Shown here one piece after another: positions 1 through 47,276 of a stretch of 47,276 bases of DNA. Position 1 is the first letter of the stretch; the number at the start of each line of letters is the position of its first letter. The position numbers were made by a program, and so were the translations under genes. This DNA comes from a virus, in the IMG/VR virus record IMGVR_UViG_3300027973_000079, positions 1 to 47,276 of that record; one strand, given 5' to 3'. The notes below the pieces were generated by a model. The model was not told the origin of the DNA. It searched no databases and saw nothing but the letters and a program-made list of their open reading frames with translations.

Positions 1-2
1 AA

Positions 3-416
3 TCTGGATTTCATTTGAAATATCATCGTGGTGATGTTCGTAATTTTAAATTTCAAGATTCGACATTGATTACTTCTATCTTTACTTTACAATTCATTCC
101 AGAGAATCAAAGGCGCGATATTGTAAAACAAATCTATAGTGGATTGCGCCATGGCGGTGCATTCATTTTTGCAGAGAAAACTATTTCCGAATGCTCAAAG
201 ATCCAAGACATTCGCACATTTACATATTATGATTACAAAAGAGATCATTTTACATCAGATGACATTCTAAATAAAGAGCGAGAATTGCGACATATGATGA
301 AATTAAATACTCGAAATGAATTATTGAGTATTTGCGCTGGTGCTGGATTTGACTTTAAACGCATGGATACATTCTGGCAAAATCACGGATTTACAGCATT
401 TATTGCAATAAAGTAG
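3..416 (+). CDS. CmoA-like SAM-dependent methyltransferase, C-terminal part (5' end outside window)
   Basis: The reading frame is open to the left edge, so only the last 137 residues are visible; the TTG at 15 is probably not the true start. The motif FTLQFIP, followed by IYSGLRHGGAFIFAEK and later YKRDHF, matches the second half of CmoA-type enzymes (carboxy-SAM synthase, class I methyltransferase fold), where the equivalents are FTLQFL, IYQGLNPGGALVLSEK and FKRANGYS. In bacteria CmoA makes carboxy-S-adenosylmethionine for modifying wobble uridine in tRNA. Whether the phage protein makes that cofactor or methylates something else cannot be told, because the SAM-binding N-terminus is missing here. 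No partner CmoB gene is visible. Confidence 0.75.
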   Translation, partial: SGFHLKYHRGDVRNFKFQDSTLITSIFTLQFIPENQRRDIVKQIYSGLRHGGAFIFAEKTISECSKIQDIRTFTYYDYKRDHFTSDDILNKERELRHMMKLNTRNELLSICAGAGFDFKRMDTFWQNHGFTAFIAIK

Positions 417-431
417 CAAAAAAACAACAAA

Positions 432-459
432 CTTGGTGTTGTTTTTGTGCAACACCAAG
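432..459. other. Perfect 10-bp inverted repeat upstream of an early promoter
   Basis: The arms 432-441 and 450-459 are perfect complements around an 8-base loop (TTTTTGTG). There is no T-run after it on the + strand, but an A-rich stretch lies before it (417-430), so read on the minus strand it looks like an intrinsic terminator. It may also be an operator or an insulator in front of the promoter at 467. The stem is degraded in the sister copy near 16298. Confidence 0.5.
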
Positions 460-522
460 AAAAGCCTTGACTTTCGTGATGATCAGAGTAGAATTGATCT
501 TGTGGTGAGACAGAAACAAGGG
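438..522 (+). repeat. Early promoter/leader repeat, copy 1
   Basis: This stretch aligns without gaps to 16298-16382 (offset 15860), and its right half also aligns to 17167-17232. It contains the -35 and -10 boxes and a 15-base leader (GATCTTGTGGTGAGA at 496-510) that is identical in all three copies, followed by an A-rich spacer and the ribosome-binding site. Confidence 0.8.
467..494 (+). promoter_or_regulatory. Sigma70-type early promoter
   Basis: The -35 box is TTGACT (467-472) and the -10 box is TAGAAT (489-494), with a 16-base spacer. It sits about 40 bases before the ATG at 532 and belongs to the repeated promoter family. Confidence 0.75.
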
Positions 523-531
523 AGTTCGAAA

Positions 532-1137
532 ATGCATTCACAGATTCACAATCCGTCCGCGTATGAGGCTGGTATCAAGCGTAACATCGTAATGAATGCT
601 CGGACTACGTTCAATCGTACCTATCCCGACGCGCAGGAGATGTTCGATTTCCTGTGGGCTAACGCCAACAAGAATTCGTTCTACCAAAGCCTGTTGACTG
701 CTCTTGACAAGTATGGCAAGCTGACCGAAAAGCAGGTGATTGCTCTTCGGAATTCTATTGCAACCCAAGCAGAGCGTAAAGCAAAGTTCGAAGCTGAACG
801 TGTTGCTAAGATTGCTACCATGACCCACGTCGGTCAGCCAGGTAAAAAGGTGACCATGACCTTGACGGTCAAGGCAGAAATTGAAGTTGAGCGGACTCGC
901 TACCACTGGTACGATTCGGGAATGTCCCTTCTTCGTATCTGTGAGGATGAGAACGGTAACGCTGTTGTTTATAGCGGTACTGCTGAGTTCCCTTCGAAGG
1001 GTCAGACGGCTCAGGTGGTTGCGACGGTGAAAAGCCATCGCGAGTATCGTGGTGCTCCTCAGACGGTGATCAGCCGTCCGAAGATTCTCTCTGTTGTCCA
1101 GCCGCAACAGGTTGAGGAAGAAGCAGTTGCTGCTTGA
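532..1137 (+). CDS. Early protein with OB-fold-like C-terminal half
   Basis: The start at 532 is chosen over the earlier in-frame codon at 433 because the promoter and leader lie in between and GGGAG (520-524) precedes the ATG. The 201-residue protein has a helical N-terminus ending in KLTEKQVIALRNS, a charged linker, then a beta-rich segment with GKKVTMTLTVKAE, a central MSLLRICEDENGNAVVY, and GQTAQVVATVKSHREY followed by TVISRPKIL. That pattern recalls small OB-fold domains of phage DNA-binding proteins, so nucleic-acid binding is inferred, not shown. GC content and codon use are higher than in the structural genes, as in the neighbouring early genes. Exact function unknown. Confidence 0.7.
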   Translation: MHSQIHNPSAYEAGIKRNIVMNARTTFNRTYPDAQEMFDFLWANANKNSFYQSLLTALDKYGKLTEKQVIALRNSIATQAERKAKFEAERVAKIATMTHVGQPGKKVTMTLTVKAEIEVERTRYHWYDSGMSLLRICEDENGNAVVYSGTAEFPSKGQTAQVVATVKSHREYRGAPQTVISRPKILSVVQPQQVEEEAVAA

Positions 1138-1162
1138 CAGCGCGTTGGTGGTTTGCTACTAT
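1134..1162 (+). promoter_or_regulatory. Sigma70-type early promoter
   Basis: TTGACA (1134-1139), a 17-base spacer and TACTAT (1157-1162). It overlaps the stop codon of the gene before it and lies 23 bases before the ATG of the CobT-like gene. Confidence 0.8.
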
Positions 1163-1185
1163 AGGTGGGTAAGGGAGAAATTCAT

Positions 1186-3378
1186 ATGACTGAGAACGTA
1201 CAATTTACCAAGTCTACCTTAGTTCGATTGCTCGCAACAGAGAATCTGATTGTAGAGCACCGCAAGGTTCCGACTGCTTCGTTTGATCTTAAAAACCGTA
1301 AGATCACATTGCCAATGTGGCAAGACATTACTCCAGAGATTCAAGAATTGCTTTATGGCCATGAGATTGGCCATGCAATTGATACGCCAGTCGAATACAT
1401 TGAATGCCATAAGGCTGGTGGTGCAGAATTCGGTACATTCTTAAACGTTGTCGAAGATGCCCGAATTGAACGGATGATTAAAGATCGTTATCCAGGTCTA
1501 CGCAAATCGTTTGCTCTTGGTTATCGTCAATTTGTCGAGCGTGATTTTTTCGAGATTAAAGGCAAAGACGTAAACAAAATGCTGTTGATTGATCGAATCA
1601 ATTTGCATTTCAAGATTGGCGCTTTCGCTAACGTCCAATTCAATAATGCAGAAGAGAATGCATTTGTTCAAGAAATTGAGAATGCACAGACTTTTGATGA
1701 AGTGAAAAGCATTGCCACTCGCCTTTACGATTATTGCAAAGGTGAATTAGAGCAGCGTAAGCAAGAAGCTGAACAAAATGCTGAGGCTCAGCGCCAACGC
1801 GGCGACATTGATGAAGAGGAAGACTTTGGCGGTTTTGATGAAGACGATTTTGATGATTACTCAGATGAATCGGGTGATGATGTAGAGAATCAGAATCCAG
1901 AAGATTTTGATCCAGAAACTGATGGTGAAGATTCAAGTAGTGGATTCTCCAATGAATCATATAATAATTCTGATGATGAAGAATTGTCGGATTATCGTGG
2001 AACAGTAAAGTCTCTTACTGATGAAAGCCTAGCAAAATCTTTAAGTCAATTGGTCGAAGATCGCAAAATTGCTATCGGTGTTCTTCCAAGTCAAACTAAG
2101 TTCCAAGCAAAAGATTACATTGTGCATTGGAAACAATTGCAGAATAAATTCTTTGAGAATGACTATTATACCGACAAAGACGGTTATGACAATACTCTTC
2201 TAAATGCTTTTGAGCAGCGCAATAAAAACGCAATCAATTATCTTGTAAAAGAATTTGAAATGCGTAAAAAAGCAACCGAGAATCGTCGCATTACAGTTGC
2301 AGATAGCGGTAAGTTAGATACTAACAAACTGCATACCTACAAATTCAATGACGATATCTTCCGCAAGATTGGTTCTGTTGCAGCTGGTAAGAATCACGGT
2401 ATTGTAATGTTCATTGACTGGTCTGGTTCAATGACAGATAACATTGAAGGAACAGTTGAGCAATTGCTTACTCTTACGACATTTTGCCGTAAAGTGAATA
2501 TTCCTTTTGATGTTTATGCATTTACCACTCATTATACCCATCAGTCGCAAGAAAATCGCCATTCCGAAATGGCAGGCGAATTGGCTTTTTATGAAAACTT
2601 TAGTCTTCTGAATATTCTTTCAAGCAGTATGAAGAATGCTTCATATCGCAAATTCGCGAATGACCTATTGAATTATGTTAGGTGTTACAATCCAATGAAT
2701 AGTCGAACTTATTCGTATGCTCGGCGTTATCACTATGTGAATATTGCCCATGATATGCGATTAGGTGGTACTCCTTTAAACTCTACAATTAAAGTTGCTC
2801 CGTCGGTTATTAATGATTTTCGCAAGCGTACCCGTACCGAAATCGTAAACGTTTCGTTTATTACTGACGGTGAAGATTCTAGTACACTTTATACTGCAAT
2901 AACTCCAGATGGAACGATAGAGCGAATTGGAGCACCGACTCGATATGATTCATCATATATTCAAGATGAAGACACTAAAAGGAATTACAAAGTTGGAGTT
3001 AGCGGTGTTACTCCTACATTGCTCCAGATTCTTAAAGAAAAGACTGGATGTAATTTGATTGGGTTCTACATTCTCGGTAAGAGTAAAAGTGTTTTTAGTA
3101 GTGCAGCCCAACGTTTTGGAATCCCTTCTTTCAAAATTGATACCGAATTGAAAGTGTTCCGTACGCAAAAGTTTTATCAAGTTTCAAATTACGGATATGA
3201 TCAATACTTTTTAATTCCTGGTGGAAGTGATTTGAATACGGATGATGATTCATTGGAAGATATTCTGGGTGAAGGTGCGGTCTCTGCTCGCAAACTCAAG
3301 ACAGCGTTCCTGGCTATGAACCGTGGGCGCTTGACCAACCGAGTGTTGCTTTCCAAGGTAATCGAGGAAATTGCTTGA
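1186..3378 (+). CDS. CobT-like protein: metalloprotease-type HEIGH motif plus vWA domain
   Basis: The ATG at 1186 follows AAGGGAGA and gives 730 residues; the earlier GTG-type start at 1165 would overlap the promoter. An N-terminal zincin-like motif HEIGH (residues 59-63) is followed by VVEDARIERMI (88-98), likely supplying a further metal ligand. Residues 205-270 are a highly acidic linker. The C-terminal vWA domain carries a MIDAS motif D411-W-S-G-S415. This order (N-domain, acidic linker, vWA) is that of CobT, which works with the AAA+ protein CobS in cobaltochelatase. The next gene is CobS-like, so the two probably form a MoxR/vWA-type remodelling complex. No CobN gene is seen, so a cobalamin role is doubtful. 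Expressed early from its own promoter. Confidence 0.8.
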   Translation: MTENVQFTKSTLVRLLATENLIVEHRKVPTASFDLKNRKITLPMWQDITPEIQELLYGHEIGHAIDTPVEYIECHKAGGAEFGTFLNVVEDARIERMIKDRYPGLRKSFALGYRQFVERDFFEIKGKDVNKMLLIDRINLHFKIGAFANVQFNNAEENAFVQEIENAQTFDEVKSIATRLYDYCKGELEQRKQEAEQNAEAQRQRGDIDEEEDFGGFDEDDFDDYSDESGDDVENQNPEDFDPETDGEDSSSGFSNESYNNSDDEELSDYRGTVKSLTDESLAKSLSQLVEDRKIAIGVLPSQTKFQAKDYIVHWKQLQNKFFENDYYTDKDGYDNTLLNAFEQRNKNAINYLVKEFEMRKKATENRRITVADSGKLDTNKLHTYKFNDDIFRKIGSVAAGKNHGIVMFIDWSGSMTDNIEGTVEQLLTLTTFCRKVNIPFDVYAFTTHYTHQSQENRHSEMAGELAFYENFSLLNILSSSMKNASYRKFANDLLNYVRCYNPMNSRTYSYARRYHYVNIAHDMRLGGTPLNSTIKVAPSVINDFRKRTRTEIVNVSFITDGEDSSTLYTAITPDGTIERIGAPTRYDSSYIQDEDTKRNYKVGVSGVTPTLLQILKEKTGCNLIGFYILGKSKSVFSSAAQRFGIPSFKIDTELKVFRTQKFYQVSNYGYDQYFLIPGGSDLNTDDDSLEDILGEGAVSARKLKTAFLAMNRGRLTNRVLLSKVIEEIA

Positions 3379-3403
3379 CAGCCTACCAGAACCAGAGTAG
3401 ACT
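3375..3403 (+). promoter_or_regulatory. Sigma70-type early promoter
   Basis: TTGACA (3375-3380), a 17-base spacer and TAGACT (3398-3403). The spacer shares ACCAGAACCAG with the promoter at 17176. It overlaps the stop codon of the CobT-like gene and precedes the CobS-like gene. Confidence 0.75.
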
Positions 3404-3448
3404 GATTGTGTTGATTGATTTTTCTGATTTTTTTGAGGTTTCTATATC

Positions 3449-4660
3449 ATGACCATTTCGAAAAACGACAAGGTTGCTTTTCTTACTGAAGCTGCTCGCC
3501 GTTTCGGTGCTGTTGTAACCCGACAGCAGTTAGTGTCCATGGCCGAAGAAGGCTGGGCGCGTAATAACTGGGTTAAATCCGACGAGTATCGGGTCGATCG
3601 CGGCACCTACCGTCTTCCGCTTGAAGAGTACGGTGTAAGCCTTGCTGGTATCTCCAACGTTGTGCCGATGCCAGCTCCTAAAGTTGTTTCAGTTCCAGAA
3701 TCCGTGATTGTGTATGAACCACATGCACCGGCGGTGATGCCAGTGACTCAAAAAGCACCAGTTAAAATTTCTACCGTCGCTCGGATTCAAGACGGTGCAA
3801 TTGTTCCTAAAGTGAATCCACTGTTCGTTCCGTTCGGGTTCTTTGACCATATGAAGAAAATTGTTTCTTCGAAGCGGTTCTACCCAGTCTTCGTTTCTGG
3901 CTTGTCTGGTAACGGTAAGACATTGATGGTCGAACAGGCTTGTGCTGCTACTCGGACCGAATGCTTGCGAGTCAATATCTCTCCAGAGACCGATGAAGAT
4001 GATCTGATCGGTGGCTTCCGTTTGATTGACGGCGAGACTCGCTGGTTTGATGGTCCTGTCCTGCAGGCTATGAAGTCTGGTGCGATTCTCATCCTTGATG
4101 AAATTGATCGTGGTTCCAACAAACTGATGTGTCTGCAAGCAGTCCTTGAAGGTAAAGGTATCTTCGTTAAAAAGACTGGTGAATTTGTCGAACCAGTCGC
4201 TGGTTTCAATGTGATCGCCACCGCCAATACAAAAGGTAAAGGTGATGAAACTGGTCGCTACATGGCAGCGACGATTCTTGATGATGCATTCCTAGAGCGG
4301 TTCCCGATCACCGTCGAGCAAGAGTATGCAGACACTAAGGTCGAGACTCGCATTCTAATGAAAGTGTTCGACAGTCTTGGTATTGCAGACAAAGAGTTTG
4401 CAGACAACCTAGTCAAGTGGGCTGATATCATTCGCAAGACCTTCGAAGAAGGTGCGATTGATGAATTGATTTCCACTCGCCGTCTGGTGCATATCGCAGA
4501 AGCGTACACTATCTTCGGTGATAAACTCGAGGCGATCAAGTATTGCGTGAACCGCTTTGATGCAGAATCCAAGACTGCATTCCTTGACCTGTATAGCAAA
4601 ATTGATGCTAAGGTCGAAGTTGCTCCAGCAGCTCCAGCTGAAGTAACAGAACAGAGTTAA
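3449..4660 (+). CDS. cobS: CobS-like AAA+ ATPase (MoxR family)
   Basis: The 403-residue protein has an unrecognised N-terminus (1-125, possibly a substrate or DNA-binding region) and an AAA+ module. Walker A is GLSGNGKT (151-158), Walker B is ILILDEID (213-220), and NVIATANTKG followed by LDDAFLERF matches sensor 1 and the arginine-finger region of CobS/MoxR ATPases. CobS homologues are common in T4-like cyanophages, where their role is unresolved. Its position directly after the vWA/metalloprotease gene, each with its own strong promoter and a shared terminator after it, argues that the two act together as an ATP-driven remodelling or chelatase-like complex early in infection. Confidence 0.85.
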   Translation: MTISKNDKVAFLTEAARRFGAVVTRQQLVSMAEEGWARNNWVKSDEYRVDRGTYRLPLEEYGVSLAGISNVVPMPAPKVVSVPESVIVYEPHAPAVMPVTQKAPVKISTVARIQDGAIVPKVNPLFVPFGFFDHMKKIVSSKRFYPVFVSGLSGNGKTLMVEQACAATRTECLRVNISPETDEDDLIGGFRLIDGETRWFDGPVLQAMKSGAILILDEIDRGSNKLMCLQAVLEGKGIFVKKTGEFVEPVAGFNVIATANTKGKGDETGRYMAATILDDAFLERFPITVEQEYADTKVETRILMKVFDSLGIADKEFADNLVKWADIIRKTFEEGAIDELISTRRLVHIAEAYTIFGDKLEAIKYCVNRFDAESKTAFLDLYSKIDAKVEVAPAAPAEVTEQS

Positions 4661-4684
4661 TTTTCTCCTGGCAGTAATGCCTTT

Positions 4685-4712
4685 GAGGCTACGAAAAGTA
4701 GCCTCTTTTTTT
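4685..4712 (+). terminator. Rho-independent terminator after cobS-like gene
   Basis: An 8-bp perfect stem (4685-4692 with 4698-4705), loop GAAAA, and a run of seven T. It closes the early transcription unit that starts at 467. Confidence 0.92.
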
Positions 4713-4755
4713 ATACATATAATATGATTCACTTTTACAATATCATGGAGATACT

Positions 4756-5628
4756 ATGCAGTTTGAACTTGACCTACAAAAACTAAGAACCAAAAAACTA
4801 TTCATTGCAACACCCATGTACGGTGGGCAATGTCATGGTTCATACACTAAAGCAATTGCTGACCTTATGATTCTATGCACCAAGTATGGAATCGAGGCTA
4901 AATTGTTTTTTATCTTTAATGAATCACTTGTACAGCGAGCAAGGAATTATCTTGCAGATGAATTCGTTCGCAGTGGATTCGATTATATGATGTTCATTGA
5001 CTCGGATATTCATTTCGAAGCCCAAGACATTTTGGTAATGATGCATTTTGCAATCACCAATGATGAAATGGATGTTATTTGCGGACCATATCCTAAGAAA
5101 GCAATTTCTTGGGAGAAAATCAAAATGGCTGTTGACAAAGGCTTTGCTGATGAGAATCCAAATCAATTGGAAGAATTCGTTGGTGACTACGTTTTCAATC
5201 CAGCAGACGGATCACATCAGTTTAGAATTGATGAACCAGTCGAAGTTAAAGAAGGTGGTACTGGCTTTATGCTAGTGACTCGCAAAGCATTGGAAAAGTA
5301 TGATGTAGCTTTCCCAGAGCAGAGTTATAAACCAGACCATGTTCGCACAGTAAACTTTGATGGCTCACGCGAAATCATGGCATACTTTGATTGCGTTATT
5401 GATCCAGAGTCCAAGCGTTATTTGTCAGAAGATTACATGTTCTGTCAATGGGCGCGTAAAGCTGGTGCTAAAGTTTGGCTATTGCCTTGGATCAAACTCA
5501 AACATGCTGGCACCTATATCTTCGGTGGTTCATTGCAAGCAATTGCAGCAATTGGTGCTTCGCCAACCGCAGGTGAAGATGTGGTCAAGAAAGAAATCGG
5601 ATCGAAAGGAAAACGTAAGGCGCTATGA
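4756..5628 (+). CDS. GT-A fold glycosyltransferase-like protein
   Basis: The ATG at 4756 is preceded by GGAG (4747-4750). Residues 14-24 (KLFIATPMYGG) and the motif MMFIDSDIHF (78-87), containing the D82-S-D84 metal/nucleotide-sugar site, are typical of GT-A glycosyltransferases of the type found in T4-like aquatic phages. A later GGTGFMLVTRKALEKY resembles the acceptor-side loop of this family. It likely transfers a sugar to phage DNA, a virion protein or a host surface molecule; the acceptor cannot be read from the sequence. It overlaps the next gene by four bases (ATGA) and so is transcribed with the replication genes. Confidence 0.75.
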   Translation: MQFELDLQKLRTKKLFIATPMYGGQCHGSYTKAIADLMILCTKYGIEAKLFFIFNESLVQRARNYLADEFVRSGFDYMMFIDSDIHFEAQDILVMMHFAITNDEMDVICGPYPKKAISWEKIKMAVDKGFADENPNQLEEFVGDYVFNPADGSHQFRIDEPVEVKEGGTGFMLVTRKALEKYDVAFPEQSYKPDHVRTVNFDGSREIMAYFDCVIDPESKRYLSEDYMFCQWARKAGAKVWLLPWIKLKHAGTYIFGGSLQAIAAIGASPTAGEDVVKKEIGSKGKRKAL

Positions 5629-5987
5629 TTCAATATCGATATAATGAAGATAAGACTTTGGAGGATCTGAAGTCTTATATTGATGCAACATACGGTCAGC
5701 ACTATTCGCAAAATAAATTCCAGGCTACAGAATTCATCATTGATGCTGGTCACGGTGAAGGATTCTGTATTGGAAATATTTTCAAGTATGCGCAGCGATA
5801 TGGCAAGAAAGATGGACGGAACAAGAAAGACTTGATGAAAATCATTCACTATGCTATTATGATGCTTCATGTCCATGAGCAGGAAGAAAAGAAAAGAACA
5901 CTTTTTTCCACACTAAACAAACCAATAGAATATCCTGGTGGTAATGGACAGATGGCGATTAAATTTAAAGAGGAAACTACAAAATGA
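5625..5987 (+). CDS. DUF3310-like protein (nucleotide kinase-like family)
   Basis: This 120-residue protein has the signature GFCIGNIFKYAQRYGKK (about 46-62) followed by KDLMKIIHYAIMML, the helix pair seen in DUF3310 proteins. That family includes T7 gp1.7, described as an unusual nucleotide kinase, so a role in nucleotide metabolism during replication is plausible but not proven. It is coupled on both sides: four-base overlaps with the glycosyltransferase before it and with the sliding clamp after it. Confidence 0.65.
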   Translation: MIQYRYNEDKTLEDLKSYIDATYGQHYSQNKFQATEFIIDAGHGEGFCIGNIFKYAQRYGKKDGRNKKDLMKIIHYAIMMLHVHEQEEKKRTLFSTLNKPIEYPGGNGQMAIKFKEETTK

Positions 5988-6655
5988 AACTAAGTGAAAA
6001 TACGATTAATATTTTGCGAAATTTTGCAAACATTAATCCTGGTATGCAATTCAAAGCTGGAAACATTGTTCGAACAGTATCGAAACAACAAAACGTTTTG
6101 GGTAAAGCAACTGTCTCTGAAACATTTGATTCTGATTTTGTTATCTATGATATGAATCGATTCCTATCTGTAGTGTCTGCTCTAGACAATCCAGATATCG
6201 TTTTCAATGCTGAAACGAAAAAGGTTCAAATCAATTCTGGAACTTCGAAATGCGTCTATGGTCTTTCTGATGAATCGTTGATTGTTGCTCCTCCGTCAAA
6301 AGAATTGAAAGTAGAGAATGCTGAAATTAAATTTCAATTGTCTGCAGACAACTATGCAAAGGTTCTAAAGCTGGCTGGTATGCTCGCACTTCCAAACATT
6401 GCTGTTGTTGGTGATGGATCGGAGATTGTAGTTTGCACAACCGATGCAAAGAATGGAGACTCAGACCTATTCTCAATTAAGGTTGGCGAGACTAAAGCAA
6501 AGTTTAAAATCATCTTTAATACAGAGAATCTTAAAATGACTTCTGGATCATATGATGTTCAAATTTCATCAAAGGGTATCTCCCATTTTAAAAATACAAC
6601 AAGTCCAATTGAATATTGGCTTGCAACTGAAGCTGGTTCTAAATACGAGGGTTAA
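5984..6655 (+). CDS. 45: Sliding clamp (T4 gp45 homologue)
   Basis: At 223 residues it has the length of T4 gp45. It begins MKLSENTINILRNFANIN, has NSGTSKCVYG near residue 87 and ends with a beta-strand segment containing YDVQISSKGISHF, all fitting gp45. The trimeric ring tethers the gp43 polymerase to DNA and, in T4, also activates late transcription with gp33 and gp55. The downstream order (DsbA-like, gp44, gp62, RegA) supports the call. Confidence 0.93.
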   Translation: MKLSENTINILRNFANINPGMQFKAGNIVRTVSKQQNVLGKATVSETFDSDFVIYDMNRFLSVVSALDNPDIVFNAETKKVQINSGTSKCVYGLSDESLIVAPPSKELKVENAEIKFQLSADNYAKVLKLAGMLALPNIAVVGDGSEIVVCTTDAKNGDSDLFSIKVGETKAKFKIIFNTENLKMTSGSYDVQISSKGISHFKNTTSPIEYWLATEAGSKYEG

Positions 6656-6661
6656 TATATT

Positions 6662-6937
6662 ATGAGCAATAAGAATCAAAATTGGACACTTCCAACTTCG
6701 CCTGCAGATTTGAAAAAAATCAATGACGCATTGAATGAGATTTCATCTTCACTAACTCGCATGGAAGCCGAGCGTGATTTGATTAAAGACATTCTACAAA
6801 CCGTGGAAGACAATTACGAGATTCCTAAAAAGTATACGCGGAAAGTTGCAAAGTTTTTTCACAAACAAAACTTTGCACAATTTCAAAAAGAGCAAGATGA
6901 TGTTGAATCTCTATATGAAACCGTGACTGGTAAGTGA
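6662..6937 (+). CDS. dsbA: DsbA-like double-stranded DNA-binding protein
   Basis: A 91-residue protein whose pattern E..LIKDI, then IPKKYTRKVAKFFHKQNFA, then a C-terminus VESLYETVTGK resembles T4 DsbA (89 residues, ending VVELYDTVFSK). T4 DsbA binds double-stranded DNA and is linked to late transcription. In T4 its gene lies near gene 33; here it follows the clamp gene with a six-base gap. The similarity is judged by eye on a short protein, so another small transcription accessory factor remains possible. Confidence 0.6.
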   Translation: MSNKNQNWTLPTSPADLKKINDALNEISSSLTRMEAERDLIKDILQTVEDNYEIPKKYTRKVAKFFHKQNFAQFQKEQDDVESLYETVTGK

Positions 6938-6945
6938 TGCCATTC

Positions 6946-6974
6946 TTGCATGATAACATCGGTTGTGCTATCAT
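6946..6974 (+). promoter_or_regulatory. Sigma70-like promoter before gp44
   Basis: TTGCAT (6946-6951), a 17-base spacer and TATCAT (6969-6974), in the 66-base gap before the gp44 start. The gap is otherwise unusually long for this operon. Confidence 0.55.
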
Positions 6975-7003
6975 GCTTCTTTATATTATGAATAAGGCGA
7001 ACT

Positions 7004-7942
7004 ATGTTAGAAGATTTTCTCTGGGTCGAGAAATATCGACCAAAGACTGTGGAAGATACAATTCTTCCTCCAGACCTTAAAACTGCATTTCAGAAATTTG
7101 TTGACGATAAGAGCGTTCCTAATCTAATTCTTGCTGGTGGTCCGGGTGTAGGTAAGACTACTGTAGCAAAGGCAATGCTTGAAGAAATTGGATGTACCTA
7201 TATTGTAATTAACGGATCTATGAATGGAAATATTGACACTCTTCGAAATCAGATTCAGAACTTTGCTTCGTCAGTTTCGTTTACTGGCGGAAGAAAGTAT
7301 GTCATTCTTGATGAAGCAGATTACCTTAATCCAAATTCTACTCAACCAGCATTGCGAAACTTTATGGAAGAGTTTTCTGCTAATTGTGGTTTTATTCTCA
7401 CTTGTAATTTTCTCAACAGAATTATTGCACCACTACACAGTCGGTGCTCAGTTGTTCAGTTCAAAATAGTAAATGGCAATCGTGCTAAACTTGCAACAAA
7501 GTTTCTAAAGCGAGTTCTTGGTATTCTACAGCAAGAAAAAGTAGAATATGAAGAACGGGTTGTTGCAGAGTTAATTACAAAATACTTTCCAGATTGGCGT
7601 AGAGTTCTAAATGAACTACAGCGTTATGCTGCAACTGGTAAAATTGATACTGGCATTCTTTCAAACATGTCAGCAGACAACTTTAAGAAACTTGTAGAAA
7701 CTCTTAAAGAAAAAGACTTCACTGCCATGCGTAAATGGGTTGCAGAGAATTTGGACAATGATCCAACGTCATTGTTTCGAAAGATTTTCGATGCAACCAA
7801 TGAGCATATGCAGCCGAGATCCATTCCTCGAATGGTTGTTCTGCTTGCAGAGTATCAATATAAATCCGCATTTGTTGCTGATCAAGAAGTCAATTTCGTA
7901 GCATTTCTTGCAGAAGCTATGGCTGACTGTGAATTTAAGTGA
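7004..7942 (+). CDS. 44: Clamp loader ATPase large subunit (T4 gp44 homologue)
   Basis: A 312-residue AAA+ protein starting FLWVEKYRPKTVEDTILP, which is the classic start of gp44/RFC subunits. Walker A is GGPGVGKTT (45-53), Walker B VILDEAD (100-106), and the SRC arginine-finger motif is at 146-148. With gp62 it opens the gp45 ring and loads it onto primer-template junctions. It is separated from gp62 by one extra gene, unlike T4. Confidence 0.95.
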   Translation: MLEDFLWVEKYRPKTVEDTILPPDLKTAFQKFVDDKSVPNLILAGGPGVGKTTVAKAMLEEIGCTYIVINGSMNGNIDTLRNQIQNFASSVSFTGGRKYVILDEADYLNPNSTQPALRNFMEEFSANCGFILTCNFLNRIIAPLHSRCSVVQFKIVNGNRAKLATKFLKRVLGILQQEKVEYEERVVAELITKYFPDWRRVLNELQRYAATGKIDTGILSNMSADNFKKLVETLKEKDFTAMRKWVAENLDNDPTSLFRKIFDATNEHMQPRSIPRMVVLLAEYQYKSAFVADQEVNFVAFLAEAMADCEFK

Positions 7943-7954
7943 AGGTAGTATATC

Positions 7955-8431
7955 ATGCAACACATGACAACAGAGCAGAAGATTGAAGCATTAGGATTGA
8001 TTGGCGAAAAATATGTTGCTAACTATCTTGCAGAAAATAATCGTGTAGTGAAACATTCATTGGATAAATTTGACTCCAGAAAAGATTTACTTGTCGATGG
8101 CACAAAAACTGTCGAAGTAAAGACTGGAGTTCCGTTTATCTCAGAGCGAGCATTCGCGATTCATAGGTCTCAATTGGATAAATGTAGGTATGTTGATGAA
8201 TTGTATTTCGTTACTATCCCAGCATTCAAGTTTAAATCTGATTTGACTGGTTGGTTTTATAGCGTAGATCCAAAAACTTTTAAATACAAAACAAAGAAAG
8301 TTCCTCGAGGTGACGGAACATTTCGCGAAATGCTTTTAATTCCAATTGAACAAGATGCAGTCACTAGAATACATAAGATTGATGACTACGCAATAAATGA
8401 AATGATGAAGTATAATACTTCTAAATATTAA
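7955..8431 (+). CDS. PD-(D/E)XK nuclease-like protein inserted between gp44 and gp62
   Basis: The 158-residue protein starts after GAAGG (7941-7945). After a helix containing GLIGEKYVANYLAE (14-27) comes a beta-hairpin with SRKDLLVDGTKTVEVKTG: acidic D44 or D48 followed by E54-V-K56, the D...ExK core of restriction-endonuclease-like nucleases. Length and motif spacing fit small resolvase-like or structure-specific nucleases. It lies one base before gp62 and 12 after gp44, so it is co-expressed with the clamp loader. The motif is short; enzymatic activity is inferred. Confidence 0.6.
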   Translation: MQHMTTEQKIEALGLIGEKYVANYLAENNRVVKHSLDKFDSRKDLLVDGTKTVEVKTGVPFISERAFAIHRSQLDKCRYVDELYFVTIPAFKFKSDLTGWFYSVDPKTFKYKTKKVPRGDGTFREMLLIPIEQDAVTRIHKIDDYAINEMMKYNTSKY

Positions 8432-8432
8432 T

Positions 8433-8843
8433 ATGACTCCATTTGATTACATAAACGCAATCAATCAATCAAAAGAAAACTTGATTGTTGACGATCTTTC
8501 AGAAAAAGAATACGTTCCTTTCATTGTAAACAAAGGCTTATCATACTTTAGTGATACCGTCTTCTATGCAAATGAAATGAATAGTAAACATCTTCTTGAT
8601 AATAAACCACAATTTCTCTATTTACTAAATATTGTCAGACCACGAAAGCGTTATAGCAAGTGGTTTAAAAATGAAGTAATTGAAGACATTCGCGTAATTA
8701 GCGAATACTTCGGATACAGCTATTCTAAAGCGAAACAAATTCAGAATATCATTACTCCGGATCAATTAAAAATCATGAAGACTAAATTAGAAAAAGGTGG
8801 TGTGAAAACAACCAAGGAGAAAAAGAATGGTGGTGAACATTGA
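8433..8843 (+). CDS. 62: Clamp loader small subunit (T4 gp62 homologue)
   Basis: This 136-residue protein starts MTPFDYINAINQSKENLI and contains YVPFIVNKGLSYFSDTV and RPRKRYSKWFK, the conserved landmarks of T4-type gp62. It is shorter than T4 gp62 (187 residues), as is usual for aquatic T4-like phages. It partners gp44. It overlaps regA by 17 bases, which in T4 also is a tightly coupled junction under translational control. Confidence 0.9.
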   Translation: MTPFDYINAINQSKENLIVDDLSEKEYVPFIVNKGLSYFSDTVFYANEMNSKHLLDNKPQFLYLLNIVRPRKRYSKWFKNEVIEDIRVISEYFGYSYSKAKQIQNIITPDQLKIMKTKLEKGGVKTTKEKKNGGEH

Positions 8844-9237
8844 TGATTTATTGGAAGTTAGATTAAAGCAAGAAGACGATTTCCTAAAGGTTAAAGAGAC
8901 ATTGACTAGAATCGGCGTGGCTTCTAGGAAAGATAAAACTCTATATCAGTCTTGCCATATTCTACACAAAAAAGGCAAGTATTATATCGTCCACTTTAAA
9001 GAATTATTCGCACTAGACGGGAAGCCAACAGACTTTGAAGAGAATGATTTGGGCAGAAGAAATGCAATTGCTAAACTTCTAGTTGAATGGGGATTGGTTG
9101 AGATTGTAAACAAAGCAGCTCAAGAACAACAACCAATTGCACCATTATCGCAAATCAAAATAATTTCTTACAAAGAAAAGTCTGAGTGGACTCTCACAGC
9201 TAAATATAACATTGGAAAAAAGAGGGAAGCAAACTAA
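8827..9237 (+). CDS. regA: RegA translational repressor
   Basis: The segment DDFLKVKETLTRIGVASRK (about 17-35) followed by TLYQSCHILHKKGKYYIVHF and FKELFALDG is the RegA signature. RegA binds the ribosome-binding region of early phage mRNAs, including those of clamp and clamp-loader genes, and represses their translation. Its position right after gp62 is the T4 order. The 136-residue length is slightly over T4 RegA (122). Confidence 0.93.
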   Translation: MVVNIDDLLEVRLKQEDDFLKVKETLTRIGVASRKDKTLYQSCHILHKKGKYYIVHFKELFALDGKPTDFEENDLGRRNAIAKLLVEWGLVEIVNKAAQEQQPIAPLSQIKIISYKEKSEWTLTAKYNIGKKREAN

Positions 9238-9238
9238 A

Positions 9239-9673
9239 ATGGAAGAGTTAATTCAAGCAACTAAAATTTTGTTGGCTAATCACTATTCATTTTATTTAAA
9301 AGCCCACTACTATCATTGGAATGTCACTGGTCCAAACTTTCCACAATATCATGAATTTCTAGAAAACATCTATACAGAAGTGTATGGTGTAGTTGATAAG
9401 ATTGCTGAAGAAATTCGTGCAATGGGTGGATATGCTCCAGGAAGTTTCCAACGATTCATTCAGCTATCCCAAATTCAAGGCGACGATTCCATTCCAGATG
9501 CAGAAGAGATGCTAAGAAGATTACTTAACGATATTGATACCATGTATGCAATAATCGATAGAGTTTATAATTTAGCAGAACAGAATGGTCAACATGGTCT
9601 TAGCAATTTTGTGGCAGAGCGTCAAGACGCATTTAAGAAACATGCCTGGATGATTAGATCAACTGTACGTTGA
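9239..9673 (+). CDS. dps: Dps-family ferritin-like DNA-protection protein
   Basis: The ATG at 9239, after AGAGGGA, is preferred over an upstream codon at 9212 that lies inside regA; it gives 144 residues. The sequence HYYHWNVTGPNFPQYHEF carries H26 and H38, followed by D53 and E57. These spacings (12, 27 and 31 residues from the first His) equal those of the ferroxidase ligands H51, H63, D78 and E82 of E. coli Dps, so the iron-oxidising centre looks intact. Dps dodecamers bind DNA and detoxify iron and peroxide. It may protect replicating phage DNA against oxidative stress. It is the last gene before a terminator. Confidence 0.88.
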   Translation: MEELIQATKILLANHYSFYLKAHYYHWNVTGPNFPQYHEFLENIYTEVYGVVDKIAEEIRAMGGYAPGSFQRFIQLSQIQGDDSIPDAEEMLRRLLNDIDTMYAIIDRVYNLAEQNGQHGLSNFVAERQDAFKKHAWMIRSTVR

Positions 9674-9720
9674 TTTCCCGGTAATATTCTATATTTTGTA
9701 TTTTAAATTGACTTAATTTA

Positions 9721-9728
9721 TATAAATA
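9721..9728 (+). promoter_or_regulatory. T4-type late promoter candidate
   Basis: TATAAATA is the exact T4 late -10 consensus. It lies about 90 bases before the hsp20 start. A terminator-like hairpin follows directly, which makes its use uncertain. Confidence 0.4.
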
Positions 9729-9732
9729 AAAA

Positions 9733-9757
9733 TGTCAGCGCGTTGCTGACACTTTTT
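9733..9757 (+). terminator. Rho-independent terminator after dps
   Basis: A 7-bp perfect stem (9733-9739 with 9745-9751), loop GCGTT, then AC and five T. It ends the replication/regA/dps unit. Confidence 0.8.
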
Positions 9758-9817
9758 CAATTAGTTGTGCCTTTTTAGGACAACGAAATTAAACTCGCTT
9801 ATTTAAGGAGAACTACT

Positions 9818-10324
9818 ATGACACATTTGTCCCTTCAACATCGCTCGCCCTTTGAAATGTTTAAAGACTTCGACAAGTTTTATGTCGGATTCGATGATCA
9901 GTATAATCGTTTAGCAAAAATGCATGACGATATTACAAAAAATATACCAAACTATCCTCCATACAATATCAGAAAGACGGGTGAGAATACCTATCTTATT
10001 GAAATTGCTGTTGCTGGTTTCGGAACGCAAGATATTGAAATTGAACTAAATGACGGGAAACTAATTGTTAGTGGAAATTCAAAGTCAGATGACTCTGATG
10101 GTTTCTTGTTTAAAGGTATTGCCAATCGCGCATTCTCTCGCACATTTGCACTCAATGATCAGATTGAGGTAAAGAATGCAGAGATGTTTAATGGCATGTT
10201 GAAAGTGTTTTTGGAAAGAATTATTCCAGAACACCGCAAACCAAAGAAAATTGCTGTCAATGATTCTGCTTCAAAGTCTAATTCGAAACAGTATCTAACA
10301 GAGGATAGCAATCATGGTTTATAA
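9818..10324 (+). CDS. hsp20: Small heat shock protein Hsp20 (IbpA-like)
   Basis: Start at 9818 after AAGGAG. The 168-residue protein has a full alpha-crystallin domain from about 48 to 145: YNIRKTGENTYLIEIAVAGF, a dimer-loop FKGIANRAFSRTFAL, and NGMLKVFLERIIPE. The C-terminal IAV (145-147) is a weak I-x-I/V anchor. Hsp20 genes are frequent in T4-like cyanophages, where they are thought to help fold or protect virion proteins. It overlaps the next small gene by 11 bases. Confidence 0.93.
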   Translation: MTHLSLQHRSPFEMFKDFDKFYVGFDDQYNRLAKMHDDITKNIPNYPPYNIRKTGENTYLIEIAVAGFGTQDIEIELNDGKLIVSGNSKSDDSDGFLFKGIANRAFSRTFALNDQIEVKNAEMFNGMLKVFLERIIPEHRKPKKIAVNDSASKSNSKQYLTEDSNHGL

Positions 10325-10481
10325 TACAATCAAAAAAGTCTTTTGTTCAATCTTTGAAGGCATTCAAGCCAGTCAAATGTATCGTGCAAAAGGATATGTT
10401 GATTTTTATCTATCACAATCAATAGATCATGCTGATCTTGAATCTAGAACTAAAGCATTAAAGGCTAGAGGTCTACTTTAA
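10314..10481 (+). CDS. DUF3563-like small protein
   Basis: A 55-residue ORF overlapping the 3' end of hsp20. The C-terminal half YVDFYLSQSIDHADLESR, then TKALKARG, follows the pattern of DUF3563 proteins (YL..S.DLADLE.R...L), which are small proteins found mainly in Burkholderiales. Function unknown. The start lies inside hsp20 with no strong ribosome-binding site (GAGGATAG about 11 bases upstream), so translation is probably coupled. Gene content and reading-frame closure support it, but homology is by eye. Confidence 0.6.
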   Translation: MVYNTIKKVFCSIFEGIQASQMYRAKGYVDFYLSQSIDHADLESRTKALKARGLL

Positions 10482-10508
10482 AATATTTGTGAAGTGATGG
10501 ATTAATCG

Positions 10509-10538
10509 TGGGGGCTTAATTGCCCCCATTTAATTTTG
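10509..10538 (+). terminator. Terminator-like hairpin before the gp43 operon
   Basis: A strong 7-bp stem TGGGGGC (10509-10515) with GCCCCCA (10522-10528), followed by the weak T-rich stretch TTTAATTTT. Probably a terminator, though the T-run is interrupted. Confidence 0.65.
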
Positions 10539-10547
10539 GAGATTAAA

Positions 10548-10853
10548 ATGGCAAATTTGAGAATTTTGAAACTAACAACCAGTGAAGAGGTTGTTGGTGA
10601 TATTATCGCAAGTGATAACGATCAGATCGTAAGAATGGAAAACCCTTGCTTGCTAGGATTGACATATACCCAAAGTGGTAAAGCTGGATTGAACATGATG
10701 CCCATGCTAATGTTCTCTGAGCAGAAGGTTGTGGAATTTAACCTCAGTCACATTATCTACAATGTGTCGGTTGCACCAGAGATCAAAAACAAGTATAATG
10801 AAATCTACGGTGCAGGAATCGTTGTTCCTCCAAAATCATCTATTCTTATTTAA
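10548..10853 (+). CDS. Conserved phage protein before gp43, Sm-like fold suspected
   Basis: The ATG at 10548 follows TTTTGGAG; the earlier codon at 10536 lies on that ribosome-binding site. The 101-residue protein starts LRILKLTTSEEVVGDII and continues with MENPCLLGL and GLNMMPMLMF. This pattern occurs in a conserved family of T4-like aquatic phages that has been likened to Sm/LSm proteins. It ends with GAGIVVPPKSSI. Function unknown. Its stop overlaps the polymerase start by one base, suggesting co-translation. Confidence 0.65.
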   Translation: MANLRILKLTTSEEVVGDIIASDNDQIVRMENPCLLGLTYTQSGKAGLNMMPMLMFSEQKVVEFNLSHIIYNVSVAPEIKNKYNEIYGAGIVVPPKSSILI

Positions 10854-13369
10854 TGAAATTCTACACAAACTTTTCGCGATATGGTAATCAGATTCTAGTT
10901 CGTGGCTACAACAACGGCAAACGACACATAGACAAAATAAATTATGATCCCACTCTATACATACCATCAAAAGAAAAGACGGAGTTCAAAACTATGTCTG
11001 GTGAATTCGTTTCGCCAGTTCGTCAGGGATCAATGTCAAATGCGACAGAGTTCATCAAAAGGTATGAGGATGTAGACAACTATTCTATCTACGGATTGAC
11101 AAACTATCAATATGTTTATGCGAATGAAGTATATCCTGGTAAAGTAGACTACGACATTTCTCTAATTCGAATTGCTAACATTGACATTGAGGTTGGCTCG
11201 GAGAATGGATTTCCTGAGCCAGCTTCTGCGTCTGAACCAATCACAGCAATCACATTTAAGATTGATGGAATGTTTTATGTTTTTGGTTGTGATGAATTCA
11301 ATAATGATCGCAATGACGTAACGTATACACAATGCCGTGACGAAAACCAGTTAATCATGTTTTTCCTAGAAAAATGGGAAGAGACTTCGCCCGACATTGT
11401 GACTGGTTGGAATATTAAATATTTTGATATTCCGTATCTTGTTAGTCGAATTAATCGATTGATGGGAGAGAATACAGCTAAACGATTGTCGCCTTGGAGA
11501 AGGGTTAACGAAAAAAATTCAACTTATTCAAAGCAAGATGGAATTTCATGGAAATCTTTTGTCAATTATGAATTAGTTGGAATTTCTACGCTAGACTATC
11601 TTGAACTTTATAAGAAGTTTACATATGCCCAGCATGAAAGTTTTTCTCTCAATCATATCTCATTCGTTGAACTAGGAGAAAAGAAACTAGATTATTCTGA
11701 AGTGGAAAGTCTGCATCAATTGTATCGAACCAACTTTCAAAAGTTTATTGAGTATAACATTCGTGACGTTGAATTGGTTGATCGCATTGATGCTAAGATG
11801 AAATTGATTGACATGGCTCTTGCACTTGCATACGATGCAAAGGTTAATTATGAAGATGTATTCTCTCAAGTTCGCATGTGGGATGTTCTCATTCATAATG
11901 AATTGATTGATCGTGGTGTAGTTGTTCCACAAAAAGTGAAGACAATCAAAAGTGAACAGTATGCTGGTGCATATGTTAAAGATCCTATCGTAGGTATGCA
12001 TCAGTGGGTTGTTTCTTTTGATTTGAATTCTCTTTATCCCCATCTCATTATGCAATACAATATTTCTCCCGAGACTATTGTTCCAGGCATAAAGATAAAT
12101 ATTTCTATTGATGATTTATTGAACAAAGAATATCAAGCATCAAGCGAATATTGTATGGCTGCAAATGGTCATTACTTTAAACGTGACAAGCAAGGCTTTC
12201 TACCCGCAATGATGCAGCGAATGTATGATGATCGTTCGATGTATAAAAAGAAAATGATTGAATCGCAGAAGCAATATGAGAATGCAAATACCTCAGAAGA
12301 AAAGCGCATTTTATCCAATCAGATATCTAAATACAAGAATCTTCAGCTCGCAAAAAAAGTTCAATTAAATTCAGCTTATGGCGCACTTGGTAATGAATGG
12401 TTTCGATTCTTCGACATTCGCCAAGCAGAAGCCATCACACTATCTGGGCAATTGAGTATTCGTTGGATTGAAGACAAGCTAAACGGCTTCTTCAATAAAT
12501 TATTAAAGACGAAGAGTGTGGATTATGTCATCGCATCAGATACGGATTCTGTATACGTCAATCTTGGTCCGTTGGTACATATGGTCTACGGATCTAAGAA
12601 TATTGAAAAAGAAAAAATTGTTGACTTTATCGACAAGGCTTGCACAGAGAAAATTGAACCGTTCATTGATAAAGCATATCAAGAACTAGCAGACTACATG
12701 AATGCATTTGATCAGAAGATGCAGATGAAGCGTGAAGTGATTGCAAACAAAGGTATCTGGACAGCAAAGAAGCGATACATTCTGAATGTTTATGATTCAG
12801 AAGGTGTGCGTTTTGCAGAGCCAAAGTTGAAGATGATGGGTATTGAAGCGGTTAAGTCTTCGACACCAATGTCATGTAGAGATAAGATTAAAGATTCTCT
12901 AAAGATTGTGATGAATGGTACCGAATCAGAGTTTCAAGAATTCGTTGCAGATTTCAGAAAAACTTTTACAACACTAGCATTTGAGGACATTGCTTTTCCT
13001 CGAGGAGTTAATGATCTGAAGAAGTACAAGTCTTCAAAAGATATTTACACAAAAGGCACACCGATTCATGTTCGTGGTGCTATTCTTTACAATCATCTTT
13101 TAGAGAAAGAGAAACTAACAAAGAAGTATCAATCAATCAAAGATGGCGAGAAGATTAAATTCTGCTACATGAAAGTTCCAAATCCAGTACAAGAGAACGT
13201 TTTTGCAATCTTGACAATTCTACCAAAAGAGTTTAAACTGGAGAAGTACATTGACTATGAAACTCAATTTGAGAAAGCATACCTGGATCCAATTAGAACC
13301 ATCGTCAATACGATTGGTTGGAATGTCGAGAAAGTCTCTTCACTAAAGAGTTTCTTTAGTGACGATTAA
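10853..13369 (+). CDS. 43: Family B DNA polymerase (T4 gp43 homologue)
   Basis: The 838-residue protein carries the exonuclease motif D111-I-E113, polymerase motif A FDLNSLYP (D390), motif B KVQLNSAYGALGNEW, and motif C SDTDSVY (D563 and D565). Length is close to T4 gp43 (898). It replicates the phage genome together with gp45, gp44/62, gp41 and gp61, all present here. No intein or intron interrupts the conserved motifs. Confidence 0.97.
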   Translation: MKFYTNFSRYGNQILVRGYNNGKRHIDKINYDPTLYIPSKEKTEFKTMSGEFVSPVRQGSMSNATEFIKRYEDVDNYSIYGLTNYQYVYANEVYPGKVDYDISLIRIANIDIEVGSENGFPEPASASEPITAITFKIDGMFYVFGCDEFNNDRNDVTYTQCRDENQLIMFFLEKWEETSPDIVTGWNIKYFDIPYLVSRINRLMGENTAKRLSPWRRVNEKNSTYSKQDGISWKSFVNYELVGISTLDYLELYKKFTYAQHESFSLNHISFVELGEKKLDYSEVESLHQLYRTNFQKFIEYNIRDVELVDRIDAKMKLIDMALALAYDAKVNYEDVFSQVRMWDVLIHNELIDRGVVVPQKVKTIKSEQYAGAYVKDPIVGMHQWVVSFDLNSLYPHLIMQYNISPETIVPGIKINISIDDLLNKEYQASSEYCMAANGHYFKRDKQGFLPAMMQRMYDDRSMYKKKMIESQKQYENANTSEEKRILSNQISKYKNLQLAKKVQLNSAYGALGNEWFRFFDIRQAEAITLSGQLSIRWIEDKLNGFFNKLLKTKSVDYVIASDTDSVYVNLGPLVHMVYGSKNIEKEKIVDFIDKACTEKIEPFIDKAYQELADYMNAFDQKMQMKREVIANKGIWTAKKRYILNVYDSEGVRFAEPKLKMMGIEAVKSSTPMSCRDKIKDSLKIVMNGTESEFQEFVADFRKTFTTLAFEDIAFPRGVNDLKKYKSSKDIYTKGTPIHVRGAILYNHLLEKEKLTKKYQSIKDGEKIKFCYMKVPNPVQENVFAILTILPKEFKLEKYIDYETQFEKAYLDPIRTIVNTIGWNVEKVSSLKSFFSDD

Positions 13370-13390
13370 TTATTTTGTGGAGAATTAAAT

Positions 13391-14461
13391 ATGAGCAATT
13401 TCTTTTCTGATTTAGTGGAGCAATTAAAAGATGAAGACACTAAGATACTTGCTGATGGTAATGCTAGTGCTGAATTTAATGGTACTATTGACACTGGTTC
13501 ATATGCTCTTAACGCAGCCCTTAGTGGAAGTATATACGGGGGAGTGCCCAACAACAAAGTCACAGCATTTGCAGGTGAATCTGCAACAGGTAAAACGTTT
13601 TTCGTCCTTGGTGTTGTAAAGCAATTCCTAGATGACAATCCAGAAGGTGGTGTGATTTACTTTGATACCGAAGCAGCAGTCACTAAACACATGATGGAAT
13701 CTCGCGGCGTTGACACTAAGCGAGTTGTTATCTCTGAACCAGATACGATTCAAAAGTTTCGCCATACTGCATTACAGATCATTGAAAAGTATTCAGCACA
13801 ACCATTAGCAAAGCGTAAGCCAATGATGATGGTTCTCGATTCTATGGGTCAGCTATCTTCTACGAAAGAAATGGAAGACACAGCAGAGGGCAAAGAAACC
13901 AAAGACATGACCAAATCATCAATTCTAAAAGCAACCTTTAGAGTTTTGAATTTGAAACTTGCAAAGATCAATGTTCCTTTACTTGTAACTAATCACGTTT
14001 ACGATGTTGTTGGTGCATATGTTCCAACAAAAGAAATGTCTGGTGGTTCTGGTCTAAAGTATACAGCTTCAACAATTGTTTTCCTTTCGAAGAAGAAAGA
14101 CAAAGATGGTACGGAAGTTGTAGGCAATATCATTAAAGCGAGAATGCAGAAGAGTCGATTCACCAAAGAGCATTCTGCAGTGGAGATTCGATTAACTTAT
14201 AGCAAAGGTCTGGATCGCTATTACGGTCTACTTGATATTGCAGAGAAGTATAACATCATTAAGAAAGTATCTACACGATATGAATTGCCTAACGGAAATA
14301 AAGTCTTCGGCAAATCAATCAATGAGGAACCCGAAAAGTATTACACAAAAGAAATTCTTGATTTGATTGATGAAGCATGTAAGAAAGAATTTTTGTATGG
14401 TCAAGAATCTATTGTTACTGATGAGACTAATGTAGAGGAAGAAGAACATGAAAATGAATGA
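13391..14461 (+). CDS. uvsX: UvsX RecA-like recombinase
   Basis: The 356-residue protein has Walker A GESATGKT (62-69), a Walker B region [11 protein letters not shown], and the UvsX-specific block [16 protein letters not shown] followed by [10 protein letters not shown]. UvsX forms filaments on single-stranded DNA and drives strand exchange for recombination-dependent replication. GGAG (13379-13382) precedes the ATG at 13391. It overlaps the next gene by 14 bases. Confidence 0.95.
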
Positions 14462-14792
14462 AGACTATCAAGTAACTGAAACAGACATTAAGTACAAAGA
14501 TAGAGATACCGTCGCTACTATTAAAATTTTGACTGGAGAGTATGCTGACATAGAATTTAACTTTGGAGAAATTAGTTTTGGTGATGAAGAGAATCCTGAC
14601 GGAACATTTACAATCAGCTTCAATTATGATATTCTACCAGAAGAATATAAAAATCTAAAGAGTGATGAAAACTTCGAAAAAGTTGTTGGAACAATTCTAA
14701 ATGATCTTTTGTTGGAATCAATAAACGCAGCTGAGAAAAGGTACAAAGATGAACTTAGAGCAAAAAATACTGAAACATTTATTGACGGATGA
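14448..14792 (+). CDS. Conserved hypothetical protein between uvsX and gp41
   Basis: A 114-residue acidic protein with no motif I recognise. Strands such as [19 protein letters not shown] and [12 protein letters not shown] suggest a beta-rich core followed by helices. It overlaps uvsX by 14 bases and the helicase gene by 44, so expression is coupled to both. A small protein at this position is usual in T4-like aquatic phages. An alternative start two codons in (14454) cannot be excluded. Confidence 0.7.
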
Positions 14793-16167
14793 GGAGTACA
14801 CAAGAAAAACTTTACCTTTCATTAAAAGCGAATACTTCCAAGATTCTTCTGAGAAAATTCTTTTCGAAGAGATAAAAAACTATGTTGTTAAATATAACTC
14901 AATGCCTTCAAAAGAGGCATTGAGCATTGAAATTGACAACAAAGTAAATCTGACTGACGATCATCATAAAAGAACTATTGAATTAATTTCTGAAGTTTGT
15001 ACTAGTGATGATACGTCAGATACAAAATGGTTGATTGATGCAACAGAAACTTTTTGTCAAGAAAAAGCAATTTACAATGGGATCATGCAAAGCATTCAAA
15101 TCCTAGATAGTAAAAACAAAGTCGAAAAATTAGATAAAGGTTCAATTCCAAAAATACTTGCAGATGCGCTATCCGTTTCTTTTGATAATCACATTGGTCA
15201 TGATTTTATTGATGACGCTGAAACACGCTACGAATTCTACCATAGAGTTGAGAAGCGAATCCCATTCGACTTGGACTACCTCAATAGAATTACAAAAGGC
15301 GGTCTCGCAGAGAAATCATTAAACATTGTTCTTGCTGGCACTGGTGTCGGTAAAAGTCTTTTTATGTGTCATTGTGCAGCAGCTAATCTCACAATGGGAA
15401 AGAACGTACTGTACATTACATTAGAGATGGCAGAAGAAAGAATTGCGGAACGAATTGATGCTAATCTACTTAACATTGAATTGAATCATCTAGTTGCAAT
15501 GCCTAAAGCAACATATCTAAAACGAATTCAAGAAGTGAAAGAAAAGACTAAAGGCAAGCTAATCATCAAAGAGTATCCGACTGCAAGTGCTAGTGCAACA
15601 AACTTTAGTCATCTGCTAAACGAATTGAAATTGAAACGGCAATTCATACCCGACATTATCTACATTGACTATTTGAATATTTGTGCATCATCAAGAATGA
15701 AACATGGATCAAATGTTAATTCGTACACATACATCAAATCGATTGCAGAAGAATTGCGTGGTCTTGCTGTAGAGAACAGAGTTCCAATTGTTTCTGCTAC
15801 ACAAACTACAAGAAGTGGCTATTCTAATTCCGATGTTGGATTGGAAGATACATCAGAGTCTTTTGGTCTTCCTGCAACTGCCGATTTAATGTTTGCATTA
15901 ATTTCAACAGAAGAATTGGCAGAAGCGAATCAAATTATGGTAAAGCAATTAAAGAATCGTTATTCTGATCCAACAACAAATAAACGATTTGTAATTGGAG
16001 TTGATAGAGCAAAGATGAAACTTTATGATGCACCTAATTCATCGCAAAACAATATATCAGATAGCGGTCAATACGACAATAAAGAAGACGATACTCCAAT
16101 CTTTGATAAAAGCGCAATTGGTAAGTCATTGAAAAATAAAAGAGATTTTTCAAATCTTAAGGTATGA
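14749..16167 (+). CDS. 41: DnaB-like replicative helicase (T4 gp41 homologue)
   Basis: The 472-residue protein starts [17 protein letters not shown], a DnaB-type N-terminal domain, and has the RecA-like core: Walker A AGTGVGKS (196-203), NVLYITLEMAEERIAERI, and IIYIDYLNI as Walker B, followed by the ATQTTRSGYS motif. Length matches T4 gp41 (475). It unwinds the fork and recruits the gp61 primase, encoded at 32264. The start lies 44 bases inside the preceding gene. Confidence 0.95.
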   Translation: MNLEQKILKHLLTDEEYTRKTLPFIKSEYFQDSSEKILFEEIKNYVVKYNSMPSKEALSIEIDNKVNLTDDHHKRTIELISEVCTSDDTSDTKWLIDATETFCQEKAIYNGIMQSIQILDSKNKVEKLDKGSIPKILADALSVSFDNHIGHDFIDDAETRYEFYHRVEKRIPFDLDYLNRITKGGLAEKSLNIVLAGTGVGKSLFMCHCAAANLTMGKNVLYITLEMAEERIAERIDANLLNIELNHLVAMPKATYLKRIQEVKEKTKGKLIIKEYPTASASATNFSHLLNELKLKRQFIPDIIYIDYLNICASSRMKHGSNVNSYTYIKSIAEELRGLAVENRVPIVSATQTTRSGYSNSDVGLEDTSESFGLPATADLMFALISTEELAEANQIMVKQLKNRYSDPTTNKRFVIGVDRAKMKLYDAPNSSQNNISDSGQYDNKEDDTPIFDKSAIGKSLKNKRDFSNLKV

Positions 16168-16326
16168 GACTTTAACACCCACCTCTAGAACCCGCCTGGA
16201 AGCGCCCCCAGGCGATTCTTGCTAACCCACCCACACTACCCTACACGGCTCCTATAGGCGCTTCTATAGCGCCGTAAAACTGTTGTAAATTTACAACGTT
16301 GTATTTGTGCGACACCAAAAAAGTCC
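16168..16326. other. C-rich non-coding region with three inverted repeats
   Basis: After gp41 the composition shifts sharply to C-rich, G-poor DNA. It contains a 7-bp stem (16193-16199 with 16208-16214), a 6-bp stem GGCGCT/AGCGCC (16257-16262 with 16268-16273), and a perfect 16-base palindrome GTTGTAAATTTACAAC (16282-16297). None has a good T-run. It could hold the helicase terminator, an operator for the next promoter or an origin-like element. Confidence 0.6.
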
Positions 16327-16382
16327 TTGATTTTTTCCACGATCAGAGTACAATAGATCTTGTGGTGAGAGAGAAACAAAGG
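16298..16382 (+). repeat. Early promoter/leader repeat, copy 2
   Basis: Gapless match to 438-522. The 30 bases 16341-16370 differ from 481-510 at only two positions. The left hairpin arm seen in copy 1 is degraded here, while the promoter and the 15-base leader (16356-16370) are kept. Confidence 0.8.
16327..16354 (+). promoter_or_regulatory. Sigma70-type early promoter
   Basis: TTGATT (16327-16332), a 16-base spacer and TACAAT (16349-16354), followed by the conserved leader and AAAGGA before the ATG at 16391. Confidence 0.72.
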
Positions 16383-16390
16383 AACAGAAA

Positions 16391-16579
16391 ATGAATTTCA
16401 AAGAAGCTATGATCGTTGTTGAAGAATTCAAAGAAACCTGGTGCTTGCCTGGGTTGCTCGAAACCCTTGAATTCATGGCTGTGCCACGCAACCGCGAAGA
16501 GATGACTGACGAAGAAGTCCGCGCCTATCGCGTTGTGTGTATCGAAATGAGCAAACTGTTTGCTCCAAAGGCTGCTTAA
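16391..16579 (+). CDS. Small early protein, unknown function
   Basis: A 62-residue, mostly helical, acidic protein (MNFKEAMIVVEEFKETW at the start, MTDEEVRAYRVVCIEM later). It is the first gene behind a strong promoter with the shared early leader and AAAGGA, so it is probably made at once after infection. I recognise no family. Such small early proteins often bind host machinery, but nothing in the sequence shows it. Confidence 0.7.
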   Translation: MNFKEAMIVVEEFKETWCLPGLLETLEFMAVPRNREEMTDEEVRAYRVVCIEMSKLFAPKAA

Positions 16580-16580
16580 A

Positions 16581-16685
16581 ATGCGTAACCTCGAAGAAAA
16601 AATTCTAGACTTGTTTCTAATGAGTTTCGTGGGTGTTGCGTCACTCTTTCTGATGACTGCTCTTGTTGACGCCCTAGCTAAGTAA
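16581..16685 (+). CDS. Very small predicted membrane protein
   Basis: A 34-residue ORF one base after the previous stop. Residues 12-30 (FLMSFVGVASLFLMTALV) form one hydrophobic stretch after a charged N-terminus (MRNLEEK). It lies in the gap between two better supported early genes with the same codon style. Function unknown. Confidence 0.5.
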   Translation: MRNLEEKILDLFLMSFVGVASLFLMTALVDALAK

Positions 16686-16699
16686 TTGAGGAATTGAAA

Positions 16700-16933
16700 A
16701 TGAAAGTAGGCGATAAAGTAATGTCCTTCGATTTCAACGGAATCGATAGCTGCTACATGGTTGGCGAAGTTGTCGGAATCCAGAGAGATGGTCTCTTCCG
16801 TGCGAAATTCATCAAGCGGATTTGGGAACATGAAGAGGATACGAAATTCAAAACCGACTACTTCACCGCTCCCATGCAGGGACAAATGTTTGGTGACAAC
16901 AAAACTTTTCCTCGCGTTGTAGTTGTCGGCTAA
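16700..16933 (+). CDS. Small early protein, beta-barrel-like, unknown function
   Basis: The ATG at 16700 follows TTGAGG; an earlier TTG at 16694 is less likely. The 77-residue protein begins MKVGDKVMSFDFNGID and has GEVVGIQRDGLFRAKF, the strand-turn-strand pattern of small SH3- or KOW-like barrels. Phage proteins starting VGDKV are often of this type, but no function is known. One base separates it from the next gene. Confidence 0.65.
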   Translation: MKVGDKVMSFDFNGIDSCYMVGEVVGIQRDGLFRAKFIKRIWEHEEDTKFKTDYFTAPMQGQMFGDNKTFPRVVVVG

Positions 16934-16934
16934 A

Positions 16935-17168
16935 ATGATGAAAACCACCAAAGCCACGATTGTTGTCCATCATCATGACAATACAAATTTCTTTAAGATG
17001 AAATTGCCAACGTGGCGGTGGGGTTGTTGTGAAATTGTGCGGGAAGTGACTTTCGAAACCTGTCTGCATGGAATTTACGCAGAAGGTGAATTGGGATTCA
17101 TCATGGCCTACGGTAAGAAGGTTCCCGTCTACCGCGTCGAGGGCGATGACCACTTCGAAATTCTGTAG
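16935..17168 (+). CDS. Small early protein, unknown function
   Basis: This 77-residue protein starts at 16935 (a second ATG follows at 16938). It has HHHDNTNFFKMKLP near the start and a C-terminus GKKVPVYRVEGDDHFEIL. No family is recognised. It is cotranscribed with the two or three small genes before it, and its stop codon forms the left end of the next promoter repeat. Confidence 0.6.
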   Translation: MMKTTKATIVVHHHDNTNFFKMKLPTWRWGCCEIVREVTFETCLHGIYAEGELGFIMAYGKKVPVYRVEGDDHFEIL

Positions 17169-17232
17169 AAAAGCCTTGACAGCAGACCAGAACCAGCGTA
17201 GAATGGATCTTGTGGTGAGAGAAAAACAGCGG
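17167..17232 (+). repeat. Early promoter/leader repeat, copy 3
   Basis: AGAAAAGCCTTGAC (17167-17180) equals 458-471 apart from the numbering offset, and the leader 17206-17220 is identical to 496-510. The spacer is one base longer than in copies 1 and 2 and resembles that of the promoter at 3375. Confidence 0.78.
17176..17204 (+). promoter_or_regulatory. Sigma70-type early promoter
   Basis: TTGACA (17176-17181), a 17-base spacer and TAGAAT (17199-17204), 37 bases before the ATG at 17242. Confidence 0.8.
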
Positions 17233-17241
17233 AGTCCAGAG

Positions 17242-17427
17242 ATGATTACTTGTACAGATGTTGCTGATGCGTTTGATTGTGGTTGGTCGCCAGAAGCCGT
17301 TGCTGCGGTTTTCAAGTTAAACCTTGCTGATGTGTTGTCATTCTACAATGATTACATTGAGGCCTATGAAACAGCCGTTCTTGGTGATCCAGAAATTCGG
17401 CGCGGTTTTGATAATTTTCGGGAGTGA
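17242..17427 (+). CDS. Small early protein, unknown function
   Basis: The ATG at 17242 is chosen because the promoter and leader lie just before it (ribosome-binding site GCGGAG); the longer frame from 17068 runs through the preceding gene. The 61-residue acidic protein (ADAFDCGWSPEAVAAVF, then ADVLSFYNDYIEAYE) has a helix-turn-helix-like feel at 10-35 but no clear family. Confidence 0.65.
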   Translation: MITCTDVADAFDCGWSPEAVAAVFKLNLADVLSFYNDYIEAYETAVLGDPEIRRGFDNFRE

Positions 17428-17432
17428 TTGGA

Positions 17433-17648
17433 ATGTTAGTGAAAACTGAAATGGAGATGTTGATTGACGTTATTGTCAAACGTGAAAAGTCAAAGGGTCT
17501 TTCAGATACCGATGCGCGAATTTTTGCTCTTGGTTATCTAGGATCCTACGTTCAGCGCAATCTTATTAATCAAGTTCCAAAAGCGCGGCGCAAGTTGTTG
17601 CGAGCCGATATCCTTGAGCGTATTTCCATTATTGCTGGAGACATTTGA
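17433..17648 (+). CDS. Small early protein, unknown function
   Basis: A 71-residue helical protein, start at 17433 after GGGAG; a GTG at 17424 overlapping the previous stop is an alternative. Segments LIDVIVKREKSKGLSDTDA and ADILERISIIAGDI are seen; no family recognised. It is followed by the next start after one base. Confidence 0.6.
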   Translation: MLVKTEMEMLIDVIVKREKSKGLSDTDARIFALGYLGSYVQRNLINQVPKARRKLLRADILERISIIAGDI

Positions 17649-17649
17649 A

Positions 17650-18030
17650 ATGGCTTACATGAACCAAGAAAAGAAAGCAAAGATTGCTGCCAAATTGAAG
17701 CCTGTTCTAAAAAAGTATGGCATCAAAGGTTCGTTGTCGGTGCACAATCATTCCTCGATTTGCTTGACTGTTAAGTCTGGAACGATTGATTTTTTCGAAG
17801 ACTATGGTGATCGCGAAGATGCCACAAAGTTTGGTATTCAAGTGAATCCTTATTGGTATCACGAACATTTTGCTGGTAAGTCTAAAGAGTTTTTGAAAGA
17901 AGCATTCGCTGCTTTGTATGGTGCTGATTACTATAACAATAGTGATGCACAGATCGATTACTTTGATACCGCATATTATGTCAGTCTTAATATCGGCAAA
18001 TGGAATGCACCATATCAATTGGTTGCTTAA
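17650..18030 (+). CDS. LPD29-like protein (plasmid/phage-associated domain)
   Basis: The ATG at 17650 gives 126 residues. The start (MNQEKKAKIAAKLKPVLKK, then YGIKGSLSVHNHSSICLTV), VNPYWYHEHFAGKSKEFL and the end DYFDTAYYVSLNIGKWN fit the 'large polyvalent protein-associated domain 29' family known from conjugative plasmids and phages of proteobacteria, notably Burkholderiales. The role of that domain is not known; its spread among mobile elements suggests anti-host or DNA-transfer functions. It lies within the small early gene cassette. Confidence 0.7.
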   Translation: MAYMNQEKKAKIAAKLKPVLKKYGIKGSLSVHNHSSICLTVKSGTIDFFEDYGDREDATKFGIQVNPYWYHEHFAGKSKEFLKEAFAALYGADYYNNSDAQIDYFDTAYYVSLNIGKWNAPYQLVA

Positions 18031-18044
18031 TTTAAAGGAGTTAT

Positions 18045-18302
18045 ATGAAATTCGAAGAAATGTCAGAATACGATCAAGACAATTTAGATTTTCTTTTGTT
18101 TGCAAGTGATGAAGGATTGCAACAATGGCATGCTGAAATGGATGAAGATGACATTTCATATGCCATGGAGTTGCTTGAAACCGCAAAGTGGTATATCATA
18201 TCCAAACAAGTAGAACTTGGAATTCTAAACGTCACAAGTTTTTCTGCAGCAGATGCAGCCCTTAGTAAATACATGCTTTCACAAAATGGAGATACACAAT
18301 GA
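18045..18302 (+). CDS. Small acidic protein, unknown function
   Basis: Start at 18045 after AAAGGAG. The 85-residue protein is strongly acidic in its first half (FEEMSEYDQDNLDFLLF, EMDEDDISYAMELL) and mostly helical. No family recognised. It overlaps the next gene by four bases (ATGA). Confidence 0.65.
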   Translation: MKFEEMSEYDQDNLDFLLFASDEGLQQWHAEMDEDDISYAMELLETAKWYIISKQVELGILNVTSFSAADAALSKYMLSQNGDTQ

Positions 18303-18496
18303 ATATTAACGTTAATCTAGAAGTTACAGAAGATTCTGTTAAAGATTTGACAGTCGCATATTTGCTTCATCTATTCGAAGTGAACAAAGATCTGCCCATC
18401 GATAATAGTTTGCAATTGCAAGCGTCAATCAAAACTATTTTGGAATATATTATGGATCCAGAAGATTATGAAGGTGTTCTTGCGGATCTACAATGA
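18299..18496 (+). CDS. Small protein, unknown function
   Basis: A 65-residue acidic, helical protein coupled by four-base overlaps to both neighbours. It begins MNINVNLEVTEDSVKD and has LQASIKTILEYIMDPEDYE. No family recognised. Confidence 0.65.
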   Translation: MNINVNLEVTEDSVKDLTVAYLLHLFEVNKDLPIDNSLQLQASIKTILEYIMDPEDYEGVLADLQ

Positions 18497-18828
18497 TAGT
18501 CTATACACATCAGAAGTCCAAGCGGCGCAAGCCCAATGCAAAGCAGAGAGAACTTGAATCAGATTGGAATAAACTGCTCGACAAGTATAGTCCAAAAAAG
18601 ATTATAGTCAAAGCAGAATCCAAACAATACGAAGTTGCTCCTTTGCCGCATAGAGAAATACATAACGCAAAGAGTTATGATTCTGGTGTTGGTGCTGCGA
18701 CAAAGCCAATTCATGGAAAAGTCTATACTGGCGATAAAATGATTGGCATTGGTACATTGCATAAGTCAAATGCAGTTCCAATCTTTACAGACGAGGAAGC
18801 AAAAGACCAAGCATCAATGCGCCGATAA
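18493..18828 (+). CDS. Conserved phage hypothetical protein
   Basis: A 111-residue protein with a basic N-terminus (HQKSKRRKPNAKQREL) and a conserved tail: KSYDSGVGAATKPIHGK, then GDKMIGIGTLHKSNAVPIF and EEAKDQASMRR at the very end. That tail is shared by hypothetical proteins of many tailed phages. Function unknown. It is the last gene of the small-gene cassette; a terminator follows. Confidence 0.75.
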   Translation: MIVYTHQKSKRRKPNAKQRELESDWNKLLDKYSPKKIIVKAESKQYEVAPLPHREIHNAKSYDSGVGAATKPIHGKVYTGDKMIGIGTLHKSNAVPIFTDEEAKDQASMRR

Positions 18829-18843
18829 CTTTAAATCCCGAGA

Positions 18844-18851
18844 CATAAATA
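18844..18851 (+). promoter_or_regulatory. T4-type late promoter candidate (one mismatch)
   Basis: CATAAATA, one base off the TATAAATA consensus, 47 bases before the first gene of the presumed late region. The terminator begins at its last base, so use as a promoter is uncertain. Confidence 0.3.
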
Positions 18852-18879
18852 AGCCTGTAATCAAATACAGGCTTTTTTT
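18851..18879 (+). terminator. Rho-independent terminator ending the early cassette
   Basis: A 9-bp perfect stem AAGCCTGTA (18851-18859) with TACAGGCTT (18866-18874), followed by a run of T. It separates the early small genes from the late region. Confidence 0.9.
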
Positions 18880-18897
18880 ATTGGACGGAATAAAGAC

Positions 18898-19920
18898 ATG
18901 GCACACTTAGCATCCAAAGCAACCGACGGAAGACTATCTTTCACAAAGTACGTTACTGACAATAAAAGATATACAGAAATTGATTATGAAATTGAGAAAG
19001 GCTTAATTGGAAACTTATATAAACCAGCTAAAACTGGTCTTGACATAGTGAAACAATTAAAAGCAGAAACAAAGTTTAAGATTATAGACACAAAATTATA
19101 TGAAATTTCTGGATTGAAACTTGCTAAGGTTAAAATTGGTGCGGTCGAAGGAATGATCGAAATCAACAAAATTAGAAAACCAACGAATGCTAATAGCACA
19201 CAATACGAAGATGAAGTTGTCGAAGCAATCAATAATTACATTTTAGAATGTGGCGGTAAAGTTGACATAAAATTAAAAGGCGACAGCACAATATACAAAG
19301 ATATTGCGTATGCAATTAAAGTTGACAAAACTCTAAAACGTCTAGGCGGAGTAAGAGGAGATCCTAAAGCAGACATTATTCTATGTAAAGACATAAAAAC
19401 ACCTCTAGTTAAAGGATCGATATACTTGTCACATAAAAAAGCTGGTGGAGCTGAAGCGTTTCAGCAATATGGTGGATTATCAGAACTTGCTGGAGAAGAA
19501 ATTTATAATCATCCCCTAGTTCAAAAATTTTTAGGTAATGTTGTTAATATTCTTGGCGATAAAGATCAATTACCATCACCAGTTATGGGCACATTTAAAG
19601 ATGTTAGATTGTCAAATCTATCAATTTATGGTCCAGAATTCGGTAAAGCATTTTCACTACAACATGTTCAAGCAATTGGTCAAGGTCATGCAAAATTTAC
19701 TGTTAGTGGTAAAAATTCAGAATTGACATTTGATGGTGGAATGGGATTATCTGGAAATTTAAGTCACTTTACTGGAAACTTTTTACCAGTGTTTGGTGCA
19801 ACATTTAGAGCGGGTCGAGGATTTGAATATAAAAACAAAAGATATAATGGTGTAAGATTAGGTATCTATCCACAAAAACTAATGGCGACAAGAACGGGTT
19901 TAATTAAAATCGAACTTTAA
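18898..19920 (+). CDS. Putative restriction-endonuclease-fold protein of the late region
   Basis: A 340-residue basic protein. The middle shows YEDEVVEAINNYI (102-114), then GDPKADIIL (153-161) and, after a short loop, GSIYLSHKKAGGAEAFQQYGG. Acidic helix residue, D in a strand, and (S)xK followed by G-rich QYGG are a pattern I associate with PD-(D/E)XK-like phage proteins, where a variant S-x-K replaces ExK. Role unknown; a nuclease or a DNA-end-binding virion protein would fit. It is followed by a gene with ligase motifs. The fold call is tentative. Confidence 0.45.
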   Translation: MAHLASKATDGRLSFTKYVTDNKRYTEIDYEIEKGLIGNLYKPAKTGLDIVKQLKAETKFKIIDTKLYEISGLKLAKVKIGAVEGMIEINKIRKPTNANSTQYEDEVVEAINNYILECGGKVDIKLKGDSTIYKDIAYAIKVDKTLKRLGGVRGDPKADIILCKDIKTPLVKGSIYLSHKKAGGAEAFQQYGGLSELAGEEIYNHPLVQKFLGNVVNILGDKDQLPSPVMGTFKDVRLSNLSIYGPEFGKAFSLQHVQAIGQGHAKFTVSGKNSELTFDGGMGLSGNLSHFTGNFLPVFGATFRAGRGFEYKNKRYNGVRLGIYPQKLMATRTGLIKIEL

Positions 19921-19926
19921 TAATAT

Positions 19927-19934
19927 TATAAATA
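19927..19934 (+). promoter_or_regulatory. T4-type late promoter candidate
   Basis: Exact TATAAATA in a 74-base intergenic gap, 61 bases before the ligase-fold gene. This is the best placed late promoter candidate of the window. Confidence 0.6.
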
Positions 19935-19994
19935 AAGCATAACGCAGTTAGACTAAGGTAAACCTGCAACAGATAAGGCTAAGGCAACCTCTAT

Positions 19995-20984
19995 ATGTAC
20001 TTGAAAGAATTTAAAAGCAAAATTTGGCTTCAAAAAGCAGGACTATTGAAAGAAGATAGATCGGAAACAATTACCGAATCTATTCGCCAAGGCTTACCTC
20101 ACATTACAACAATGGACCATGAGCAATTTCAAAATCTGACTCATGACAATAAAGTCCACATTCACACTACAACAGAAAAAACAGATGGTCAATCAATGAT
20201 GATTGGCTATGATGGTCAAGGATTTTATACACAATCAACTGGTTCTGGAAATGACAAAATGCGTCACCCAGAAGATTATTCAAATAGAGTTAAAAAGAGA
20301 GCTGAAGTAACTGGAAAAGAACCAGATTATACAGCAGCAAAAGCATTTGCACACATTCATAGAACATTGCAGTCAAATCATAAACTAGTAAAATATCTAA
20401 ATGATTTGCATAAAAAAACTGGCGAAGAAGTTAAAGTAAGAGGTGAATCATTTTATAAGCCATGGGGAAAGCCAAGTGAACATGAAGGCGAAATTAAATT
20501 CGTTGGAACATCTTATGCTACCCATCACATGGGTAAAGTTGGTAAATTCGTAATTCATTCTAAATTACCAGAGAATAAAAATCTTGATATTGAATATTTT
20601 AAAAAGAATTTATCAGACGCAAACATTAATTTCGATGACGATAAAGTAGATCACACTAAAGGACATGTTGATGTAAGCCATGAAAGAAAAGAATTCGATA
20701 AATTGAATCACGAATTAATCAAAGCTAGAACAACAAAAACAAATAAAGAAGAAAAAGCACTTGAACTTGCTAAGTTTGATGTTATCAAAAAGAAAGTGTC
20801 GGATAAAGTAGATTCGCATGTAAAAGGATTGAATATTAAACCAAAATGGGGATCAGGAACCGAAGGCGCTGTTATTCATCCTTCAGAAATGAATCCCCAC
20901 GCTCCAAGATTTAAAGTGACAAGTGACACATTTAGAGAATATAGAGCGTCAGATGCTGCTAAAAATTTAAAAAAGAGAGATTAA
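19995..20984 (+). CDS. ATP-dependent ligase-fold nucleotidyltransferase, possible virion component
   Basis: The 329-residue protein shows the motif order of covalent nucleotidyltransferases (DNA/RNA ligases): motif I TEKTDG with K62-T-D-G65, motif III VRGESF (148-153), motif IV TEGAVIHP (289-296) and motif V FKVTS (306-310). An ATP-dependent polynucleotide ligase activity is inferred. A T4 gp21-type cleavage site candidate ITE-S (26-29) lies near the N-terminus, and a late promoter candidate precedes the gene, so it may be packaged. It starts after a weak ribosome-binding site and lies one base before the giant protein gene. Confidence 0.7.
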   Translation: MYLKEFKSKIWLQKAGLLKEDRSETITESIRQGLPHITTMDHEQFQNLTHDNKVHIHTTTEKTDGQSMMIGYDGQGFYTQSTGSGNDKMRHPEDYSNRVKKRAEVTGKEPDYTAAKAFAHIHRTLQSNHKLVKYLNDLHKKTGEEVKVRGESFYKPWGKPSEHEGEIKFVGTSYATHHMGKVGKFVIHSKLPENKNLDIEYFKKNLSDANINFDDDKVDHTKGHVDVSHERKEFDKLNHELIKARTTKTNKEEKALELAKFDVIKKKVSDKVDSHVKGLNIKPKWGSGTEGAVIHPSEMNPHAPRFKVTSDTFREYRASDAAKNLKKRD

Positions 20985-20985
20985 A

Positions 20986-23900
20986 ATGTTGTCTTTTAAA
21001 GAAATATTAGATGAAGGTGGCAATGTCAAATTAAAGACTGGTGAGACTGCTGTTCCAATTAAAATCACTCCAGAAAATAGAGCACAAGTTCAAAAAGATA
21101 CATATGATATGCTTCATGCAATGCATCAATCATTTAATAAAGCATATGGTGCAGATCTATTTGGTAAAGACGCAAAAGCATTAGCAACTGGAACAACATA
21201 TTCTGGTTCGACTAAAAGTCTAATGAACAAAGGTATTTCTGATGTTGAGTTTACTACACATAAAAAAGAAGCTGGCGACATTGATGTAAAGATTCCACAA
21301 GAACATATGCCAACAATAGCACAGCATTTAACTCCTGGGCAAAAGTTTGGAAAATACACATACGTTGGAATGAAGAGTGGTGGCGCAGAGCATCATGCGA
21401 TTATGCGCCATGATAGTGGAGAACATCATCAGCTAGATTTTGAGAAGTCTGCATATAGTGACCATGAGCCTTCAGAGTTTGATCAGTTTGCACATTCAGC
21501 CGATTGGAGTGATACAAAACTTGGTATCAAAGGCGTACATCATAAGCAACTATTAAATGCTGTTGGAACAGATCAACACAAATTTTCAATTCTATATGGT
21601 ATTGGATCAAGAACAAATAAAGACGCTGCTTGGGAAAATAGCATTGAAAAAATGACAAAAACATTGTTTGGATCAAATGCTGATGCTAAACAATTACATT
21701 CTTTTCAAGGCATTGTACAACTAATTAAAAAACACATACCTAAGTCACATCATCAAGCAATTTATGATAAGTTTAAGGGTGATGTAACTAAAACAAATAA
21801 ACATATCAATAACAAGCCAGCATTAGAACTTTTGAGAAAGCAGCTTGGAGTGAAAGATACTGTTGCTGAAGACGCATTAAACGAATTTGATCATAAAAAA
21901 CATGTTGATTTGATTCGCGCCCATATGCACAAATTGGGTTATGATCAACTTGGCGATGGAACAGATGCACAAGTGTTTGCTAAAAAGACAGGACCAGTTA
22001 TTAAAATACTAGTACCAGAATCTGGTGACATTAAAACTGCTGACAATACTTTTCTAGCATTTTATGATTATTGTCAAAAGAATAAAAGCAATCCACATCT
22101 ACCAAAATTTGTAGAAGTTCAGGGACAGCATCATGCAACATTTGAAATGGATGGTGAACAGTTTCGACAAATAGCAATGGAACGATTGCAAGAACTAGAT
22201 CCAGATTATGATGATATGATTTTAGATATGGTGGATGATGCTGAACAGAATAAGCCACTAAATCAGGAATATAAAAAATATGCAAAGTTTTATGAAACGA
22301 TGAAATCGATTATATCGACTGGTCGTAAATTAGATTTTAGTATTGATATTATGGATTTTAATAATAGCAATGTAATGCAAAGAGGTAAAACATTAGTGAT
22401 CATGGATCCATGGGTTACTACTAGTTTAGCAAAAGAAAGTTTTAATCCTATCTTAGAAAAGAAAGATGATGTACACCACGCTAGTGTTATTCCTTTGACT
22501 GGATTTTCTCCAATATCGCACATGGGACATGCACTTGATCTTGGTGCAGCTCTAAAGAAATTGCCTGGTGCAAAGCACATTGGCGTTTCAAATAAAGCTG
22601 ATCTTTACTCTGGAGAAGAAAGAAAAGATATTCTTTCCAAACAATGGAAGCAATCTAATCTACAAACGCATTTGGTAAAGTCTGGTGGAGAAACTATTGC
22701 TAATGCATATAATGCTTTACCTAAGACTGGCGAAAAGCATTTAAACATTCTAGTCGGACATGATAGAAAAGATTTTGCACAAGGACTAAAGGCATCATTA
22801 GAAGCTGGTAAGATTAAAGAGATGGGAGACAATAGATGGACTTCTATCACTATTCATCATCCAGAAGACTCTGATAGATCACATGGAATGTCTGGAACAG
22901 CAATGAGAACTGCTGCAGAAAAGAATGACTTAGAACAATTTCATAAACATCTAGGACCAATGTTTTCTAGTGCTGAAGCAAAGAAGCACATGGAAAAGTT
23001 TCAGACTGGTCTTTCATCGGGACAAATCAAAGTGAAGAGACCAGGCAATAATCCAAAGAAAGCAGTAAAAGAAGACTTAGATGAAGCAAAGATCAAACTA
23101 ACTGCTGCACAAAAAATACAGAGAGCAATTGAAAGAGAACGAGAGAAAAACAAGCCATATGCCGCAGCACAAGACAGAGAGAGGAGATTAACTGCAATGA
23201 TTAATTCTCACGATCAAAAGAAAAAAGAAGACGAGAAAAACGAATCTGTTTTGGGCTATTCGCAAAGACTTGCAAGAGGTCAAAGATTTAAGAGAATGCA
23301 GAAGCGTTTGCTCAGAACAAGAGTTGCTCAAGCGAAACGATTTGCTGATCCTAAACGTCTAAAAGGTCGTGCAGTTAAAGATGCATACAAATTGTTTAGG
23401 GCTAGAATTACTGGCGGCAAGAATTATGCATCATTAAGCACAGGCGAAAAGATTAGCGTAGACACAAGACTACAAAAGATGTTGCCTGGAATTAAAAAAC
23501 TTGCAGCAAGACTAGTTGGTGCTGAAAGACAAAAAGAAATGCAAAGAAAACAAAAAGCAATGATGAGAAGAGAAAGCACAATAGATGAATTGTTTTCTCA
23601 GACTTTTAATTTGAATGAAGTTGCTCAAGATTCAGATATTAAAAATAAAGAAGGCACTCAGCCTAAAAAATATTATGCTGGACTAGATAAAAATACAAAA
23701 GAATTACGATCAGCTCATTTTGAAAAGAATGGACCAAAGTCGGATTCAGATAAGTCTGGTTATGAAGATGCACCAGGAGATAAAGAAGCGAGAGAAAAAG
23801 GAATGCCTCAATCCAAACACACACTTAAATTTAAAAAGATGTATGGCGAATCTATGGATAGAAAAGAATCATCAAGACTAGACCAATTAGTTCGTATGGG

Positions 23901-25215
23901 ATTAGCTGACACAAAGATGTTATCTGTTCTCAAGCGTTCAATGGAGAAACTAAAATCTGGCGATCAATTAAGCACACAAGAAAAGTCTGCAACAAATGAT
24001 TTGCTATCTACACTTCTAGATATGGTTCTATCTTCTGATAGTCTATTTGGAATGACAAGAAAGCAATTGCAAAAAGAATCTGTTGATGATAAATTTAAAA
24101 AATACTTTAAAGAGTCTATGGATGATTATGAAGATGAATACGAAGACTCTCCAGAAATGGATGGAGTCGAAATGGCTCAAATCGAATTAGCAAACATGAT
24201 TGAAGATGCAAACGATTTATTAGATATGCTTGATGAAATGGACGAAGAACCAGATCAGTGGGTTCTTTCAAAGATTACAAAGGCTGCTGATTACATTGCA
24301 ACTGCATCAGACTATTTACAATTTGAAGATGGTTTCAATCCAAATGAAGTTGATGATGAAGATGACGATGGAGAATACTCTGGAGAAATCGATGATTCGG
24401 TTCTTGACCAATACACAATGGATGCACCAGCAAGTGATTATGGTTCAGCATATGAAGAATTTAGACCAATCATTGAAGAAATTGAGGGACTTCAAAAGAA
24501 AGCTGAAAAGTCTGGCATTTCATATAGCATATTGAAACAAGTATACAATCGTGGTATGGCTGCATGGCAGGGCGGACATCGTCCAGGAACTACACCACAG
24601 CAATGGGCATTTGCTAGAGTTAATTCATTCATTACAAAAGGTCAAGGTACCTGGGGTGGAGCGGATAGTGACTTAGCATCTAAAGTAAAAAAGAATGAAG
24701 AATTCTCTAAATTTGCTGAAGCATTAGAATGGGGAACAGATGCACTAAGAATATCTTATGCAAGAGCAACTCCAGGACAAAGCCCAGATATCATTACGGC
24801 TAAATATTCAGCAAATAGTGTAATGAATACATTGAATGATATCACTACACAAAGAAAGAAAAAGATTTTTGATGAAGAAACTTCATGTTGTGGTGATTGT
24901 AAAGATGAGATTGTCGAAACTGTAGATTGGGAAAATATTTTAGTTGAAGCAGATTATCAAGGTAAAACTGTTAAATTAAATGATCCTTTTAGAACACCAG
25001 GCGAAAATAAAAAGTTTGGCGTTTATACTATGGGACCAAATGGTGATGTTGTGATTGTTCGATTTGGTGATCCTAATATGGAAATCAAACGTGACGATCC
25101 AGACCGTAGAGCAAGTTTCAGAGCAAGACATGGATGTGATAATCCTGGACCAAAGTGGAAAGCAAACTACTGGTCGTGCTATCAATGGCGTGCTGGTTCC
25201 AAAGTAGATAGTTAA
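20986..25215 (+). CDS. Giant multidomain protein: nucleotidyltransferase, kinase-like, HxGH transferase and phage modules
   Basis: The 1409 residues split into recognisable parts. Residues 45-260: pol-beta-type nucleotidyltransferase features, GS at 74-75, GDIDV with D98 and D100, LDF with D151. Residues 305-480: kinase-like, GDGTDAQVF, PVIKIL, catalytic-loop-like D457...N462 and D474-P-W. Residues 498-690: HxGH adenylyl/cytidylyltransferase, H512-M-G-H515 and S636-G-T-A-M-R641. Residues 700-860: basic helical module. Residues 888-955: a GTQPKKYYAGL module. Residues 1176-1230: a VYNRGMAAWQGGHRPGTTP module. Residues 1322-1409: a C-terminal module with GDPNMEIKRDDPDRR. LxE-G/A sites at 10, 700 and 1321 resemble prohead-protease cleavage points. 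A packaged polyprotein is inferred; single domains are known from T4-like phages. Confidence 0.8.
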   Translation: MLSFKEILDEGGNVKLKTGETAVPIKITPENRAQVQKDTYDMLHAMHQSFNKAYGADLFGKDAKALATGTTYSGSTKSLMNKGISDVEFTTHKKEAGDIDVKIPQEHMPTIAQHLTPGQKFGKYTYVGMKSGGAEHHAIMRHDSGEHHQLDFEKSAYSDHEPSEFDQFAHSADWSDTKLGIKGVHHKQLLNAVGTDQHKFSILYGIGSRTNKDAAWENSIEKMTKTLFGSNADAKQLHSFQGIVQLIKKHIPKSHHQAIYDKFKGDVTKTNKHINNKPALELLRKQLGVKDTVAEDALNEFDHKKHVDLIRAHMHKLGYDQLGDGTDAQVFAKKTGPVIKILVPESGDIKTADNTFLAFYDYCQKNKSNPHLPKFVEVQGQHHATFEMDGEQFRQIAMERLQELDPDYDDMILDMVDDAEQNKPLNQEYKKYAKFYETMKSIISTGRKLDFSIDIMDFNNSNVMQRGKTLVIMDPWVTTSLAKESFNPILEKKDDVHHASVIPLTGFSPISHMGHALDLGAALKKLPGAKHIGVSNKADLYSGEERKDILSKQWKQSNLQTHLVKSGGETIANAYNALPKTGEKHLNILVGHDRKDFAQGLKASLEAGKIKEMGDNRWTSITIHHPEDSDRSHGMSGTAMRTAAEKNDLEQFHKHLGPMFSSAEAKKHMEKFQTGLSSGQIKVKRPGNNPKKAVKEDLDEAKIKLTAAQKIQRAIEREREKNKPYAAAQDRERRLTAMINSHDQKKKEDEKNESVLGYSQRLARGQRFKRMQKRLLRTRVAQAKRFADPKRLKGRAVKDAYKLFRARITGGKNYASLSTGEKISVDTRLQKMLPGIKKLAARLVGAERQKEMQRKQKAMMRRESTIDELFSQTFNLNEVAQDSDIKNKEGTQPKKYYAGLDKNTKELRSAHFEKNGPKSDSDKSGYEDAPGDKEAREKGMPQSKHTLKFKKMYGESMDRKESSRLDQLVRMGLADTKMLSVLKRSMEKLKSGDQLSTQEKSATNDLLSTLLDMVLSSDSLFGMTRKQLQKESVDDKFKKYFKESMDDYEDEYEDSPEMDGVEMAQIELANMIEDANDLLDMLDEMDEEPDQWVLSKITKAADYIATASDYLQFEDGFNPNEVDDEDDDGEYSGEIDDSVLDQYTMDAPASDYGSAYEEFRPIIEEIEGLQKKAEKSGISYSILKQVYNRGMAAWQGGHRPGTTPQQWAFARVNSFITKGQGTWGGADSDLASKVKKNEEFSKFAEALEWGTDALRISYARATPGQSPDIITAKYSANSVMNTLNDITTQRKKKIFDEETSCCGDCKDEIVETVDWENILVEADYQGKTVKLNDPFRTPGENKKFGVYTMGPNGDVVIVRFGDPNMEIKRDDPDRRASFRARHGCDNPGPKWKANYWSCYQWRAGSKVDS

Positions 25216-25230
25216 TATGAGAGAAATACA

Positions 25231-25833
25231 ATGACAACTAATGCAACATTCAAATTATTTGCCGACAAACTAGGCGGTACACAGGCTAATACTTACATCG
25301 GTACAACTGGTGAAGTATTCTATGATGTAGACGGCACATCAGCAATGAGACTATCCAATGGCGTGACACCTGGTGGTATACCATTTGGTGTTTCTTCTGT
25401 TAGTACATCATATACTCCTCAATTTAAAACTGTGTCTGGTAATACGTTGCCCGGTACCGTAACAACTGGCGCTTATGTTAAACAAGGTGCAATTGTTCAT
25501 TTTAGAGTCAATGTTGATTTTGCAAATACATCAGATTTTGGAAATGCTAGTCAATATAAATTAACATTGCCTTTTCCTGTCGTATCAACAGTAACGATTC
25601 GTGGTGGTACATTGCACAGTAAACCTGCTAATCCAGCAAATACTGCAATATATCACATTGCTGGAATTACTGACATTGAAGAAGTAGGTTCTTCAAATAC
25701 GGAGATGTTACTTTATTATTCTGGTAGTACAACAGACTTAGCATGGAAATCAACTACACCAGTTGGCGCAACATCAAACGTTAGCCACTTTGATATTAGT
25801 GGTGCTTATGAAACATCATCACTAGTCGTATAA
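25231..25833 (+). CDS. Virion decoration or fibre-like protein
   Basis: A 200-residue, Thr/Ser/Gly-rich, beta-type protein. Its N-terminus (FKLFADKLGGTQANTYIG, then GEVFYDVDGTSAMRLSNG) is a repeat-like head found on tail-fibre and structural proteins of aquatic phages, followed by a jelly-roll-like C-terminal part. No enzymatic motif. It sits between two modular late proteins, consistent with a virion role. Nothing tells whether it is on tail or capsid. Confidence 0.65.
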   Translation: MTTNATFKLFADKLGGTQANTYIGTTGEVFYDVDGTSAMRLSNGVTPGGIPFGVSSVSTSYTPQFKTVSGNTLPGTVTTGAYVKQGAIVHFRVNVDFANTSDFGNASQYKLTLPFPVVSTVTIRGGTLHSKPANPANTAIYHIAGITDIEEVGSSNTEMLLYYSGSTTDLAWKSTTPVGATSNVSHFDISGAYETSSLVV

Positions 25834-25858
25834 TAATATAAGTAAATTGGAGATATAA

Positions 25859-25921
25859 ATGTCAGATAATATTCAAGAAGTAAAAGTTGGATCAGGTACA
25901 GCAGTCGGCGAATTAGATTAA
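25859..25921 (+). CDS. Possible 20-residue peptide
   Basis: A tiny ORF (MSDNIQEVKVGSGTAVGELD) preceded by TTGGAG at suitable distance and filling the gap between two genes. It is too short for compositional support and may be a remnant of a larger gene or chance. Confidence 0.3.
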   Translation: MSDNIQEVKVGSGTAVGELD

Positions 25922-25941
25922 AAACATACGGAGATAGTAAA

Positions 25942-27618
25942 ATGTCAACACTAGCAGATAAAATGGGATTGCCTAAAGGTCTTTTGGACGCGGTTAACGG
26001 CGTATTGTCAGAAGAACTAAGCGACAAGCAAAAGAAAATCGACATGAATAAGAATGGCAAGATTGATGGTGAGGATCTTTCTGCTTTACGCAATAAAAAG
26101 AAACCACAAGGTGCAGACTTTGCTGCACAAAGACGTAAAGAAAGACTTGCATCTAATGGAAATATGGATGAAGATCAAGATTTAGAAGAAGGTGGTGAAC
26201 AATACAAAGTCAAATCTATTGGATATGATCCAAAGAGAGGTGACTATTTTGTTCATCCAACAACTGGCGAAAAAGTTTATAAGTCTGGCGTAAGCAAAGG
26301 CGATCATGTAAATCCAAAGACTGGTGAAGTGAAAAAGAAAGTTGCTGAGTCCGAGACTTTAGATGAAAATGATGCAGCAATGAAAGCACACATGAATATG
26401 GGTCATCGTGTTAAACAAAATTCTGATGGCACATATACATGGTTTGATGACAAGAATAAAATTGCAAGAAAAGTTGACGGGAAGAAACAATCATCCGTTA
26501 AATGGACTGCAAAAGGAAAAGATGAAAGTGATCCAGATGATATGGATGAAGAAGTTAAATTGCAAGAAGGAATTAGTTCAGCACAAATTAGTAGAATGAA
26601 AGCTGAGTATTCTAAGATTGATAGAATTGATCCGTCTAGCGATAACTATAAGAAACTTATTTCTATGTTAGATAAGTTAGGTAAGCCAGAATTGCAAACA
26701 CTTTCAGACGCAGGTATTAAGTTTGTTTCTGGTCTTGCAAAGAATCGTGTCAATCGCATGGGCATGAAAAAAGAAGAAATTGAACTTAAAGAAGAACAAC
26801 ATTCTGTTTTGTATAAAATGAAAAAAACTGATCCAAAAATTGCAGTTGCACATTATAAATCAAAAGATGATGCACATAAGTTTTTATCATCGGTAAAAGA
26901 AAAGGGTGGTAACGGAATTGTTAGATCAAAAACTAATGAAGAAGCACAATTGGATGAGGGACGTCCATCACAGCGTCATCCATTAGAAGGTCATGATTAT
27001 CACAAGAAGAGTGATGCTGAATTAATTTACATTGGTAAAGACGCACACAAAGCTGCAGAAGCAATGAAAGGTCACAATACTAATGCAGAGAACAAATATC
27101 GCGACCAAGCTAATGATGCTGCGACAGTTAGATACTTCCGTCAAAAGAATGGTATGCCAGATTGGTATAAAAAGAAGTATGGACATGACGTTAAGAAAGA
27201 AGAAGTTCAATTAGAACAAAATGAGCCAATCAATCAAGAAACAAAAAAATTGATGAAGGGACAAGTGACAAAAACTGGTGTTGCTAAATGGCTTGCTACT
27301 GGTGTTGATAATATGAAAAAGGAAGAGAAGATTCCAGAATTCAAATCTGGCGGAAAGCCTTTAGAGAAGAAATTTAACAAAGCATTTAAAGACTTGGGTG
27401 TTGATGCTAAAGTTAAAATCAAAACTGTTGGTAATATTTCAACCAATGAAGAAGTTGTTTCAGAAGCATCTAGAGTTGTGAAACGTATTAAAGACTTAGC
27501 TAAAAAGAAAATGATGAAGAAAGAAGAAGAAACTCCAAGCAAATCAAACGTAGAAAAAGGCGATCAATTGACTGGAAAGAAAGAGCCAATTGAAGTCAAT
27601 CCAGAGATGAAGAGTTAA
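25942..27618 (+). CDS. Modular late protein with EF-hand-like loop and protease-site-like linkers
   Basis: The 558-residue, lysine/glutamate-rich protein starts with a helical segment and a loop DMNKNGKIDGED (34-45) resembling an EF-hand calcium loop. Further modules follow: 84-135 (YKVKSIGYDPKRGDYFVHP), 210-275 (ISSAQISRMKAEYSKID), 340-415 (RPSQRHPLEGHDYHKKSD, ending MPDWYKKKYGHDV). Several junctions read LEE-G (81-84), LQE-G (207-210) and LDE-G (337-340), the pattern cut by T4 gp21. I infer a head-internal or capsid-associated protein processed at maturation. No enzyme motif seen. Confidence 0.6.
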   Translation: MSTLADKMGLPKGLLDAVNGVLSEELSDKQKKIDMNKNGKIDGEDLSALRNKKKPQGADFAAQRRKERLASNGNMDEDQDLEEGGEQYKVKSIGYDPKRGDYFVHPTTGEKVYKSGVSKGDHVNPKTGEVKKKVAESETLDENDAAMKAHMNMGHRVKQNSDGTYTWFDDKNKIARKVDGKKQSSVKWTAKGKDESDPDDMDEEVKLQEGISSAQISRMKAEYSKIDRIDPSSDNYKKLISMLDKLGKPELQTLSDAGIKFVSGLAKNRVNRMGMKKEEIELKEEQHSVLYKMKKTDPKIAVAHYKSKDDAHKFLSSVKEKGGNGIVRSKTNEEAQLDEGRPSQRHPLEGHDYHKKSDAELIYIGKDAHKAAEAMKGHNTNAENKYRDQANDAATVRYFRQKNGMPDWYKKKYGHDVKKEEVQLEQNEPINQETKKLMKGQVTKTGVAKWLATGVDNMKKEEKIPEFKSGGKPLEKKFNKAFKDLGVDAKVKIKTVGNISTNEEVVSEASRVVKRIKDLAKKKMMKKEEETPSKSNVEKGDQLTGKKEPIEVNPEMKS

Positions 27619-27619
27619 A

Positions 27620-28114
27620 ATGACAAATGAATTGCCTCAGATTTATTGTGACATGGATCAGGTTTTGGTTAACTTCGTCGGTGGTGCTAATAAAGCACTA
27701 GCTGCTGCTGGACTAAAACCTTTTCCAGAAGAAGAAAAGAATGCTAAGTGGGAAGCAATGAAACAAGTTCCAAAATTTTGGGCAAATCTAGAACCTATGT
27801 CAGATGCACTAACACTTTGGAGATTCATTCGTCCACATAATCCATACATTCTATCGACTCCATCTAAACGCATGATTACATGTAAGCCAGAAAAGATTGA
27901 ATGGGTTAGAAAACATTTGGGTCATGTAGAAAAAATTCTTCTTGTTCCGAGAGAAGACAAACAACAATATGCAGTAAGTGAAGATGGAAGACCAAATCTT
28001 TTAATTGACGATTACGAAAAGAATATCAAAGAGTGGATTGCTAAAGGTGGTGTTGGAGTTCGCCATATAAATAGTATGAATACAATTTCGCAATTAAGAA
28101 AACTAGGATACTAA
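27620..28114 (+). CDS. HAD-family 5'(3')-deoxyribonucleotidase-like phosphatase
   Basis: The 164-residue protein has the HAD motif I YCDMDQVLVNF (D11 and D13 as nucleophile and acid), a motif II-type ILSTPSK near residue 78, and motif III/IV LLIDDYEKNIKEW (127-139). This is the layout of small 5'(3')-deoxyribonucleotidases that dephosphorylate dNMPs or NMPs. It could adjust nucleotide pools; a substrate cannot be assigned. It follows the modular protein gene by one base. Confidence 0.8.
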   Translation: MTNELPQIYCDMDQVLVNFVGGANKALAAAGLKPFPEEEKNAKWEAMKQVPKFWANLEPMSDALTLWRFIRPHNPYILSTPSKRMITCKPEKIEWVRKHLGHVEKILLVPREDKQQYAVSEDGRPNLLIDDYEKNIKEWIAKGGVGVRHINSMNTISQLRKLGY

Positions 28115-28127
28115 AAAGGAGAACACC

Positions 28128-28934
28128 ATGGCACTATGGGGAAGTAGAGATATTTTTACATTAACTGGAACTGCATTTGCAAATAGTACAGTTAATACAT
28201 CAATTTTAACAGGAACAGGAACTGTTTTCACAACAGAACTTCAAGTTGGTAGCACAATTTTAATTAACGGCTCAAGCCGCAAAATTCTATCAATTGCAAG
28301 CAATACATCATTGACATTTGAACCTGCTTGGACAGCTGCTAACGTTGCTACAACTATTTACGGAAGAGACACGCCAAAGTTTTTAGCCGCTAATAGTGCA
28401 ACTGTTCAAAGTTCACAATTAGCAAACACAATCTACACATTTGGTGTCGATTCAAATGAAGCTAGAGCTGATTCACACACACATGCTGGTTGGGTAAACG
28501 TTATTCGATATACCGACATGCATGGTAATTCTCGTAAAAAGTATGAGACATTAGTTGCAATGCCAACAATTTTCAATGATTCTGATGATGATGCAGTATT
28601 CCCAGATAGTTTCATTACAATCGTAACTCAGCCAAGTGCGAATTCGGCAGCCAACAATTCGGCAGCATCGTTTACAATTGTTGCAACAATCCAGCCTACT
28701 GGAAATACAATCAACTACCGTTGGCAGCGCGCAGCGAATGCAAATGCAGCATTCGTGGATCTAACAAACACTGGTACATACACAAACACAACCAATGCAA
28801 CATTGACAATTGCAAACAATACAATTGCTGCTGGTGGTGGTGGACTATCGAATTCGATCTTCCGCGTAACAATGTCTTCAGTTGGTCAGTCTGCAAACAC
28901 AACATCTGCAAACGCACTATTGATTACAGTATAA
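28128..28934 (+). CDS. Virion structural protein with Ig-like C-terminal domain
   Basis: Start at 28128 after AAGGAG. The 268-residue protein begins MALWGSRDIFTLTGTAF, a head common in structural proteins of T4-like aquatic phages, with segments VGSTILINGSSRKILSI and a conserved RADSHTHAGWV. The C-terminal 85 residues (ITIVTQPSANSAA, then INYRWQRAANANAAF) resemble an Ig-like domain with the typical YxWQ strand. Likely a capsid decoration or fibre-associated protein. It is very rich in Thr, Asn and Ala. A terminator follows. Confidence 0.7.
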   Translation: MALWGSRDIFTLTGTAFANSTVNTSILTGTGTVFTTELQVGSTILINGSSRKILSIASNTSLTFEPAWTAANVATTIYGRDTPKFLAANSATVQSSQLANTIYTFGVDSNEARADSHTHAGWVNVIRYTDMHGNSRKKYETLVAMPTIFNDSDDDAVFPDSFITIVTQPSANSAANNSAASFTIVATIQPTGNTINYRWQRAANANAAFVDLTNTGTYTNTTNATLTIANNTIAAGGGGLSNSIFRVTMSSVGQSANTTSANALLITV

Positions 28935-28948
28935 AAACTTTATCTTAT

Positions 28949-28978
28949 GGGGTGATAGATAAAACTATCACCCATTTT
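28949..28978 (+). terminator. Terminator-like hairpin after structural gene
   Basis: A 9-bp perfect stem GGGTGATAG (28950-28958) with CTATCACCC (28965-28973), followed by ATTTT. Confidence 0.75.
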
Positions 28979-29035
28979 GGTCCGAGTCCCGGTAGTAGCA
29001 TTCCCATTCAATTGGGTTTACATTAGGAGAAAAGA

Positions 29036-29563
29036 ATGGCAGATAAGAAGGTAACGCAGTTAACAGCTTTAACTGCTCCAGTAAAAGAAGACTTGTTGTT
29101 AATTATTGATGATCCTTTAGGTTCCCCAATTAGCAAAAAAATTACAGTTGATAATTTTTTTGGAGCAACATCAGCATTGACTGTTAATGCAATTTCTTTA
29201 ATTGCAACTGGCGACACTTCGCTAACAGCTAACAATTTCACATTGACTGCAGCTAATACAGTAACTATCACTAAGGGTGTAGTCATCAATAGTGGTGGTA
29301 CTGCATCTGATACGCAAATCAAATCAGACAATCAAGCAAACATGTTTTATGTTAAAGCATCTGCAGATAAGATTGGTGTTATGACAAATGATCCAACCTC
29401 TGCACTTGATATTAATGCAGATTCTGTTAGAATTCGCACAGCGAACACACCAGCAAGTTCATCTGTCAATTGGCAAGTTGGAACAATTACTTGGGACGCA
29501 AACTATATTTACGTCACAACAAGTGCTGGAGTAACAAAGAGGGCTTCGTTGAACACATTCTAA
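29036..29563 (+). CDS. Tail-fibre or structural protein
   Basis: A 175-residue beta-rich protein starting MADKKVTQLTALTAPVKED, then LLLIIDDPLGSPISKKIT, the leader found on many aquatic-phage fibre proteins. The middle has Thr/Asn-rich repeats, and the C-terminus (VNWQVGTITWDANYIYVTT) resembles the end of fibre shafts. No enzymatic motif. GGAG (29026-29029) precedes the start. Confidence 0.65.
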   Translation: MADKKVTQLTALTAPVKEDLLLIIDDPLGSPISKKITVDNFFGATSALTVNAISLIATGDTSLTANNFTLTAANTVTITKGVVINSGGTASDTQIKSDNQANMFYVKASADKIGVMTNDPTSALDINADSVRIRTANTPASSSVNWQVGTITWDANYIYVTTSAGVTKRASLNTF

Positions 29564-29566
29564 TTT

Positions 29567-29923
29567 ATGAATATTTTAACTGATGATAATTTTGATGAAT
29601 ATGCGGTAAAAAATTATGTAAATCCAAACTGTGTATCTATTTTAGAGTTTCTTGATGATTTGCAAACTATCAAATACATTAAAAGACTTGTAAATAGATA
29701 CTCAGATAAAAAAGACTTAAAAGAAAGATTGATATTAAACCATATAATTTCTCTTTCAAATGTTTTTGGTGTTGAAGCTACTGTAACTATGTTGAGATTC
29801 AAGATTCAAAAAAAGAATCACGATATCATCAATGCGTTTTTTCTTTATCTAAATTATGATGCTCCGGAAAATATGGATGTTTTAGATTTAAATTTATACA
29901 ATCAACTAAAGAAGAAGATTTAG
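29567..29923 (+). CDS. Conserved T4-like phage protein (DUF7207-like)
   Basis: A 118-residue helical protein with IKYIKRLVNRYSDKKDLKE and ERLILNHIISLSNVFGVEA, the core of a family found in nearly all aquatic T4-like phages, annotated only as a domain of unknown function. The family is often located beside structural genes, as here. It starts three bases after the previous stop. Confidence 0.75.
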   Translation: MNILTDDNFDEYAVKNYVNPNCVSILEFLDDLQTIKYIKRLVNRYSDKKDLKERLILNHIISLSNVFGVEATVTMLRFKIQKKNHDIINAFFLYLNYDAPENMDVLDLNLYNQLKKKI

Positions 29924-29925
29924 AG

Positions 29926-31056
29926 ATGGCAAATTTAGTAGACTTATATCTTGTTTATAGAGTATTGCGTCAACTGACAACTCCATTCGAAAACTGGGAC
30001 GCATATAAAACTGGCGTAATTGATGCTGAAGGCAATCTTATTAAGAAAGCGTATGATCGTAGAACAGCAGAAGAGCAAGAGTCTTTTACTAAGTTTGATT
30101 TATTGATGTTGAAACTTAAAAAGGTTTTGGGTGTGTTGCCATTTGGAAAAACAAAACTAGCATCATACGCTGCAGCATTGTTTCTTATAAAAGAAGAAAA
30201 GAATCTTACTGAAGAAAATCTTGAAGAGCGTTTTATGAACTATTGTAATAAATCAGAACTTATAAATGAGAAGTGGTCGCAAAAATATAAAAGAAGTATT
30301 GATTGCAACAATCCAAAAGGGTTTTCACAAAGAGCGCATTGTCAAGGAAAAGAAAAGAATGAAGACGCACCAGCAAATAATGTTGGCAGTGGCAATATTG
30401 CTGGAACACAAGGCGATCCTCCTCGACCAACTAAAGTAATGATGCGTAGATTTGCACAAAATGATGTATTCGTTGTTGATCAGCAAAGATTTAACAATGC
30501 AAGAATGGGTAAAAAGAAATTCGTAAAGTATGAAAAGTATGTTGGTTCAGATGATGTTGGTAATGCAATTAGAGACTTTGGAAGAAAGTATCCAAAGAAG
30601 CCAATCATTCTACAAGATGAAAAGACTGGATCAATGATCTTTTTACGTCATGGTAGAAGTGGTATGTTTACTGAGCAATTTGATAACAAACCAAAAGAAA
30701 TCACTCAATCAGATTTAAAAACTATTGAAGTTTATGCAGACAAGTTATTCAAAGCTGTAGGCATAGATGTTAATTTCACAAGACACTTTTTGGATCGTGT
30801 AAATGATGCAAGAAATGTTAAACAAATCACTCCAGATGAATTGACTGATCTTTTTAGAAAGTCCTATGAGAAGTATGGAAAGAAAATTTCAAAGCTAGGT
30901 CCAGATGCTGAAGCTGTACTTAATGATATGAGAACAAATATCAATATGCCATTCGTTTTGAATTGGGATAGAAACTCTCAAGAGTTGGATCTAGTCGCAA
31001 AGACTGTTATGCGTAAAAAGAACTTCATGACTCAGAATCAAAAACTATCTGTATAA
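29926..31056 (+). CDS. Conserved multidomain structural-region protein
   Basis: The 376-residue protein has three parts seen in aquatic T4-like phages. Residues 1-100: a helical head (YRVLRQLTTPFENWDAYKTG; YAAALFLIKEEKN). Residues 120-141: a small Cys motif KYKRSIDCNNPKGFSQRAHC. Residues 255-376: NFTRHFLDRVNDARNVKQIT and a conserved end with LVAKTVMRKKNF. These modules recur in different orders in late proteins, like those of the giant protein. Function unknown; packaged or capsid-internal location is inferred only from context. Confidence 0.65.
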   Translation: MANLVDLYLVYRVLRQLTTPFENWDAYKTGVIDAEGNLIKKAYDRRTAEEQESFTKFDLLMLKLKKVLGVLPFGKTKLASYAAALFLIKEEKNLTEENLEERFMNYCNKSELINEKWSQKYKRSIDCNNPKGFSQRAHCQGKEKNEDAPANNVGSGNIAGTQGDPPRPTKVMMRRFAQNDVFVVDQQRFNNARMGKKKFVKYEKYVGSDDVGNAIRDFGRKYPKKPIILQDEKTGSMIFLRHGRSGMFTEQFDNKPKEITQSDLKTIEVYADKLFKAVGIDVNFTRHFLDRVNDARNVKQITPDELTDLFRKSYEKYGKKISKLGPDAEAVLNDMRTNINMPFVLNWDRNSQELDLVAKTVMRKKNFMTQNQKLSV

Positions 31057-31071
31057 AGACGGAGCATTATT

Positions 31072-31494
31072 ATGATAATGTGGTTATTAGAGCATGTACC
31101 AAGTTGGGCTTCACAATTAAGTTTTCTACTTGGAATTCTTGCAATTGTAATTTCGTTGTTCATTCCAAGCAATCTTTATAAGATTGTTATTAAATTTATT
31201 GGTATTTTTATTTTATGCTTTAGTTGTTTAATGATTGGTATTAATAGTGAAAGAAATGTTTGGGAAGCAAAAGTAAAAGAACTAGAAGTCAAATTAGCAA
31301 GTAGTGAAGTTCAATCTGTAAAAGAAAATATAAAGATAGTAGAAAAAATTGTAACAAAGAAACAGATCATCAAAGAACGTGGTGAAGAAGTTGTAAAGTA
31401 CATTGACAAAGAAGTTGTAAAATATGATTCTAAATGTGAAATTCCGCAAGAGTTTATTAAATCATTGAATGATGCTTCGGGGGGTGTGAAATGA
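31072..31494 (+). CDS. Inner-membrane spanin candidate (Rz-like)
   Basis: The 140-residue protein has two hydrophobic segments (about 15-33 and 36-55) and a long charged coiled-coil region (60-125, NVWEAKVKELEVKLASSE and KERGEEVVKYIDKE). Position directly before a small lipoprotein with a four-base overlap is the classic Rz/Rz1 arrangement. The i-spanin anchors in the inner membrane and, with its partner, fuses inner and outer membranes at lysis. Two membrane segments instead of one are unusual. Confidence 0.65.
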   Translation: MIMWLLEHVPSWASQLSFLLGILAIVISLFIPSNLYKIVIKFIGIFILCFSCLMIGINSERNVWEAKVKELEVKLASSEVQSVKENIKIVEKIVTKKQIIKERGEEVVKYIDKEVVKYDSKCEIPQEFIKSLNDASGGVK

Positions 31495-31760
31495 AAAAGA
31501 TTTCATTATTTTTATTGTTGTTTGTTGTTGGATGTGCAGCACAACCTGTTCCAGTAGTTATTAGATTTCCAGAAGCAAATAAATATATTCTAGAAAAATG
31601 TGCACCATTGAAAAAAATAGAAGCCGAAGCAAAATTAAGTGATGTAGCAAAGACAGTATCACAAAATTATTCGTTGTATCATGAGTGTTCAGCTAAGACT
31701 GATTCGTGGATTGAATGGTATCAAAAACAAAAACAAATCTATGAAAAGGCTAGCGACTAA
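31491..31760 (+). CDS. Outer-membrane spanin lipoprotein candidate (Rz1-like)
   Basis: An 89-residue protein with a lipoprotein signal peptide: KK, a hydrophobic core, and lipobox VVGC with the acylated Cys at residue 15. The mature part contains KYILEKCAPLKKIEAE and NYSLYHECSAKTDSWIEWY, as in o-spanins of phages that infect Gram-negative hosts. It overlaps the i-spanin gene by four bases. Known role of the family: outer-membrane partner in lysis. Confidence 0.75.
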   Translation: MKKISLFLLLFVVGCAAQPVPVVIRFPEANKYILEKCAPLKKIEAEAKLSDVAKTVSQNYSLYHECSAKTDSWIEWYQKQKQIYEKASD

Positions 31761-31762
31761 AA

Positions 31763-32200
31763 ATGGCTACAAACGAAATACAAGAATCCTTAAGAGTTGA
31801 CGTTGAAGTGTTGAAGGAAAAAGTCTTGACACTCACTCAACTTTGTAATAAAATAGATACATTGATCGAAAAACTTGTTGACAATAACGACAAGATGATC
31901 GCACAAATATACCAAGATATGGAAAAACGAAAGTCAGATACCAACACGGATGTAAAAGAATTGCACTCAAGAATTACCACAATTAGTAGAGAATTGTCGG
32001 ATAAGGTTGAACTGACTGAACGTAGAATCATGGACGAAATTAAGTCCTTGCGAAATGATATTAGCGAACGTAACAAAAAAGAAGATGGCGAATTCAAGAA
32101 GCTACTAGAGTGGCGTTGGATGATTGCTGGAGGAATTGGGGTTGCTGTCTGGATCGTGTCGCAACTAAAACTTGAAGGGTTAGCGAAACTTTTCCATTGA
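31763..32200 (+). CDS. Membrane-anchored coiled-coil protein, possible lysis factor
   Basis: A 145-residue protein with a long heptad-rich coiled coil (about 8-112) and one C-terminal membrane segment (WMIAGGIGVAVWIVSQL, 119-135). This is the shape of XhlA-like haemolysin/holin-associated proteins. It lies two bases after the o-spanin gene, which suggests part of the lysis cassette. It could also be a structural membrane protein. Confidence 0.55.
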   Translation: MATNEIQESLRVDVEVLKEKVLTLTQLCNKIDTLIEKLVDNNDKMIAQIYQDMEKRKSDTNTDVKELHSRITTISRELSDKVELTERRIMDEIKSLRNDISERNKKEDGEFKKLLEWRWMIAGGIGVAVWIVSQLKLEGLAKLFH

Positions 32201-32201
32201 C

Positions 32202-32230
32202 TTGACTTTCCTCTCAAGGTGCGCTATACT
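32202..32230 (+). promoter_or_regulatory. Strong sigma70-type promoter before primase
   Basis: TTGACT (32202-32207), a 17-base spacer and TATACT (32225-32230), 33 bases before the gp61 start. It begins the next early/middle unit (primase, thyX, nrdA). Confidence 0.85.
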
Positions 32231-32263
32231 GTAAGATACTTGTAACAGAGCGCAGACAATATT

Positions 32264-33289
32264 ATGAGCATGTGGATCGATCACAAATACATCGGATGTA
32301 TTTCCGTTCGTTTAGATAAATTCGTTCGTAAAAGCGATTATCTATATAACTTCCGCTGCCCAATTTGCGGAGACTCCCAAACAAATAGAACCAAAGCGCG
32401 AGGATACATATTCGCGCAAAAGGGTGGCATGTTTTACAAATGCCATAATTGTTCTGCAAGCATTACTCTAGGTAATCTAATTAAAGCTGTAGATCCAAAT
32501 CTTTACAAAGAATATTGCTTAGAGCGATACAAAGAAGGCGAGACTGGAAGAAAGCCACACAAGGAGCATGGATTCGTATTCAAGCCAGTAAAGTTTGGAA
32601 GCAACAAGTCTGAAAACTTTAAAGGCATTCTTATTCCTTTGTCTGAACTTGATTCTATGCATGAAGCTATTGTTTATGCAAACAAGCGAAGAATTCCTAA
32701 AGCAAAATTTAATGAATTGTATTTTGTTGACAATGTGCAAAAACTCAAATCGTTTTCGCCAGAATATGAATTAAAGATTGTAACCGAAGAGCCAAGAATT
32801 GTTTTTCCATTCTATGATGGTGAAAATGAATTGGTTGGCTTATCTTGTCGTGGTATTCGTGGCGAAAAGCAAAGATATCTTGTATTGAGAATCAAAGATG
32901 AACTACCAATGTTATTCAATATGAATCACATCAATAAAAATGATTCTATATACGTTACCGAAGGTGCTATTGATAGTTTGTTTCTTCCAAATGCTGTTGC
33001 TGTTGGAAACTCAAATCTAAAGTATGCAATCAAAGTCATGGATTCAAATGAGAACATTGTTCTGATCTATGACAATGAACCAAGAAACAAAGAGATCGTT
33101 AGAGAAATGAAAAGTGCTATTGATGCTTCAGCAAAAATTTGTATCTGGCCCAAATCTTTTAAAGAAAAAGATATTAATGAGATGGTACTAGCTGGGAAGA
33201 GCGAGGAAGAGATCCTCAATACAATAAATAAAAATACTTTTCAGAAAGCGGAAGCATTATTGTGTTATAATGAATGGAGAATGGTATGA
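32264..33289 (+). CDS. 61: DNA primase (T4 gp61 homologue)
   Basis: The 341-residue protein has an N-terminal zinc-binding domain (FRCPICGDS near 30-38 and YKCHNCSAS near 58-66) and a TOPRIM core: VTEGAIDSLFLPNAVAVGN followed by VLIYDNEPRN. Length equals T4 gp61 (342). It makes RNA primers on the lagging strand together with gp41. It overlaps the thyX gene by four bases if the latter starts at 33286. Confidence 0.93.
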   Translation: MSMWIDHKYIGCISVRLDKFVRKSDYLYNFRCPICGDSQTNRTKARGYIFAQKGGMFYKCHNCSASITLGNLIKAVDPNLYKEYCLERYKEGETGRKPHKEHGFVFKPVKFGSNKSENFKGILIPLSELDSMHEAIVYANKRRIPKAKFNELYFVDNVQKLKSFSPEYELKIVTEEPRIVFPFYDGENELVGLSCRGIRGEKQRYLVLRIKDELPMLFNMNHINKNDSIYVTEGAIDSLFLPNAVAVGNSNLKYAIKVMDSNENIVLIYDNEPRNKEIVREMKSAIDASAKICIWPKSFKEKDINEMVLAGKSEEEILNTINKNTFQKAEALLCYNEWRMV

Positions 33290-33969
33290 CGGTAAAATTA
33301 GTTAGTTATTCGCAGCAAGCAGTTGATCATGATAAATTAGATGGAGTTGAATTTGAACTACCCAACCTACAAGAACTCGTTGCGTATTGTGCGCGAGTAT
33401 CGAATCCAAGCAATCAGTCCAATAGCGACACTTCAGAAAAACTCATCAAATACCTCATACGAAACAAGCACTGGAGCCCACTCGAAATGGTCTCAGTTTG
33501 TCTCGAAATCGAAACCACAAGAGACATTGCAAGACAGCTTCTGCGACACAGAAGTTTCTCGTTCCAAGAATTCAGCCAGCGATATGCTGACCCAACTAAG
33601 GAACTCAATTTCTTACTTAGAGAAGCTAGACTCCAAGACTCAAAAAATAGACAGAACAGCATAAAGACTGATGATGCTGAGTTGCAGAAGCAGTGGAATA
33701 AACTTCAAAGTAATGTAATTAAAGAGGCTATCAATGCATATAGTTGGGCGATTAGCAATGGTATCGCAAAGGAGCAGGCGCGAGTGGTTCTTCCTGAAGG
33801 AAACACGCTCTCAAGACTCTACGTCAACGGAACACTTAGATCCTGGATCCACTACATCGAACTCAGAGATGGAAATGGAACACAGCTTGAACACGCAGAA
33901 ATCGCAAGAGCATGTGCAGAAGTAATTGCAAAAGTATTTCCAATAATTAAAAGTATAAGAGAGGGTTGA
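33286..33969 (+). CDS. thyX: FAD-dependent thymidylate synthase ThyX
   Basis: Start at 33286, coupled to the primase stop and preceded by GGAG; ATG at 33274 is an alternative. The ThyX signature RHRSFSFQEFSQRY (RHRxxS...SxRY) is intact. ThyX methylates dUMP using methylene-tetrahydrofolate and FAD, supplying dTMP. It lies directly before nrdA, so both steps of dTTP supply are cotranscribed. About 227 residues, normal family length. Confidence 0.93.
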   Translation: MTVKLVSYSQQAVDHDKLDGVEFELPNLQELVAYCARVSNPSNQSNSDTSEKLIKYLIRNKHWSPLEMVSVCLEIETTRDIARQLLRHRSFSFQEFSQRYADPTKELNFLLREARLQDSKNRQNSIKTDDAELQKQWNKLQSNVIKEAINAYSWAISNGIAKEQARVVLPEGNTLSRLYVNGTLRSWIHYIELRDGNGTQLEHAEIARACAEVIAKVFPIIKSIREG

Positions 33970-35748
33970 ATGAAAAATGAAATTGTTTTAGACTATAGTA
34001 GAGACTCGCTCTTTGATGAATTGGGAATTAAGAGACTCAAAGAATCGTATATGCGAGAAGATGAAGTATCACCACAGGAGAGATTTGCGTATGTTTCAAA
34101 CACTTTTGGATCGAATAAAGATCATGCTCAGCGTTTGTACGATTATTCTAGCAGGCATTGGCTTAGTTATTCTACTCCCATTCTTAGTTTTGGTCGCTCT
34201 AGGCGTGGCCTTCCTATCAGCTGCTTTCTTCCGTTCTTACATGATAGTGCAGAAGGATTAGTAGACTGTCTTGCTGAGGTGAATTGGCTTTCAATGCTAG
34301 GAGGTGGAGTTGGAATTGGTATCGGCATTCGCAGTTCGGATGATAAGTCGGTTGGAGTCATGCCCCACCTTCGCACATATGACGCATCATCTCTCGCTTA
34401 TAGACAAGGTAGGACTCGTCGCGGTAGTTACGCTACATACCTTGATATTTCTCATCCCGACATTCTTCTATTTCTTGAAATGAGAAAGCCTACGGGCGAT
34501 CCTAATCTTCGTTGCTTGAATCTACATCATGGAATCAATATTCCAGATGCATTCATGAAGATCATTGAAAATTCAATGCTGGATAAGAACTTTGATGATT
34601 CGTGGGAGTTGCGTGATCCACATAGCAATGAGGTGCGAGAAGTAGTTTCTGCTAAAGACTTGTGGCAGCGCATTCTTGATATTCGTATGCAAACTGGTGA
34701 GCCTTATCTACACTTCATTGACGCAAGCAATAGAGCAATGCCACAGTTTCAAAAAGACTTAGGCTTGTCAATTAAACAAAGCAATCTATGCTCAGAAATT
34801 ATTCTAGCTACAGATAGAACCAGAACTGCCGTGTGTTGCTTGTCATCAGTTAATTTGGAGTATTTTGATGAATGGAAAGATCATCCAACTTTCTTGCGTG
34901 ATATTGCTGAAATGCTTGACAATGTTCTTCAGTATTTCATTGATAATGCGCCTACAGCCGTGGAACGTGCAAGGTTCTCTGCCAGTCGTGAGCGGAGTAT
35001 TGGCATCGGTGCTCTTGGCTTCCATGCTTATTTACAACGAAATAACACACCGTTCGAATCAGCGCTCGCAGTAGGAAGAAATAGACAAATTTTTAAACAC
35101 ATTAGAGAAGGATTAAACAATGCAAATCTTGAATTGGGCAAAATACGAGGTGAAGCGCCTGACGCCGTTGGTACTGGCTTACGATTTAGTCATCTTATGG
35201 CCATTGCTCCTAATGCTAGTTCTTCCATCATTATGGGGAACACTAGCCCTAGTATTGAGCCTTATCGGGCTAATGCTTATCGGCAAGATACTCTTTCGGG
35301 ATCTTCGTTAAATAAGAACAAATGGTTAGATAAAATAATTAAAAATATTGTAAAGAATGATGAAGAGTATCAATCTATTTGGTCAAGCATTATTGCTAAC
35401 GATGGTAGTGTACAACATTTAGATATTCTTGACGATTGGACAAAGGATGTATTCAAGACTTCTATGGAGATTGATCAGCGTTGGCTAGTTAATCATGCTG
35501 CAGATAGACAAGAATACATAGATCAAGCACAATCATTGAATCTATTCTTTAGACCAGACGTTAATATCAAATATCTACATGCTGTACACTTTCAAGCATG
35601 GAAGCAAGGTTTAAAGACTCTTTACTATTGTCGTTCTGAGAAGATCGGTAAAGCAGACAAAGTTTCAAAACGAATTGAACGCGAAGTTATTAAAGAATTA
35701 GATATGAAAGCACTTATTGAAGGAGATACTTGTTTAGCTTGCGAATGA
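33970..35748 (+). CDS. nrdA: Ribonucleotide reductase alpha subunit, compact class I
   Basis: At 592 residues it lacks the N-terminal ATP-cone of E. coli NrdA (761). Key residues are present: ISCFLPF (first redox Cys), NLCSEI (radical Cys), CCLSSVNLE (second redox Cys), the tyrosine pair in TLYYCRS, and the C-terminal shuttle CLAC. It reduces ribonucleotides with NrdB, encoded at 38146. Without the cone, allosteric dATP shut-off is probably lost, as in other phage enzymes. Confidence 0.93.
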   Translation: MKNEIVLDYSRDSLFDELGIKRLKESYMREDEVSPQERFAYVSNTFGSNKDHAQRLYDYSSRHWLSYSTPILSFGRSRRGLPISCFLPFLHDSAEGLVDCLAEVNWLSMLGGGVGIGIGIRSSDDKSVGVMPHLRTYDASSLAYRQGRTRRGSYATYLDISHPDILLFLEMRKPTGDPNLRCLNLHHGINIPDAFMKIIENSMLDKNFDDSWELRDPHSNEVREVVSAKDLWQRILDIRMQTGEPYLHFIDASNRAMPQFQKDLGLSIKQSNLCSEIILATDRTRTAVCCLSSVNLEYFDEWKDHPTFLRDIAEMLDNVLQYFIDNAPTAVERARFSASRERSIGIGALGFHAYLQRNNTPFESALAVGRNRQIFKHIREGLNNANLELGKIRGEAPDAVGTGLRFSHLMAIAPNASSSIIMGNTSPSIEPYRANAYRQDTLSGSSLNKNKWLDKIIKNIVKNDEEYQSIWSSIIANDGSVQHLDILDDWTKDVFKTSMEIDQRWLVNHAADRQEYIDQAQSLNLFFRPDVNIKYLHAVHFQAWKQGLKTLYYCRSEKIGKADKVSKRIEREVIKELDMKALIEGDTCLACE

Positions 35749-35777
35749 TAAAAGTAACTATAAAAAGGATAACTATA

Positions 35778-36143
35778 ATGTATGAATATAAAGCAAAGGT
35801 TGTCAAAGTTGTTGACGGAGACACAATAGATTTAGATATTGATGTTGGTTTTAATATCACAATACGTCAACGTGTTCGATTGATGGGAATTGATACACCA
35901 GAATCTAGAACTAAAGATTTAGTAGAAAAGGAAAAGGGTTTAAAAGCAAAGCATATTACAGAAGGATATGCTCTTAAAGCAAAAGAAACCGTAGTTAAAA
36001 CATACAAAGATGACAAGTATGGTAGAATGCTTGTCGATTTAGTTTGTGATGGTGTAAACGTCAATCAGAAATTGATTGACGGCGGATTTGCATGGAATTA
36101 CGACGGCGGTCATAAAGATAAAGATTTGACAAAATTGATTTAA
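35778..36143 (+). CDS. Thermonuclease (staphylococcal nuclease-like)
   Basis: The ATG at 35778 after AAAGGAT gives 121 residues; the frame from 35730 overlaps nrdA. Motifs VVKVVDGDTIDLDID, VRLMGIDTPESR and DDKYGRMLVDLVCDG match SNase-type nucleases, with the catalytic Arg, Asp, Glu and second Arg all present. The lack of a signal peptide argues for a cytoplasmic role, such as degrading host DNA or processing phage DNA. It begins the block inserted between nrdA and nrdB. Confidence 0.87.
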   Translation: MYEYKAKVVKVVDGDTIDLDIDVGFNITIRQRVRLMGIDTPESRTKDLVEKEKGLKAKHITEGYALKAKETVVKTYKDDKYGRMLVDLVCDGVNVNQKLIDGGFAWNYDGGHKDKDLTKLI

Positions 36144-36233
36144 ATGAATAATGCTTTTCTTTGGTGGTCATTTCGAATAGTGGAAATGATCACTTGCCTA
36201 CATATCATAATAAATGTTTGGCGTCACTGGTAA
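36144..36233 (+). CDS. Possible small hydrophobic peptide
   Basis: A 29-residue ORF starting directly after the thermonuclease stop (MNNAFLWWSFRIVEMITCL and so on), hydrophobic and Trp-rich. No ribosome-binding site of its own. It may be translated by reinitiation or be chance. Confidence 0.25.
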   Translation: MNNAFLWWSFRIVEMITCLHIIINVWRHW

Positions 36234-36245
36234 CAAAGGAGTAAA

Positions 36246-37034
36246 ATGCATTACAAATCAATCTTCATATCTGATGTTCATTTGGGATCTAAAGAATGTA
36301 AGGCTGATAGACTAAACAATTTTCTAAAAGAAAATAGTTGTGATACATTATATCTTGTTGGTGATATTATTGATGGTTGGAAAATACAACAAAATAAACT
36401 ACATTGGAAGCAAAGCCACTCTAATGTAATTCGTAGATTTTTAAACTATAGCAAAGATGGCAGTAAAGTAATCTATATTGCTGGTAATCATGATGAATTC
36501 TTACGCCCATTCATGCAATATAAACTTGCATTTGGTCGTATTGAAATTCATAATCAGTATGAGCATCTAGGTGTTGACGGTAAAAGATATCTAGTAACCC
36601 ATGGTGATCTATTTGATGGAATTACTAGACTTGCACCTTGGCTAGCATTTTTAGGAGATAAAGCATATGACTTTATTTTATCGATTAATAGCAAATACAA
36701 TTGGATACGCCATCGTTTTGGTTTTGGGTACTTTAGTCTTAGCAAATACCTTAAGCATAGAGTAAAGAAAGCTGTAGACTTTATCTTTCAATTCGAAAGA
36801 AATCTAGCAGAGTATTGTAAGAAGCGTGGATTCGATGGCGTTATCTGTGGGCACATACATCATGCAGAGATTAAAACAATAGATGGTATAATCTATATGA
36901 ATGATGGTGACTGGGTTGAATCATTGACTGCATTAGTTGAACATGTAGATGGAAGATGGGAAATCTTAACATATACTAAAGGAGACTCAAATGTGGTTAC
37001 TACTATTGATAGCGGTGCACTCGACGAATCCTAA
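36246..37034 (+). CDS. PlcP/LpxH-family metallophosphoesterase
   Basis: Start at 36246 after AAAGGAG. The 262-residue protein has the full calcineurin-like motif set: SDVHLG (D10, H12), GDIIDGW (D40), GNHDE (N81, H82), THGD (H119) and GHIHH (H203, H205). The tail YMNDGDWVESLTALVEHVDG is typical of proteins annotated as UDP-2,3-diacylglucosamine diphosphatase-like, which include PlcP, the phospholipase C used by bacteria to turn phospholipids into diacylglycerol under phosphate stress. The adjacent GT4 glycosyltransferase is the usual partner (Agt) of PlcP. True LpxH activity is the alternative. Confidence 0.8.
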   Translation: MHYKSIFISDVHLGSKECKADRLNNFLKENSCDTLYLVGDIIDGWKIQQNKLHWKQSHSNVIRRFLNYSKDGSKVIYIAGNHDEFLRPFMQYKLAFGRIEIHNQYEHLGVDGKRYLVTHGDLFDGITRLAPWLAFLGDKAYDFILSINSKYNWIRHRFGFGYFSLSKYLKHRVKKAVDFIFQFERNLAEYCKKRGFDGVICGHIHHAEIKTIDGIIYMNDGDWVESLTALVEHVDGRWEILTYTKGDSNVVTTIDSGALDES

Positions 37035-37164
37035 TGACATACCTGGTAGACTATCTTTAGAATTTGAAACAAAAGAATCATGTGAACATAGTTTAAGCAC
37101 TTTAAAATATTGGTTAAAGTTTGACTCATTTAAGGTAGAAGGTAAATGCGTAAAAAAATTCTAA
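36991..37164 (+). CDS. Small protein nested between PlcP-like and Agt-like genes
   Basis: A 57-residue ORF whose ATG at 36991 has a strong ribosome-binding site (AAAGGAG, 36978-36984). It overlaps the phosphoesterase gene by 44 bases and the glycosyltransferase by 19. MWLLLLIAVHS looks like a short hydrophobic or signal segment, followed by LEFETKESCEHSLSTL and a Cys near the end (two Cys in total). Small phage proteins of this form exist; function unknown. Confidence 0.6.
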   Translation: MWLLLLIAVHSTNPNDIPGRLSLEFETKESCEHSLSTLKYWLKFDSFKVEGKCVKKF

Positions 37165-38144
37165 TTGTCACAGACAATCTAAAGGATCAAATAAATGGGG
37201 TTGTCGCGACTTTTAAAAATATTGAAATATGCGCTGATTCTGATGGGTACGATTTTGTTTATATTGATCCCGGGCAGTTCTCTTATATTAATTGTCCTGG
37301 TTATGCTGAAGTTAAAATCGCTTGGCCTAGAGGAATCGGAAAAAGAATTGAAGAGATTAATCCAGATCACATTCACATTGCTACGGAAGGGCCCGTAGGT
37401 CTAGCAGCAAGAATTTGGTGCGACAGAAATGGATACTTTTATAATACAAGCTATCATACGAAGTTTCCAGAGTTTCTGAATACGATATATAAGATACCCA
37501 CAAAATTAACATATCGTTATGTTAGATGGTTTCATAAACATTCTGGTAGAGTCTTAACTACCACAAATTCTATGGTTGATGAATTAAAGACAAGAGGCTT
37601 TAGATCTGATATAATCCCATGGACTAGAGGTGTAAATAGAGAACAGTTGAATCCAAGCGTAAGGCATCTGAAACAAATTATTCCAAAAGTTCTTTATGTT
37701 GGTAGAGTTTCAAAAGAGAAGAATCTAGATGATCTTTGCCAATATCAAAATGAATTTAATATTGTTATCGTTGGCGATGGACCATATAGAAAAGAATTAG
37801 AGAAGAGATATTCTAGAGTAGAATTTGTTGGATATAAGATTGGTGTCGAATTAGCTAATCATTATGCATCTGCAGATGTATTTTGTTTTCCAAGTAGAAA
37901 CGATACATTTGGAATAGTAATGATTGAAGCAATGAGTCTTGGTACACCAGTTGCAGCATATGATGTTACTGGACCAAAAGATATTGTTGTAAATGGATTG
38001 AATGGATATGTTGGAACTAGTTTATACGAATGCATTGAAGGCTGTTTGTATTTAAATAGAGTTAAAGTACAAGAGTCTTCAAAGAAATGGACTTGGAAGA
38101 GTTGCTGGGATATTTTTAAAGATAACTTAATTAGAGCGAGATAA
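37146..38144 (+). CDS. GT4-family glycosyltransferase, Agt-like
   Basis: The 332-residue GT-B protein begins with ILIVTDNLKDQINGVVATF, has HIHIATEGPVGLAAR, then SYHTKFPEF, and the GT4 C-terminal signature VLYVGRVSKEKN, VGDGPYRKEL and SRNDTFGIVMIEAMSLGTP. The N-terminal HTKFPEF is typical of glycosyltransferases acting on diacylglycerol or related lipids. Following the PlcP-like gene it probably adds a sugar to diacylglycerol to give a glycolipid. A role in sugar decoration of lipopolysaccharide is the alternative. It ends one base before nrdB. Confidence 0.8.
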   Translation: MRKKILIVTDNLKDQINGVVATFKNIEICADSDGYDFVYIDPGQFSYINCPGYAEVKIAWPRGIGKRIEEINPDHIHIATEGPVGLAARIWCDRNGYFYNTSYHTKFPEFLNTIYKIPTKLTYRYVRWFHKHSGRVLTTTNSMVDELKTRGFRSDIIPWTRGVNREQLNPSVRHLKQIIPKVLYVGRVSKEKNLDDLCQYQNEFNIVIVGDGPYRKELEKRYSRVEFVGYKIGVELANHYASADVFCFPSRNDTFGIVMIEAMSLGTPVAAYDVTGPKDIVVNGLNGYVGTSLYECIEGCLYLNRVKVQESSKKWTWKSCWDIFKDNLIRAR

Positions 38145-38145
38145 A

Positions 38146-39132
38146 ATGTCAAAAATAAAAAACGTAATGTTGGGAAGAGATGAATTTAAACCATTCAATT
38201 ATCCTTGGGCATATGACGCATGGCTAAAGCATGAGCAGTCGCATTGGTTGCATACCGAGGTTCCAATGGCAGAAGACGTAAAAGATTGGAAGAAGAAGCT
38301 AACAGAACAAGAAAAGTCATTTCTTACACATATATTTCGATTTTTCACGCAAGGCGACATTGACGTTGCTGGTGGTTATGTTGGAAATTATTTGCCATAT
38401 TTTCCTCAACCAGAAGTAAGAATGATGTTGCTTGGCTTCGCTGCAAGAGAAGCATTACACGTTGCTGCATATTCGCATTTAATTGAAACACTAGGACTAC
38501 CAGAAACAACTTATAGTGAGTTTCTAGAGTATCAACAAATGCGCGAGAAGCACGAATATCTTTTAGACATTTCATCAAAGAATGGAAACAAAGGATCTAT
38601 TGCAAAGCACATTGCTGTGTTTTCTGCATTCACAGAAGGTATGCAATTGTTCTCTTCGTTTATTATGCTATTGAACTTTCCTAGACATGGAAAGATGAAA
38701 GGTATGGGACAGATCATTACATGGTCAATTGTTGATGAAACACAACACGCTGAGTCTATGATTAAATTGTTTAGAACTTACATTGAAGAAAACAGAGAAA
38801 TTTGGGTTGACGAACTAAAATCAGAGATATATACTATCGCAGAGAAAATGGTTCAGCTAGAAGATAAGTTTATTGATTTAGCATTTAGTATGGGGTCGAT
38901 GGAGAATCTATCTTCTGAAGACGTTAAAGAATATATTAGATACATTGCTGATCGTAGACTTATTTCACTTGGCATGAAAGGAATCTTTAAACGTAAAAAG
39001 AATCCTTTGCCATGGGTTGAAGAAATGATTAATGCACCGACACACACTAACTTTTTTGAAAACCGTGCTACCGACTATGCAAAGGGTGCATTGAGCGGTA
39101 AATGGGATGACGTATGGGGCAAAGCAGCATGA
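38146..39132 (+). CDS. nrdB: Ribonucleotide reductase beta subunit
   Basis: The 328-residue ferritin-like protein has the di-iron ligands in EALHVAAYSHLIE (Glu, His, with the radical-type Tyr in AYSH), FTEGMQLFSS (Glu) and DETQHAESM (Glu, His). It generates the tyrosyl radical used by NrdA. nrdA lies 2.4 kb upstream, separated by thermonuclease, PlcP-like and Agt-like genes. It overlaps the next gene by four bases. Confidence 0.94.
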   Translation: MSKIKNVMLGRDEFKPFNYPWAYDAWLKHEQSHWLHTEVPMAEDVKDWKKKLTEQEKSFLTHIFRFFTQGDIDVAGGYVGNYLPYFPQPEVRMMLLGFAAREALHVAAYSHLIETLGLPETTYSEFLEYQQMREKHEYLLDISSKNGNKGSIAKHIAVFSAFTEGMQLFSSFIMLLNFPRHGKMKGMGQIITWSIVDETQHAESMIKLFRTYIEENREIWVDELKSEIYTIAEKMVQLEDKFIDLAFSMGSMENLSSEDVKEYIRYIADRRLISLGMKGIFKRKKNPLPWVEEMINAPTHTNFFENRATDYAKGALSGKWDDVWGKAA

Positions 39133-39362
39133 TTACACTTGAAACACTTGTGACTTTAGCAAAAGAAATCGAAATGGAAGATCCGATCGATTGGGGAATG
39201 CTAACTATCAATGAAGAAGATGCATATCGTTTGATTGGTGCATCTATTCTAGAAAAATTCAATGAGCCATGGCAAATTGAAAATCAAGTAGCAATGCTTG
39301 CAACAATTACAAAATTAGTTGTAGAAAATTTTGTTCTAAACTTAAAAGTAATTAAGGAATAA
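39129..39362 (+). CDS. Conserved small protein after nrdB
   Basis: The ATG at 39129 overlaps the nrdB stop (ATGA). The 77-residue helical protein has LAKEIEMEDPIDWGMLTI and MLATITKLVVENFVLNLK, both conserved in a family that regularly follows nrdB in aquatic T4-like phages. Function unknown; the position suggests a link to nucleotide supply. Confidence 0.75.
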   Translation: MITLETLVTLAKEIEMEDPIDWGMLTINEEDAYRLIGASILEKFNEPWQIENQVAMLATITKLVVENFVLNLKVIKE

Positions 39363-39363
39363 T

Positions 39364-39999
39364 ATGGCATTTCTCGTAGCAAATCTTCCTCCAGTACATT
39401 GTTATGTTAGGAAAGAATTTCTTTATGACTTTGAAAAAGGATTTTTTGAATACGAGCCTTGCATTTGGGTTTCAATCAAATCAATTCGTGGACAAGCATT
39501 TCGTATAGAAGCATATCTTCCAAGATATGGTGCGCTATATGATAAGTTGCCTCTTCATGCATACGTTTCGCGAAATAAGAATTTAGATGCTAAGAAGTTT
39601 CTTCCTTTAGATTATCTTCAGATTTGGGATTGCTTTAGTCACGATATTACTGTGATTAAGAAATCATTTCTTTCAAATTTGACAGCAAAGTTTTACGCAA
39701 AGAACAAAGAGTGGCATAGTGGTGGATATCTATTCACGGTAGATAATGGTGCTCCAGATTCAAATATTTTAGATACTACATACGCAGAATGGCCCGAAGA
39801 CCACAAGTCTTTTAATTTTATCGAACTAGATAATGGGCAATATGCAGCACAACCAAATAATCGTACAATATTTTTGGATGCAGCTTCGAATCCTAAAGAA
39901 TTGAGTTTTCCAGACTTTAAAGTTTGCACTAAGAAATATATTGTCGAACAAAATTCAAAATGGGCTTTAGGTGATACCAACACAGTTACTTACGAATAG
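39364..39999 (+). CDS. Conserved T4-like phage hypothetical protein
   Basis: The 211-residue protein starts MAFLVANLPPVHCYVRKEFL and has GQAFRIEAYLPRYGALYDKLP and LPLDYLQIWDCFSHD. This set is conserved among aquatic T4-like phages next to the nrd genes. No catalytic motif is visible; the tail has an aspartate/aromatic-rich segment. Function unknown. Confidence 0.75.
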   Translation: MAFLVANLPPVHCYVRKEFLYDFEKGFFEYEPCIWVSIKSIRGQAFRIEAYLPRYGALYDKLPLHAYVSRNKNLDAKKFLPLDYLQIWDCFSHDITVIKKSFLSNLTAKFYAKNKEWHSGGYLFTVDNGAPDSNILDTTYAEWPEDHKSFNFIELDNGQYAAQPNNRTIFLDAASNPKELSFPDFKVCTKKYIVEQNSKWALGDTNTVTYE

Positions 40000-40009
40000 A
40001 GGGACACAT

Positions 40010-40243
40010 ATGTCAAATTTTATAGTTTTTTGCGAATCATGTGATACGGAATATAAGTTAGTTCCGATGGGAGATGAATTTAGAGATCCACCAACAGTAT
40101 GCTCATTTTGTGGATCAGATTTAGATAAAAATAATGCTGTCGATAGTCAAGAAGAATTAGACTTTGATGAAGACGAAGAGGATTGGGAAAAACTAGTTGA
40201 AGAATCTTTTAAAGATAATTCTGAAGACTGGGAAGATAATTGA
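40010..40243 (+). CDS. Small zinc-ribbon protein with acidic tail
   Basis: The ATG at 40010 follows GAGGGA. The 77-residue protein has two Cys pairs, CESC (8-11) and CSFC (31-34), forming a likely zinc ribbon, and a strongly acidic C-terminus (FDEDEEDWEKLVEE). The build recalls small transcription-associated factors, but no function is known. Its stop overlaps the next start (TTGA). Confidence 0.7.
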   Translation: MSNFIVFCESCDTEYKLVPMGDEFRDPPTVCSFCGSDLDKNNAVDSQEELDFDEDEEDWEKLVEESFKDNSEDWEDN

Positions 40244-40794
40244 TTGTTGCTGGAATCGACTATTCGATGACTTCTCCAGCATTATGTGTTTACAATACAG
40301 AATCTGGAGAATTTTCATTTGATAATTGTACATTCTATTTTCTTACACAAAGTAAGAAGTATGAAATAGATACTGAAAACATTCATGGAATGCTTTTTGA
40401 ATACGACAACGAAATGCAGAGATATGATACAATCTCCAGTTATTTTCTTGATAGAATAATGGAGAATGAAGTTGACAAAGTGTACATGGAAGACTATTCT
40501 TTAGGATCAAAGGGTCGAGTGTTTCACATTGCAGAGAACACAGGAGTTTTGAAATATCGCATGTGGAGTTTTGGAATTCCATTTCAAACGATTCCGCCAA
40601 CAGTCATTAAGAAATTTGCAAGCGGAAAAGGAAACGCTAACAAAGAGCGTATGCAAGAAGTATTTGAAGAACATAATGAGGTGAAGCTAAAACAACTATT
40701 TAATATGACCGATAAGCAATGGAATCCATCATCAGATTTAATAGATGCATACTACATATGTAAATATGGTTTGAATGATAACACACTACAATAA
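40240..40794 (+). CDS. RuvC-like Holliday junction resolvase / RNase H-fold nuclease
   Basis: The start is TTG at 40240, overlapping the stop before it. The 184-residue protein has the RNase H-fold acidic residues: D7 in VAGIDYSMTSPALCV, E in VYMEDYSLG, and a C-terminal SDLIDAYYIC with two Asp. This matches the RuvC family, which resolves branched DNA. In this phage it may replace T4 gp49 in clearing branched DNA before packaging. Confidence in the fold is good, less in the exact role. Confidence 0.75.
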   Translation: MIVAGIDYSMTSPALCVYNTESGEFSFDNCTFYFLTQSKKYEIDTENIHGMLFEYDNEMQRYDTISSYFLDRIMENEVDKVYMEDYSLGSKGRVFHIAENTGVLKYRMWSFGIPFQTIPPTVIKKFASGKGNANKERMQEVFEEHNEVKLKQLFNMTDKQWNPSSDLIDAYYICKYGLNDNTLQ

Positions 40795-40802
40795 GGTACA
40801 TT

Positions 40803-41492
40803 ATGGAAGATGATAAGCCTGTTTCAATTTTTAATTTTAACGACAACAAAAAAGCCAGACAGCCAAAAGCAGTAGCGCAATTATATACATTCTATCTTAC
40901 TGGTCAAATCACCAGTTCAGAAGATTATATCGAATGGTTCGAAACTATTCGAAATGCATCTCAGATGGACATTGTTAAAATTCACATCAATTCTCAAGGC
41001 GGCGATTTGTTTACCGCAATTCAATTTTTGAGAGTTCTTGGAGAAACGCAAGCACATGTGATTTGTTCCGTAGAAGGCGCTTGCATGTCTGCAGCAACTA
41101 TGATATTCTTACCAGCAGATACACATGAAATCTCAGAACATTCCATGTTCATGTTTCACAATTACTCTGGTATCACTATGGGTAAGGGTGGTGAAATGTA
41201 CGACAACATTACGCACGAACGTAAGTGGTCTGAAAAGATTCTACGCGGAGCATATGAGGGGTTCTTGACCGAAGAAGAAATCAAGTCCATATTGAACAAC
41301 AAAGATATCTGGATGAGCGGTGAAGAAGTAATTAAACGATTGAAAGGTAAAAAGGCAGAGAAGTCTGCTAATAAAACTAAGGTGAAAAAAGATGACGTTA
41401 AACCAGAACCAGTTGCAGACAAACAACCTACAAACGACGGACCAGTCGCTCCAGCAACAAAGCGACCAGCAAAAAAGCCAAAGCAATCCTGA
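40803..41492 (+). CDS. clpP: ClpP-like serine protease
   Basis: The 229-residue protein has the ClpP core: VKIHINSQGGDLFTAIQFL, the nucleophile Ser in GACMSAATMIF, and the catalytic His in FMFHNYSG. The third residue is likely an Asp in the helix region after residue 140. A lysine/proline-rich tail (190-229) is phage-specific and is read in a second frame by the next gene. ClpP-like proteases occur in several T4-like phages; whether it acts on virion or host proteins is open. Confidence 0.85.
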   Translation: MEDDKPVSIFNFNDNKKARQPKAVAQLYTFYLTGQITSSEDYIEWFETIRNASQMDIVKIHINSQGGDLFTAIQFLRVLGETQAHVICSVEGACMSAATMIFLPADTHEISEHSMFMFHNYSGITMGKGGEMYDNITHERKWSEKILRGAYEGFLTEEEIKSILNNKDIWMSGEEVIKRLKGKKAEKSANKTKVKKDDVKPEPVADKQPTNDGPVAPATKRPAKKPKQS

Positions 41493-42195
41493 AAGTGTTT
41501 TTCTAGTGTCATCAGCAATTCATGCAAAGCATGGAGTCTATGACACAGAAACAAGATTCAAACAAACGATTGAAACTTGTAAATCAATTCGCGAAAGGTG
41601 TGATACTAAAATCATCATTCTTGATGGCGGATACAAAGATTTAACTTCCGAAGAAAAAGCTGAACTTGTAGATTACATTGACGAATTCTACACGTTTAGT
41701 GAAGAAGAGATTGTTAAACAGATTCAAAGCATTCCTAATCACGATATCGTAAAGAACATGATTGAACTAGTCATGTATGGATCATTTTACGATAGAGTTG
41801 CTGAAGAGGGTTGGCGAGAGAAATATAAACGAATCTTTAAAATGTCTGGTCGTTATACTTTGAATGATACTTTTAATTATCAAAAGCACATGGATGCTAA
41901 AGATAAGATTATCATTCGTGGTCCATTCACTAGTCAATTTAGTCCAGACACAACTGGTGGAGTGACTCTACAGTATATGTCACGGCTTTGGAGTTTTGAT
42001 GCATTTCTATTGCCGTACATTCGGGACATTTATGTTGACATGTTTCAGCATATGAATGATCAGCTTGCGAAAAAAGGTTATATTGATATTGAGCATTTGC
42101 TATTCCATCATTTGGATCTGTCTCTAATTGAGAATATTGGTAAGCTAGGTCTTGATGGTAATATTGCACCCAATGGCGTGAGGATTTCAGATTGA
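41392..42195 (+). CDS. Putative glycosyltransferase-like conserved protein
   Basis: The frame opens at 41392, overlapping the ClpP tail by 101 bases; the first 35 residues are Gln/Ser-rich and low in complexity, so a later start (for example GTG at 41507) is possible. The conserved part starts FLVSSAIHAKHGVYDTE and includes RIFKMSGRYTLNDTFN and IIRGPFTSQFSP. The KMSGRYxLND block is found in viral and bacterial sugar-transferase-like proteins. Role: probable surface or DNA glycosylation, tentative. Confidence 0.5.
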   Translation: MTLNQNQLQTNNLQTTDQSLQQQSDQQKSQSNPESVFLVSSAIHAKHGVYDTETRFKQTIETCKSIRERCDTKIIILDGGYKDLTSEEKAELVDYIDEFYTFSEEEIVKQIQSIPNHDIVKNMIELVMYGSFYDRVAEEGWREKYKRIFKMSGRYTLNDTFNYQKHMDAKDKIIIRGPFTSQFSPDTTGGVTLQYMSRLWSFDAFLLPYIRDIYVDMFQHMNDQLAKKGYIDIEHLLFHHLDLSLIENIGKLGLDGNIAPNGVRISD

Positions 42196-43007
42196 ACTAC
42201 AAAATCTTTCAAATTTGTTTTGAGAAGGATCAAATCGAAAGAGTTGATCCTTTGTTTACTCCATTCGACAATACAGAGAATCTTCATCCTGAGTTGAGAG
42301 AGTATCAATCATTTAAAAGAATTTACGAAGAAGGTCATGCTAAGGGACTAGATGCATTTGGTGTGTTTGGTCCAAGATGGCAAGAGAAGCTAAGGTTTAG
42401 TGCTGAAACAATTACTAATGCGATTGATAACAATCCTGGGTATCATGTTTACGTTTTCAATCATGCTAGAGTTGTGGATGCATTGACGCATAACGTGTGG
42501 GAGCATGGTGAAATCTTTCACAAAGGAATTCAGCGAGTGACTGAATCAGCATTGAAAGCTGCTGGCTATGACACAAAAGTTTTAAATGAAGTAATGGGAA
42601 GCAATGTTTGCTATTCAAGTTATTTTGTTGCTAAAAAAGTGTTCTGGCGCGATTACTTAGACTTTCTAGATGATATGAAATCCAGACTTGAAGATTTGAC
42701 TGGTGAAGATGCTAGAATATATGGTTCATCAGCAAACTATAGCAGAGACAAAGAATTGACGATGTTTCCATTCATTGTTGAAAGATTGTTTTCTACCTTT
42801 CTTCATCTAAATAAAGAGTATAAGGTTTATAGCAATCCTTATGATTACTCTGTATATCAAGTTCCTGAGTTTGAAAGTGTATTAGAAACACTAAATCATT
42901 TGAAAAGACAGTCTATAGAGACTAAAGACATAGACACATATAAACGTTGGCATGGTTTAAGAGAACGAATTTTAATGGATCATCCTAGAGTATTCCATTT
43001 GGATTGA
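42192..43007 (+). CDS. Putative glycosyltransferase-like conserved protein
   Basis: The start is TTG at 42192 (TTGA overlap); no other start lies near. The 271-residue protein begins KIFQICFEKDQIERVDPL and has FTPFDNTENLHPELREY and VFGPRWQEKL. I associate this with glycan-related transferases of T4-like viruses. The gene pair 41392/42192 probably acts together. No DxD site is obvious. Confidence 0.5.
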   Translation: MNYKIFQICFEKDQIERVDPLFTPFDNTENLHPELREYQSFKRIYEEGHAKGLDAFGVFGPRWQEKLRFSAETITNAIDNNPGYHVYVFNHARVVDALTHNVWEHGEIFHKGIQRVTESALKAAGYDTKVLNEVMGSNVCYSSYFVAKKVFWRDYLDFLDDMKSRLEDLTGEDARIYGSSANYSRDKELTMFPFIVERLFSTFLHLNKEYKVYSNPYDYSVYQVPEFESVLETLNHLKRQSIETKDIDTYKRWHGLRERILMDHPRVFHLD

Positions 43008-43012
43008 TTGCT

Positions 43013-43300
43013 ATGAACAACATTTTCGGACCTACAATAAACTGGATCAGAGATGATTACAAATCAAATCGTGTTAGGTTTGTTATGGAGTTATTTGCTT
43101 GGGCTCTTAGTATTGGGTGTGCTGCTACGATGGCTGGAACAGTACCAAACCCTCCACTTATGGCTCTTTATCCCGCTTGGATTACTGGTTGTGCTATCTA
43201 TGCCTGGTGTTCTTGGTCTCGCCGCTCATTTGGTATGCTCGCTAACTACCTTCTGCTTGTCACCATTGATGCCATAGGCTTGGTAAGAATGCTTTTCTAA
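43013..43300 (+). CDS. Conserved small membrane protein
   Basis: The 95-residue protein (start 43013, in frame with a TTG at 43004) has three hydrophobic stretches: FVMELFAWALSIGCAATMA, LMALYPAWITGCAIYAW and GMLANYLLLVTIDAIGLV. It belongs to a family of small membrane proteins common in aquatic T4-like phages (NPPLMALYPAWI is typical). Function unknown; a holin role is possible but not supported by a lysis context. Confidence 0.7.
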   Translation: MNNIFGPTINWIRDDYKSNRVRFVMELFAWALSIGCAATMAGTVPNPPLMALYPAWITGCAIYAWCSWSRRSFGMLANYLLLVTIDAIGLVRMLF

Positions 43301-43328
43301 TTTGACTTTTTTTCTTGGAGAATGTATT

Positions 43329-43778
43329 ATGATAGTTGAACTCATAAAAGATCCAGAAACAGGAGACTTGATTCTTCCGCTTTCTGATGAGATTTTTGAA
43401 GGATTGGGTTGGAAAATCGGTGACACAATTCAATGGATTGACAATAAAGATGGGAGTTGGACTATGAAAAAAGTTGAAGAAACTCAATTGGTTCTTGTTG
43501 AAACTGTTTCTATGTTTCGACAAAGGTATATGATAGAAGTTCCCGTCGGTACTGATAAACAAGGAAACGACAAATCTCTATGGGCACTTGATACAGTAAG
43601 TTGCAATGACGCGAAAGAATTTAGTCAAGAGCATTTGGGTGAGACAATTGTTAGTCATCGTGTTGTTTCTAGAAAAGAAGCAATGACGCTATGCGATACG
43701 GACAATGAATATGCAAGTAATTGGAGTGATGATATGAAAGTGAAAGCATTCTATACTTCCTGGGAAAATGAGGAATGA
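43329..43778 (+). CDS. AbrB-like N-terminal domain fused to a conserved phage domain
   Basis: The ATG at 43329 follows TTGGAG; the frame from 43302 starts on that site. The 149-residue protein has an AbrB/SpoVT-type swapped hairpin at 1-45 (DPETGDLILPLSDEIFE, then LGWKIGDTIQW), usually a DNA-binding or dimer domain, and a second domain (MFRQRYMIEVPVGTDK to FYTSWENEE) shared by many phage hypothetical proteins. A regulatory role is possible. Confidence 0.65.
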   Translation: MIVELIKDPETGDLILPLSDEIFEGLGWKIGDTIQWIDNKDGSWTMKKVEETQLVLVETVSMFRQRYMIEVPVGTDKQGNDKSLWALDTVSCNDAKEFSQEHLGETIVSHRVVSRKEAMTLCDTDNEYASNWSDDMKVKAFYTSWENEE

Positions 43779-44413
43779 AAGTTTATATTAATAAGTATCG
43801 CGATCATTGGCTATCTCCGTACACAGTTCTAGAGAAGGTTTTCTTTTGGAAAAAAGAAATTGATTACGATGATCCAATGATTGTCAAATGGGCAAAGAGA
43901 CTTGAACCAGCAAGCAAAGCACTTCTAAAGTTCTTGGATTTTGTGAATCCGAAAATTAATTATATAAAGATTGACAAGTGGGACACTTGGTCAATGGATA
44001 GCACACTTGCACAGATCATTCTTCCAATGCTCAAGCAATTAAAAGATACTAAGCATGGCGCTCCATTTGTTGATGATGAAGACGTTCCAGAAGAATTACG
44101 AAGCACGTCAGCACCCCCAAAAGAAGATGACCATAGTGTTGATGATAATCATTTCAAGCGTTGGGATTGGGTTCTTGATGAAATGATTCAGGCATTTGAA
44201 TGCAAGTTGAATCAAGATTGGGAGGATCAATACTCTATTGGCGAATGTAATTATATTTTCGTCAAAGAAGATTCTAATCCAAATCTTTCAAAAATGGTAG
44301 AAGGTCCAAATCACACTAGAAAAACAGATTGGGCTTCACTTGAAGCACATTATAAAAGAAATAGAAATGGATATCGACTCTTTGGGAAATACTATGAAGG
44401 TCTATGGGATTAA
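43775..44413 (+). CDS. Conserved T4-like phage hypothetical protein
   Basis: The 212-residue protein has RDHWLSPYTVLEKVFFW, VNPKINYIKIDKWDTWSMD and LPMLKQLKDTKHGAPFVDDE, followed by NHFKRWDWVLDEMIQAFE. This set is strongly conserved in many tailed phages of aquatic bacteria, but its function is unknown. The conserved D, W and H residues suggest a metal- or DNA-binding protein. Four-base overlap with the preceding gene; its end overlaps the minus-strand gene. Confidence 0.8.
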   Translation: MKVYINKYRDHWLSPYTVLEKVFFWKKEIDYDDPMIVKWAKRLEPASKALLKFLDFVNPKINYIKIDKWDTWSMDSTLAQIILPMLKQLKDTKHGAPFVDDEDVPEELRSTSAPPKEDDHSVDDNHFKRWDWVLDEMIQAFECKLNQDWEDQYSIGECNYIFVKEDSNPNLSKMVEGPNHTRKTDWASLEAHYKRNRNGYRLFGKYYEGLWD

Positions 44414-44604
44414 TAAGACTTTCTGGAATCTATAAATAATTGATAGGAAGCGTCAATCCATTTATTATTAAAATCATTTTCTGCGTTGATGAGACTCTCT
44501 AAAAACAACTTGTTTGCATTTCCTGGAATAAATTTTTGAACAAAATCTCGTTTCGAAACTTGAATCCAATCTACAAATGTTTTTAGTTCAGAAACTGTTG
44601 ACAT
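44410..44604 (-). CDS. Small minus-strand protein, unknown function
   Basis: The only minus-strand gene supported in the window. On the minus strand AAAAGGAAG precedes the ATG at 44604 by six bases. The 64-residue helical protein begins MSTVSELKTFVDWIQVSKR and ends FIDSRKSY. It is convergent with the preceding gene (stops overlap by 3-4 bases) and divergent from the endolysin gene. No + strand gene covers the region. Confidence 0.6.
   Translation of the reverse strand: MSTVSELKTFVDWIQVSKRDFVQKFIPGNANKLFLESLINAENDFNNKWIDASYQLFIDSRKSY
44431..44438 (+). promoter_or_regulatory. T4-type late promoter candidate before endolysin
   Basis: Exact TATAAATA inside the minus-strand gene, 216 bases before the endolysin start and antisense to that gene. 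Confidence 0.35.
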
Positions 44605-44653
44605 GATTCTTCCTTTTAAAGAATAGTCTATTATTTATTAGGGAGAAAAGATC

Positions 44654-45277
44654 ATGGAATTTTTAACAGAAGATGTAACAAAACAGTTGCTACCAAAAGT
44701 AAAAAACTTAGAAGATTGGCATGAGCAATTATTGGAAGTGTTGCCTCAATATGAAATTGATACACCAAATAGAGTTGCAGCATTCATTGCACAATGTGGG
44801 CATGAATCAGCAGGATTCACAGTTCTACAAGAAAATCTAAATTACTCTGCAGATGGACTAAAAAAGATTTTCGGTAAATACTTTCCAACAGCAGAACTTG
44901 CAAAGCAATATGCAAGAAAACCAGAGATGATTGCAAATAGAGTTTATGGAAATCGCATGGGTAATGGCGATGAAGACTCTGGTGACGGATACAAATATCG
45001 AGGTAGAGGTATCGTACAAATTACTGGTAAAAACAATTACTCTAAATGTTCTATTGCACTATTTGAAGATGAAACGCATTTACTAGAAACCCCAGACTTG
45101 CTACTAGAACCACACTATGCGATACACTCTGCATGTTGGTTCTGGAATGCTAGTCATCTAAACGCATTAGCAGACTCTGGCGACATAAAGACAATGACAA
45201 AAAGAATCAATGGTGGTTACTTAGGCTTAGAGGATAGACTTGCACATTACAACCACGCACTAGAGGTTTTAGCATGA
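44654..45277 (+). CDS. GH19-family endolysin (chitinase-like lysozyme)
   Basis: Start at 44654 after GGGAGAAA. The 207-residue protein has the GH19 landmarks RVAAFIAQCGHESAGF (catalytic Glu at residue 52), YKYRGRGIVQITGKNNY and MTKRINGGYLGLEDR. Such enzymes hydrolyse the glycan of peptidoglycan during host lysis. There is no signal peptide, so a holin is needed; a small membrane protein follows directly. Confidence 0.9.
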   Translation: MEFLTEDVTKQLLPKVKNLEDWHEQLLEVLPQYEIDTPNRVAAFIAQCGHESAGFTVLQENLNYSADGLKKIFGKYFPTAELAKQYARKPEMIANRVYGNRMGNGDEDSGDGYKYRGRGIVQITGKNNYSKCSIALFEDETHLLETPDLLLEPHYAIHSACWFWNASHLNALADSGDIKTMTKRINGGYLGLEDRLAHYNHALEVLA

Positions 45278-45291
45278 CAAAAGGTGAAAAT

Positions 45292-45492
45292 ATGAAAATT
45301 GATAGTTGGAGCGCAGCAATTGGATTGATTTTAGGATTTGCTTCACTAAGCGTAATTGTTTCAATGACAACAATTTTTTCAATAAATGTTCTATTTGGAA
45401 CTTCAATTCCTATTGAATTTGAATCAATTGCTGCAATGTCTTGGTTGAGTTTTATAGTTGGTGCAATTGTGAAAGACGTTCGAGGAAAATAG
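45292..45492 (+). CDS. Holin candidate after endolysin
   Basis: The ATG at 45292 has AAAGGTGA before it; an ATG at 45274 overlapping the endolysin stop is an alternative. The 66-residue protein has two hydrophobic segments (WSAAIGLILGFASLSVIV and IAAMSWLSFIVGAIV) and a short basic end (KDVRGK), like class II holins. Context next to the endolysin supports the call; sequence alone does not prove it. Confidence 0.5.
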   Translation: MKIDSWSAAIGLILGFASLSVIVSMTTIFSINVLFGTSIPIEFESIAAMSWLSFIVGAIVKDVRGK

Positions 45493-45496
45493 ATAT

Positions 45497-45772
45497 ATGT
45501 TTTATGTCTACGGAGCATACAATAGCAAAGCGACAAATAATGTCGAAATGATATTATCAATGTGTAGAAGACCTTATAAGGTTTTTATTCTGGGTGAAGA
45601 CTATACGTTGCAGCAATTGCTAAGATTGATTCCAGACACAAATCATTTGCCACACATTTACGACGGACTAGAGTATATTGGTGGTGTGCGGGAGTTGTTC
45701 GAATATCTGAACGTCCACGTTAAGCAGCCGTCTCCCGGAGAACGTGGGGTTGACAGCGAAAGCGGAGCGTGA
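45497..45772 (+). CDS. Glutaredoxin-fold-like protein lacking the CxxC motif
   Basis: The 91-residue protein has FYVYGAYNS, KVFILGEDYTLQQLLRLIP, HLPHIYDGLEYIGGVRELF, i.e. a beta-alpha-beta start, the cis-Pro-like LPHIY and the YIGGVREL helix start of glutaredoxins. The active-site Cys pair is missing near the N-terminus (only one Cys, at about 23). It is probably not a disulfide reductase; a scaffold or regulator role is inferred. The promoter for the next gene lies in its 3' end. Confidence 0.55.
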   Translation: MFYVYGAYNSKATNNVEMILSMCRRPYKVFILGEDYTLQQLLRLIPDTNHLPHIYDGLEYIGGVRELFEYLNVHVKQPSPGERGVDSESGA

Positions 45773-45778
45773 TACTAT
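45750..45778 (+). promoter_or_regulatory. Sigma70-type early promoter
   Basis: TTGACA (45750-45755), a 17-base spacer and TACTAT (45773-45778). The -35 is followed by GCG as in the promoter at 1134. It starts the early region at the right end of the window. Confidence 0.8.
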
Positions 45779-45798
45779 ACTGATGAGGTGAATATTTT

Positions 45799-46125
45799 AT
45801 GGAGAACTTGATGAAGAATGATGGCTTATATTACCAGGTTGCAAACGAATCCGAGAAACAAGTATTCCGCGATTGGCTAAAAGCACAATTGAAACATGGC
45901 GAAGTCGTTGTAGAATTCTTAAAGAAAGATGGATCGGTTCGTAAGATGACTTGCACATTGCAAGAGAATCTAATTCCAACGAATCTGTTTGCAAAGAAAG
46001 CTGAGGATGCTCCAAAGCGAGCTGTGCCTCAAGAATCGATTGCTGTTGTAGACTTAGAAAAGAAAGAATGGCGAGCGTTTCGCTATGATGCTATTCGTTC
46101 GGTTTCATTTAACATTGGTGGTTGA
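45799..46125 (+). CDS. SH3-barrel-like early protein (DUF2693-like)
   Basis: The 108-residue protein has FRDWLKAQLKHGEVVVEFLKKDGSVR, in parts VVVEFLKKDGSVRKMTCTLQ, and the tail VVDLEKKEWRAFRYDAIRSV, which is the pattern of small phage proteins of the DUF2693/SH3-barrel family. The family is common in T4-like phages; its function is unknown. The ATG at 45799 is used; one at 45811 with GGAG before it is equally possible. Confidence 0.65.
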   Translation: MENLMKNDGLYYQVANESEKQVFRDWLKAQLKHGEVVVEFLKKDGSVRKMTCTLQENLIPTNLFAKKAEDAPKRAVPQESIAVVDLEKKEWRAFRYDAIRSVSFNIGG

Positions 46126-46133
46126 TATACACT

Positions 46134-47249
46134 ATGAAATTTACTAAAGTTAATCCTGGTGCTGATGCAACCCAAATTGGTAAAGAGCCAACTTGGGTAG
46201 CTGGTCAAACCTATGAGCGCATTGATCTGATGCGAGCATTGACTTGGTATAACTATTTTTGCGATAACAAGCAAGCAAAGAACTTTCTGGTCGATTACAT
46301 GACAAGTGTAAACCGCCCTAAAGATGAAATTGCATTGGTCGTTGCTGAAGGCAAAATTCCCAATCAAGTTGGTTGGATTGCGCGGATGCTATGCATGGGC
46401 TATGTTCCGCCTCCAGAGGTGAAAGAGCGATTCGTTAAAGAATTCAAATCGATTTTAGCATCTGCAAAGAAACAAGTTAAAGATACTGTAGTTTCTGTAC
46501 AGCCGGTTGCGCCAGTACATACTGTATCGATTCAAGATCGGATTAAAGAAAAAGCAGAAGATGAAGTTGGCGAAGTCGAAGGACTCGTTGATGACTTCAT
46601 TGCTAGTGGATGCAAATCATCAGTTGATGTTAGTGCATACTTCAAAGGCAAGAATCTTTCTACGGTTGTACTGAATCGCATGTGCGAATTCTTCATTCGA
46701 AAAGCTAAAGAATTTGAAGAGGTGATGAACTCTACTGATACTGATATCAAAGAGGGCTATTCGAACTTTACTAAGGTTCAATTGCGTAAGGTGAAAGAAT
46801 TCTATGATTCGTTGGTTTCGGAAACAAATCGTAGTGCAGTCGCAAACAAGCCAATTCGCAAGAAGCGTACTGTAAAAGAGAAGCCAGCGTCTGCAGTTGT
46901 TGCAAAACTCAATTACTTACAAGAATTTGCAGAGTTAGGATTGAAGTCGATTGCACCAGAAAAGATCATTGGTGCTACTCAAGTGTGGGCTTACAATACT
47001 AAGACCAAATTGCTTGGTGTGTACAATGCAGAGAATGCAAAAGGCTTGACGGTCAAAGGCAGCACTCTACAAAACTTCAATGTCGAAACGTCAATTGGTA
47101 AGCGACTGCGAAAGCCTGAGGTGACGATCAAAGAACTGCTTGAAGCTGGCAAAATCAAACTCAAGAAAATTCTGAGCGAACTCTCCACGAAGGAATCGTT
47201 GTTGACAGGTCGCCTAAACTCTGATACCATCATCGTTAGGGTAGCGTAA
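46134..47249 (+). CDS. Conserved early T4-like phage protein
   Basis: The ATG at 46134 gives 371 residues. The N-terminus has YNYFCDNKQAKNFLVDYM and GWIARMLCMGYVPP, a lysine-rich middle and a C-terminal domain with QVWAYNTKTKLLGVYNAE and LTVKGSTLQNFN. Proteins of this plan occur in aquatic T4-like phages near early genes; function unknown. The C-terminal domain repeats the strand pattern of small beta-barrels. It is read from the promoter at 45750. Confidence 0.75.
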   Translation: MKFTKVNPGADATQIGKEPTWVAGQTYERIDLMRALTWYNYFCDNKQAKNFLVDYMTSVNRPKDEIALVVAEGKIPNQVGWIARMLCMGYVPPPEVKERFVKEFKSILASAKKQVKDTVVSVQPVAPVHTVSIQDRIKEKAEDEVGEVEGLVDDFIASGCKSSVDVSAYFKGKNLSTVVLNRMCEFFIRKAKEFEEVMNSTDTDIKEGYSNFTKVQLRKVKEFYDSLVSETNRSAVANKPIRKKRTVKEKPASAVVAKLNYLQEFAELGLKSIAPEKIIGATQVWAYNTKTKLLGVYNAENAKGLTVKGSTLQNFNVETSIGKRLRKPEVTIKELLEAGKIKLKKILSELSTKESLLTGRLNSDTIIVRVA

Positions 47250-47252
47250 GAA

Positions 47253-47276
47253 ATGGAAGAATATATCATGGACAAC
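47253..47276 (+). CDS. Possible start of the next gene (cut by window end)
   Basis: ATG at 47253, with a second at 47268 that has GGAAGA before it. Too little sequence to judge; reported because spacing fits the operon. Confidence 0.3.

Follow-up and report, generated by a model that had tools for sequence, protein, structure and literature searches.

The closest described counterpart of the genes analysed here is the bacterial PlcP-Agt pathway, represented by PA3219-PA3218 of P. aeruginosa, PlcP of S. meliloti, PB7211_983/PB7211_960 of SAR11 HTCC7211 and Agt of A. tumefaciens. In this pathway, by which bacteria short of phosphate exchange phosphorus-containing membrane lipids for sugar lipids, PlcP converts phospholipid to diacylglycerol and a phosphate ester, and Agt combines the diacylglycerol with a UDP-sugar to give a glycolipid (PMC4796936, PMC8528852, PMC8231724). 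PA3219 and PA3218 function as PlcP and Agt1, respectively (PMC8528852). The phage cassette described below resembles the bacterial genes in protein families, gene order, motifs and frequent Pho-box-type control. It differs in its carriage by T4-like phages, in a virus-only 57-aa gene that overlaps both enzyme genes, in that it can adjoin nrd genes, PstS and a phosphate porin, and in the presence of a GT2 glycosyltransferase instead of Agt in some relatives. The cyanophage genes pstS and phoA, of which pstS is under host PhoBR, are likewise phage phosphorus-stress genes with host Pho regulation (PMC10976474). These act on the uptake of outside phosphate, whereas the PlcP-Agt cassette would mobilise phosphorus of the host membrane. 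Pelagibacter phage Mosig EXVC030M encodes a PlcP-type protein (Mosig_00120, 50% identical) adjoining a PstS-family gene; it has no adjacent Agt and is annotated as a putative UDP-2,3-diacylglucosamine hydrolase.

The stretch of DNA analysed, referred to as the window, is a virus record of 47,276 nt and T4-like type, whose gp43 DNA polymerase is 53% identical to the polymerase of cyanomyoviruses. An earlier note on the window had described a phosphoesterase gene followed by a glycosyltransferase gene between nrdA and nrdB. The coordinates and order of both ORFs held exactly, as did their placement, with an additional SNase-type ORF located in the same interval; the note overlooked a third, overlapping gene. 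The genes of the region are as follows.

33970-35748, plus strand: nrdA, ribonucleotide reductase large subunit (context)
35730-36143, plus strand: SNase-type nuclease, between nrdA and the phosphoesterase gene (context)
36246-37034, plus strand: PlcP-type phospholipase C (calcineurin-like phosphoesterase), 262 aa; Metallophos PF00149, E 5e-14
36978-36984, plus strand: Shine-Dalgarno sequence AAAGGAG of the overlapping small gene
36991-37164, plus strand: overlapping small gene, 57 aa (MWLLLLIAVHSTNPNDIPGR...CVKKF), overlapping the phosphoesterase 3' end and the glycosyltransferase 5' end
37146-38144, plus strand: Agt-type GT4 diacylglycerol glycosyltransferase, 332 aa; Glycos_transf_1 PF00534, E 8e-25, and Glyco_transf_4
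38146-39132, plus strand: nrdB, ribonucleotide reductase small subunit (context)

Several other ORFs of the window also have relatives or partial matches. The ORF at 39364-39999 has a likely relative in locus L010 (3086-3718) that matches phrog_3704, labelled ferredoxin and auxiliary metabolic, and its cluster was found near PlcP in 18 loci. The ORFs at 41392-42195 and 42192-43007 encode adjacent conserved proteins without a Pfam or PHROG match, and their relatives lie near PlcP on the opposite strand in L040 and L049. A 1409-aa protein (20986-25215) partially matches several unknown families as well as a PHROG with the label cytidyltransferase.

The phosphoesterase contains all of its metal motifs (SDVHLG, GDIID, GNHDE, HGD and GHIHH), as had been claimed for a calcineurin-type enzyme, and the metal ligands are invariant or nearly so across viral and cellular relatives. 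The individual residues are located as follows.

36273-36281, plus strand: metal motif SDVHLG, residues D10 and H12
36363-36365, plus strand: metal ligand D40 (GDIID)
36486-36491, plus strand: N81-H82 of GNHDE, with the canonical His where LpxH has Arg (GNRD)
36600-36602, plus strand: metal ligand H119 (HGD)
36852-36860, plus strand: metal ligands H203 and H205 (GHIHH)

A complete two-metal site with GNHD served as a criterion for membership in the PlcP family, and the window protein meets it. The best match among plasmid records was a P. aeruginosa gene (56% identity) followed by a glycosyltransferase gene and then an adenylate cyclase gene. This gene order fits the chromosomal PA3219-PA3218-PA3217, the last of which is cyaB. 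The phosphoesterase is also 48% identical to an S. meliloti gene adjoining sinI/sinR-type genes; plcP of S. meliloti sits beside sinI/sinR. Agt lies directly behind PlcP in 39 of 80 cellular loci selected by the phosphoesterase.

The rival identification is LpxH, a UDP-2,3-diacylglucosamine diphosphatase, in which case the gene pair would alter lipid A or lipopolysaccharide. LpxH shares the calcineurin-like fold and the metal site, named phages annotate the phosphoesterase as LpxH, and LpxH is both the closest solved fold and the sole PDB sequence match (23.7 bits). Against this, LpxH formed its own branch (100/99) in a tree of 79 sequences, with the window phosphoesterase on the other side among the PlcP set, and LpxH carries GNRD in place of GNHD. 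The phosphoesterase scored 34.5 bits on the LpxH HMM TIGR01854, below the curated cut-off of 190 bits, and in 19 PlcP-holding genomes the LpxH genes scored 182-338 bits on this HMM and the PlcP paralogues 34-53 bits. The cellular neighbours of the phosphoesterase relatives are Agt-type glycosyltransferases. Because tree, HMM scores and synteny agree, the phosphoesterase is identified as PlcP, apart from LpxH. The LpxH identity is rejected and the accompanying lipid A reading is very unlikely; a firm placement within true LpxH, which the earlier note had set as a refuting outcome, was checked by tree and HMM and not obtained. The predicted model of the phosphoesterase has a mean pLDDT of 80 with a weak cap region, and its nearest solved fold, LpxH (Z ~19, 15-20% identity), is the expected one since LpxH is a sister family and the PDB searches listed no PlcP structure. 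Membership of the window protein in the PlcP family is therefore shown, and hydrolysis of phospholipid to diacylglycerol is inferred. A single cellular PlcP, from a Methylotenera MAG contig, grouped with the viral sequences in the tree, on a long branch, which may reflect a host link to Methylophilaceae or may be an artefact.

The glycosyltransferase had been described as a GT4 enzyme with an HTKFPEF motif, and this held, the motif corresponding to residues 104-110. Its two catalytic residues are located as follows.

37455-37457, plus strand: catalytic H104 (YHTKFPEF)
37902-37904, plus strand: catalytic Asp253 (FPSRNDTFG), the Asp variant of the GT4 signature as in SAR11 Agt

In SAR11 Agt, a biochemically studied enzyme, the dyad is His104-Asp256 and the motifs read GRVAXEKN and FPSXTDTFG (PMC8231724). 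The window protein has the H104 and D253 dyad with GRVSKEKN and FPSRNDTFG, each motif departing from the published consensus at a single fixed position. Residues found or named essential in SAR11 Agt are Gly16, Gly82, Gly85, His104, Thr162, Arg163, Arg190, Lys195, Asp256, Thr257, Phe258, Gly259, Glu264 and Trp320 (PMC8231724). All 14 have counterparts in the window protein (G18, G82, G85, H104, T160, R161, R187, K192, D253, T254, F255, G256, E261 and W317), and the Asp-to-Glu and Glu-to-Trp spacings are identical in the two proteins. The four SAR11 residues docked to diacylglycerol (His104, Thr162, Arg163 and Trp320) correspond to H104, T160, R161 and W317, again with matching spacings. This correspondence was drawn by motif and spacing, without alignment to the SAR11 sequence.

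In a quick tree without bootstrap, the viral glycosyltransferases form a single clade (100) within a clade of PlcP-neighbouring glycosyltransferases (99) that also holds P. aeruginosa Agt1, and the Agt2-type (gene beside plcR) and MgtA-type GT4 proteins fall outside the latter. A search of 375 genomes from two classes used the glycosyltransferase as the only query, so that the choice of loci would not be limited to PlcP neighbours; PlcP adjoined it in 49 of the 60 best cellular loci. An identity as a lipopolysaccharide core enzyme or another GT4 was considered and is unsupported, as the protein nests in the PlcP-neighbouring Agt clade; grouping with core enzymes in the absence of PlcP/Agt neighbours, the second outcome that would have refuted the pair, was checked by tree and synteny and not obtained. 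The window protein is an Agt-type family member, and its transfer of sugar from UDP-sugar to diacylglycerol is inferred.

The phosphoesterase and glycosyltransferase ORFs are separated by a gap of 111 nt, the length of which is conserved in many relatives because it holds the overlapping gene at 36991-37164. This small gene is present in 95 of 141 distinct viral loci. In its overlap-free part, substitutions at the three codon positions were 0.39, 0.28 and 0.54, with a median dN/dS of ~0.10, and this substitution pattern shows that the gene codes for a protein under purifying selection. It was seen in viruses only and behind PlcP only, and no copy was detected among the cellular PlcP loci examined. 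A search seeded with the small gene alone gave 79 new loci, 78 of which hold PlcP, the remaining one being cut at the small gene itself, and only 31 of which have GT4. The small gene therefore keeps closer company with PlcP than with the glycosyltransferase, and its 57-aa product is most likely a dedicated PlcP partner, a role that remains inferred. No convincing match was found in Pfam, PHROGs or named phages. The predicted fold is beta-beta-alpha-beta, with a pLDDT of 85 for the best model and 61-68 for the others; a fold search of the model gave nothing below E 0.6 and no known relative, so no fold is claimed. Two cysteines are invariant among the aligned small proteins. A role as membrane anchor was an early suspicion, which is left undecided since the hydrophobic start is modelled as a beta strand.

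Other ORFs occupy the small-gene slot in some phages. A different 55-aa two-cysteine ORF (MYILVALQ...YVCLKK) is found there at L153:5048-5776 with the following 200 nt and at L158:8692-8910, and phage Mosig has an overlapping 72-aa ORF in this position.

Scans of IMG/VR returned at least 599 stretches for the phosphoesterase and 398 for the glycosyltransferase. The T4 major capsid family gp23 is present in 14 of 39 large phosphoesterase contigs, which are therefore phages. The 141 distinct viral phosphoesterase loci correspond to 72 clusters at 90% identity. Directly behind the viral PlcP is a GT4 (84 loci) or a GT2 (43 loci), giving 127 of 141 and never both; most of the remaining 14 loci end at or shortly past PlcP. 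The viral PlcP thus has a gene for phosphorus-free lipid synthesis as its neighbour, a trait that is common in the PlcP family without being obligatory. The donors and acceptors of GT4 enzymes vary, and the glycolipid product is less sure in the 43 loci with GT2. The cassette lies between nrdA and nrdB in only 12 of the 141 loci. The insertion between these genes, which had been read as a sign of a link to nucleotide supply, is thus one arrangement among many and is not the key to function.

Further genes were observed around the viral PlcP. In L389:4156-4869 and 42 other loci, the GT2 that replaces GT4 behind PlcP and the small gene shows weak TIGR04283, GT21 and GtrB-like matches; compared with a Gemmobacter GT2 near PlcP, the identity is only 25% over 48 residues. 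A class-I amidotransferase or BPL_N-like protein is encoded near PlcP on the same strand in L072:7625-8269 and 32 other loci, and genes for an AhpC/TSA peroxiredoxin and for AhpD-like proteins are repeatedly found close to it (L409:5347-5889, L103:4344-4850).

A link of the cassette to phosphate is supported in related phages by adjacent PstS and phosphate-porin genes and by Pho-box-type repeats. PstS was identified in 11 of the 39 large PlcP contigs, always on the same strand as PlcP and 134-6,856 nt from the cassette. In 10 of the 11, on contigs of 69-335 kb, it lies within 3.3 kb (combined p ~2e-6, or ~1e-5 without two related contigs), and one PstS example exceeds the equivalog cut-offs. 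A phosphate-selective porin (PF07396) occurs in the same runs, for example in the orders PstS-porin-PlcP-GT and PlcP-GT-PstS-porin. PstS was not found in the 86-kb contig L002, a near-twin of the window. A control of 17 polymerase-selected T4-like contigs contained no PstS and the phosphoesterase in three; these contigs are shorter on average, so the support is weak only.

Pho-box-type repeats were scanned as two CTGTMAY half-sites, 4 bases apart, with at least 12 of 14 matches on the coding strand within 150 nt upstream. The repeat, with an exact 11-base period, was present upstream of PlcP in 52 of 138 viral loci, and most copies lie at -42 to -60; seven other half-site spacings gave counts of 1 to 10. 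Counted per PlcP cluster at 90% identity, 34 of 68 carry it. It was also present before PstS (13 of 21), in 0 of 263 cases before GT4, GT2, porin, nrdA, nrdB, AhpC, AhpD, GATase, SegE and SNase, and in 10 of 358 before all other genes. These counts are not independent events, as the sequences are related to one another. The strict E. coli consensus, applied earlier to both strands, gave a weak excess only; the CTGTMAY form with the spacing and gene-family controls was decisive. The window cassette itself has no Pho box (best site 9/14), nor has any other cassette copy between nrdA and nrdB; this is a regulatory trait of many PlcP members and not a requirement for PlcP membership. From the gene order and the absent Pho box, it is inferred that the window cassette is probably co-transcribed with nrdA/nrdB, and so would act in every infection and not in starved hosts only. 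Pho boxes predicted in phages by bioinformatics do not always function and need binding tests (PMC10976474). Use of host PhoB by the related phage cassettes is inferred.

The cassette is likely a phage lipid-remodelling module that serves phosphorus supply by converting host phospholipid to diacylglycerol, a phosphate ester and glycolipid; activity, substrates and phosphorus flow are inferred. PlcP would cleave host glycerophospholipids to diacylglycerol and a phosphate ester (glycerol-3-phosphate, phosphoethanolamine or similar), and Agt would transfer sugar from UDP-sugar onto the diacylglycerol, keeping the bilayer intact and removing the diacylglycerol build-up. The net effect would be replacement of phospholipid by glycolipid, with membrane phosphorus directed toward the nucleotide pool and phage DNA synthesis. 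The phosphate ester would still require a host phosphatase or phosphodiester pathway. The earlier proposal of a lipid-remodelling PlcP/Agt-like pair is thus supported for family identity and synteny, with activity and effects on infected-cell lipids inferred. Its suggestion of phosphate release for DNA synthesis needs qualification, as PlcP yields a phosphate ester and not free phosphate.

Two other readings of the module were considered. In the first, the module changes the host surface through a glycolipid or other glycan, blocking superinfection or altering adsorption, and phosphorus release is a by-product. Surface modification is common among phage glycosyltransferases, the GT2 of the alternative slot is weakly similar to GtrB-like O-antigen conversion families, and bacterial lipid changes can affect phage attachment (PMC9938194). 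This reading is unlikely, however, as the Pho-box repeats and the linkage to PstS and the phosphate porin indicate phosphorus, and in the known systems the substrate of Agt is diacylglycerol (PMC8231724, PMC4796936). In the second, diacylglycerol build-up or a change in charge loosens the membrane for lysis or lysis timing; from known chemistry it is inferred that PlcP makes diacylglycerol and that glycolipids alter membrane charge. Against this, the neighbours of the cassette are nucleotide and phosphate genes and not the endolysin gene of the window (44654-45277), the glycosyltransferase would use up diacylglycerol, and Pho-box control in relatives is unexpected for a lysis gene. A lysis role is therefore very unlikely.

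For the preferred reading, a module for phosphorus supply, the firm elements are the family identity, active sites and PlcP-then-glycosyltransferase order, the PstS and porin linkage, the upstream repeats in many relatives and the coding status of the small gene. Weighing against it are the absence of activity, expression or lipid data, the window copy without a Pho box and the failure to find PstS in L002. A bolder reading is that a large group of T4-like phages carries a self-contained phosphorus island composed of PstS, a phosphate-selective porin, PlcP, a phage-only partner and an interchangeable GT4 or GT2, in many of them under the PhoB of the starved host, which would turn host phospholipid into sugar lipid and feed membrane phosphorus to phage DNA, with the 57-aa protein a new obligate PlcP accessory. 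Taken as a whole, this reading could as readily prove wrong as right.

The enzymes are already known; the conserved Pho-linked phage cassette with its phage-only third protein is unreported in the open-access literature searched. No report of phage plcP or of lipid remodelling as an auxiliary gene was found there, subscription papers and preprints being outside the scope. A viral metatranscriptome from Lake Baikal lists one 'lpxH' auxiliary gene (PMC9611531), which may be a misnamed PlcP-type gene. LpxH labels in named phages hide these plcP genes. The abundance of plcP serves as a marker of phosphate stress (PMC9457565), and viral copies would bear on the reading of such surveys. The DNA of lytic phages demands a great deal of phosphorus, and the known phage phosphate genes pstS and phoA leave untouched the large store in membrane phospholipid. 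Should the proposed function be true, the hundreds of phage contigs with a Pho-linked PlcP-Agt cassette would imply that viruses are able to pay for their replication by remodelling the membrane lipids of the host.
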